64,000 bases of DNA from Edaphochlamys debaryana (Eukaryota > Chlorophyta > Chlorophyceae > Chlamydomonadales), in NCBI GenBank assembly GCA_016858145.1, contig JAEHOE010000222.1, forward strand, positions 46,082 to 110,081, read 5' to 3'. Below, piece after piece: positions 1-64,000 of this stretch (position 1 is its first letter; the number at the start of each line of letters is the position of its first letter). The notes below the pieces were generated by a model. It was not told the origin of the DNA. It was given only the letters and a program-made list of their open reading frames with translations, and did no database searches. A program made the translations under genes and the position numbers.

Positions 1-666
1 GTCGAATTCCCTTCCGAAAGACAGGTTGTTGCTTCAATGCTATTTGCTTTATTGGAGCAAGGCTAATGCACAAAAGTCGACGCCGCAGCCCTGCACCACT
101 CCTCGTTCGACAGCGCCACCTGCTAGCTACCCGCGCCCCCACCGCACGTTCAGCCAGGTCCAGCCCGCGGCTCTGGGCTCCCTGGCACGCCCAGACCCTA
201 GCCCCAAGGCCTGCCCACCGAAGCGCCATCTCTGGTACCCCTTCAATCCCGTCAACCCGCTCTCAATCAAGGTAGACAAGGTCGGTGGCCCCCCAAGCAA
301 AGCCCAACCCGCCAGCCGCCCCCAGACACGAAGCCTTGACCCCCGCTCCGTACCCTGACCATGGCACTACGGCGACCACGCCAGGCCCCGCAGCCACAGG
401 TCTGATCGAGGATGTCCAGTGCGGCTCTCGTACAAACTGTCACAACAAGGGCGGAGTAGACAGAGGCGTACCTTGGGTTACGCTACCCTCATCACCTGCT
501 CTAAGCTGCCCACTCTTGCCTACTGCTGATCACGTCAGTGCCAGAAGCCTGCCTACTCTAATAATAAGTCGTGTCTTATTGCTGCGACTTACAATCAAAC
601 AAGAATCTACAGACGGATAAATCTTTCGCGCGCTTCCCCAACCCTGATGAAGATGCAGTGCGTGGG
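1..666. other. 3' flank of the first gene, no gene seen
   Basis: No exon with coding character and splice signals could be supported on either strand. The open frames here are low-complexity Pro/Ala/Arg translations. The stretch holds the 3' untranslated region of the minus-strand gene to its right. Confidence 0.5.
589..593 (-). promoter_or_regulatory. putative poly(A) signal TGTAA
   Basis: TGTAA on the minus strand lies about 74 bases beyond the stop codon at 667. TGTAA is the usual nuclear polyadenylation signal of chlorophycean algae, so its place supports both the gene end and the lineage. Confidence 0.45.
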
Positions 667-3600
667 TCATCTGTCGCCCTCTTCCTCCAGACCCGGGCCT
701 TCCCGTCTCCTGGCCACGGCCTCTTCCTCGGCCGAGTCTCCGTTGCAGAGTGTGTTGAGCAGAACCTGGGCCAAGTAAGGGCAAGTGACAGGGAGGGGCA
801 GATGAGTTCAACTCAAGTTGACACCAATCGAGCAAGCGGAGGGGTCGGCCGGGGAAGCCCTTTGACATGATAAGGTTTCCCCTCGACCCACGTCCTGCCA
901 TGCCTCGCCACCCCGCCCTCTTGACCTCCCACCCACCCACCTGAGCTGACATCATGAGCGGCCCCGACTTAGCCCTGAAGCTCCCTCCATGCGTTCCCGC
1001 CCCCAGGTGCACGTCGTCAGTGAACCAGGGGGCGGGGGCGTCCTGCCACATGGATCCGAGATCCAGAACCTCCCAGCCTGAGCGGGGCGAGGGGCGGGGA
1101 GTGAGGGAAGCAGGGCGGGGAGACTGGCATTAAGTGAGGTGCGGAAGGGCAAGGGAGGGCGGTACATACATCATACCCCTGCCTTGCTCCTCGGGCGTGC
1201 CTCGCCACCACCACAACCCGCTCCCCACCTGCGCGCGCAGCTTCCCCGAGCTCCAGGTGCTGAGGGGGGAGGAGGTACGAGAGGGAAATCGGAGTCTTAA
1301 AAGGGTTTTTCATGCATGCGTCATGCCCGCCCACCCCTGCATCCTCCCCCGCACCTGCAGGCACATCATGCGTTCGATCTGGTTGGGAAGGCATTGCGGC
1401 GTGCCGTGCGGCCGGTAGCCGTACAGCACCCACACCACCCGCTTCGCCCGCAGGCGCCCCTCGAAGGCCAGGCGCTGCCGTACATCCAGGAACTCATCCA
1501 CAACGGTGCGGAGGGCCCCGAGGTACTGGCGGACCTGGGGGAGGAGGGAGTGATGGAGGCAGGCAGGGGGTGAACGGCGCCTGAAGGTATTGCCACTCCC
1601 CTGCCCCGTCCCTCACTCTTACGGAACGCTGGTCGCCCGACCCCACGCCCTGCTCCACCCCGCCCGCACCTCCCCGCCCCCGCCCCGCCCTCACCGGTGC
1701 GAACTTGGCGAGGGACGTGGGCACCTCACCCCGGGGGCGGCAGTCGGCAGCCATCGACCCGGGAGGCACGGGCCGCCCTTGGCCGTCCGCAGTCGGCACT
1801 GATGACGCGTTCAGCAGCGCTGCTGCGGAAGGCTGCGGTCCCGTGCCTTTGAAAGCTGAGGCTGCGGCAGCTGCCCCCTGCAATGACGCCCGTAGGCTGC
1901 GGCGGTGCAGCATACCCCCCGTCCGGCCTCCCCCGCTCATCTCCCCTGTGACGACCTCGCTTTCCTGCCCCCTTCGCCCCACGCCACCGTGGATGGAAGA
2001 AAGGCCCCTTGCCGCTACGGCCGTCGCCGTGGAATTGGATGCCTTCCTCGAGCCCTTGCTGCTGGCTCCAGCTCCGGCGGCGCCCCCAGCCTTCACGACG
2101 GCGGGCTTCCCCTCGCCGCGGTGTGTGGGCTGTGTGGCGTGGTCCGGACCCAGGTCAAAACCCCACTCCCGAGCAAAGACCTCGGCGGGGCTGTCGAGTT
2201 TGTAGTCTGGGGCCCAAGAGAAGGGTTTTAGGTTGCTTACATGGGGAGCGTGCATGTGTAGAAACACGCACCCGTGTCGCGCGCAGCTGCCTGTCCCACG
2301 GCCCTCAACGCTGCCTTCCCCCTTCCATGCCAATTCTCTCCCCGTCCCTTCACGCCTCTCCCCCCGCCCGGCCCCACCCGCAATGTCGTGCAGCTCTGAC
2401 GACATGAAGATGACGTCAGCAGTCTCCATGAGGGCGGCCAGGGGGGAGCGGGTGCCGCGGCCCAGGGCCAGGGCGTGGAGGCCCACGCGGTACGGCATGA
2501 TCGACTGTAGATTCCGGGGCCAGGGGGGGAAACGTTTTGACCAGTTAGTTGAGGAGCAATGTAGAAGGGGTCGGGGAGGGGGTGTTGGGGCTGGCTGGTG
2601 AGCGAGGGAGGGCAGACGTTTGTGGGTGTCCCTGATCTCGGGCTCAGAGCAACATGCCCCGACTTGAAACCCTGGGATGCCGAAACGAGGAGTACGAGAG
2701 ACTGATGAGACACTGATGGGCTCCCCAAGCCTAAGCCCGCTGCGAAACCCATCCACATGCGTCCCCGTCACGTGCCTCGAACGCCATCGGGAAGCCTGGG
2801 TAGGTGTGCAGCAGCGCCCTGCAGAGGAGGGGGGCCCCCCCCGGGAGGATACTTTGAGATACTGTGATCCAAGCTCATGATCATCAGATCATGAAGGCAC
2901 ATCAAAGACCTGGGTTAGCGAGATCCCCTAGAACCTTGCCAAGCAGTGCACAACATGCACGAGGCGCAAGGAAGCGCTTCAGTTTGCACTTGAGGGTCAG
3001 AGGTGTCATGTAGGTTGCATCCGTTTGGCACGGCGTCTCTATCCCTACCGCGGACTGCCGCGATCGCGCCCTCGCTCGCCTCCCAACCCACGTCACCGTC
3101 TCCGATGCCCTCGAGTCCCCCACCACCACCGTGCGGTGCTTAGTAATGCACGCTTGCGCCTCCTCAGGCGTAAACAGCCTGCACAAGGGCACGCACACGG
3201 GGAACAGGGAACGGGAGGGGAGAGTAGCTAGGATTGCAAGCAGTGTCCCCTATCCTGACATCCTCGCAATGCAATGCACTTCAGTCAATCCGCCTGCTTG
3301 CCTCCCCATACGTACAGCCAGCGGTCTGCCGTCGCCCCCACTCCCCTCGCTCCCCTCCCCTCCCCACCTGTACACGCATCCGTACGGCATGTACACGTCA
3401 TGGAAGCCCATGCCCACACTGTCAGCGCTGCCCAGCTGCAAGGGGGAGAGGGGCCCCACGCACACGCCGGGGGGGCAGGCGGGGGCTGCGGGCGGCAGGC
3501 GCACCCACTCGCCCTTGGCCGCGGTGAGGCACAGGGGGCGCTCCTGGGCTGGGGCGGGGAAGGGCCCTCCTGTCCCCTTTGTAAGGGAGGCGTTGAGCAC

Positions 3601-4819
3601 TGAGCGCTGGGTCGTGGCGATGTATCCGGGGACCTAGGGGCAGGGGGCGAAGGGGGGCCGGGCTGGGAACCCAGATAACCACCGCCCTCCCGCAACCCCC
3701 CCAGCCCTCCACCCCACCCCGCCCCACCTGCCACAGGTACTCGCTCTGCACCAGCGCATCCCACCCGGGCGGCAGGGGCCGGGGCCCAGACCCAGGGGCA
3801 CCGGCCCCCGCCTGCTGCGCCTGCTGTGCCTGCTGAGCCTGCTGCGTCGCCAGGGTCTCGTCCTCCGCACGGAAGCCCTCCAGCAGCGGCCGCCGGGCGG
3901 TGGCCCACAGGAGCACCTGGGGAGGGGAGGGCGGGAAGAGGGGATCGGCTCAACGGCTTTTGCCCATCCGTCGCATGAAGCAGCCCCAGGGGTATTGCTG
4001 TGGGTTCAGCAGGGCAGGTGCACGCCCCCTTACCTGTGCGTCCCAGTGACCATCGGAGAGCGTCTCCCAGCCGGGAAAGGCGTAGCGCCCTACAATGTGA
4101 AGACAGGGGGGCGTAGGTGTGAAGCTGTGATGGTGTCCCCTCCGTTCCTCCCCTTCCCATCCTGACCCTCCCCCACCTCGTCCCCGGTTCCCATTCACCC
4201 CCCCCCACACACACCTTTGCCCACGTGCACCCCCGCCAGGCGGGAGCGTACGGCACCGCCCCGGGACAGCTCAAGGAGAAACAGGTCCCGGCCTGGGGGC
4301 GGGAGGGAGGGACGGAAAAGCGGGGGCCATCATCACGCCATAAGCCCTCGCCACACCCTCTGCTTATTGCCACCATTGCCACGTCGAAACCATGCGACTC
4401 TGCGCCAAGTTGTACTCTTTTACCCTGTGTTCATTGCCTCCCTGTGCCCCGTTTCCCATTCCTCCTGTGCCCCGAGAGCCCCCTTCCCCACCCTTACCGT
4501 GCGTCGTGTTGGCGCCCGAGCAGCCCAGCGCCTGACCCACCAGCGCCGCGGGGGCCCCAACAGGGGATGGTGGGCTGGCCAGCGCAAAGCCGCACGTTTG
4601 CTCGTGCGGACCCGGGGCGTCGGGTCGGCGGAACAGCGAGCAGACGCCCACAGAGTCGTAGGGTGGGGCCGCGCTCGTCGAGCCAGGCCGGGGATGCACA
4701 TCGAGCAGGGCGCCCACGAGGCCCGCTACGAGCAGTAGCGCTAGCAGAACCTGCACCAAGTTCGCAGGCCCGCCGCTAGGCCCGCCCATCGACATCCCGG
4801 GCCCGCCGCCCGTGCTCAA
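667..4819 (-). CDS. membrane-anchored SGNH-hydrolase / PC-esterase-like protein
   Basis: Twelve exons join in consistent phase: 4819-4498, 4292-4215, 4089-4034, 3916-3728, 3633-3368, 3178-3097, 2504-2378, 2206-1695, 1534-1355, 1259-1229, 1077-941 and 765-667, giving about 692 residues. Residues 20-40 form one hydrophobic helix (LVQVLLALLLVAGLVGALL) after a short Gly/Ser start, as in type II membrane proteins. VVVGDSRAS in exon 6 resembles the GDS block and PWFTDDVHLG in exon 11 the DxxH block of SGNH/PC-esterase families, which act on O-acyl groups of surface glycans or glycoproteins. The Cys-containing segment before the GDS block also fits a lumenal enzyme. Exon 4 carries a Gln-Gln-Ala repeat, and exon 8 has a poorly conserved Ala/Ser/Gly insert of about 130 residues. 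One extra exon near 2765-2835 (LLHTYPGFPMAFEA) is possible but its phase did not fit. Family assignment is inference; the gene itself is well supported. Confidence 0.6.
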
Positions 4820-5868
4820 CGCTGGACGAGCTCTTCCTTATTGTATGTAATGAGACGGCGTTTTCTTTGTTGCGGGCGGGTGCCCAGCTCTGCCGTTTTG
4901 GGTCGAGGGATTGTTCTCTCTCGGTGAGGACCCCAGGAGCAGGCCAGGCTCCAGCACCGTTTGGCGCGGCCTTCCCCTTGAGGCCAGTAGAAATTAAGGG
5001 GAAGAGAGAGGCTATTTGAGCTTGAGAAGAGCTCCTGGCTTCCGTCGATTGATGCTTTCTAGCCTGAGGTGGTCCTGATGTTGAAAGCTCAAGTGCGCGT
5101 TTGGAAATTGCATAACACGCGTTTCTATACAGCCCATCAGGCGGGCGGGCGGACTTGGATGCGGAACGTCATTCTTGCTTGATGGTTGGCCGTGCGTCAG
5201 GCTGACTGCCAAGCCTTCTCATCTGGTAACGCATGTGCACATCAAATCTTAAGTCCATTGATGTATACTGATAGCAGTATCAGTGGTATGCTGGGCCCAG
5301 AGTAAAGCGCCGGAGCATCGCGTGGATGCCTGCGCTCAGCCAGACTGAGCAAACAAGATGTGAGAAGCCATTTGTAGCTCACGGGTGCACCGTGGTGGTA
5401 ATAGACAGGCTGAGCTGAGGACCATCAAAGCAAATTAGGGAAAGAGCCTATGCATGCATGATGCAGCAGTTCGCCGGGCCGGCCTCGTGAGACCGCCGTA
5501 TGCATCACCTACGAAGCGCTAAGCGTTGAGCTCTGATTCTGGCATTCTGGCAGACCCGCCGAACTATGGCAAAGCCCTAAACGTGCGCGTAACCCCGCGG
5601 GCCCCGCCAGCCGGCCCCCCCCTGCTCTCTCCCATCTGATCCTGCCTTCTCCAGCCCAGCTGAACACCCCGTGTGTTCGTGTACACACGACACGCAAACC
5701 ACCGACAGAGTCTAAGCCCCCCTTTGGTCGGCCGAGAGGTCAAGCCAGGCCCTGCAAGGCGGAGGCATGCATGGCACGAGTGCTCACCACCCTCCTCAGC
5801 GGGCGAGGCGAGCAAACCACGGTGCAACCACGGTGCCCTACGTGCCCAACGCCCAAGGGTCAATGGCA
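4820..5868. other. intergenic, upstream of the SGNH-like gene
   Basis: About 1 kb of less GC-rich sequence with no recognisable exon chain. The part next to 4819 presumably holds the promoter and 5' leader of the minus-strand gene. No clear motif was seen. Confidence 0.4.
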
Positions 5869-6426
5869 CGCGCATCTATCCGTATTTGTCCCCCCAATGC
5901 GGGTATTGCAAGCGACGGGTTAAGCTGGACGACGCCTGGAAAGCGGGACAGGTGTGCACCGGCGGCCCAACCTTGGTCCCCGGCTCCCCGCCCCCTTCCC
6001 CCACCCCTCCCACGTCCTCCGCCCACGCGCACCCCACCCCTCCCCCGTCCTGGATCCCTGGCACCCATCTCGTACACATGACAAAGGCGGATGCTGTGGT
6101 AAAGTTGAGCCGGTTACATGTTTCAGGCGTCAACCCAGTACCTGTACCCCACATGCACCAGCTCAGGTAAGCGAGCGCCTGGGCGGGCAGCGCAGCCTCA
6201 CTGGAACCCACCTGCCCCCACCCGTGACATGTCCGCCGCTCTCCACACTTCTGCCTCTCTCGACAAGTCCTACAAGTCCATCCTCAGCCCTCCAAGTCCC
6301 TCACTGTGGAGCGCGTGGCACTGTGTTGTGGCACTGCGGTGAGTTGCCTGGGTCCCTTCGCCCAGACCCTACCCCTCTCCTGCTCTCTGCCCGTCTCCAG
6401 CCAGAATGGTCTCAGCCGCACCCTAG
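5869..6426 (+). CDS. possible small Cys-rich gene, 5' end unresolved
   Basis: Four segments with good splice consensus stay in phase: up to 5951 (ends CGYCKRRVKLDDAWKAGQ), 6127-6166 (ASTQYLYPTCTSSG), 6288-6338 (LQVPHCGARGTVLWHC) and 6401-6426, which ends in TAG. CxxC plus three further Cys and a His-Cys pair hint at a zinc-binding fold, but no family is recognised. No ATG could be tied to the first segment, so the 5' end is missing or lies in an unseen exon. Chance agreement of four short segments cannot be excluded. Confidence 0.3.
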
Positions 6427-7039
6427 ATGGGGCTGGATGGGGCTTGCGGGGAAGGGTGAGTCCCCGGCGGGAAGTCCCCGAGCCGCCCAGTACCCCTAGC
6501 TCCCAGCGAGGCCGCTTACCCTGGGGTCGGGCAGACGGCGGGGCGGACCGGAGATAGCTGCGTGTGGGGGGTCGGGCAGAAAGCGGTGAGGAGGTGATGA
6601 GCACGGAAGGCAGTCACGGGCAGCAACGCATGAGTTGGATGGCTCACCATGTGGTCTGGCAGTCGTTGCAGATTTTGACCCGCCTGCCAGGAACGCGTTC
6701 CGTCCCCATGGCCCCCCGCAGTTGTGGCTAGTCTGCACGTTGAACGGATAAGCACGGGGTGTGGGCGTGCGTGTCAGGCCCTCTCCTCATCAGCACGGCA
6801 ACTGTCAAGTCTTCCCTTACCTTTCACGTCCGGAACTTTTTAGGACGCGTCCACGGCGTGGATGAGCAGTGTGTACCGCTCCCAAAGAAGCTTGATCAGC
6901 CACTCCGTTGGCGCTCGACGACTCTTGACCGTGATGGGTAAGGCCCCTTTCCCAAAGAAGGACCCGCTACCACACCCCACCACGACCTGCTCCTTCCTCC
7001 TCCCCTCCTCCTTCCTCACTCCATGTCCAGCATTAGCAG
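6427..7039. other. intergenic, nothing recognised
   Basis: No exon chain, RNA gene or repeat could be supported between the possible small gene and repeat element A. Confidence 0.35.
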
Positions 7040-9211
7040 CGCCACGCAATGCAGGTCGAAGCGGAAGCACCACCGCATATTAAAAGCGCCAAACAATGCT
7101 GCCGCCCCACCCGCCCCACTGGACGGCCGATGGCGCTCCAAGCAGCGGTGGTCGGCTTCAATTGGTCGGCTTTCCTGCCCATGCCCCATTCATGTGCTGT
7201 CCACTCCCCCAAAGGCGTCAGCGCCGCCACATGCGCCAATGCTTGGAGCCGCACCATGCTTGGGGCCCTGCTGGGAAGCAGCGGTGCAAGGGACGAGAGT
7301 CGGGCTGCTGCGTCAGAACGGCAAGGGAGAAGCGTCACGGCTGGCAGACGACGTGGCGGTGTGCAGCGGTGGCACAGGCGATGGTGCAAGGCCTGCACCC
7401 GTGGCTGACAACGGGCAAGCGCGACCCTCTGCTCCAAGCCTGAGAGCGGTTGCACTTGCAACCTCGTTAGCTGCGCTCCCAGTCTTCCCCCTACGCTGCC
7501 AGCGTGCTGTCCGCACCTGAGCTGCTCCCGCTCACATGCACCTGCAGCATGCTAGGGGCATCACCGATGAGGACGGACGAGGGCACGGCGCGTCGGAGCA
7601 GGGCGCCGGTGCGGAGCTGCTGGCGACCTGCTGTCCAGGCCAGTCCGTGGCGACTGCAGCTGCCGGTGCGGGGCCAGGCGAAGGCGCCGAGCTGGCCTCC
7701 TGGCCCCCCTCCACAGCTCCAGCCACACGGACAAGGCCCTCGTCCAAAGGCAGGAGCGTGCCGGCCCCCGCTGTTGCGCCAGCGCCAGCGCCAGCGCCCT
7801 CACGCTCAGTCGCCGGTGAGGGAGCGCCAGCATCCCTTGCCGCCGGCGCCTGCCCCGCCGCCGCCGGCGCCTGCCCTGCCGCGCGAGCATCCCCCGGCGC
7901 CAGCACCTGCCCCACGGCCCGCTGCTGATGCACCGGCAGGTCACGGGGCGGCGCCCTGCCAGGGCCTGATGAGCCGGGCCCCGACCCCGACTCCGGCGCG
8001 GCTGCGGAGCCCCGCTCGGGAGCCGACCCCGAGCCCCCAGCGGGCGCTGAGAGCGGCGGGGCCGCCAGACAGCCGGCAGCGGCAGAGGCCGCCGAGCCGC
8101 TGGAGCTGGGCTGCCCCCCCTGGCCGCCGCCCTCCACCGCTGGAGCTGCCGGCGGCGGCACGTTGGCGCCCAGCTCGGCGTCAAGGGCTGCGGCAAAGAC
8201 CGCCGTCGCCCACTCCACCCAGCGCCATTGGTCGGTGGGGTCGGTCGGCGCTGTCGGAAGCTGAATGTTCCTACGTTCCAGGTAGTCAATACTGCTTGCG
8301 ACCTTGCTGCGGGCCCAGGGGCCCAAGTCCAGCCCGGCCATGATTGTCGCGGCGGGTGCCCCGCCCCGCCCCGCGCCCAGGTCTGTGTTCCAGGTATCTA
8401 TTAGCGCTGGTGTGTTCTCGTTGATAGTGGGCAGCGCGAAAGTGTTGTGCAAAACCCGAGGTCGCGTTGGGCGCCCATACCGCGATTTGCGCGCCTTGGG
8501 TCCACATCTTCGCGAGTGATTCATCATGAGCAGTGCTATGCGCGAGTAGCGCGTGCTTGTGGCGGTGCGCAAAGACGCGCGTGTGAACACGCAGACGGGT
8601 TTTGGCATCCTCATGCTGAGAGATTACACAGGCTCGCAGCTAAATCACAGGGAAGAGAGGACTATACGAGCACGAGTCCCCCCTCCGGCAAGCGGGCGAG
8701 GCCTCAGGTTCCCGGGCCCGCGCCCCCCCCCCCCCCCCCCCCCCGCCGCCCCCGTCGTCGTCCGGACTACGCTGCACGGCCCCTGCGAGCACAGAACCCC
8801 CCCGCCCCCGTCCCGCCATACGGTACCATAGCCTCTGCCTCCCGTGAGCCCTGTTGCCCCTACAACGCTCTCCCCTACCGGTACTCGGCAAGTTCAAATC
8901 CTCAAGAGATGCCCCATGAGATGCTCCATGTTACGTCAAGCCCGTGCGTGCCCTCGCAGCAAGCGTCTGGGCGGCTCTGCGGGCCGCGCTCACCAACCCG
9001 AAAGCCGGGGCTGCCCACATCCTTTCCCCACTTTGGACGTGTCGCTTGCTTGGCTCCCTTCGCCACGGCACACTAGGGATCCACCGTAGCGTACCCCCGC
9101 CCCGCCCCTCTGGCCAGTCGGACCAAGTCAACAAACGCCTTTACTATCCACAATCCACGTTGGATTCATATGGGTTCATGACCACGACATCCGTACACGG
9201 GCTGGCCGCAT
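7040..9211. repeat. dispersed repeat element, copy A
   Basis: This block shares long diverged stretches with 13560-16640 (copy B) in the same order. They share the region around 7280-7550, the whole minus-strand open frame, the block at 8843-8917, and the tail at 9125-9211 that includes the shared string CCGTACACGGGCTGGCCGCA. Copy A lacks the 1.1 kb plus-strand open frame that copy B holds (about 15275-16380), so A has a deletion or B an insertion. A poly-C run of about 21 bases lies near 8726-8745. Both copies lie immediately 3' of a CFAP251 3' end, which suggests that element and gene fragment were duplicated together. Confidence 0.65.
7532..8614 (-). CDS. repeat-element protein of unknown function (copy A)
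   Basis: An uninterrupted frame of about 360 codons. A basic N-terminal block (SRRCGPKARKSRYGRPTRPR) could be a nuclear-localisation or nucleic-acid-binding patch. A moderately complex middle follows (SIDYLERRNIQLP, DQWRWVEWATAVFAAALDAE), then a long Pro/Ala/Gly/Ser tail ending Cys-Cys-Arg-Cys-Met. The same protein, diverged and frame-broken, is found in copy B, with the same Cys-Met ending. Similarity that follows codons across two copies suggests real coding, probably by a mobile element or gene family. No known domain was recognised. A nearer start at Met 8524 is also possible. Confidence 0.4.
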   Translation of the reverse strand: MRMPKPVCVFTRASLRTATSTRYSRIALLMMNHSRRCGPKARKSRYGRPTRPRVLHNTFALPTINENTPALIDTWNTDLGAGRGGAPAATIMAGLDLGPWARSKVASSIDYLERRNIQLPTAPTDPTDQWRWVEWATAVFAAALDAELGANVPPPAAPAVEGGGQGGQPSSSGSAASAAAGCLAAPPLSAPAGGSGSAPERGSAAAPESGSGPGSSGPGRAPPRDLPVHQQRAVGQVLAPGDARAAGQAPAAAGQAPAARDAGAPSPATEREGAGAGAGATAGAGTLLPLDEGLVRVAGAVEGGQEASSAPSPGPAPAAAVATDWPGQQVASSSAPAPCSDAPCPRPSSSVMPLACCRCM

Positions 9212-9497
9212 GAACCCCCTCCACCTCCCCAACACCGCGACACGGGGCCAGTCCCATCGCACGCAGCATCGCCCCCGCGACAGGCCGACCCACACGGGGC
9301 GGGGCGTTAGCTACCCAGCGTGTCTGCGCTCAACGCCTCACCTACCCCCCCCTCCAACCCCCCTCACCGCCTGCGCCCCGTGGCCGCATCAAAGCCCAGC
9401 CCCTCCGCCTGCCTCCCGTGCGCCCTTTCCTCCCCCTCACAGCCTCCCTTCTCGCCCTACAACCCCCGCCTCCTTCACCCCCCCTCCGCCCCCCTCC

Positions 9498-12400
9498 TCA
9501 CGACGCGCCCGCCCCCTCTACGGTGTCCGCGTCGAAGCCCAGCACGTCGGCGGCGAAGGCGGGGGCGCTGACGGCGGGGGGCATGGCCTTGTCGGGGGCG
9601 GGGGCGCCGGTGAGGGCGGACAGGGCGGCGGTGAGCTCCTCTGGGGGGGGGGGGGGGAGGGAAGGGGGAGAGGGGGGGGGGGACGAGGGGAGGAGGCGAA
9701 CGGGGAGTTGTTGAGCGGGTGCGTAGGAGGGGTGGCCATGCGTCCCACGTCCCCTGCCGCGCGTGCCATGCCCCCCCTGCCCCCCATCCCCCCACCTGCC
9801 GACATCTGCTCCCCCGCGCCCTGCAGCAGGCTCAGCAGCTGCTCCCGGGTGAGCTTGGCTGCGGGGGGGGGGGGAGGGGGGGGGGTTGCGTTAGGGGGGA
9901 AGGACGGCAGCAGGAGGTGTAGGACCCGCCTGCCTGGCAAGCTAGGGAAAGCCAGCGTGTGGCGTAGCAAACTAGGGATCCTCGCTCCCTCCCTTCCGCC
10001 TGCCCCTATCCCTCCTCTCCCCCCCCCAGCTCCCTGAACGCCCCTTCACCTTCACTCCCTACCCCTCCTCCCCCCCCCTCTCTCCCCCCTCACCCGGCTC
10101 CCCCTTGGCCCCCAGCTCCCTGAACGCCGCCTCGATGTCCGCCGCCGTCACGTTGAAGAGCGGGCGGTGGTTGACGTAGAGCGAGATGAAGTCACACAGG
10201 GCGATGGCGGGGAGGGCGTCCAGGTCGCGGGAGTGGGCCATGTACTGGGGGGGGGGAGGGGGGGAAGAAGGGGGGGAAACGTGTGTGTATTGGGGGGAGG
10301 GGGGAGGTTGATGGCGGGGAGGGCGTCCAGGTCGCGGGAGTGGGCCATGTACTGAAGGGGGGGGGAGGGGGGAGGGAAGGAAGAACAGGGGGAAGAAAGG
10401 TGGGGGAGGAGGAAGGCTGTGGGACTGGCCAGGCAACAGGGCGTGCCCAAGGCAGCACAGGCGCAGCGGCAGAGTGACGCCTACAGACTGTCAACCGCCA
10501 ACCGCCGTAACCCGGCCCGGCTGCCGTACCTGCACGTGGTTGAGCAGGTTGTCTATGTCTGACTCGGAGGGGTAGAAGCCTGCGGCCCGCATGAGGTCGG
10601 GCACCATCTCCACCGGCACCGTGCCTGTCAGCGGGGGGAAGGGGCGGGGAGGTAGGGAGGGAGATGTAAGCTTGGAAAGTTGGGGGAAGGGGCTTGACCA
10701 GGCGATACCGCAAAGAGGAGGGGGGTGGGGTGGAAGAACGGAGAGGTTTATCACGGTGGAGAAGCTTGCTCGTGTAGTTGGGTTGGAACACCCTTCAAAG
10801 CCACAGGGGTTTTGGCGGTGCCTCGCCAGAATGGGAACGCAAGCCTGATCGTGCAATGCGGTTGAGACGGTTGCGGTCGGGAGCGCTGGTCATCAAGTTA
10901 GGGAAGAAAGCATTGCTGCCCTCAGCAGCAGATGGTGAGGACTGCCGCTGTGGGTAGCACTTGCTGCCCGAAACCAAATGCACGATTCCCCCAACGCCCA
11001 GCTCTCCACATGCCGCCCCACGCACCCGGAATGTCCCGCGGCTCAATGGCGTCCTCCCCCTGCGTCTTGATCTGGGGGTGGGTGGGTGGGGTGGGGAGAA
11101 AAGGGTTTGTTTAGTGCTGGGGGATAGGCTGTGGGAGAGGCAGGAGGAGCGTGGGGGTTGGGAGGGGGCGATCGGTCATCCATCCCCACTGCGTCACGAA
11201 ACACACACACGCTCTCCCCTCCTCCCCCCCTTCCCCCCACCTGCGCATACACAAAGTAGTCCCGCATCTCCCGCAGCAGCTCCTCGTCCCCCAGCACCGC
11301 CCCACGCGTCACGAAACACACACACGCTCTCCCCTCCTCCCCCCCTTCCCCCCACCTGCGCATACACAAAGTAGTCCCGCATCTCCCGCAGCAGCTCCTC
11401 GTCCCCCAGCACCGCCCCACGCGTCACGAAACACACACACGCTCCCCCCCTCCTCCCCCCCCTTCCCCCCACCTGCGCATACACAAAGTAGTCCCGCATC
11501 TCCCGCAGCAGCTCCTCGTCCCCCAGCACCGCCCCACGCGTCACGAAACACACACACGCTCCCCCCCTCCTCCCCCCCCTTTCCCCCCACCTGCGCATAC
11601 ACAAAGTAGTCCCGCATCTCCCGCAGCAGCTCCTCGTCCCCCAGCACCGCCCCACGCGTCACGAAACACACACACGCTCCCCCCTCCTCCCCCCCTTCCC
11701 CCCACCTGCGCATACACAAAGTAGTCCCGCATCTCCCGCAGCAGCTCCTCGTCCCCCAGCACCGCCCCACGCGTCACGAAACACACACACGCTCTCCCCT
11801 CCTCCCCCCTTCCCCCCACCTGCGCATACACAAAGTAGTCCCGCATCTCCCGCAGCAGCTCCTCGTCCCCCCGCACCACCCCACGCGTCACGAAACACAC
11901 ACACGCTCTCCCCTCCTCCCCCCCCTCCCCCTACCTGCGCATACACAAAGTAGTCCTGCATCTCCCGCAGCAGCTCCTCGTCCCCCAGCACCGCCCCACG
12001 CGTCACGAAACACACACACGCTCCCCCCTCCTCCCCCCCTTCCCCCTACCTGCGCAAACACAAAGTAGTCCTGCATCTCCCGCAGCAGCTCCTCGTCCCC
12101 CAGCACCGCCGCCCAGCGCGCCTCGGGCCCCGAGGCGGCGTTGGCGGCGGCGAAGCGCTCCAGCGGGGCGGTGTTGATGTCCCATGCGGCCCCCGTCCGT
12201 GGTCCCTGTCAGGGCCTGGGGGGGGTGGAGAAGGAGGCGCGTGATGCAAGGGTTGCAAGGGGGAGGCCAGAGACGGGGACGCAAGCGGCTCCCCTCCCAA
12301 GCACGCACAAGCCCTCCCTCAGCCGTCCCTCCCGCACACCCTGTCAGACCACACACCTCTGTGATCCCCGGCACACAGACACATCACGACAGTTCCCAAC

Positions 12401-13011
12401 TCCACCCACCCACCCAAACACACGCAACAAGCCCTCCTTCAACCCCCCCCCCCCCCGCCCCCACCCACACGCCAAGCGCACGCACCTGCGTGGTCCCCGG
12501 CACGAACACGCCCTCCATCGGCTACACATGTCCCTAATCCTTGGCTCACAAGCCCTCCCTCGCCCTTTCAACCCTGTGACCGCCCTTTCAGCAGTGACAT
12601 AGCCCCTTCCAAACCCACCTGCGTGGTCCCCGGCACGAACACGGAGCACACGAAGTCGCCCACGGACTGCTTGAAGTCCCGGGAGCGGAGCGGGGGGGAG
12701 TAGTACTGGGGGAGGGAGGGAGGTGAGGGAGGAGGGGAGGTATCGTCGGGGGAAAGAGCGCCGGGGGGGACAGGGATGAGTAAGGGCAGGCTGATGGAGT
12801 GAGGTAAGACCGACGCGGGGCAAAAGAAGCAGAAGTGCTACCCTTGGAGGGCAGTGGGGACCAATAGAGGAGCCCACACAGCCTGGACTTCCGGTGAACC
12901 TGCACGCGAGCGGGCCCACCCCTGGCCCAACCCAGGCCCCGCACGGGCCCAGCCCAGGCCCCAATTGGAAGCGCGGGGACCCCGGGGCAAAGCTCCAGAA
13001 GTAGACTCTTG
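9498..13011 (-). pseudogene. truncated, rearranged copy of CFAP251 (3' half)
   Basis: Exons matching CFAP251 exons 7 and 20-24 keep exact lengths and phases: 12705-12619, 11071-11026, 10624-10530, 10244-10094, 9858-9796 and 9640-9498 with stop. Exon 6 is cut off at 13011 and its donor GT has become AT. The region from exon 8 to the middle of exon 19 is deleted: the sequence runs from the exon 8 start (GGGACCACGGACGGGG) straight into exon 19 (GCCGCATGGGACATCAAC). With the original exon 8 acceptor the fusion is out of frame. With an in-frame alternative acceptor 10 bases further on (12205) exon 19 reads on for exactly 52 codons. No start codon or first half exists, so it is called a pseudogene, though a transcribed chimera is conceivable. 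Eight extra exon 19 fragments lie between the fused exon and exon 20. Confidence 0.8.
11190..12110 (-). repeat. eight-copy tandem repeat built from CFAP251 exon 19
   Basis: A 114-118 base unit recurs eight times (the landmark ACAAAGTAGTCC on the plus strand falls at 11251, 11366, 11483, 11601, 11716, 11830, 11945 and 12060). Each unit holds the last 22 or so codons of exon 19 (LGDEELLREMRDYFVYAQ), its GT donor and about 45 bases of the following intron, then joins back into mid-exon at GTGACGCGTGGGGCGGTG. Internal units lack the true acceptor and the first part of the exon. Only the copy nearest 12060 is joined to the upstream half. The intact gene has a single copy at 18558-18715. Confidence 0.9.
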
Positions 13012-13559
13012 AGAGTTAAGAGTTCACCTGGAGGTGCGGGGTGGGGGGCTGGAGGGGAAAGAGCGGCGGGGAGGTGGTCCTGAGGGAGAGTCACAGGGGC
13101 GAAGTCAAAGGAAAAGACGGGGAGCAACTGAGGGGGGATGTCATAGGAGAGAGGGCGCCAGGAAAGACGTGCCGAGGAGAACAGCTGCCAAGGGGCGCTG
13201 CTGACTGAAACGCCGCTCCTGGCATTACACGTGCACGCGCACGTCTTGATAGTATGAGCAGTTCAGGCCGCCGTATGATTACTTGTATGTGTGTCGTGTC
13301 CTGCCAACATGTGCCATCAGCCACGGCACACCCAGCCCCCCTGAGGCCCGACTTCAGTCTTCACCCCCATCCTCTTCAACCCCTGGTCCTGCTCTGGCCT
13401 ACGGTATGGCCAACACACGCGTGCCAAGGCCCCCCTCCCATCCGTATGTGGGCCCCGTCGCCTGGTCTCCCAGACCCATGCAGCGGGGAGGGATGCCGAA
13501 GCCTCTGTCTGCGCACGTGGCTTGCGCATGGTCAAACTCTCTGACACCTCCCACGCAGC
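13012..13559. other. spacer between CFAP251 fragment and element B
   Basis: The match to CFAP251 ends sharply near 13011. No gene was recognised up to the start of the similarity between elements A and B. Confidence 0.35.
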
Positions 13560-13858
13560 ACGCCCCTACGCAGGCCCCTGCCCAGTCCCCGAGTCCTGCC
13601 CAGACGCCCAAGGCGCGCCCAAGGTACTGCAGGCGTCGGCGCCGCTGAATGCGCCAACGCAAGAAGCCGCCGCGTGCTAGAGTCCCTGCTGGGGAACACC
13701 CATGCAGCAGGGGCAGAGAGTCGGATTGCGTCAGAACGGCTAGGGAGACGCACCCCTTTGCACCCGGGGCGGCCGCTGCCACCGCGCACCTCGCCAGCTG
13801 CGCCCCCCAGCTTCCCCCTACGCTGCCGGCGTGCGGTCCGCACCTGAGCCGCTCGCCC

Positions 13859-14870
13859 TCACATGCAGCTGCAGCACCCCGGGGGGCTCGCCGGTGGGGA
13901 GCCGCTGGTGGCCACCTCCCCCTGTCCGGGGGGGTCCGTGGCCGGTCGGGGGCCAGGCGCATGCGGCCCGCTGGTCCCCAGGCTCCCGTCCGCAGCTCCA
14001 GCCACCGGGCCCACGACTGCTGACAGGAGCGTGCCGGGCACAGCCGCCTCCGCCGCTGTGCCCGCAGCGCCAGCGCCCTGACGCTCAGCGGTCGCCCGTG
14101 AGGCAGCGCCAGCGTCCCCGGCCGTCTGCACCTCGCCCCCCCGCCGCTGCTGATCCGCCGTCTGGTGACGGGGCGGCACGTCAGGGCCTGATGAGCCCGG
14201 CCCCGACCCCGACCCCGGCTGGGCCGCGGAGCTCCACGCGGTTGCCGACCCCGGCGCCGAAGCGGACGCCGAAACAGACGGCGGGGTCACCAGAAAGCCG
14301 GCAGCGGCGGAGGCCGCCGAGCCGCCGCTGGAGCTAGGCTGCCCGCCTTGGCCGCCGCCCTCCAGGTCGGCCGCCAGAGCAGCTGCGAGGAGCCTCGGCT
14401 TCCAGGTCGGCCGCCAGAGCAGCTGCGAGGAGCTGCTGCTTCCTCTGAGCCTCCAGCGCAATGACCTCGTCCCCCCACGCCTTCCAGTGGAGGTGGTTGT
14501 TGGGGTTGGTCGGCGGGTCCGGAGGCCGAATGTGCATCTCGTCAAGAAACCGAAGACTCCTTGCAAGACTGTTGCGGGTCCGAGTGGCGCAGTCCAGCCC
14601 GGCCATGGTTGTCGCGGGTGCCCCGCCCCGCCCCGCGCCCAGGTCTGTGTTCCGGGTATCGTTTAACGCTGGTGAGTTCTCGTTGATACTGGGTAGCGCG
14701 AAAGTGTTCTGCTGCAAAACCCGAGGTCGCGTCGGGCGCCCATACCGCGACTTGCGAGCCTTGGGTCCACATCTTCGAGAGTGATTCATCGTGAGCAGTG
14801 CTAGTAATGTGCGCTTTGTGGCGGCGCAACACACACGCGTGCGCTTTGTGGGGTTTGGCATCCTCAGCAT
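13859..14870 (-). pseudogene. repeat-element protein, copy B, frame-broken
   Basis: Homologue of the copy A protein at 7532-8614. The N-terminal frame (14870 to 14334) keeps SRRCGPKARKSRYGRPTRPR, NTFALPSINEN and the LRFLDEMHI block. The C-terminal frame (14566 to 13859) carries the Pro/Ala/Ser tail ending Cys-Cys-Ser-Cys-Met. The frames part at a 38-base tandem duplication, which shifts the reading by two. This looks like a recent lesion in a once continuous frame. Confidence 0.45.
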
Positions 14871-15342
14871 GAGCCCCCCTGCCGGGTTGCAGGTGAGGCC
14901 TCTGGCCCCCGGGCCCGTTTCCCCCTGCCGTCCCTCTCCTCCCCCCCCCCAGCGCCCGACCCGCCATTGTCTGGTTTCTCACTCTTTGAGGTCGATCTCG
15001 GGGGAGTTGCTGCGGTCACAACGCGTCACAACGGTCCCCAAGGCCTCAGCACCCCGCTCGCCGCTCCGCGCCGTCCCCCGCCCCCCGCCGTCCCCCCGTA
15101 CGGTCCGTGTAGTGCTAGAAAGCCCCGTTGCTTGTGTGCTACGCGGGGGCTATGCCCGCCTCCCCCCCGTACGGTCCCGTGAGCCTCTGCCTCCCGTGAG
15201 CCCTGTTGCCCCTACAACGCTCTCCCCTACCGGTACTCGGCAAGTTCAAGTCCTCAAGAGATGCCCCATGTCACATCTAGACGATGCGTGACACCCCCAA
15301 CACAACACACAACACACAACACCGGCCCTAGGCGAAGCCAGT

Positions 15343-16379
15343 ATGCAGTTCCCACGCCCCATCAGCAAAAACTATATTGGCACACCACAGGAACAGGCAG
15401 CTGCGCGACAGCCTAGGGCCGATGCTAAGGCTGCACACCAGGCACGCGAGGCAGAGCGGGCGAAAAAGGAGGCGGCTCTGTGCCCCGAGGCTAGGATGGT
15501 TAAAGACACTTTCGTGTCGCTCCTAGCGTCCCTTCTGGATACCCTTCGCTGCATAGAGGCTCCAGTCTTGCGCGGGGTGTTCGTCAGGGCAATCAACGAG
15601 CTGGCCGCCGTCGTCCGCGACTTGATGATGGCTGCGGGTGAGCGGCACGCGGCCCTTCAGCGCGACTTCTCCGCGCTCAGCGAGGACTATGGGGAGTTCA
15701 AGAGGGTGATAACACAAAACTACAACGTCACGGACCGCGCCATCGCGAGCCTCCGGAGGGAGCTCAAAGCGGACATCGCCCAGACTGAGCGTTTCTCTGA
15801 GCTGATCGTGGAGACTGCCCCTAAGGAGGAGCGGGGCCGGCTGCTGCTGCGGGAGGTCTCAGATGAGATGGCGGACCGGCTGCGGTCGGGAGACCTGTCG
15901 AGGCTGGGCTTTTCGGGGCGCACTGAGCTCCAGGCTACCGTCCAGCGGAGCTGGAAGGGGAGGGGGGGTGGAATGTGGTTGTCGGGGTAACGGCAGCACA
16001 GCGGGCTGAGTTTCGGCGCAGGGCGAAGGAGGTGCGGGTGGTGAGCGGGGTGGTGGTGACGCCCTACCTCAACGCGCTCGGCAGGGCGCTGAGGAAGGAG
16101 CGGAAGCCTATCTTCGATGAGCTGCAAGCCAAGGGCCTGGCGCCTCGCTGGTTTAAAGGGGCGGATATCCTGTTTCGTGAGGGGGGGGGGCTGGATGCGG
16201 CAGGGGTACCCTTAGGGGATGGGCGGTTCTATGGCCCAGTTACGGGTGGGGTCAAGCCCCAGGCGGTTGATGGTCGCGCTTTGCGCAGTTCTAGGTCTTG
16301 CAGGAGGCAAGGCCCGTGGAGTAGGCCGAACGGCCGCAGCGTCCAGCGCTGTGATTCTTTTGAGGATCCTTCATTGTAA
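15343..16379 (+). pseudogene. element-encoded coiled-coil protein, possibly LINE ORF1-like
   Basis: The first frame (15343-15990) starts MQFPRPISKNYIGTP and has a long charged helical stretch rich in Ala, Arg, Glu and Leu that looks like a coiled coil. Reading then moves to a second frame (15975-16379) across a G7 run near 15961-15968. The second part has RALRKERKPIFDELQAKGL and PRWFKGADILFREGGG, which loosely recall the C-terminal domain of L1-type ORF1 proteins in algal LINEs. That comparison is from memory and weak. The codon-like composition clearly differs from the surrounding Pro-rich noise. A TGTAA occurs at the end of the second frame. Confidence 0.4.
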
Positions 16380-16799
16380 ACCCGAGGACTGTGCGGGCCG
16401 CGGCCGCCAACCCGTAAGCCGGGGCTGCCCAATTCGTTGCCCACTTCTGAGCGACGACATGGACCGTCAGCACTGCACGACGCCACGGCACACCAGGGGG
16501 CCACCCTCTCTTACCCCAACCCCACCCCACTGGCCAGCCTGATCGAATCCACAACCCACAGCGGATCCACATGGATTCACAATCCACGACGGGTTCACAT
16601 GGATCCACAAGCACGACATCCGTACACGGGCTGGCCGCATGCAACCCCACCACCTCCCCCACACCGCGACGCGGGGCCAGCCCCCTCGCACGCAGCAGCG
16701 CCCCCGCGACAGGCCGACCCACACGGGGTGGGACGACAGCCACGGCACCCAGCGTGTGTCCGCCTTCACCCCTCCTTCAACCCCCCCGCTCCACAACCT

Positions 16800-16910
16800 C
16801 ACGACGCGCCCGCCCCCTCCACCCCCCTCACGACGCGCCCGCCCCCTCCACCCCCCTCACGACGCGCCCGCCCCCTCCACCCCCCTCACGACGCGCCCGC
16901 CCCCTCCACC
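16800..16910. repeat. tandem repeat at the CFAP251 stop codon
   Basis: A unit of about 29 bases (CTCACGACGCGCCCGCCCCC plus TCCACCC) is repeated roughly four times. It covers the last codons of CFAP251 and its 3' flank, so the stop codon (16886-16888) lies in the innermost unit and is repeated beyond it. Confidence 0.75.
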
Positions 16911-19900
16911 GTGTCCGCGTCGAAGCCCAGCACGTCGGCAGCGAAGGCGGGGGCGCTGACGGCGGGGGGCATGGCCTTGTCGGGGGCGGGGGCGCCGGTG
17001 AGGGCGGACAGGGCCGCGGTGAGCTCCTCTGGGGGGGGGGGGGAAGGGGGAGAGGGGGGGGGGACGAGGGGAGGGGGCGAACGGGGAGTTGTTGAGCGGG
17101 TGCGTAGGAGGGGTGGCCATGCGTCCCACGTCCCCTGCCGCGCGTGCCGTGCCCCCCATGCCCCCCACCCCCCCACCTGCCGACATCTGCTCCCCCGCGC
17201 CCTGCAGCAGGCTCAGCAGCTGCTCCCGGGTGAGCTTGGCTGCGGGGGGGGGGGAGGGGGAGGGGGTTAGGGAGTGTGCGTTAGGGGGGAGGACGGCAGC
17301 AGGAGGTGTAGGGCTCGCCTGCCTCGCAACCTAGGGAAAGCCAGCGTGTGGCGTAGCAAATCAGGGATCCTCACCCTTCCCCCTCCGCCTGCCTTCCACC
17401 CTCCTTCCCCTCTCCCCCCCCCAGCTCCCTGAACGCCCCTTCACCTTCACTCCCTACCCCTCCTCCCCCCCCCTCTCTCCCCCCTCACCCGGCTCCCCCT
17501 TGGCCCCCAGCTCCCTGAACGCCGCCTCGATGTCCGCCGCCGTCACGTTGAAGAGCGGGCGGTGGTTGACGTAGAGCGAGATGAAGTCACACAGGGCGAT
17601 GGCGGGGAGGGCGTCCAGGTCGCGGGAGTGGGCCATGTACTGGAGGGGGGGGAAGGGGGGGAAGAAGGGGGGGAAACGTGTGTGTATTGGGGGGAGGGAG
17701 GAGGGCGATGGCGGGGAGGGCGTCCAGGTCGCGGGAGTGGGCCATGTACTGAAGGGGGGGGGAGGGGGGAGGGAAGGAGGGAAGGAAGGAGGAAAACGTG
17801 TGTGTATTGGGGCCATAAGGCATGGCCAGCGCAGCACAGGTGCAGCGGCAGGGTAACGTCCTCAGTCAGCCAACTGCCAACCGCCGTAACCCGGCCCGGC
17901 TGCCGTACCTGCACGTGGTTGAGGAGGTTGTCTATGTCTGACTCGGAGGGGTAGAAGCCTGCGGCCCGCATGAGGTCGGGCACCATCTCCACCGGCACCG
18001 TGCCTGTCAAGGGGGGGGGAGGGGCGGGGAGGTAGGGAGGGTGTAAGCGAGGTGGAGGAGGTTGCTCGTGTAGACATCCTCCAAAGCCTCAGGGCTCGTC
18101 TTGCGGTTTTATTGATGAGCGCTCGAAACCAAACGCACCACATGTTTATGAGCGCTCCGGATCGCAGGACAAACTTGGAGGCTTTGGGGAGTGCCTTACA
18201 AGCGCTCTGCCCGCAGCTTCCCCCCACCCCCACCCACGCCCAGCCCCCCGCGCGCCGCCCCACGCACCCGGGATGTCCCGCGGCTCAATGGCGTCCTCCC
18301 CCTGCGTCTTGATCTGAGGGGTGGGGGGGTGGGGTGGGGGGGAAGGGTTTGATCTTTGATGCTGAGAGACAGGCTGAGGGAGAGGCAGGAGGCGCGTGGG
18401 GGTTGGGAGGGGGCGATCGGACATCCGGGGACGGAGGGGAAAAAGGCAGGGGCAGCGTCAGGGCCCCGCCGCCTGCACGACGAATAGGCATCCATCCCCA
18501 ACCCCCCATGCGTCACGAAACACACACACGCTCCCCCTCCTCCCCCCCTTCCCCCACCTGCGCATACACAAAGTAGTCCCGCATCTCCCGCAGCAGCTCC
18601 TCGTCCCCCAGCACCGCCGCCCAGCGCGCCTCGGGGCCCGAGGCGGCGTTGGCGGCGGCGAAGCGCTCCAGCGGGGCGGTGTTGATGTCCCATGCGGCCA
18701 GGGTGCCGTCGGCGCCTAGGGGGCGGCGGTAAAGGACAATATGAGGGGATGCAAGGAGAAACCAACCAAGACAAGAAAGGCAGCGAACCCAAGCCAGGCC
18801 AGCACCCACTGACCCTCTGCTCGACGCCTCCTCCCCCTCCCGACCCCCCCCTGCACCCACCGACGGTCATCAGCTTGCGTCCGTCGTACGATATGGTCAG
18901 CGCCCGCACCTCCCCCGGGTGCGCGATGAGGCCCATGGTGCGGCCCGGGTCGCCGTCCAGCGGCCAGGCGATCAGGCCCACCTGGAGGTTTTCGATAACG
19001 GTAACGGTAACGGTTATGGTTTGGGTTACGGTTACCGGTATGGGTACCCCACTCGCCGCTTTCGCCTCCACCCCCTCTCCCATCCCCCCCCCCGGTTCCC
19101 GTCCACCCCCTCTCCCATCCCCCCCCCCCCCCCCCCCCCCCCCCATCCCCCCCCCAACCTCCACCCCGCCCCTCCACCCACCACTCTCTCGGCTGTGCGG
19201 TAGGCCAGGAATGCGCCCCCCTCGGGGGTGCCCGTGGCGGCAGAGGTGGGGGACTTGAACATGACCAGCTGGAGGGGGGGGGGCGGAGGGGAGGGGGCTG
19301 CATTGAGTGCAAGAGGGGCCCTGTCTCCTGCCCCCCATCCACCTCGTGCCCATTTGTCCCACCAACCGCGCTCGCACGGGACCCCGTCCCGACTTCCCCT
19401 TCCCCCAAGCCCCCGCTTCCTCTCGACTCCCTCCCCCCCTCACTCCCTCCCGACCTGCGTGATGGGCCCCCCGAAGGTGGGACCCAGGAAGGTGGCCTCC
19501 ACCGCCGGCTTGTCGGGGTTGAACACGCGGATCTTGTAAGAGTCGTCTGTAGGGGGGTTGCAAGTGGGTTGAAGGTCGGGGCAGGAGGCTTCAGCTCGGC
19601 TCTGCCAGCTGTCCCCGACCCACATGGAGCCCTGTCCTACCCCCCCTGCATGGCAGCCCTCGGCGCTCCCCCCTGTCCAAATAATTCCTGCCAGGCCCTC
19701 CTAGTATCCCCTCCACTATCCCCTAACCCCCTATCCTCTTCCCCCCTCCACTATCCCCTTCCCCCCACCCACCCCCTCCCCACCCGACACCAGCAGGTGC
19801 GTGTCCGCCGCGAAGGCCCTGAAGTACTGCAGCGGGGGGGCGAAGGTGAGGCTGGTGGGGGCGCCGCCGCCGGGCGGGAAGTCGTAGAAGGACACCACCT

Positions 19901-22900
19901 GGGGGGGGGGGGGAGAAGGGGGGGCCGGGAGGTCGTGGAGAGGAGCATGGGGGGCGAAATGAAGCGACGGGGAGGAGGAGGCCCCCGCCCGTCCCACTCG
20001 CTCTCCCCAACAAGGATCCCCGCCCACCTGCATTCCACCTGCAGCCCTCACCCCCCCCCCCACCTGCATCCCCCCCGCGATGCTGCTGTTGACCAGGTCG
20101 TACTCCACCACCCGCCCGTCGCCGCCCACACTCAGCAGCCGGGTCTGGGGGGGGGAGGGGGGGGGGGGCGAGGTGAGGGGGGGGGCGCTAATTTCTGGAG
20201 CGTGCAGGGTGGGAGGGTCCGTTGAGTGAGGGTGTCGGCATGTGTGGGCGGGAAGGCCATGCGCAAGGATCGCAGGTGAGGGGATGGAGGGCCAGGGTCA
20301 ACCGGGGGCAAACGCTGCTCCCGACCCCCACGCCCATGCTCACACCCCCTCACTCCCCCGCCCGGGGCCCCCACCTGCCCCGAGGGCGACTCCCCGAACA
20401 CCACCGCAGCGATGGGGCCGTGGTGCGAGCGGCAGCGCCCGATGTACTCCCACCGCATGATCTGCTTGTAAGGCAGGAAGGCGTACAGCAGCAGCTGCCG
20501 TACGGTGGGGGGAAGTAGGGGGGTAAGGGGGCAGGGGTCGAGGGAGTCAAGCCGGATCGCACTCGAGCTTCTCCTGCTCTCCTACTCCTCGACACCCAAA
20601 CACCCAGGGAGGACCCAGCGAGAGTCAGTCGGGCAGGGGCAAGGGCGCCCGGCACCTAGCCCCGCGCTTGCGCTCGTGCGCAGCACTAGCCCCCACACCT
20701 CGTTCCAGCTTGGCATGAACTCCACACACGCCTTTTACCCGTTCATCTCTCCTTCCCCCTTCTTCCCCCTCCTTCCCCCCCACCTGGTGCTGCTCGTCCG
20801 CGGCCGCGATGTGCGCCCCCGTGCTCGACACCGCGAGCCGCGTGAGGCCCGCCCCCGTGTTGCGACACACGTGGGCGTCGGAGAAGTCGTCGCCGTTGAG
20901 GATGTGCAGGTGGCCGGATCCGAATCCAACCGCCAGCAGGGATCCGTCACGTGAGTAGGCCAGGCAGGATCCGGATCCGCGCTGGGAGGCGTCGAAGGCG
21001 CGGGTGTTGATGAGGCAGTGGGCGATGGAGTCCCAGCGCTAAGGGAAGGGGGTGAAGAGGGGGGGAGGGGGGGGGGGTTACAAGGTCAGGGGCAGGGGTT
21101 TGTGTTGAGGGTTTGAAGCGGTTGTCTCTGTCCTGTCCCCGCCAGCCTTGTCCCCAGTACATCCTCCCACCCATCCGCGCTCCTCCCTCCCCCCACCCGC
21201 CCCCACCCCCTCCCCACCTGCAGCCCGCAGCCCCTCCCCCCCAGCACGCCCATACACACACACGCTTCCATCCCGCCCCCCCACCTGCAGCCCGCAGCCC
21301 CTCCCCCCCAGCACGCAGAACTCGGCCCGCGTGGGGTGCGCCGCCAGGTCCACCACGTCGGCCAGCAGCGAGTCCAGCACGGAGGCGCCGCGGCGGCGGT
21401 CGGCGTCGTACTCCTCGAACGTGGCAGACTGGGGGGCGGTTGGCGGTTGGGAGGCGAAAGGTCACGGGGGGGGTAGAGTAAGGGGCGTTAGTAATGGACA
21501 TATGTGAGGGAGGGGTAAGATTCCCGGAACGCAGCGGGGGCGAGGGGAGACGTGGGGTCGGGGGCGCCCCCCACCTGCACCGACACGATTCGGCTGTGCC
21601 GTGTGGCCACCACGAAGTCCGGCACCATGAAGCGGTTGAGCGTGTCGGCGGCCTCGGCGTGGGCCAGGCGGTCGGGCAGCACGGCGGAGAAGGCCACGGA
21701 GGTGATGGGGCCTGACAGGGGGGGGAGGGGTAGGGGGGAGGGATAGGGGGGTCGTCAAGGCTTGGGAACGGCATGGCACGGCAAGTGGAGGGCTCAACTG
21801 GAGCGAATGAGGAGGGAGGGGAGGTACGGGGGATGGAGAGACCGGATAGTGCGGAATGTGCGGGCCGCGCTCCTCAGGATTCACCGTTTCTCCCTCCCGC
21901 CCTCCCTCCGCCCCCCACCTGCCGCCAGGTCCTCGAACCACGCCACGATGCGCAGCAGCGGGTCGAAGAACCTCACGTATCCGTCCTCGCCCCCCGACAC
22001 GATGAAGTCGCCCACGGTGGCCAGCAGCGTGAGGGGGCAGGAGTGGATGCGCATGAGCTTGATGGCGCGGCGGTCGGTGGCGGAGGTGCCGACCTGACAG
22101 GGGGGCGGAGGGAAGGGGGGGGGAGGTGAGAAGGGGGGGAGGGGGACCAAGCAGGGAAGCCAGTGTCACCATGTCCCGTACCCATCGCGGCCCACGTGCT
22201 TCCCTGAGCGTGCCTCTCCAACCCCATGCCACGTCGTACATCCGTACAAACCGTACAATAAGTCGATCTCTTCCCTCCCCACCTGTGCCGCGATGCCCTG
22301 CTCGTCCCACACCACCAGGTCCCCGTCCGTGGTCCCTGTCAGGGCCTGGGGGGGGGGGGGGAGGGGAGAAGGAGGCGCGTGATGCAAGGGTTACAAGGGG
22401 GAGGCCAGAGACGGGGACGCAAGCGGCTCCCCTCCCAAGCACGTACAAGCCCTCCCTCAGCCGTCCCTCCCGCACACCCTGTCAGACCACACACCTCTGT
22501 GATCCCCGGCACACAGACACATCACGACAATTCCCAACTCCACCCACCCACCCAAACACACGCAACAAGCCCTCCTTCAAACCCCCCCCCCCCGCCCCCA
22601 AACACGCCCCAAGGGCACGCACCTGCGTGGTCCCCGGCACGAACACGGAGCACACGAAGTCCCCCACGGACTGCTTGAAGTCCCGGGAGCGGAGCGGGGG
22701 GGAGTAGTACTGAGGGGAGGGAGGGAGGGGGGGTGGGAGGGGACAGGATGGTGTGGGCAGGTTGGAGGGTGAAGGGCCGGGGGGTCCGATCGTTGCCGGG
22801 CGCCGGCTTAAGGTCGAGCCCCTGGCGAGCAGGCCCAACCCAGGCCCAGCCCAGGCCCCACCTGGAAGCGCGGGGACCCCGGGGCCCAGCTCCAGAAGTA

Positions 22901-25527
22901 GACTCGCCGCCGCCCGTTGGATATGAGCTCCTGCGCAGAGGGGCGCGGAGCAGAGGCGGGGGGGCGGTGGGCGCCAGCATGGTACCCTTCCGGGTGCACC
23001 GCCTCAGCTGGTCCATTCGCCGCCCCTCCGGGAGCGGTGCGTGTCACAAAGAAGCCTCACCTCACACAATCCGCCCACCGCACAACCCGCCCCACTATGT
23101 CCCGCAAGCCAACGCCCATGCTCAGAAAGAGCCACGTTGTCCCGACCTCCCCTTCACTCATCTCCCGCGCCCCCACGCCCTCCCCTCCCCCCCCCCACCT
23201 GCGGGTTGTTGGGGCTGAACCGCAGCGAGTGCTGCACGTCCCCCGCCGGCACCGCCGTGAGCACCGAGGGGCGCAGGGGCCCGGGGGCGGAGCCGGGCGG
23301 GGCGGCGTCGGCGGGGGTCAGCAGCGCGCCCATGGACCAGAGGGCAACCTGGGGGAGGGGACAGGAGGGGAAGGGGGGTGGTGTTCGAAGCTGATAAGCG
23401 GGAGAGCGGGAAGGTGGGGGGGGGGGGGGAGCGTGTGTGGTTCGTGTCGGAGAGCCATGGGGTGGGCGTCAGCAGCGGGAGGCGTCAACCACCTTCACCC
23501 TTCTTACCTGCCCGCTCCTTTCCTCCAGTCAGGCGGGAGACTCTATTCAGCGGAGAGCGAGCACATAAAGGCTCCCTGCGTTTGATCGCCGGGCCGGGCA
23601 TCTCCTGCCCCCCCCTGCCCCCCCCCCCCCCCCACCCGCCCACCTCCTGCTCCCCCGTCTCCGGGTCCGGCGCCGACACGCTGGCCAGCCACTGCCCGTC
23701 CGCCGACACGTCCATGGTGTGCACCCCGTGGCGGTGGGGGGCGGACACGGTGCGGGAGGGCAGGCCCGTGCGCACGTTCCACACCACCTGGGGGGGCGGG
23801 GCGCGGGTGTTTGGTTGCTGAGCGGGATCGCGCCGGCGCCAGGGAAGCATAGGGGGCGGGGGGGTTAACGGGGGGGAACGTGTTGTGGAAACCGGTCAAA
23901 GGCTGAAACAAGCGGTATGGTGGATCCACATCGCGTCGGTGGATCCCCGGCGACGACCGCCCCACCCGGGCACCGGTCCACTCCATTGGGTTCACTCCCA
24001 GCCCCTGCCCAGGACGGGTCCACGGGTGCACGGACGGACAGGGCACGGACGGCAGCCCCGTGCCAGCCAGGGCCGCATGGGCCCAGCGGCGCCCGAGGCC
24101 CTCTCAGCGCCACCGTGGGCCGTGCTCCAGCCCCTGCCCTGCACTGACATTGTCCCCTGGGCTGCGAGCCGCAGGTAAGGAGGGCATCACCTTTACCGTG
24201 CCCTCCCTGAGCTCTTGGTTCCAACACCCCGGCCGCTTGGTGCCCCACACCGCCCCTTCCCGCGCTGGGCTGCGCGGGCTGTCCCCGGGCAAGCGCCGGC
24301 CGGCGGCCGAAGGCGGGAGGCGTCGCCCGACCGCACCGAGCCCGGCCCTGGCCGGCCATGGCGGGCCCAAGCGGGCCCAAGCCCCGTGCCGCCAGCCGCT
24401 GTGGGGCCGCCCTCCCGGTGCCGCCGGCGCAGGGGGCTCAAGCGAGGGCCGCGCGGGCGCCAGCACGTGGCAGAGCGCCCGCCTGAGCTCCGTGGACCTG
24501 CCCCTGCCCCTTGGCCGCAGCCGCAGAAGCCACCAGGGGCTAGGGCGGGTAGCCACGTATTGGAAAGGGTAGCCGCGCGGCCTGGCCTGGGCCCGGCCGA
24601 TCAGGCGGGCAGCCACGTGCCGGAAAGGGGTAGCCGCGCGGCCTGGCCGAACTGGAGCCAGCCTGGTGGCCGCCAGCCCCTGGGTGCCGCCGGGGGCCGC
24701 GCTGGGAAGCAGCTGGGCAGGTGCCCAGGCTCAGCTGCGCGGCGCAGCCCGCAGCAGCGGCCCCCAGGCAGTTGCAAATGCAGCCTGCCAGCTTGGCCCT
24801 GGCCCTGGCCCCCAGGCTGTCGGGGTCGCGGCCTTTGACCTGAGGCGTGCCGCCTCACCTGCCTCCGCCCAACCTGCCACTCCTACCACACCCCACCACG
24901 CTGTCTGCTTCCCTGAGCCCCGTGCCCCCCCCTCCTGCCTCCCGCGGGCAGCCCCTGCCGCTCTTGCTCCCCAGGGCCCCCCCCGGCGACTCTTACCAGC
25001 AGAGCCTCTGGGCCCGTGTCCGCCGTGATCACATGGGAGCGGTCCTCCGTGGTCACGATGCACGTGATGGGGCTGGTGTGGCCCTGTTGGGGGGAAGGGG
25101 CAAGAGGGCAGCAATTGAAGGAGACGGGAGGGCAATAAAACATGCGGGTCTGGACCGCGGACGGCAGTTCTGCCCACGGGTACCGCGGCCCAGACCCCCC
25201 CTGCACTCCCCAGAGTCTGAGGCTCGAACTATGACCTTCCCAGACACGGCCCCCTACCCCCCCACCTGCAGGAAGACCTGTCTCCGCAGCCGCTTGTCAT
25301 AGATGACAGCGGTGTTGGCCGCTAGGTAGCAAATTTTGTCCGTGTAGCCATCGGACAGGTTGACCACGCTATGCTTGATGTGCGCTGAGGCCCCGAAGAC
25401 CCAGCTCAGGGCCTGCAACCACAGAAACCCCTCGTTTAGCGCTTCGCGTGTGGTATGGCCCACAGGCTCCAGACATGCGCCATCGAGGGTCGCGGCTCAC
25501 CAGAGCTTGCTGGTCCTCAGTCGCCAT
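16886..25527 (-). CDS. CFAP251: CFAP251 (WDR66), WD-repeat protein of the ciliary calmodulin/spoke complex
   Basis: Twenty-four exons in unbroken phase give about 918 residues: 25527-25501, 25412-25266, 25083-24997, 23787-23644, 23348-23199, 22930-22862, 22709-22623, 22345-22283, 22093-21919, 21711-21575, 21428-21285, 21038-20784, 20494-20375, 20144-20064, 19898-19784, 19546-19455, 19268-19182, 18981-18861, 18715-18558, 18313-18268, 18003-17909, 17639-17489, 17239-17177 and 17028-16886. The start ALSWVFGASAHIKHSVVNLS and GHTSPITCIVTTEDRSHVIT match the family opening, and WD-like blades run to about residue 720. The C-terminal 150 or so residues are an EF-hand/calmodulin-like region (VPVEMVPDLMRAAGFYPSES, KLTREQLLSLLQGAGEQMS). 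In Chlamydomonas FAP251 works with FAP61 and FAP91 at the base of radial spoke 3 in axonemes. Intron 3 is the largest (1.2 kb). Start Met 25527 is the only ATG in frame before a good donor. Confidence 0.93.
24548..24650. repeat. two-unit repeat inside CFAP251 intron 3
   Basis: Two units of about 57 bases share GCGGGTAGCCACGT / GCGGGCAGCCACGT followed by GGTAGCCGCGCGGCCTGGCC. They lie in the 1.2 kb intron 3, which otherwise shows no coding chain. Confidence 0.6.
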
Positions 25528-25927
25528 CCTAGTGTGTGCACTATATAGCGTTAGCAACTACGCAATGCGGTCTTGGTTCATCGCGTCAGCTTGTGCTCGG
25601 AATGCTTCGTCCCGCGGTCCGGTTTGCTTTGCGGCTATGTAATCACGTTGTCCTAGTTTCTTTGTCGACGTTTCGAGTTGGTGGTGAGCAGCGATTGAAA
25701 GCGGGAGGCGCGCGAGCTTGCATCGAAGTCCGGGATGGGCCTGCACAGGTGCGGGGACAGCTCACAGGGCCGCCTCGCAGGTCGTGCAGTAACCTCGCTC
25801 TGCAATCAATTTCTCGCGGCTCCCTGCGTGTAACGCTGCTCCCTGTATCAGCTCTGCGCTGCACTTCCGACACGCCCTCTGCTGTTTTCGAGCCCGAGGG
25901 CCTCAACACTCACCTCTCTCAGCTACA
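25528..25927. promoter_or_regulatory. divergent promoter region CFAP251 / lipoyl-KGD4 gene
   Basis: A 400-base gap separates the start codons of two genes transcribed away from each other. The sequence is less GC-rich than its surroundings and has few homopolymer runs. It must hold both 5' leaders and probably a shared promoter. No specific motif was identified. Confidence 0.5.
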
Positions 25928-28548
25928 ATGGCTGCTAGGTTGACATTGATGCACGGGATAGGGCTGTGGAGCGGCGCATCGGCACTTGCGCAACACGCTC
26001 CCGCCCTGGCACGCCTCTTGTGCGTATCGCGGATCCTCGGCTTCCCCGACGTGGTCGTGCCTTCCCTTGGCGAGTCAATGAAGGAGGGCACCATCGCGAC
26101 GGTGCTCAAGCAGGCAAGTGCGCGTGCATGGCGATGGGCCAGGGTTGCGGTTGCGGGGCCCGCTGCGCGTCCCTGCCGCCGCCGGGAGGCGGTGTGCAGC
26201 GACCTCCATGCCTTCTTGCTACCCGCGTGACATCGTCTCCGCCGGCGACCTCACGTGTGCGAGGGCGTCAGCGAACCCGCCCCCGGCCCCGGGGTGACAC
26301 CATCTGTCATGCGAGCACCCAGCGGCGAGCCGCGAGCGGCATCCAAAGCGGCTGTCGCGAGGACGACCGATGCATTAGGGGAATCCCTTCAAGGGGATGG
26401 GAGGTCGTGGTGGGTGATCAGCCCCAGCGAGGGCAAGCACGGGTCCGGCACAGGTGCCCACAGACCCACCTCCCCTCCTCAGTCCCTTTCCCGGCAGCCC
26501 CTAGCAAACCATGCAGGCTCTCTCTAGGACCCCTCGGTCAAAAGATGCAGCCGCGAATGGCACGGCCGCTACAGAGCTCGGTCAATTTGCTGCAATTGCG
26601 CTAACCGCTACGCCGGGCGCACCCCTTGACTGATGCTCGTGCTCGTGCTCGTGCTCGTCCGTCCAGCCTGGTCGCTGCGGTGCCCGGCCCCAAGCACCCC
26701 CTTCTCCCCTGATCACACCCTGCCCTCCCACCCGAGCGTGCACCCCTGCCGGCTGAGCTGTCCTCCCTCCCTCCTTGTCCTGTCTCGTCCTATACATGCA
26801 AGGATTCCCTGGCGTCGGCGCGGTCCCGCTCAGCAACAAACACCCTCCTCTCCCCCCCCCTGACAGGTCGGGCAGCCCGTCAGCGTGGATGAGGTCATTG
26901 CTCAGGTGAGGGGAGGGGAAGGAAAGCAGATCGTGGCAGGGAGGGAAGGAGAAGAGGGGCCTCGGTTTACGTAACCCCGTCCAGGTAGCGACGGCAAAGC
27001 AGGCCTGCGATCCAGAGATCCAGCGATCACGCCATCACCGTGCCGAACAACCCCCGCTCCCCGCCCCCTCCCATCTCCCCTCCCCTTCCCCCCCCTGACA
27101 GGTGGAGACGGACAAGGTGACCATTGACGTGAAGGCGCCGCAGGGGGGCTTCATCACCAAGGTGGGGGCAGGGAGGGGACGGGGTGGGGGCAGGGAGGGA
27201 CGGGGTGGGGGCAGGGAGGGACGGGGGTGGGGGCAGGGAGGGACGGGGTGGGGGCAGGGAGGGACGGGGCGGGGGGCAGGGAGGGACGGGGTGGGGGCAG
27301 GGAGGGGACGGGGCGGGGGCAGGGAGGGACGGGGTGGGGGCAGGGAGGGGACGGGGCGGGGCCAGGGAGGGACGGGGTGGGGGCAGGGAGGGGACGGGGC
27401 GGGGGCACGGAGGGACGGGGTGGGGGCAGGGAGGGACGGGGTGGGGGCAGGGAGGGGACGGGGGTCGGGGCAGGGAGGGGACGGGGCGGGGGCAGGGAGG
27501 GACGGGGTGGGGGCAGGGAGGGGACGGGGCGGGGGGCACGGAGGGACGGGGTGGGGGCAGGGAGGGACGGGGTGGGGGCAGGGAGGGGACGGGGTCGGGG
27601 CAGGGAGGGGACGGGGCGGGGGCAGGGAGGGACGGGGTGGGGGCAGGGAGGGGACGGGGCGGGGGCACGGAGGGACGGGGTGGGGGCAGGGAGGGACGGG
27701 GTGGGGGCAGGGAGGGGACGGGGTGGGGGCAGGGAGGGACGGGGTGGGGGCAGGGAGGGGACGGGGCGGGGGCAGGGAGGGGACGGGGCGGGGGCAGGGA
27801 GGGGACGGGGCGGGGGCAGGGAGGGGAGGTGAGGGCACGGAGGGAGGGACGCGCCCGGGATAGGCTGAGAGGGGAGGGGAGGGGAAGGGACGAGAGAAAG
27901 GGGTTCGGCATGGTGGTTCGGATGGAAGCAGCACCCATAGACCCCACCTTACCTCTCACCCCCGCAATCCAAGCGGCCCACCTCACCTCTCACGCCCACC
28001 CACCCGCCCCTCAACCCCACCTCCCACTCCAGGTGTGCGTCAAGGCCAGTGACGTGGTGACCCCTGGGACCGTGGTGGCGGTGGTGGGGGCCAGCGCGGG
28101 AGCGGCAGCGGGCGGGCCCACGCCCGCGGGCCCAGGCGGGCCCACCGGGGCCTCCGCGGGCCTGGGCCACGCTGCCACCGCCGCCTCGGCCTCCGGCCGC
28201 ACCCCCTCGATCCACTTCCCGCCCCGCGTAACGCCCGCGGGCGTTCGTATCAGCGACCTCAAGGGCGCAGAGTACGACGCCGCCATAGCCGCCGCCAAGG
28301 CCCCACCGCCGCCAACCGCCGCCCCGGCGGCGGCGCCGGGGGCAGCTCCAGCCGCAGCACCCGCGGCGCCTGCGCCGCCAGCGCCCGCAACCGGGGCGGC
28401 CGCGCCGGCGATGCTCAAGGCGGCGCCGCCGCCCAACCCCAAGAACCGGCTGCCCTTCATCACGCGCCCCGACGGCCGCGGGGGGCCGCCCCGCCGCCCG
28501 CTCAACGCGCGTGAGCTCGACCTCATCAACCTGGGGGGGGCCTACTAG
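25928..28548 (+). CDS. mitochondrial lipoyl-domain protein with KGD4/MRPS36 C-terminus
   Basis: Four phase-0 exons (25928-26113, 26867-26905, 27102-27161, 28033-28548) encode 266 residues. Residues 1-37 look like a mitochondrial presequence. Residues 39-114 are a complete plant-type E2 lipoyl domain (DVVVPSLGESMKEGTIATVL, VETDKVTIDV) with Lys80 as the lipoylation site. A Gly/Ala linker is followed by TPSIHFPPR (153-160), then RISDLKGAEYDAAIAAA, a long Pro/Ala linker, and RRPLNARELDLINLGGAY at the very end. The two short motifs match the conserved ends of KGD4/MRPS36, which tethers E3 to the 2-oxoglutarate dehydrogenase core. No peripheral-subunit-binding or acyltransferase domain follows. Likely role (inference): a lipoyl-bearing tether in that complex. 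Intron 1 begins GC instead of GT (CAG|GCAAGT). Confidence 0.85.
27165..27835 (+). repeat. G-rich minisatellite in intron 3 of the lipoyl-KGD4 gene
   Basis: About thirty units of 21-23 bases, variants of GGGACGGGGTGGGGGCAGGG, fill most of the 871-base intron. The plus (transcript) strand is almost free of C and T, giving runs of four to six G that could form G-quadruplexes in the pre-mRNA. It starts only a few bases after the donor site. Confidence 0.95.
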
Positions 28549-30096
28549 GCACCTACCTGGGGGCATGGTGGTGGTGGTGGAGGGTGGGGGGCGGCGGCGG
28601 TAAGGGCTTTGTTCGGCGGGCCCTTGAGAGGAGCTGGACCTGGGGCACCTGGGATGCGCCTGCTGAGGGGGGAGCCTTCGAGGCACATGGGTGCCGTCGA
28701 GGCCTGAAGCGCATGGACGGCACGGAAGCTCGACCTCGTCAACCTGGGGGGGGGGGGGTTCTATGGGGCTGCAAGGGCCTGCTAGGGAGCTGGCTAGGGA
28801 GCTGGCTAGGGTGGAGCAGGGTGGGGAGGAGAAGGGGGAGTGGAGCTGATGGGCCCTGAGAGGGATAGCTCGACCTTGCAAACCTGGAGGGGGTCCTTCC
28901 GAGGGCGGAGCCTTCTAGGGATGATCGCCGTTGCGGGGGGCGCTGGAGAGCTGGGCCCCGCTGGGCCCATGCTGGGCCCCACGAGGGCCGCCTGGACCCC
29001 AGGCCTACACCCTTCCCGCCGAGTACGTCGGGGTTTTGGAAAGGCATCGCTGTCACTCCTGGGGCTGAAAGCTTATAGACGTAAGCGGAGGCCATGCGCG
29101 GAGCTGGGCCGCGGGCGGGAGCCTGTGGGGCGCGTGCTGAGCGCGCTGCGCCTGGCGGCAGCGTGCTGAGGCAGGCGAGGGCGTGTGGAGGCGACTCGTG
29201 CTGCGTCCTGGGGTGCGGCTGGATGGGCGCTTGCCGGGACAAGTCGAGAGCTTATGCGGGGGGCTAGGAGACGGTGTGTGGTGAGGCGGACGGAGCTGAA
29301 TAGCTGGCATGTTGCGCATGGCTTATTGGCTGATTGTAGGGTACGTGTCTATGGGCACCCTAGGAAGGCGATTCGCCGTACGCCCGTGTCGCGCATGTTG
29401 GATTGGCCCTGCTGCTGTGTTGCGGTGGGGTAATCTAAGCGATTGATTGGAAGTTTGGCGTTGGCGCGTGCAGGGGCGTTTTGTCACCCCGCCCTGGGCG
29501 CGTGCTAGGCTTCGACGTTGGCTTGTGCAAGCTAGGCAGGAGGGCTCGGCAGGGAGCGGTGGGCACGCATCGTGTGCAGGGCTGGTGTGCGTCGGAGGCC
29601 GCGCGAGGCTTGCGCGTGGGTGGTGCCGTGGTGGCGCCAGGACCAGTCTGCAGGACACGTGCGGTCTCGATTACCGGCCTTGTGCCAGCATGCTACCGCG
29701 AGCGCAGTCCCTCTGCCCCCCCTCCCACATGCCACGCTCGCACCGAGACCCTTGCTTAGAGCGTCAGCAAGCTAGCGTCGATTACACTAAGCCTAAGCCA
29801 TGCCCCCCACACGTATACTACGGCACGACTGCCTAAGTGGGCCATGTGATTCGCCGTATTTTGCCCAGCTTGCATCCGCTTGCTCAGCAGTAGTTGACCC
29901 GCAAGCGCCTGTCATTACAGGGCCTTAGCCGAGTCCCGCACACGAACCGCACACGAATGAAGCTCATTCGCCTTACTCGCCCGCCCAGGGTGTATCCAGA
30001 ACGTACATGTCCTTAGTTGAGTCCATGCCCCGCCACGCGATACGCTATAGATCTCATTCGTCTGACACCGTATGCACAGCTTGCATCCACGTGTCC
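28549..30096. other. intergenic with decayed copies of the preceding gene end
   Basis: The first 370 bases hold imperfect repeats of the last codons of the lipoyl-KGD4 gene: the GAGCTCGACCTCATCAACCT of the gene returns as GCTCGACCTCGTCAACCTGG near 28731 and GCTCGACCTTGCAAACCTGG near 28868. The rest (about 28930-29910) is GC-rich without a supported exon chain. Confidence 0.5.
29915..29919 (-). promoter_or_regulatory. putative poly(A) signal TGTAA
   Basis: TGTAA on the minus strand, about 178 bases beyond the stop of the Cys-rich secreted protein gene. It fits the algal polyadenylation signal. Confidence 0.35.
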
Positions 30097-32815
30097 CTAG
30101 TTGACACGGAAGCAGGTGCGCCGCGAGTCCCACCAGTTGGCGCCGGTCGCCCCGCAGGTGCCCGTGAAGGGGTTCTTCCGCAGTGCGCACTGCCCTCCGC
30201 CACTGCCCACGCCGCCCCCGGCCCCCGGGCTGCCGCTCGCCGTCCGTGAAGACGTGAAGACGTAGAACTGGCAGTCGGCCACCTGGCGATAGGCGGCAAG
30301 GGAGGAAGGAGAGTGAAGGCGGGGCGGGAATGCGTGGGAATGCGTGGGCATCACCGATGACTGGCGGCGGCCGGCAAGGCCGGTGGAAAGGCGGGGTCGG
30401 GGTGTAACGAGCCAAGGCTTGCGAAGGGGGTCCAGGCAGATACGGGACGCAGGCCGTACCGCGGTTTGGGTACCACCTCCTGTGAGAGCCTACCGCCTTG
30501 CGTACCGAAGCTCTCGAAGGCCGCATCCACACACACACACACCTGGTCGCACGCTGTACGGCACTCGGCCTCGTCCTGCACCGGGTAGTCGGCGCACCCG
30601 CTGTCGCCGTCGTGCCGGTCGCCGGCGACCTCCCAGTTGTCCACGCAGCTGTAGCTGCCTGTGGGCCGTTGATCAATCAATGTACGGTGGCGGTTATTGG
30701 TTAGCGGTCGGGTACACTTCCCATGTCCAGCCCAGGCACGCTCATCGATCAGGTAGGGCTGTGCCCGCCAGCCCTCGGTGGCTGTTACATACCTCACCCC
30801 CCACCGCTGGCGCCTCTCACCGTTGTTGGGCCGCGCCCAGCAGGCCTGCAGCACGCTCGTGTCCCGCGCCCCCCCGAAGCCCTCGCCCCCCGCCAGGCTG
30901 CTGCTGCTGCTGCCGGGGGTGGGCAGGGTCCGCAGCGAGCAGAAGGCGCTGAAGGTGCGGAAGAGCACGGAGAAGACGCACCTGAGGTAGGGGGGCGGAG
31001 GTAAGGGAGGGGGCGGGGGAAGGACACCAAGGGGAGGGCCTTGGTGGTTAGGTACCCATCAGCCCCACAGCCCCACTCACTGTACGCTGGCCAGAGTCTC
31101 TCCACTCTATCTCCACACCACACCACCATGTCCTCTGCTTCATCCCCCAACAACCCGTGTGCAGTGAACGGAACCCCCCAAGGCAACGCAACGCACCGGG
31201 GGTTGGCCTGGCAGAGCCGTTGGCAGCCCTCACGGGTCTGGTTGAAGCTGGCGTCGACCTGCTCGCCGTACAGGTCCGTGCCGAAGGGCAGACAGCTGGC
31301 CCGTTGACCTGCGACGTACAGTACGGCAAAACGGCATGGAGTGGGCGAGTGCGGATGAACAAATCTCAAGCCCAAGCCCAAGCCCAGGCCCAAGCCCAAG
31401 CCCATACCCAAGCCCAAGAAAAAGGCCCCAAGAGGGGGGCATCACGGAAAGCGGTGGGCTGGATAACTACCCCCTGACCCCCCCCCCCTCCGCCCCGAAC
31501 GCTCACCCGTGCACCGGCCGCACGAGAGGGGGCACACCACGTCCGGCTGCGAGCGGCCGCCGAGGGTGGCGTTGCCGCTGCTGCTGTTGCCGCTGCTGCT
31601 GCTGCCGCTGCTGCAGCCGCCCGAGGAGGCGAAGGCGGAGCAGGCGGAAGGCTGCTCGTCGCGGCAGCGCCCGCCCACTGCAGGGGGGGAAGGGGCTTAG
31701 GAAGAGGGAGACCGGGGAGGGCGAGAAGAGGAGAGGCACCGGACCTCGTCAAAATCCGTCCGCACATACGCAGAGTCAGTGGCCCACTCCTGCAGCGCCC
31801 CCTCCCTCCCCCCACACAAACACGCCGCACGCACCCGGCCGCACGTACAGGCAGTGGCCCGCGCTGCTGGCGTTAACTCGGGGCCACACAGCGGCCTTGA
31901 TCCACCCCCCCTCGGCCCCCTGTAAGCCGCCGGAGCTGAAGCCGCGGCAGGAGGGGTTGCGGTCGCACATAGCGGCAGCGACTGCGGGCGGCAAGGGGGG
32001 GGGGGGGGGCGACGGGGCACGAGAGGCAGGGGGGTAGGTAAGCGTGGGGTAGGAGGGGCGCGTGTGGACACCGCCCTCGCTTACCGGCAGGGTCGCTGCT
32101 GCCGGTGCTGAAGATGTCGTCTCCGGGGTGGTCCTCGCCGCAGTACGGCGTGTACCCGGGCAGCTCCTGGCAGGCTGGGGGGCGGGGGCGGGGAAGGGGA
32201 CATCGGGGGAAGACAGGAGAGACAGGAGTCGCTTCGAGAGTGACCCCTCACACACCTCCGCGAACCACGGAACCGGGGGGGTCTGGGGCGCACTGCGGCT
32301 CATGCCCGGGCGCCGGCCCTGGCTCACCCGGGGGAGGCGACGGAGCGCCTGGCGGTACCGGTAAAGGGGGCGGTGGAATGGGGGGTGGAGGGCTTTGGGG
32401 CGGTGGGGAGGGCCGCGGCGGTGGCGGGCTCGGTGGGGGCCCCGGCGAGGGGGGCTCGGGCGAGGGGGGTGGGTCGGGCGAGGGGGGCGGGTCGGGCGAG
32501 GGGGGTGGGTCGCGTGCCTCCGGCGGGGGCCGGCGGCTGAGGACGATGAGCTTCAGGGACCGCCCTGACCGCTGCGGTAAGCTGCGAGGGCATGACGGTA
32601 CAACGACGGGCCAAGAAGAAGGATGAGAGCACGGGTTGCAGCAGGGTACGGTCGGTATAGGGGCTCTGGTGTCGTGGGGTCACGGTGTGGGCAATCGGCA
32701 GCAGGTGTGCGCTGGGTTTGGGTCCTCCCCACCTGGCGCCTGCAGGCCCGCACAGAGCTGCCAGGAGCGGTATCAGGGAGATGACTGCCGCGGTACCAGC
32801 GCGCGTCGAAGCCAT
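30097..32815 (-). CDS. secreted Pro-rich, Cys-rich mosaic protein (PAN-like and ShKT-like modules)
   Basis: The N-terminus MASTRAGTAAVISLIPLLAA is a clear signal peptide. A second exon (about 32590-32256) encodes a repeat of Pro-Pro-Pro-Ser-Pro-Asp type, like the hydroxyproline-rich rods of volvocine wall and matrix proteins. Exons 32174-32085, 31981-31835, 31677-31507, 31308-31197, 30981-30821, 30658-30543 and 30282-30097 follow in phase. They hold Cys-rich modules: one matching the ShKT pattern (CRDEQPSACSAF to CPLSCGRCTG) with a Ser/Gly insert, and at least two PAN/Apple-like segments (CQRLCQANPRC across an intron; CRTACDQVADCQFYVF). The likely place is the extracellular matrix or cell wall. 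The exon 1 to 2 junction is not resolved because the best donor (phase 2) and the acceptor frame disagree. Module names are inferred from Cys spacing. Confidence 0.68.
31372..31425. repeat. hexanucleotide repeat (CAAGCC)n in an intron
   Basis: About nine units of CAAGCC with minor changes lie in the intron between exons 31677-31507 and 31308-31197 of the Cys-rich protein gene. Confidence 0.9.
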
Positions 32816-33952
32816 GCGCGCTAGGCAGCTAGGAGCTCGCGGAGCTCTTGTGGAGACAAGGAGCCCCAGATCCACGGGCGCGGGCCCGGAAGGCCTGAAG
32901 CGCGATGAGCCTCCCACAGTGCGACGAAGACTCCGAGAGAGATACTATTAGTTAGAAGGCGACTTAGAGCAATGCAGAATGGGCAGCCGATAAGCTGGAG
33001 GCGCTACGATTGAAAGAGGTAAAGCGAGTTGGGTCGCAATGCTCGCCTGATGTTATATTGCGTTTAGCTGCTCAGTATTACTAGTCGTGTATGTAGCTGT
33101 GCAGCAACCTAGTAGTAGGAGGTCAAACGCGCGCCGTGTACGTTGGGCCCGGCGGGCCCGGCGGGCCCGACGCGGGGCGCTGCGCGCGAGCAGAGGCGCA
33201 GTAGAGGCCAGGCCACGTGAACGCTCGGTTGTGGTTATGGGCGATTGACCATTACCGGCGGCAGCAAAACTCTGACCGAGCTTACGGCTTCAATGCCCGA
33301 CGCACGGCCGATGGATGGCCTGTGTCCCGCTCAGTCCGACCGGGCGCTGACACGTACGGGCCTTCATGAAGCACTTGCAACCCGGGCCTCCCCGTCATCA
33401 CAGGTCCACAGCTGCGCTAGTCGCCCTGAAGCAGCACTCAGCCTTCTCCCAGCTCCGCGCCCGGTCCCAGGTTCGTAGACGACACTGCATGCCCGTTCCG
33501 CCCGGGCCCTTGCTTCAGTCCGCATCTGCGCTGATGCAGAGTCCTCCCCACAGAGTCCTGTCAGTGCCGCCCCTTACCTATCTCTCCTTCGGGGTTGTAT
33601 TCACCTCGCACACGGTGCGTTAGGTCCAACCTCCGGTGCCCTCCGTCCATCCATCTAGCCGTCCAGACTTCCTCGTCACCAAACTAGCTCTATGCTCTTT
33701 TCTTCATTGGTCCGAATTGCTTTCCGCGGAACCGCTTGCCCCTCCAGTATCCGCCATACTGGGGGGCAATCCAGCCGGGGGCAAAGCGTCCTGTGCCCAA
33801 CGTCCCACCCCAACGTCCGGGTGCTGCATGCACTTCCCGTCCTTCCATCCAGTCCGGCTCCAGCTCTTTCTGCCGACCTGAGTCATGCCCCCCTTCCGAT
33901 CTAACTCGCCCTCGCGCTCCCGTCGACGTCTCTTCCAGATACATTACCATAC
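32816..33952. other. intergenic between two minus-strand genes
   Basis: Holds the promoter side of the Cys-rich protein gene and the 3' flank of the MEKHLA gene. A GGGCCCGGC tandem repeat occurs near 33146-33170. No exon chain was seen. Confidence 0.45.
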
Positions 33953-36900
33953 TCACTCCTCGTCGTCGTCGTCAAACGCCGCCTTTGACGCCGCTAGTGC
34001 GTCCTCCAGCGCCTTCTGCAGCGCCGCCACCCGCTCCTTGCGCTTCTTGAGCTCCATGACGGCGATCTGGACCTGGATGTCCTGTCATAGGGGGGGGGGG
34101 GTAGGGGGGGAAGGGAAGGGATGGTAGAGGGAGGGTCAGACGCCTTGCGCCTGTTGGTGGTAGGGGTATAGGGGTGAAGGGGTGAAGGGGCAGGATCAGA
34201 AGTAAGATGCAAGGTTGAGGGAGTGGGCATAGGCGCTACTCAACCCGAGCGGTCTGCGCCAGAGAGCCCCATTCTGTTCTCACAAAACCCTCAAGCCGTT
34301 AAGCCCCGCCCCCCCCCCCCTCACCGCGTTCCCCAGCCCCTGCTCCTCCTTGAGTGCCCGCACCGCCACTCCCCCCCCTCCCTCTCCCCCTCCCTCCCCT
34401 TTGCCCTATGTCTGCCTCCCCGCCCCTCACCGCGTTGCCCAGCCCCTGCTCCTCCTTGAGCGCCCGCACCGCCGCCGCCTGCTCCGCCACAGCCGCCTCC
34501 GCCGCCTGCATCTGCTCGGGCGTGGGGATGGCGGACTGCACGGCCTCCTCCTCCTCCTCCTGGTCCGCGCCCTTGATGGGGTGCACCTTGCCGTCCTGTC
34601 GGGGGGAGGAAGAGGGATGGGGGGGGGCGAAGGCGGGGGTCCTCGTTACCCATGCGAAGCATGAGCAGCCCATGGGCGACCACATGTACGGCCTCACATG
34701 TGGTCAGGAGCCAAACTGGGCAGACTCCCCCTCTCATCGTCTGTCCCTTTCCCGCCTCAGGGGCCGGGGCCTCGTTCCGTCTGGGCCTTCAGCCCACCAC
34801 CACCCCACCGCCCACCCCACCAAACCCAGCACCCACCTCCGTCTCCACAGAGTGGAACACCGCCGCTTGCCCCATCTTGGTGCCTTGGGGGGGAGGGGGG
34901 CAGTGCAGGGGCCCGATTGCACTCTTGAGCTAATCAGCATCCACAGATCTGCCGCACCGCTTGCACCTGCCGTACCACACGCATCTGCCGTACCGTACCT
35001 GATCGGTCCATGATGTTGAAGAGCGTCACGTCCTTGATCTTGAACCGCTTGCCGGACTTGGAAACGCGCCAGGCCTCGAAGCCGGTGACCACCCCCTTGG
35101 TGGCGGCCTCCTCGAGCAGCCCGTTGCGGTCCTGACAGGGGGGGGGGAAGGGAGAGGGATGGGGGGAGGTGAGAGGGATGGGGGGAGGTGAGAGGGGACA
35201 GGCGGGGCGGATGGGCGCCTCCTCGAGCAGCCCGTTGCGGTCCTGACAGGGGGGAGAGGGAATGGTAGGGACAAAAGGAAAGGGCTGGATCGAGTGTGGA
35301 AGGTCCAAGCTCCCTTTAGACCATCAAGGCCTCTCGAATGGCAGGGACGTCCCTGACTGCTGGTCGAGCTCATGCCGAGGGCGGTGCCGGGTACTCCCAC
35401 AGACGCGTCATCGGACTGTTTGGCGTGTGTCTCACCCATCCCCCCTTGCAACACCGTGTATGTCCCACTGCCCGCCTTCCTCCCGGCCGCCACCGCCCGC
35501 ACCCTCCATGACCGCCCCACTAGGCCCCTGCCCGCCCGCCGCCCTTCCCCGCTGCCTCCCAGACCACCCCTCGCAAACCCCAAGGCCCCCCCCCCCGGCC
35601 CTCGCCCTTGCCCCCATTAGATCGCTCGGCTTGCCTCCCGCCCCCCCCTGCCCCATCCTTCCCTGCCCCCTACCCCCCTCGCCCCCCCCTTGGCTTCCCC
35701 CCCCTCAAGCCCCCCCCACCCTAAACACACCAGCTGTGCCTCCGGGTCCGCTGCCGCCGACTTGCGCGAGGGGGTGGACAGCATCTCATCCCACGACACC
35801 TCGAACAGGTTCAGGGCCGCGCTGCGGTCAGGTGTGGAAGGGAAGCAAACGGGGCCGAGCGGGGGCCGCCGTCAGGGAGTACCGGTACCGGGACTACGGG
35901 CAATGCCGCGTAGATCCGGGAGGCCTCCTGCTTAGGACCGCACTGCAGCAGGGTAGTAGGTGAGAGGTCTGGGGAGCGGGCCGGGCTCGTCACGCAGCCA
36001 CCCACATCCATCATCCCATGTGCCGCGCCAAGCGAGTGCCGACCAGCCCCTGACGCGAGGTCATGGTCAGTCACACGGGGTCCGTTCGGGCGGACCGACT
36101 AGGGCCCAGAGGAGGCCCAGGGCGGGCCCACGGCGGGCCCAAGGCGCGGGCCCGGCGCGGTCCTCACCGGTTGGCGTAGATGTAGTTGGGGTCCGTGACA
36201 CCCGCCTGCAGGCGAAGGGGCGAAGAGGCAGGCTCACACTGCAGAAGGCTGGTACGCCATGCCATGCCCTCGTGCCCTCCCTTGCACTGCACGTCTGCAT
36301 TAGCATCGAGCACTACAGGCGTGCATGGGCCTCACTCGCTCGATGGCCTGCGCTGTTCAATGCACCCCTCCTTGGACGCTTGCTTGACAACCGCCCGTGA
36401 CGCCCGCTGTGCCCCCCTCTGCCCTTCCCTGCGCCCCCACTTCACCTGTGGGCTTCACCTGGACTGCCCTACAGTCCCCCCTTCTTTGCACCTGCGATCG
36501 CCCCATGGTAGCTGCCCTTCCACCGCCCTTCCTCCCTCCCTTCACCCCTCTCCGCGACCTTAGCTCAGCAGGAGGCCGCCCCTCCATGTCCGCTTCTCCC
36601 ACCGCATGGCTTGACCTGTGGGCTTCTGTCCCTCCTGTTCCCCCCCCCCCAACGCTCCATCTGTCCTTTCTTCTCACTAAATCCTCCCCCCTCCCCCCTC
36701 CCTCCCTCCCTCCCTCCCTCCCCCCCTCCCCCCCTCCTCTTTCCCCCCCTCTCCCCCCCCCCCCCCCACCTGGAACTTGTTGTGCGCCAACAGCGCGAAG
36801 GGTGCCCGGTAGAGGGCGGAGGGCAGGCGCTCCAAGTTCACCCCTTCCAGAAGATACCTGACAGGGGGTGGAAGGGGGGGAGGGTAAGGTGAAGGGTAAG

Positions 36901-37483
36901 AGGGGGTGAGGGGGGGCAGGAGGGGGGAGCGGGGAGGGGGGCGAAAGGGAGGCGGAGAGGGAGGGGTGTGGAGAGCCGAGGGCCGCTCAAAGTCCACCCC
37001 CTCGAGCAGGTACCTGACAGGGGGGGAGAGGAAGGGGGAGGGGTAGAGGGAGGGGGAGGGGCAGGGGGTTGGGCGGAAGGGGTGTCCGTCCCGCTGCAGC
37101 CCCCACACCCTCCCCGTCCAGATGTCCCCATGCACACCCCAACCCCTGCCAAACGTCTGGACAGCCCCTAACTACTTCACCCACTTCTTGGTGAGGCGGT
37201 GGTAGCTGTCCATGAGATAGAAGCACAGCATTCGGGCCTCGGGGCTGGCGTACTGGTCCTCGGTGGCGGGCTGCCCGGCCGTGGCTGCCCCGGCGTCCGC
37301 CCCCTGGGCCGACTTGGCAGCATCCTTCTTCTTCGCCATGAGCTCCGCCAGCGCAGACTTCTTTGGCTGCTTGCCGCCCTTCTTCTCGCCCTTCGCCTTT
37401 GCGCAGAGCACGACAGCGGTGCGGGGTCGCGAGGCGCCGCATGGTCGCGCGGCAGCCCGAGGGCCGAGCATTCGGGCCTGCAT
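33953..37483 (-). CDS. plastid-targeted MEKHLA-domain protein
   Basis: Eight exons in phase (37483-37185, 36857-36770, 36205-36168, 35821-35731, 35131-34999, 34883-34837, 34595-34431, 34081-33953) give about 329 residues. The first 35 residues (ending near RTAVVLCAKAKG) look like a plastid transit peptide. The MEKHLA core runs from about residue 75 to 220: RYLLEGVNLERLPSAL, FALLAHNKF, VTDPNYIYANRAALNLFEVS, MLSTPSRKSAAADPEAQL, NGLLEEAATKGVVTGFEAWR, GKRFKIKDVTLFNIMDRSG and GQAAVF. This PAS-like domain is known in plant HD-ZIP III factors and as a stand-alone protein in algae and cyanobacteria; its ligand is unknown. The C-terminus is an acidic then basic coiled coil ending in a run of Asp/Glu. 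The last codon GAG is followed by TGA inside a perfect donor (GA|GTGAGT), so a further exon is possible. Exon 1 uses donor GAA|GTGGGT to keep phase. Confidence 0.85.
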
Positions 37484-37909
37484 AGCGGTGATCTAGCTAC
37501 CTATGTAGGGGTAGAGGGCGTGGGGTGAGGAAGCGCGACTGGTGTTTGGCGACCGGGCTTGCACGGCCGGCCGGATGGACAGCCGCGAGGTGGCGGGTCT
37601 TTGGCACGCGATCCCGGCCAACCCGCTCCACACACCGTAAGCAGCCACCCTGTATGCAAGAGAAACTTGCTTAGCTGCACACGACGAACACGAAGGCTGG
37701 CGTGGCTCGAAGTGCGGGAAACAACTCCCCACCCGGGGTAGCCCTAGGAAAGCCTTAATAGCATGGCAGACAAGTAGAAGCTGCTGTAAATATACTCATG
37801 CGCTTGTAGCTATAGACTGTGAGCGTTCCCAACTTCGTTCGCATGTGCGTCCGAGCTTCCTGAGCGCGCTGCGCTAACCGGCGAGCCCCCGGCTCGCCTA
37901 GCGGAGCCC
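37484..37909. promoter_or_regulatory. divergent promoter region MEKHLA / C2HC-finger gene
   Basis: A 426-base gap between two start codons on opposite strands. The right half is AT-richer (for example TGTAAATATACTC near 37785), unlike the rest of the window. It presumably holds both promoters. Confidence 0.5.
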
Positions 37910-45426
<7,517 letters not shown>

Positions 45427-47392
45427 GGACCCACTCCACCCGCCCGGGGTGGATGAGCCACTGGCGGTGACCTGCCTCCCGCCGCCCCCGTGGGGAGACA
45501 AGGGGCGTCTCCAGGAGAGGAGGACCGCAGGCGGTGGCGGCGGGGCGACGCCCGCACGGGTGGGTGTGCGCTGGTGCGGCGGCCTCTGTGGCTGCGCTCG
45601 GGGCGGCCCCTGGCATGCTACCCACCACCCGCGACCACCCGGATCGGCGCATCCGGTTCGTGGCGCGGCTTAGCCCGGCGGTGGTTAGACGCCAAGGCGG
45701 GAGGCGGGCCGGGGCATAGCACTGCTGCGGGCGCTGGCTCCGTGATAGGGTCGTGGGCTGGAGGACAGGGGCCGTGAAGCGGGGGCGGGAGATTGCGCGG
45801 AGGGGGCGGGAGCAGGGCGTGTGTGTTGTCGGGTGGGTTTTGGCGGGGCCTATATCCCTGTGGTATGAATGGATGCTTGTGTGGGCGTGCGATGGCTGGG
45901 TTATACATACTCTGCGGTTTAACGAGTGGCAAAGGCAGTCGGGCTGGCTTCAGGTGCCGATTCGGGGCCGGGTTCGAGGCCGGAGGGCGTAGCCCCCGTG
46001 CCCATCATCTGCCTCTTTCTATGCATGGGCCTCTCTTTCTCTCTCTCTTTACGTGCCTGTGACATACACGGCCTACGGCCGTCGGTGTTTTAGGAAACGA
46101 GGAAACCGTAAGCAAGCGGAAAGCCCGGCGAGACTCCGTCGGTGTGTGTGCGGTTCTTGGGAATCTTGGCTGGTGGACGGCTGAAAGGCCCTTCCGACGG
46201 GGCCGGGGTCCGTCCTTCACGTTTTGCCGGGCGGTATACATACGATACGTGAGCCACTGCGTGATGCGCACCATCTTTCTCTCAGTTTGTGATTCATCTC
46301 TCCTGCATCTCTTGCAAGGCGGCATGCAGAGGGGGCATTGCGACGCCGGCAAGGCGTTGGCCTGATGGGGTGTGTGGCGTGAAAGTGCTGAAGGTACCCC
46401 GGCCCGTGGCCCCCACTCGAGAACCGTCAGCAGTAGGCTTCTGGCTATGAGCCAGAAGGATTCGGGCCTCGCTGGGCGGGGGGGTGTTCTGGCTCCACCC
46501 TTGTAGTCCTGGGGTACAAGGAGTCAGGGTCGCGTAGTCGTATCTGAGTCCTTGGTGTGGCGCCCCGACTCTGTCTGTCTGTCTGTCTGTCTGACGCGGT
46601 TCCACCTCCCCAACCATGTTGCATACCGCTGTCGCCCTGCCAAACTGCCTTCCTCCTCGTGCGTTGCGCCAGCGGCTAAATCACCGCGTACGGCCGCATT
46701 CCCTGTCATCGTTCTGGCGACGCTGCATGGCCAACCAATCCACACATGGATCCTTTCTCGCATCCGGCGGGTGGGCCAGACCCGGCTAGCTGCACATTGC
46801 ATTGACCCATGGATCCATCTGAGGCTCTGCAGAAGCCCCTTCCTCACCAGAAGACGCCCACGCCCTCCTCAGCTCGGCCAGCCCCACTCCAACGAAACTT
46901 ATTGCAGAGGACAATACATCCAAGCCATGTGGTTCATACATACATACATACATCCACCCTTCCGCACCAGAGGACATCCGAATCATAACCTCAGTTCCCA
47001 AGTACGTCCTTCCTCTAGATCCAAATCTAGCGGATCCACCTCGCGCAGAGGACATACATCCAAGCCATGTGGTTCCCAAGTACGACCTGCCTCATGATCC
47101 CACAGTCGCCGTGTGCGTAGAAGTGCCGTGCACGCCCCCAGCATTCCCCCCGATCCCCCCATTTATGGGAAGCGTGGGACGTACCGGTACTGTAGGCTGT
47201 CTCCTACAGTCCCCGTCCGCTGCCGCCCGGCCATTCGCTAAGTCCTGCTGCCCGCACCGCCTTCCCCTCCGCTCCAGCTCAACCCCTCCCTCCCGGCAAT
47301 CCGCTCAATCCTCAACCCGTCAGCGCCGGGGCCCCGTTCCTCGCGACGACACGCGCTGTGCCCTGCGCCCGGCCCCGCCCCAGCCACACACC
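45427..47392. other. intergenic between converging genes
   Basis: Contains the 3' flanks of the C2HC gene (+) and the U-box gene (-). Simple repeats: (CTGT)5 near 46568 and (ATAC)4 near 46938. No exon chain was supported. Confidence 0.5.
46905..47080. repeat. degenerate direct repeats
   Basis: GCAGAGGACA followed by ATACATCCAAGCCATGTGGT occurs near 46903 and again near 47046. AGAGGACATCC and TTCCCAAGTACG recur near 46970-47010 and 47076. The spacing is about 70 and 140 bases, which suggests an old tandem array. Confidence 0.65.
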
Positions 47393-49763
47393 CTATGGCC
47401 CCCGCCCCGGCCCCCCATCCCCCTCCCCGTCTGTGAGCTCCGCGGTGCCCCCCAGCCATGTCTCTGGGGGGGGGGGGTAAAAGGGAGAGAGGCAAGGCGG
47501 GGGAGGGAGGTGAGGTGAGCATGTAGGGGGGGGGCGGGGGAGAGAGGGAGGCTCCACGGTGCCCCCCAGCCAGGGCTCTGAAGGGGCGAGGGAGAGGGGG
47601 TGTGGGGAAACGGGGATAGAGGAAGGAGGGTTGGGGCGGGGTGAGGGGTTGAGGGGGAGGGGCACGAAGAAGGCGCCCGAAGGGACGAGAACGACGCAGG
47701 CTGCTGATGGACGTCACGCCGCATGAGCACTGTCCCCTTCACTGACCGCCCTGAGCCCCCTCTTCCCTCCCCCTTTCCCCCCCTCCTCCCCCGCCGCTCC
47801 CCTTGCCTATGAGGTCCTCCTCCCCCCCCCCCCCCTTGCCTATGAGGTGCCTCAGCGCCAGGTTGGGGTAGAGGTCCTCCTCCGACAGAGGGGCTCCGTT
47901 GACCGGGTCCGTGTGTTGCTGCTGCACCCACCTGTGTGTGGGGGGGGGGGGGGGAGAGGGGGGAGGCAAGGGGGGGGGGGGCGGCAAGGGGGGGGGGGCA
48001 AGAGGGGGAGAGGCAAGAGGGGGGGAAGGCAGCGGGTGAAGCGAGGGTTGAAGACAGGACAGCCTCCAACCCAGGAGGGCAGAGGGGTGGAAGACGAGAC
48101 AGGCAACCGCTTCGTGCGGATTTCAAGCGCAGCTGCAATGTACGACACCACCTTACGCCGCCGTACACAAAGCCTCTCACAACCTACCGCTGTATGCACT
48201 CGTGCTCGTACGTGGCCCCGCTGGGCGCCACCACGGGCACCCGCATGAGCGCATGACTAATGGGGCAGCACAGGCAGTCAGGCGCGGCGTCGAGGCGGCG
48301 GTTGGTTTTGGCCGTGTCGATCGGCGGCGGCAGGCGGCGGCGCGGCGGGCCGGCCCGGCGGCGGCGGATGAGCGCCTCCACGTGCAGGCGCAGGATGAAG
48401 ATGAGAGCGGGGGGCTCGGGCACGCCCTTGTGTGTGGGAGGCAAAAGAGGGGGGGAGGTTAGGGGCGGGCGGGTGAAGTGAGTGAGGGAAACGGGGAAGG
48501 GGGTCAGAGCACAAGCTTGGCCCCCGCAGCTTGCGTTCCTGCATTCCAGTATGCCCTGGAGGTTGTCCCCGTGAAACCGTACCCCCAGCCATCCACCTCC
48601 GCCCCACCCCTTCGCCTGCGCCAGCCCCCACCTGCGTGCTGTCCCTAAAGTTGTCCGTGTCGAACCACACGCCCAGCCCGTCGCTCCACTCCCAGGCCCC
48701 CGGCAGCGAGGGCGAGCGGCGGAAGAGGAAGGGGTGGTAGGAGGCGGGGGCGTACTCGTACACCCCCTCGGGGGTGGGGGGGAGGCGCTGGAACTCGTCG
48801 GGCAGGAAGTCCAGGTCTGGGGTTGGGGAGTGTGTGTGTGTGGGGGGGGAAAGGCGAAAGAGAAGGAAGGGAGGGGTGGCAGGAGCACAGACCCATGGCG
48901 TCGCGAGGTCCACGTGGGCGGAAGCCCCCGTACTGAGCATCCAACGTGTGCACCCCAGAGGCCCCCAGGCCCTTGCACCCCGCTCCCCCGGCTGCCATCG
49001 GACGCACCCAGCACCGGCCGCTGGAGCAGGGGTAAGAGGACCTGGGGGAGGACAAGACCGAGAGGAGAGGGCGGCGTGGGTCGCGGCGGAGTCAGATGGG
49101 CCCAGTGCAGACCCGTGAGGCCCAGGAGGGTCCACCGTGTCCCAATGTAACTCCAGACCCTCCCCCCTTGCCCCCCTGACCGAACAAACATCAAACATCC
49201 AACCCAGGTGTGTCCGCCTGGGAGCGTTGTGATGAAACCCGCTGGACCTGGCATGCGGTCACCACCCCGCAGCTCCTCGACCCGTTCATCCGTTGCAACC
49301 CCCATCCAGCCGGAGTCCCCTGCCCCTGACCTGTATGAACTTGGACGCCTCAGCGGCGGACACCTCGAACAGCTGCGGAGGTCACACGGGCAAAGCGAGA
49401 AGGCAATGTCGAGGCTGGCGGGGCGGGAAGCCACTACGCGGGTTGAGGGGGGCGCGGGAGGCTCTCCGTCGCTTCATACCACTGGACTACCTCCAGCCTC
49501 TCCCAAGCTGGATAGAGCAAGTGTGCACTTTCTGCCCATTTCCCACTGTCTAGCGCTAGCAGGTCGCCAAAAGACACGGAAAATGCGCTCCGACTGTCAG
49601 CGGCCCGCCTTGCCTGCACCACAAACGAGACAGTTGTACCAGCGACGTAGACCAGCAGAGCTCCTAGCGAGATGGCCGCTGTGTATTTGAGGGCCCGTGC
49701 GCGCGACGGAAGGAAAGTTGGCAGGCTCGCTGCGATGGAGCTCAGCAGCACAGACGCCCTCAT
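47393..49763 (-). CDS. membrane-anchored U-box protein, probable E3 ubiquitin ligase
   Basis: Seven exons in phase (49763-49491, 49372-49331, 49041-49008, 48816-48632, 48426-48188, 47931-47840, 47463-47393) encode about 311 residues. A hydrophobic segment near residues 24-50 (TAAISLGALLVYVAGTTVSF) after a basic start suggests a signal anchor for an organelle or ER membrane. A middle region of unknown fold (DLDFLPDEFQRLPPTPEG, WEWSDGLGVWFDTDNFRDS) precedes a basic stretch and then a U-box from about residue 225: CPISHALMRVPVVAPSGATY, EHECIQRWVQQQHTDPVNG, LYPNLALRHLIETW. U-boxes recruit ubiquitin-conjugating enzymes. The last intron starts with GC (ATAG|GCAAGG), and phase, the codon I-E-T-W and the stop at 47393 all support it. 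If that intron were retained the frame would end at 47739. Target and exact membrane are not known. Confidence 0.8.
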
Positions 49764-52017
49764 CGTCCGGTATGCATCGCGTCAACACAAGACAGCGCTG
49801 TTGCAGGAAAAGGTCCCGCTAGGAACAGCTGCGTGCAACCGTTCACGCTGACGTTGCGGCTTCGCGCGCGACACACACGGGTTGGGGTAGACTGCGGTCG
49901 TAGCGGTCATAGGCTAAGTGTCTGGATCTGTGGCAACGGCACGGATGTGTCGGCTGGGGGCGGTAGATCGCGCCAGCGGCAGTGCGGCACGGCCCTGCAC
50001 GGATGAGTGTGCACGCGCACGGCACGGCACGGCACGGCATCCCTCATTCTCGGATGACTCTCCCAGCACAGGTGGCTAGGCTGAACCCGGGCCCAGTGGC
50101 GGCAGCAAGCACGAGGTGGGGGTGGGGTGGGGGGAGGGTAAGGCTGAAGAGTCGTCTACTCACATGCGGGGAACAGCCGGGGGGCCCGGGGCCTGCAGTC
50201 TGGAGCCGCTGCTTACCCTAACCGCACCTCTCCTCCTGCCTCCCCTCCACCACGCCTCCAACTTGCCTACCGCGCCCCCACCCCCGCCGAGCGCACATCA
50301 CTGCTATCCCCGGATCCGTCATCATCTCCTCTAAGCCCCGCTGCCCCAAAGGTTCTACCCGGGCTCAAGAGCTACCTTACTTCAGAACCTGTACCTGTGA
50401 CTTGCAAGACGTCCATCTCAAGTAAACCAGCCAAACCGCAACATATCAGACACGCAAGCAGTATGTCTCCTTCATGCCTCCTTCTCCCAACCGCGGCACC
50501 CCGTTCCATCCAGCGTGAATACACCTGGGGGCCGTGACAAGCAGTGTGCTGCGTTCGAGGACTGTCTGTCATTGCTTTGATTGTTCCACCCATGCAGCAT
50601 GACGCAAACCAACAACACGACATGGGCGCTCGCATGCACGCATGCGTACGCACACGCAAAACCGGGATGCCGGACGTCATGCATGTACGGCATGTACGGC
50701 ATACACGAGCGCACACATACATGCACCTTATGACGCCAGCGGTCACGAGCATATGGGGCGAACCGAAGGCAAATGGGGGCCACGACAACTGCCACGGGGC
50801 CCCGAAGGACCACGCCAGCGCTCACGAGGAGGAGCATACGGGCCCCCAAGGGGCCCAACCTCAGGCCAGGGGCCACTACCACCGCTCGCCACAAGAGCAG
50901 CGGGTAGCACTGAAGGAACGCACGCAATTACCGAGGTATCACGGCCACGGGAGCACTCCACATCCACCGCCTTGCCGCTCACCGCAAGCAGGACCCAACT
51001 CCGGCTCGAGCCACGCCTCACGGTGCGCAGCCTCCGAGCGCGCAAAGCAGCATGGACCCGGCCTGCGCCAGCCGGCGCTCTCTCCACCAGCGTCAGCGTT
51101 GCGGGCGCAGGGCCGGCCGGCCACGCCACCAGACCCACGCCGCCCCGCCAGCAACCCCCAGCAGCGCCTTTCGCGGGACCGCTGCCCCGTGGGGTCACGG
51201 CCTCCACTCCCCCCCCCCCCCCATGAGTCCGAGCGAGGGCACTCGCAGCAGCGCAGCGCCCATGAGCGGCCCCAGGGCCGGGGGCCGGGAGCGGGTGTGG
51301 GCCGGGGGCCGTGTGTGCACTGCCCCAACTTGAGGTTCTCAGAACAAGGCTGCAACGGGCCTGGCCTCGCCAAGGGGCGCGCCGGGGCCGGGGCAGGAAG
51401 GAGGAGCGGGGGCCGCTTGGCAGCCTCCCGGATTGCCGCGAGGTCTCCCGCCGCCTTGCGCCTCGAGCGCCGTTCGCAACGGCTGCCCCCACAGCCCCGT
51501 GCGCGGGCTGCGCCTGGGCACATGCCCCAGGCCGCGGTGGCCGTCCTCCCCCTCCCCCAGCCGCCACTGTTGTGCGGGGTGCCGCCGCCGGGCCCCCCCT
51601 CAGGACTGCCCCGAGCTGGACGGTCCGGTTGGAGGCGGTCGGTAGCAGCTGGAGCCCCCCCGATCCCACCGTCTCCAGCTCTCTCCAGCTCTCTCCGCCG
51701 CCGCCGCCAGAACCAGCCATGTCCGTCCTGTGCAACCGCTCAGCCGAGGCCTCGAAGTTGGGAGCGGCTGGGGCGGGCTGCATCCGCGGGCGCCTCACTC
51801 TCGGGTCCGACTGCCCCGTCGCGGCGATTGGAAACGATGACCGGTTTGCAGTTGGAAGCGGTTGGCGGCGGTTGCATGACTTGCATCCGCGGGCGCCTCA
51901 CTCTCGGTTCCAACTCCGCGCCCACGCCAGCTCGAGGCGTGTTCCTGCCTCCGCCGCATCCCCGCTGCTCCCGTCTCCGCTGACCCCGCTCCTCCCCCTC
52001 CTGTCTCCCGGCGCCGC
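49764..52017. other. 2.25 kb region without a supported gene
   Basis: Includes the promoter side of the U-box gene and the 3' flank of the transporter gene. A 479-codon plus frame and a 351-codon minus frame overlap here, both low-complexity, and neither is believed. The string TGCATCCGCGGGCGCCTCAC occurs twice (near 51779 and 51884), about 105 bases apart. Confidence 0.5.
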
Positions 52018-55017
52018 TCAGTCCCGGCGGTTGTGGGAGTGCACGATGGGGTGCACGGACGGCTCCAGCACAATCAGCATCATGCCTGGGGGCGGAGGGA
52101 CGGTGGGGAGGGGGGAGACAGGGGTGCAGGTTAGGGGGGTTGGGTGAGAGCAATACATAGCTGGGCCTCCACTGCGGCCCTTCCTCCCTCATTCCCACAC
52201 CTCGCCCCCCCCTCCTTGTGTTGCGCCCCTCCTCATGCACCCTCGCACCAAAGCCCACCCCTAGATTGAGATGCTCACCCAGCGTCATGATGCCCCACCT
52301 TACATACAACTCCCTTCCCTTGGCACGCCCCCACCCCCGATCCCCCTTAAAAGATGCTCACCCAGCATCATGAGGAAGATGTACGGCATCCGCGACGCCA
52401 CCGACTCCCGGAACAGCAGCGACCCGATCAGCACCGAGAACAGCACGTTGCAGCGCTTGATGGCCACAACGTACGACACCTGCCGTACATAACGCACGAA
52501 CGAACAGGGTTACGGGTTATGGGTTGCACGAGTGGCGCAATCGTGCTGGTGTGCACCCACGTGTGATGGAGCTCCCGAGGCTGGCGTACTGCCGTACTCA
52601 CCAGCAGGTGCCGTACAGCCAGCAGGAACAGCACCACGGCCGCCAGCTCCAGACAGGAGATCTGTCACGGGGAGGGGGGGGAAGAAAAGTGGCACAGTGC
52701 TCCCGACGAACGCCAGGTCGGCCTCGCCTCGACGCAAACCCCCTCTCCATCCTCCCTTGGCTCGCAGCCCTGGCCCCGGCAGCCCCGGCCCTGTTAGCCC
52801 TCCCCTCACCTCCCCTCGTTGAGCCCCCCTCCCCCCCCCCCAAAGCAGCACCCACCGCCAGCAGCACGCCAAAGTGGTCCCGCAGCAGCAGCAGCAGCCG
52901 CGGCGCCTTGGTGAGCACGTAGGCCAGCGAGGCCAGGCCGATGGTGGCACGCTGCACCGCGAAGTAGGCCCAGATGGAGGGGCCCGTCACCACGCCCAGC
53001 TTGTCCAGGGAGGCGGTCACGGACCAGATGACGGCCACGCCTTGGGATGGGGGGAGGAGGGGGAGGAGGAGGAGAGGGCGTCAGTGTGGGGATGGCAGCC
53101 GAGGAGGAGTCGCCGACTGTCAGGGGCCGGACGGCATGGGGCCCAGGATCTTGCAGGGCCCGTGCAGAGCCCGTGCGCGTGCAGCCCCCCGCGTCCTGGG
53201 TACGTGACTCCTCACCACGCCCTTCCCACTCCAACTTCGCTTGGCTCTACCCACCCCATGCCCTTCCCACAGCCCCCCCCCCCTTGCGCCCCCCGCTCAC
53301 CTATCATGAGCAGCACTCCCGCTCAATCACTGCCCCTGCCCCCCCCCCCCAGCTCCCCCCCCCCCCCACTCCCTCCCCCTTCGCCCCCGCCAAAGACGCT
53401 CTCCCGCTCTCAGCTTCAAACATCCCTTCCCCCTCCCTCCCCCTCCCTCCCCCTCCCCCCGCTCACCTATCATGAGCAGCACCCCCGGCTCCTGGTGCCA
53501 CCCGAACCCCGCCCCCTGCCGGAGCATGTCGGCCGCGTGCCGCATGCGCCGCCACGACTTGCCGCCGCGCTTGCCCAGAGACGAGCCGCTGGGGCCGCCG
53601 CCGCCGATCCCGCCCGACCCAGATCCAGATCCAGCCGCCGACAACATCAGCCCCGCTGTCGACTCCACGTCTCCGGTGGACGCGCACCGACCCACATGGC
53701 TCCGGTCCCGATCGCGGTCAGAGCCGTCTAGCAGGCTGCTATCGCCGGCCGCCGCCGCGGCGGCGGCGGCGGCTTTGGAGGCGGCGGCGGCACCGCCCCC
53801 CGGTGCCCCCCCCTTGAGGTTCAGCAGGTAGCCGCCTAGCGTCACGATGCAGACGCCTTGGTGTGGTGAAGGGGAGGGGAGGTAAGGGGTGTGTGTGAAT
53901 GAGAACCCTCCCGGGCCTTCGCCCAAGCTCCCAGCCGTCAGCTGCGCTAACGCACAGCCACTCTCCGAGCCCCAAGCAAGCCCCGCAGGCCCACTCAGGC
54001 CCCGTTGGGCGCCTGCCGCCCCCCCGGCCGTGTGCCATCACTGCCCCCGCGCCCCGCCCCAGCTCGGGTCCCTACTGCCCCAGATCGCCTCCTTACTCCC
54101 CCCAGCCATCACTACAGCAGTACAGTGCCCGCACAGAGGCAGGGATCATGCTACCCCAGCCCTCTCACTGGAGTCCGCTGGGGGCACGAGACGCGGACTC
54201 AACAGCCTGCTTGCCGGCCGTCTCATAACTGCCGCCTTGCTGACCCTTGCGGTGCTCGATTCAACCCTGGTACCTTGCAGCCCCCTGAGCATGGCTGGCC
54301 CCCAATCATGATCACACCCTGCCATACCGCCCCCCAGCTCCCGGCTCCCACCTCCCAGCCTGTGGGGCCCTCGGGCTCACCTATGAGCCCACTGGGGGTG
54401 GGCAGCTCCCCGAGGAAGATGTAGGCGGTGGCAATGAGGATTGCTGGCGTGAAGGCGAGGTAGGGGATGGTGAGGGAGAGCGGCGAGAGCTGTAGCGCTC
54501 TCTGGTATAGGTACCGGCTGGCCAGGAGCAGCAGGCTCGAGACTATGGTGGTTACGTAGAAGACCCGGGCGTGTTTCATGCCCGCTAACCCCTTGTAGTG
54601 CCCAGTGTATCCCACGGCCGCGACTGAGATCACGGCGTCTAGGAGAGCCGGCACGGTGACCAGGCCATCCGAGGGGATGCCCAGCACCGAGGAGGCGTGT
54701 TTCCTGGAGAGCAAGGAGGAACAGGGGCGGGGTTTGTGGTGAAGGGTGAGGGGAGGGGTGAGGGGAGGGCGGAGGGGCTCAAGGGAACGGGAACGGCCAA
54801 GAGGGGCAAGGGCGAGGTTCAGGGGTCGCGCGGGGGTCAGACCGGTGCAGAGCTGGTCGGGGCCAGCGCAGAGGCGCCCCCGCAGAGGTTCCCGAACCCT
54901 CGCGACGTGTGAGCACGCCCTTACTCAAACTCAGCACCACCATGCCTACCTCGTGACATCAATGGCCGTGTGCGTCAAGGCCGCTAGCCCGGCCAGGGCG
55001 ACGCCGATGCCCAGCAT
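52018..55017 (-). CDS. EamA/drug-metabolite-transporter family membrane protein
   Basis: Seven exons in phase (55017-54950, 54703-54381, 53856-53467, 53040-52856, 52661-52602, 52479-52362, 52085-52018) give about 403 residues. Hydrophobic helices are spread over both halves: LGIGVALAGLAALTHTAIDV, TTIVSSLLLLASRYLYQRAL, LSLTIPYLAFTPAILIATAY, GVCIVTLGGYLLNL, then GVAVIWSVTASLDKL, CLELAAVVLFLLAV, YIFLMMLGMMLIVLEP. The two-fold layout and the NVLFSVLIGSLLFRE motif near the end are typical of EamA transporters that move small metabolites. The substrate cannot be told. Between the halves lies a loop of about 100 residues rich in Ala, Gly and Ser, much longer than usual. It shares a 528-base divergent promoter with the PfkB kinase gene. 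Confidence 0.85.
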
Positions 55018-55544
55018 TGGCGCGCCCCGTGTGCTGCGGGCCCTCCTGGTGTCCTCTGTAGCCCGATCAGTTGCTGCCTATTGAGTATCTCGGTGTTGGT
55101 GCACTAAGCGGCGCGGTGAAATACGCAGAAAGGAGCAACAGCCGCTCGATTGAACTCGCTTTGGACTGGCGCAGTGCTCGCGGAGTGTTTGACCTGGTCG
55201 CGATGAAAACAAGTGAAGCGCAAAAATTGTCTCGTGAGGGGCGCTGCGCTCTTATGGGGTTCCTGCTGGACCGACTTTGCGAGCCGCGGTGAAGTCACGA
55301 GCGCGCCCACGAGCTGCAAGACGGGGAGTGATTGCGTTTCTATGCCCCCGACGAGATCGCTGGGTCGCTGCTTGAGCAGTGAACTGAGCGGAGCAGACAA
55401 CATTGCACCCGCATGAGGTGCCGTACCCGACCCCCAAACTTCCGTGTCCACACGGCTGCTCCGCCCGCAAAATGCCACACCTTTAAAGCCGGCCACCCAA
55501 CCCGGTCGAGCCAACGTAAACTCCCACACTCCTCCACGAGAAAA
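55018..55544. promoter_or_regulatory. divergent promoter region transporter / PfkB kinase
   Basis: A 527-base interval between start codons on opposite strands. It is free of the G/C homopolymers that fill the introns. No defined motif was recognised. Confidence 0.45.
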
Positions 55545-58056
55545 ATGAGCGTGCTCGCTAGCCACCGCTGCGCGGAGGCGGCTTCGACCTCGCCGCGATG
55601 CCTCGCAAGCCAGCGGCCAGGCGTCGCCCGGGCTCTCCCCCGAGCCCGCCGTGGACCTTCACCTGTCTCGTGCCTCAACCCTCGCAAGCAACACCACGTT
55701 AACGCCGCCGCGGCGTTGCCTTACACGCCGGCCACAACGGTAACCCCGACCACGGCGCCTCGGCCCACATCGGCCGGTGGAGCACCTGGCTCTGGTCTAG
55801 GGGCTGATATCATCGGCCTGGGGCAAGGCATCGTGGACTGGTCGGCATCCGTTTCCGATTCTCTGCTCAACTCATTTGACGTGCCTAAGGGCGGACGCAG
55901 GTAAGCGATTACCTTTTCTGAGCGTTGGGCGTGCGTAGGTTGCGTGGGAGCTTGTGTGCGTGGAGTGCATCCCCGCCGCAAGCCGGCTGTGTGGTGCGCC
56001 CCAGTCCGGCTCTAGCGGCTGCCGCGGTGTGAGCGTGGCACGTAATCCTATCGCTTGGGAGGCTAGGATCCTGGTCGTCGTGGCGACGCGACCGCCTGGA
56101 TAGAATGGCCACAGGCTTGCGGGACTCGCTGCGTGCCTCGGGGTTACCCGCCCTTCACCCGTTTCCCCCCGCATCCTGCTTAATCCTGTAGGGTCATCAC
56201 TGTGGATGAGCGGGCGGCGGTGATGGAGACGCTCGACGAAATGGGCGCCCCGAGCCAGGTGCGCCCGACCTGCCGACCTTCGCCTCGCCCCAATCCTCGA
56301 CTAGTTTGGCTCTGCTACCGTCCTCGATAGCCCCCTCGTCGGCGGGTGGGCTTGGGCTGCGGTGCGGTTGCCGAGCTGCGCGGGTGGTGCCACGCGTCCA
56401 CACCCGGTCCGCAACCTCCTTCGGGTTACCACCGGCCGTTACTCCGCCCTCCGCGCCACCGCACGCGCCCCCGTGCCCACACCCCACTCCCTGCTGCCCT
56501 CTCCCCTCACCCTCCTCACCTTCCTCATCCACCACGCCTCACCTACCCCTCCCAACCACCTCCTGCACCCCAGGTCTCGGCCGGCGGCTCCCTGGCCAAC
56601 ACGCTGGTGGGCGTGGCCCGGCTCTCGCGCGCCTCGGGCCAGGCCCTGCGCGTGGCGCTGGGCGGCTCGCTGGGCACGGACACGCTGGGGCAGTTTTTCA
56701 CCAGCCAGATGCGGCACGCGGGCGTGCGCTGCGTGCTGGACAGCCACCACCCGCCGCACGCGCACGGCGAGGCGCAGGACCGCCCCTCGATGCCCGAGGT
56801 GGCCTCCATGCAGCACCAGGCCCCCGGCCCCAGCGGCCACACGGGCACCGTCATGGTCCTCACCACCCCCGACGCCCAGGTGGGGACACGCGCAGCGCCG
56901 AGGGGGCAGCAGGGGGCGTAGGGGCAGCGCCGAGGAGGGCTGTGACGGGACCTGGACCGCCTTCCCTTGCATCCTGGGGCGCACCCAAGCCCTGGCCACC
57001 ATGGTGTGCAGCCGCCGCGCCCGGCCGTCAAGCCCAAATCCGCACGTGCGCATCGCCCTTGCCTGATTTCCTCCCCGTCTATCCTTACCCGCAGCGCTCG
57101 TTCCTATCGTTCTTTGCCGCCGACCGCCTGGAGCTGTCGGAGCGGCTGCGCGCGGCCGTGCGCTCCAGCCGCATGGTGGTGCTGGAGGGCTACCTGTGGG
57201 AGCTGCCGGGCGCCGAGGAGTACATGATGGAGGTGCTGCGCACGGCGCGCGCGGCAGGCGCGCAGGTGGCCATGACGGCCGGCGACCCCGGGGTCGTCAG
57301 CCGCCACCGCGCCGCCATGCTCCGCGTCGTGCGGGCCGGCATCGACATGCTCTTCACCAACGAGGACGAGGCGGTGGCGCTTGTCGGCTCCTCCCCGTCC
57401 GCACCCTCCTCCGAGGGGGAGGAGGCGCTGGTGAGCGTGGAGGATGCCGCGGCGCTGGCGGCGGGCGGCCGCTCGGGCGTGGAGCTGGCGGCGCTGCAGC
57501 TGGCGGCGGTGTGCCCCATGGTGGTGGTGACGGCGGGGTCCAAGGGGTCCTTTGTGGCGGCCATGGGGCAGCTGCACGAGGTGCCGCCCTACTGGCTGCC
57601 GCAGGGGCCCGTGGACACGTGCGGCGCGGGCGACGCGTACATGGTGAGCGGGGCCTGTATGCTTTCCACGGGGCGTGGGGCTTGTGCGGTTAGGGGCGCA
57701 ACAAGGGGCGGCGGATGAACGAAGCAGGGCCTCCTCGCCTTGTCCGGTGGGCTCTGACCAAAGGCACAACCTTGAAACCCGCGCCCGATCCTGACCCCGC
57801 CTCCCCTCTCCCCCTCGCCCGCTCCTCCCAGGCCGGCTTCTGCTACGCCGTGCTGGCCGGCTACGACCTGCGCACCGCGGGGGAGTTCGCCTCGCGCACC
57901 GCCTCTGCGGTCATCGGCCGCTTCGGGCCGCACCTGTCGGACGAGGACGCGGAGCTGCTGGTGGCGCAGCTGCCGGAGCACACGGGGGCGCTGAGGGTGG
58001 CGCTGGGGGGAGCGGGCGCCGTGGAGCTGGGCGCGGGCGAGTTCGAGGGGCTATGA
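55545..58056 (+). CDS. organelle-targeted PfkB-family carbohydrate/nucleoside kinase
   Basis: Five exons in phase (55545-55900, 56192-56258, 56574-56879, 57095-57643, 57832-58056) encode 500 residues. The first 70 or so residues are rich in Arg, Ser and Ala and poor in acidic residues, as in plastid or mitochondrial transit peptides. The fold then starts at ADIIGLGQGIVDWSASVSD. The substrate-side signature VSAGGSLANTLVGVARLS is at 142-159, and the PfkB signature 2 DTCGAGDAYMAGFCYAV spans exons 4 and 5, with the catalytic base Asp423. MLFTNEDEAVALVG and VVVTAGSKGSFVA fit the family core. Members phosphorylate ribose, fructose, adenosine or related compounds with ATP, and the exact substrate cannot be inferred. 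An acidic Ser-rich insert follows the NEDEA motif. Start Met 55545 is the first ATG of the exon 1 frame. Confidence 0.9.
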
Positions 58057-59126
58057 GGGGCTGCTGTGGCGGATGGGCACTGCCCAGGGTGGAGTGCGCT
58101 GGTGTGAGGGCGGCCGGGCTCGTGAGCTGCTCACTGGGGCTGCGAGCGGCTGTCGAGCGCGAGGCTGCTGGGCCCCTGCATGGTAGCCCGGCCGTGTGCC
58201 GTGATGAGGGGCGGCAGGCGGGCGCCGCTGAGAGAGACGGCGAGCGGCTGGGGGCGGCAGGGGGGCGCTCCCGGCACCCTTGCCTGTGAGCTTGGCCCGG
58301 TGGTGCCGTGCCGTGGGCTTTCGTTCGCGGAGTTGTGAAACCCAATCCTTTAGTTTAGTTTATCCTTGGGGGCGGCCCTTGGCCCCGGTCTCGGGCCCAC
58401 CCTGTGTACCACTAGGCCTCTCCTTCCGTGGACAGAGCTTTTTGTATCATTTCTGTTTGGCGGCTGCAGCTGCTACTGCCTGGTTGGGTGGCATGCATGC
58501 GATTGGCGCGCCCGGCCCTTCGACGACGAAGGGACGGGCGCCTTGTGGAGATTGACATCTGGTTTCCGCTTTGGCTTCTGCTCTGGACTTGTTGACGACT
58601 CGAGGCTTTCGGGGCTGGGGGCGAGCGTTCGGGCATGACGAGACGTGTTACGACGGCTGGCGGGTGTGGGCTGAGTGGAGCGTGCACGGACGGCGGCATT
58701 GCTGTGAGAAGCTTGTGAGCTTGAGAAGCGACTGCCTTGCCCGAGCGGCCTGGAATGGCTGCGGTCGGGGCTAGAGGGTTGGACGGGGAGGAAAGAGTGG
58801 CCGAGACGGATCGCGCGGCGGGGTGGGGTGATGAGTAACCCTCGCCCCCGGCGAGGACTCGACGCGCCGACGTCGAGACACCCGCTGTTGTTACCCACGT
58901 TGTGGCTCTTGTCCCCTTGTCGCTACTTTCATCCTTAAGCATAGATAGGGAAAGCTCTTGAGCCTCTTGAGCAGGGCGCCGGCACATGCGCTGCAGCAGC
59001 CGCGAAACAACGACTCCCGGAGCCCCGCCCCGCGCGCCCTGCAGCCCCCCGCGCCCGAGCTGCCTCCACCCGCGCTGCTGCCGCCCGCCCTCCGCGCCTC
59101 CGCGTCCCTTGGTGCGGCAGGGCAGA
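58057..59126. other. intergenic
   Basis: Between the PfkB stop and the next start on the same strand. No exon chain or repeat was supported. A pyrimidine-rich AT-richer patch occurs near 58340-58470. Confidence 0.45.
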
Positions 59127-62100
59127 ATGGCTGCAGCTCAGGATCAGCCGCAGCCGCAGCCGCGGGCGGCGTCGCACCGCGCCGACTCGGAGCAGCCTCA
59201 ACCTCAGTCTCAACCGCGGGAGCAGCAGCAGCAGGATGAGGGGGACAGCACGAGGCCTCCCGAGAGGGAGAGGGAGTGCTGCTGCGGAGGCCACGGCGCC
59301 ACGGCCGCCGCGGCCGCTGACGAAGCGGCTGCCGCGCACGCTGCCGCGTCCGCCGCCCCTGCCGGACCGCGGGTCCGCACCCGGCTGGCGGCCTCCCCCC
59401 AGCAGCTCTACGACCTGTACGCCCAGGACAGGTGGGGGACCGTGGGGGCCCCTCACAGGTCGAGCGCATTGGGGCCAGTGTTTGTCCTTGCCCCCAGCAG
59501 CCAGGGGGGTTGCAACCGCACCTTTATGCCGGACCTCTTCCCCTGTCCCAAGGCCTATCTAGGCAGACGGTCCCAAATAGTCCACAGCGCTCCTTCCAAT
59601 CCACGCATAAGCCTCCCTCTTCCGGCTGTGTCAGGGGCGTGCTGCCACTCAACGCCCCCCCCCCACGCCCTCTTCCTCCCCCCCCCCAGGCTAGTGCTGC
59701 ACTCCATCCCGCTCTTCAGCATGTGCGCCCGACCCGGCTGCTTCAAGGACGAGTGAGCCGAGGAAGGGGGGACGAGGCGGCACGAAGACCGTGGCTCCTG
59801 CGCTTCATTGACCCATCCTTATTGCGTCTTGTGCCCCGTCCGCCTACGCCGCCCCGGTCCCCCCAGCCGTGTGGCGCCGTGATCTCGTATCTCGCTTCCC
59901 CACCCCCATTTAACCCCCGCCCCCTTTCCCCAACCCCTCCCCCCCCAGCTCCTCCCTCATGTGCGGCTCGCTGCTCTTCTTCCGCGGCCTCCGCCACCGG
60001 CCCTCGGGGGGGCAGGCCACGCCCAACGGGGTGGCGCGGTTCGGTGGGGGGAGGGGGGGGTGGGGGGGAGGGGAAGAAGACCGGCCTCCTCTGGGCCCTG
60101 TGGCGCCAATAAAGCTCAGCACGTCGCCACGCTGTAGCCACTTTCTGTAGCCCTTTGCACCCCGTTGCCATCTGCCCCACCCCTCGCCCCCTCCCCCACC
60201 CCCAAGGCGATGAGAGCCGTGTTCGCTCCACCGTCTTTGCCTCCCTGCACGACCTGCAGGCACGGAAGGGGGTCGGGGGTGGGTGCGGGCCGGGGGCAGG
60301 CAGGGCCCCGGCCATGAAACCTCATGTCCTCACCCCCCCCTTCTCTGTCAGCCCCCAACCTCCCCGTCCCAGAACTGCTTTGGCCCCTTGAACTTGTCTC
60401 CCGCAGTCCCCTCGCGTGGCCCCGCTCCTGTGCTCCCTTCCGCCTTCGCCCCCCATAACTCGTCCCAATCCCACTCAGCTGAAACTGCCCCTGCGTTGTA
60501 ACCCTCTCTTGTACCCCCCCCCCCTGGCTACACACACCCGCTCCTCAGGAGGTGTGGGCCGACCACCACAGCATGGAGGCGCAGAAGCCGCCCGAGGTAG
60601 GGGGGGGGCGCTAGAGGGGAGGGGGGTAGAGGGGTAGAAGGATAGGGGGGCGGGCGGGGGGCATGGGGGGCGGTGTGGGGAGGAAGGCAGGAGGGCACCA
60701 CAGTATGGAGGCGCAGATGCCACCCCAGGTAGGGGGGGGGTAGAGGGGAGGGGGGTAGAGGGGAGGGGAGGAAGGGGTTGAGTAGGCAGAAGGGGGAGGT
60801 TATGATGGCAGAGAGGGCCGGGATGGCAGAGGGGGCCGGGGAAGTACCGCCTTCCCACCGCAGGGAGCTGGGGGGGAGGGGAAGGAGGAGATGGAAGGGT
60901 TGAAGGGCAGGGCGTGGCGGGGTCCGTGCGGCACCCCAGACCCCTGCATTCATTGGCCTGAGCCCCTGTGCCCAGCGGCGGCACCCGCACGGCCCCTTCG
61001 TGTTCTTCCAACACCACGACATGGCGGACATGGTGGGGAGGGGAGGGGGGAAGGGGGGAAACGGGGGGGAAAGGGGGGGAATGGGGGGCACAGGGGTTTG
61101 CGGCACCCCTAGTGCTGAGGCTGACAAAGGGACGTGGGCGCACCGCGGGATGCGGCCTATGGTACGGATACTTGCATCACATCGCTGCCCTCACCTCTTA
61201 CCCCCTCTCCGCAGGCCAACGCCGCCGGCGGCCAGCCCCCCGACTCCTACCTGGACTGCCACCCGGGGGGCCCGGGGCCGCACTACCTGGCCCGCCACCC
61301 CGGCTTCGACTTCCGGGCGCACTGCGAGGGGCAGCCGCTGCCGCGCCTGCCGCGGGAGGCGGCGTCCAAGGGCATACAGGTGGGAGGGGGGGGGGCTGGG
61401 GTTGCAGGGAAGGGGAGGGGGTAAGGAGAGCGCGTGTGCGGGGGGGCAGGGCGGCAGCCGCTGCTGCACCTGCCCGGCCCCCCCCGGGAGGCGGCGTCCA
61501 AGGGCATACAGGGGGGGGGGAGGGCCCGGGGGGAGGGAGAGAGGGGTTTCCGGCGTGGGGTTCCGGGGTAGGGAGAGTGTGTCTGCAGGGGCTTAAGCCC
61601 TTGCCGCAACCTCTTCACGAGGCGGCGGCGTCACAGGGCAACTGGGAGGCGGGAAGCGGGACGTGGGTGCCTCTTCCAATTATCTTGCAAAACCGGGCCA
61701 GTTGCCAGTCACTCGACCATGGGCAGTCACATCCAGCAATTCCTCACCCCGCTCTCCCTTCCGCCTCCTATCAGTGGAACGAGATCCGCGCGGCTCTGTC
61801 GTACCGCAATATGGTGGGATACGGCCGTATGGGGGTAGAGAGGGGTGGCAAGAAGGGGGTTAAGTCAATGTTGCCACCCCTCTAACGTCTAACCCCCTCT
61901 TTCCTTGCTTCCCGACCTCAAGCCCCTCTCCCCCTCTCCGTAGTCCGCGGAACACGCCCTACACCCCAACCAAGCGCTTCGCTTCGTTGATGTCTTCTAC
62001 CCACTCTCCCCCTCCCCCCCCCCCCCCCCCCTGACAGGTAGGCCTGGCCTTCATCCACGACCCCTCGGAGGACCCCCGGCAGTACCTGGCGGAGGCGGAG

Positions 62101-62980
62101 CGGCTGCGGCGGGAGCTGGCGGCGGCGGTGGCGGAGGAGGCCCAGGTGGGCCCGGGGTGGGCCTGGGGTTTGGGCCTGGGCTGGGCCTGGGCCTTTGGCC
62201 ATGTCGTGTTGCCGAGCAGGGACGAGGCGGCTACCTGCTGCTGTCTTCCTGCCCCTCCACCTCCCCTCCCTTCTCCCTGCCCCTACGCCTGGCCCCTCCA
62301 ACCATGGCCCCTCCCCCTGAGGAGTCCCTCCTCCCCCAAAGCCCCCCGTTCGGCCCCCCCCCTTCCACCCACCCCTCTCCCTGTCCCCTCCACCGCACCC
62401 AGGCCTCCGCTGACGGCGCCGCGGGGCGGTTCGGCAGCGGCAGCCGCGCAGGGGCGGCCGCGGGGGGCTCGGCGGCCGGGGGCACTGCGCCCGCGCCGCC
62501 GCCGGCGTCACCGGCGAAGGCGAGCGGCGGCAGCTGCAGCTGCTGCGGAGCGGTGGATGCGGCAGCGGCGGCGGCGGCGGCGGAGGGGGAGGGGGAGGGC
62601 CAGCCAGGCCCCGCCCCCCGGCTGGACCCAGGGCAGGAGGAGTCCGGGGCGGAGGCGAAGGAGGAGGGGAAGGAGGGGAAGGAGGGGGAGAGGGGCGAGG
62701 AGGGGGAGAGGGGCGCTGCCCCCGCCCCCCGGCTGGACCTGGTGATGTGTGTGCTCGCTGTGGACCAGGCGCGGGGGGTGAACGGTCACCTGGTGGTGGT
62801 GGAGGGGGGGCAGGGGGAGGGGGAGGGGGAGGGGGAGGCGGAGGGGAAGGAGGCGGGGGAGGGGGGGGGCAGGGAGAGGGGGTGGGAAAGGAGGGAGGCA
62901 AGGGAGGGGTGGGCAGGGGGCGGGTGGTGAGCATGGAGGAGTACGTGGGGCGGCTGGAGGCGGCGGGCAGGCTGGGGTGA
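59127..62980 (+). CDS. unrecognised multi-exon protein with Cys/His motifs
   Basis: Exons that join in phase: 59127-59431, 59690-59752, 59949-60043, 60207 to about 60263, 60549-60596, 60976-61032, 61215-61379, 61775-61813, 62038-62145 and a last exon from 62402. The N-terminus is Gln/Ala/Pro-rich. Complex, non-repetitive segments follow: VLHSIPLFSMCARPGCFKDD, SSLMCGSLLFFRGLRHRP, EVWADHHSMEAQKPPE, PFVFFQHHDMADM, DSYLDCHPGGPGPHYLARHP and VGLAFIHDPSEDPRQYLAEA, then a coiled-coil-like helix. I do not recognise the family. Exon 4 seems to end at a GC donor (CTGCAG|GCACGG). The end is uncertain: the last exon reads to a stop at 62930, but MEEYVGRLEAAGRLG in another frame, ending at 62980, looks more like real protein. 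A final intron in the Gly/Glu-rich stretch would join them. Confidence 0.6.
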
Positions 62981-63784
62981 GGGAGGCCCTGGTGGGTGGA
63001 GGGATGCAGGTGTGAGGTATGGGTTACCGGGGGCTGAACTGAGGACCGGTGCACGAGTTATGAGGACTGAAGCCGACCTGCCCCGGGAGTGGCTTCGGGG
63101 ACCCTGTATGATGCGAATTCAGGGAAGGGGGTTACTGAGGATCAAGCAGACTGGGCAGCATCGGTAGTATCAATTGAAATGATGTTGCACGAGGGCTGGG
63201 TTTGGAGGACCGGTGCATGAGCAATGAGGTCTGAACGCAGCAAGACTCGATGGGGAAGGGCTGATGATGTGGGCTTGATGGGCAAGGGCCCGGAAAGGGA
63301 CAGGAGTGTAGGTAGGTAGGCAGGCGTGCATTAGGTGGATTGGAGGTTGTGAGTTGCACTAGAGTTGCAGATGTCGAGCCACCAAGGCACCAGGGCAAGA
63401 GCTGGGTTGAGCTGCGGGCTAGGGCACTGCGGGGCTGAGGTACACTGCCATGCCAGCCAGAGGTGCGGGCGGCGGGGGGTGACAGGCTATGGCTGCACTG
63501 CCATGCCAGCCATGCCAGTGCTGGGCTGGCAAGCCTTTCTACTGGCATGCCTACAGACCGGTCGGCACTTTGTGTGCTTGCATCATGTAAGGGGCCCGTA
63601 CGCATGTACAGCGTCGTACCGCAAGCTGTGTATGGTGTCGCTGTCCTTCTCCCCCCCCAAACCTGCGCTCCCCACCGGTCCCTTGCGCCACCCACGATTC
63701 CCTTCCTTACGTATCGCACCTCCCCAACTCTCAGCCCCTTTCGACACTGTTTCGCGACAGCTGCGACTGCATCCCGGCGCAGCG
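62981..63784. other. intergenic with short repeats
   Basis: GGACCGGTGC(A)GAG-type strings recur near 63042 and 63210, and CACTGCCATGCCAGCC occurs twice (about 63444 and 63497). No gene was seen before the ATG at 63785. Confidence 0.45.
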
Positions 63785-64000
63785 ATGGGCCGCCCGCAGC
63801 CCAAGAAGCAGCCGGGCGGCCGCGGTGGGCTCGTGCCTTACGAGCGATGGCTGGATGACTATGCTCTCGCCTCAAATTGGATGTCGCGCTACGACATCGT
63901 CAAGCTAGTTGACGATGCCGGCGGCCTAACGCGCATCGAGAACTTCCTGCCGCTGCACATTGCGGAGGGTATCGAGCGCGTGCTGCAGTCCATCACCGAC
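63785..64000 (+). CDS. 5' end of a possible 2OG-Fe(II) oxygenase, cut by the window
   Basis: An open frame of 72 codons from ATG 63785 runs off the window end. It has a basic start (MGRPQPKKQPGGRGG) and then well-mixed sequence: VPYERWLDDYALASNWMSRY, DIVKLVDDAGG and IENFLPLHIAEGIERVLQSI. The FLP...A...VL.SI pattern is typical of the N-terminal edge of prolyl-hydroxylase-like 2OG-Fe(II) dioxygenases, where a helix follows 'FLP'. The catalytic His-Asp-His residues would lie beyond the window, so the family is only a suggestion. The coding character is convincing. Confidence 0.5.
   Translation, partial: MGRPQPKKQPGGRGGLVPYERWLDDYALASNWMSRYDIVKLVDDAGGLTRIENFLPLHIAEGIERVLQSITD

Follow-up and report, generated by a model that had tools for sequence, protein, structure and literature searches.

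A lipoyl domain joined to a KGD4-like C-terminus in Edaphochlamys debaryana: a candidate fourth subunit of the 2-oxoglutarate dehydrogenase complex

How E3 is attached to the eukaryotic 2-oxoglutarate dehydrogenase complex (OGDHC) was unclear before KGD4/MRPS36 was recognized. The locus analysed here raises the question of whether such a tether can bear a lipoyl arm of its own. A preliminary description of the window (the whole 64,000-nucleotide stretch of DNA that was analysed) placed a lipoyl domain with an ETDK turn and Lys80, the motif TPSIHFPPR and the C-terminal segment RRPLNARELDLINLGGAY in one open reading frame of 266 residues, and all of these letters are indeed present. The sequence comparisons below suggest that the gene probably encodes a fourth, non-catalytic subunit of mitochondrial OGDHC, in which an N-terminal lipoyl domain of E2o type is added to an E3 tether of the KGD4/MRPS36 type.

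The N-terminus of MRPS36 crosslinks to E3 and its C-terminal residues crosslink to E2o; KGD4/MRPS36 is thought to substitute for the subunit-binding domain that is absent from eukaryotic E2o (PMC9974300). The Chaetomium thermophilum homologue has been named E3BPo, since its role is essentially that of the E3-binding protein (E3BP) of the pyruvate dehydrogenase complex (PDC) (PMC10203282).

The Edaphochlamys debaryana assembly that was searched comprises 141.9 Mb in 502 contigs, and the gene lies on the + strand of contig C222. Joining four phase-0 exons gives 801 bases including the stop codon, a 266-residue frame that is uninterrupted across all four exons and ends in GGAY-stop. The exons and the lipoyl domain are as follows.

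25928..26113, + strand: exon 1, with the start codon, residues 1-39 and the first part of the lipoyl domain; GC donor at 26114
26867..26905, + strand: exon 2, lipoyl domain VGQPVSVDEVIAQ; AG acceptor, GT donor, phase 0
27102..27161, + strand: exon 3, lipoyl domain with ETDK; the codon of Lys80, the expected lipoylation site, is 27114-27116
28033..28548, + strand: exon 4, a single open exon with the last lipoyl strands, TPSIHFPPR, the Ala/Pro linker, the KGD4-like C-terminus and the stop codon
26048..28083, + strand: lipoyl domain, residues 41-112, by Pfam and NCBIfam profiles; spread over the four exons

Introns 2 and 3 have GT-AG borders and intron 1 is GC-AG (CAG/GCAAGT, the slash marking the border); the GC donor is required for continuity of the lipoyl frame and was counted against the gene model. 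The third-position GC content (GC3) of exons 1-4 is 0.77, 0.77, 0.95 and 0.87, the GC content of introns 1-3 is 0.68, 0.66 and 0.79 and that of the whole window 0.68; base composition favours the gene model only mildly. The predicted gene model is built on splice sites, frame and domain continuity. Exon 4 by itself encodes the final lipoyl strands (VCVKASDVVTPGTVVAVV) and the entire tail up to the stop codon. With both in a single exon, the joining of the lipoyl domain to the KGD4-like tail is independent of the choice of splice sites. Residues 1-39 contain three K/R and no D/E, and are a possible mitochondrial presequence. Intron 3 consists almost entirely of a G-rich minisatellite (27161..27845, + strand) with a period of about 22 or 43 and 90-93% matches.

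Several other open frames surround the gene. A divergent neighbour on the - strand (about 24880-25530), whose start MATEDQQAL was placed by eye about 400 bases upstream, has a weak WD40 match (E = 0.029, under the Pfam cut-off) and may share a bidirectional promoter with the gene. A cysteine-containing open reading frame on the - strand (about 30800-31440) matches PAN_4 with E = 1.4e-4, under the Pfam cut-off. Further along, an open frame at 48184-49473 on the - strand with CPISHALMRVPVVAPSGATYEHECIQR looks U-box-like by eye, and one at 56210-57718 on the + strand with VDTCGAGDAYMVSG resembles, by its motif and by eye, a pfkB/ribokinase-family sugar kinase.

Residues 41-112 match Pfam Biotin_lipoyl (PF00364) with E = 4.1e-15 and keep the ETDK turn with Lys80 intact. 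The three top NCBIfam models are all 2-oxoglutarate E2 (PRK05704, 1.7e-19; sucB, 1.7e-18; SucB_Actino, 1.7e-16), followed at lower rank by acetoin E2 (4.4e-14) and pyruvate E2 (1.1e-11); these are full-length models, and the lipoyl part alone scores far under their cut-offs, as expected. Among PDB chains an E2o ranks first (2.5e-12), with pyruvate E2 chains starting at 6.1e-11, close enough behind that this search alone leaves the lipoyl type not clear-cut. Identity is 41/75 to the lipoyl domain of the E2o encoded in this genome (locus C48, see below), and 26/73, 23/62, 16/40 and 15/49 to those of the other E2 loci, C186, C115, C43 and C118, the sequences of the last three being incomplete. 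The five domains are a selection, as PF00364 matches 12 exons genome-wide. By these comparisons the domain ranks as E2o type. A scan of IMG/VR found 207 stretches that fit a pattern and no relative among them; a scan of GTDB gave at least 594 stretches and, among the matches listed, one relative, from Roseivivax lentus (L050), covering residues 41-149.

The absence of an acyltransferase core, part of the preliminary description, is borne out. The 266-residue protein has no match to 2-oxoacid_dh or E3_binding in Pfam (E<=10), and no catalytic exon lies further along, as none of the genome's 15 2-oxoacid_dh matches (E<=0.001) is on contig C222.

Downstream of the lipoyl domain the tail contains four elements.

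28201..28227, + strand: TPSIHFPPR, residues 152-160; resembles the N-terminal P-x-I-x-F of KGD4/MRPS36 (a weak to moderate likeness), the proposed E3-binding end
28273..28437, + strand: Ala/Pro-rich linker by composition, residues 176-230; probably flexible
28450..28467, + strand: LPFITR, residues 235-240; aligns by inspection with LP-x-x-x-R of yeast Kgd4 and human MRPS36
28492..28545, + strand: KGD4-like C-terminus RRPLNARELDLINLGGAY, residues 249-266, by motif controls and grafting; the proposed anchor on the E2o core

The preliminary description had seen KGD4/MRPS36 motifs in the tail and would have counted the lack of a significant profile match against its reading; in direct scans such a match is indeed lacking. 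The Pfam profile PF10937 (KGD4) is silent at E<=10 on the full protein, on its tail and on the tail with the linker removed, and it does not match the last 21 or the last 36 residues; among controls, the last 21 residues of yeast Kgd4 score 25.4 bits (4.9e-5) and those of human MRPS36 give no match either. Whole human MRPS36 reaches 25.8 bits against a Pfam cut-off of 22. In a linker-excised construct Kgd4-YMR31 is the sole Pfam family reported, at 13.5 bits (E = 0.23; cut-off 22). Members of the KGD4 family are short and easily missed. Since direct scans have limited power, PF10937 was used instead as the judge of a graft, in which yeast Kgd4 received other C-terminal segments of 18 residues and the chimaera was rescored. 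Native yeast Kgd4 scores 104.9 bits, and 74.0 bits without its last 18 residues. With the last 18 residues of the window protein the score is 98.8 bits (+24.8), against 96.0 bits (+22.0) with those of human MRPS36, and four hand-made rearrangements of the segment from the window protein give 74.5-75.9 bits (+0.5 to +1.9). The first interpretation is partly supported: the C-terminal segment resembles KGD4 by graft, and direct profile scans do not find it.

Alignment of the same 18 residues, anchored at the C-terminus, gives nine identities between the window protein and yeast, six between human and yeast and five between the window protein and human. The combined BLOSUM score of the window protein's C-terminus is 74; the maximum is 24 among 3,716 control C-termini (distinct open reading frames from 237,224 bases of the window and the loci), and none of 200,000 shuffles reaches it. 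The stop codon directly ends the match. By these measures the C-terminal KGD4 match is far above chance. A three-way alignment also places LP-x-x-x-R, common to the window protein, yeast and human, ahead of the C-terminal motif. The N-terminal motif is weaker. The score of TPSIHFPPR is equalled in 44 of 5,000 shuffled tails and in 9 of 506 open stretches of 153 residues; in the graft it gives 89.6 bits on PF10937, with five rearrangements at 80.8-86.4 and the human segment at 93.5. Taken alone, TPSIHFPPR is only suggestive as a KGD4 N-terminal motif. A single-sequence AlphaFold2 model of exon 4 alone is of too low quality to be informative (pLDDT 51.3, pTM 0.22); its two short helices lie at residues 174-184 and 254-261 (ARELDLIN).

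The 15 2-oxoacid_dh matches fall into five loci (C43, C48, C115, C118 and C186). The C48 protein, assembled by eye from L036 and lacking its N-terminal segment, is E2o (TIGR01347, succinyltransferase, 1e-147 in NCBIfam) and carries its own lipoyl and catalytic domains (Pfam). Its linker is Ala/Pro-rich and free of E3_binding matches (E<=10), and C48 thus follows the eukaryotic E2o pattern; E3_binding is found above the Pfam cut-off at the other four loci. An E2o without a detectable subunit-binding domain, as had been anticipated, is what the genome encodes. The C48 lipoyl domain spans three exons and was missed by the Pfam exon search; with the window protein as query the lipoyl exons of C186 and C115 are retrieved and that of C48 is not. 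The presence of this C48 domain rules out the idea that E2o has no lipoyl domain and relies on that of the window protein. Of the two roles first considered for the fused arm, replacing the E2o arm or adding to it, replacement is thus disfavoured; since C48 E2o retains its own domain, the fused arm would supplement it.

The search for a stand-alone KGD4 was of low sensitivity. A genome scan with PF10937 gave no match, nor did it in any of 14 control genomes, and is hence uninformative. The human query found one chance-level match (L043, E = 0.17), which on inspection is not KGD4, and the yeast query one chance-level match (L044, E = 0.53); a 26-mer from the yeast C-terminus matched nothing in the genome, the window included. 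The C-terminal 45-mer of the window protein retrieved, besides itself, four weak matches (E 0.7-5.7): in L046 the frame continues beyond the aligned GG, and the remaining three stop short of the end of the motif. Failure to find a stand-alone KGD4 is weak evidence, because the human and yeast queries also miss the window gene itself. Against the PDB, human MRPS36 had three matches, all weak and to unrelated proteins (E>=0.29), and yeast Kgd4 had none at E<=1.

With KGD4/MRPS36/YMR31 (E3BPo in Chaetomium thermophilum) the window protein shares E-x-x-x-I-x-x-G-G at the end of the protein, LP-x-x-x-R before it and, less certainly, P-x-I-x-F on the N-terminal side, as well as a partner E2o without a detectable subunit-binding domain. 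It differs in its size, 266 residues against about 11 kDa given for mammals (PMC9974300) or 135 residues (PMC10203282), in its extra E2o-type lipoyl domain, long Ala/Pro linker and short insert ahead of the C-terminal motif, and in escaping a direct Pfam scan. As it fails on size and on the Pfam cut-off, the protein should not be classed as a canonical KGD4; it plausibly works like one. The idea of a KGD4-type tether fits well with lipoyl sequence of E2o type and a KGD4-type C-terminus in one exon, and with an E2o of the same genome that has no detectable subunit-binding domain. From E2o itself (SucB/DLST), with which it shares the lipoyl type, the protein differs in having no catalytic domain and introns elsewhere. 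A further analogue is PDC E3BP (PDHX, Pdx1), which likewise combines a lipoyl domain, a flexible linker, a role in E3 recruitment (proposed here for the window protein) and no acyltransferase activity; unlike E3BP, the window protein has neither a peripheral subunit-binding domain nor an E2-like core. The likeness would be convergent, because the E3- and core-binding parts of the window protein are KGD4-like.

We infer that the protein is expressed, imported into mitochondria, lipoylated and bound to both E3 and E2o. In the predicted order the lipoyl domain is followed by a linker, the E3-binding motif, the long Ala/Pro linker and the E2o anchor. The C-terminal segment with ELDLINLGGAY would dock onto the E2o core and the TPSIHFPPR segment would bind E3, so that the lipoyl arm would be attached to the E3 tether, not to the catalytic E2 chain; the long Ala/Pro linkers would free the Lys80-lipoyl arm to reach E1o, E2o and, above all, the E3 on the same chain. 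The protein would then play in OGDHC the role of E3BP (Pdx1/PDHX) in PDC. With somewhat less assurance than the general assignment, we favour a more specific history: in this lineage OGDHC would have its own E3-binding protein with a lipoyl arm, made by fusion of an E2o-type lipoyl domain with KGD4, convergent with PDC E3BP, acting beside an arm-bearing E2o and possibly replacing a stand-alone KGD4. One observation argues against KGD4 being strictly required in every complex: OGDHC activity in lysates of HEK-293 cells showed no rise on co-transfection of MRPS36 (work cited in PMC8146983).

The alternative that fares best leaves the biology unchanged: there is an even chance that the lipoyl-KGD4 fusion is commonplace among green algae or green plants and merely undescribed, or described elsewhere, in which case this genome would be nothing special. 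MRPS36 homologues (304 sequences) are reported only in eukaryotes, yet the main text of PMC9974300 mentions no alga or plant. In the open-licence literature on KGD4/MRPS36/Ymr31/E3BPo we found no description of such a fusion, which green algae may commonly have. PMC10203282 regards a KGD4 linked with holocytochrome c synthase as a misannotation, now divided into two UniProt entries.

It is unlikely that the protein is a KGD4 tether whose lipoyl domain chiefly holds E3 or E1o by its surface, as a docking handle, and carries neither succinyl groups nor electrons. The genome's E2o already has its own arm, and unloaded lipoyl domains may anchor on E1o and E3 (PMC10203282); against this, the ETDK lipoyl-lysine turn and its surroundings are intact, as selection for lipoylation would give. 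A free lipoyl carrier or a decayed E2o duplicate with a KGD4-like C-terminus by chance is very improbable. The tail is Ala/Pro-rich, its N-terminal motif alone is only suggestive and Pfam finds no direct KGD4 match, C-terminal pieces included, but chance does not readily give a C-terminal score equalled by 0 of 3,716 open reading frames and 0 of 200,000 shuffles, or a graft gain of 24.8 bits. Nor does the gene resemble a recent partial copy of E2o, because its lipoyl-region introns (KQ/VG, AQ/VE and TK/VC) nowhere coincide with those of C48 (KKP/G and ETDK/V); a recent truncated duplicate was rejected on these positions. The frame is open over all four exons. Least probable of all is membership in a different 2-oxoacid dehydrogenase complex, for example as the E3-binding protein of mitochondrial PDC or BCKDC. 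A lipoyl domain and E3-tether-like segment without a catalytic core, as in fungal Pdx1, and the PDB ranking would allow it; against it stand the E2o-type ranking of the lipoyl domain, the lack of an E3_binding domain in the protein and the E3_binding domains that the remaining four E2 loci have of their own.

If the reading as a lipoyl-bearing, KGD4-type OGDHC subunit is right, the fusion would provide independent, sequence-level evidence that the KGD4 adaptor belongs to OGDHC, close to a working lipoyl arm. Two complexes would have reached the combination of lipoyl arm, flexible linker and E3 tether separately, and the fusion would be a test case for whether lipoyl arms must be covalently joined to the E2 core.
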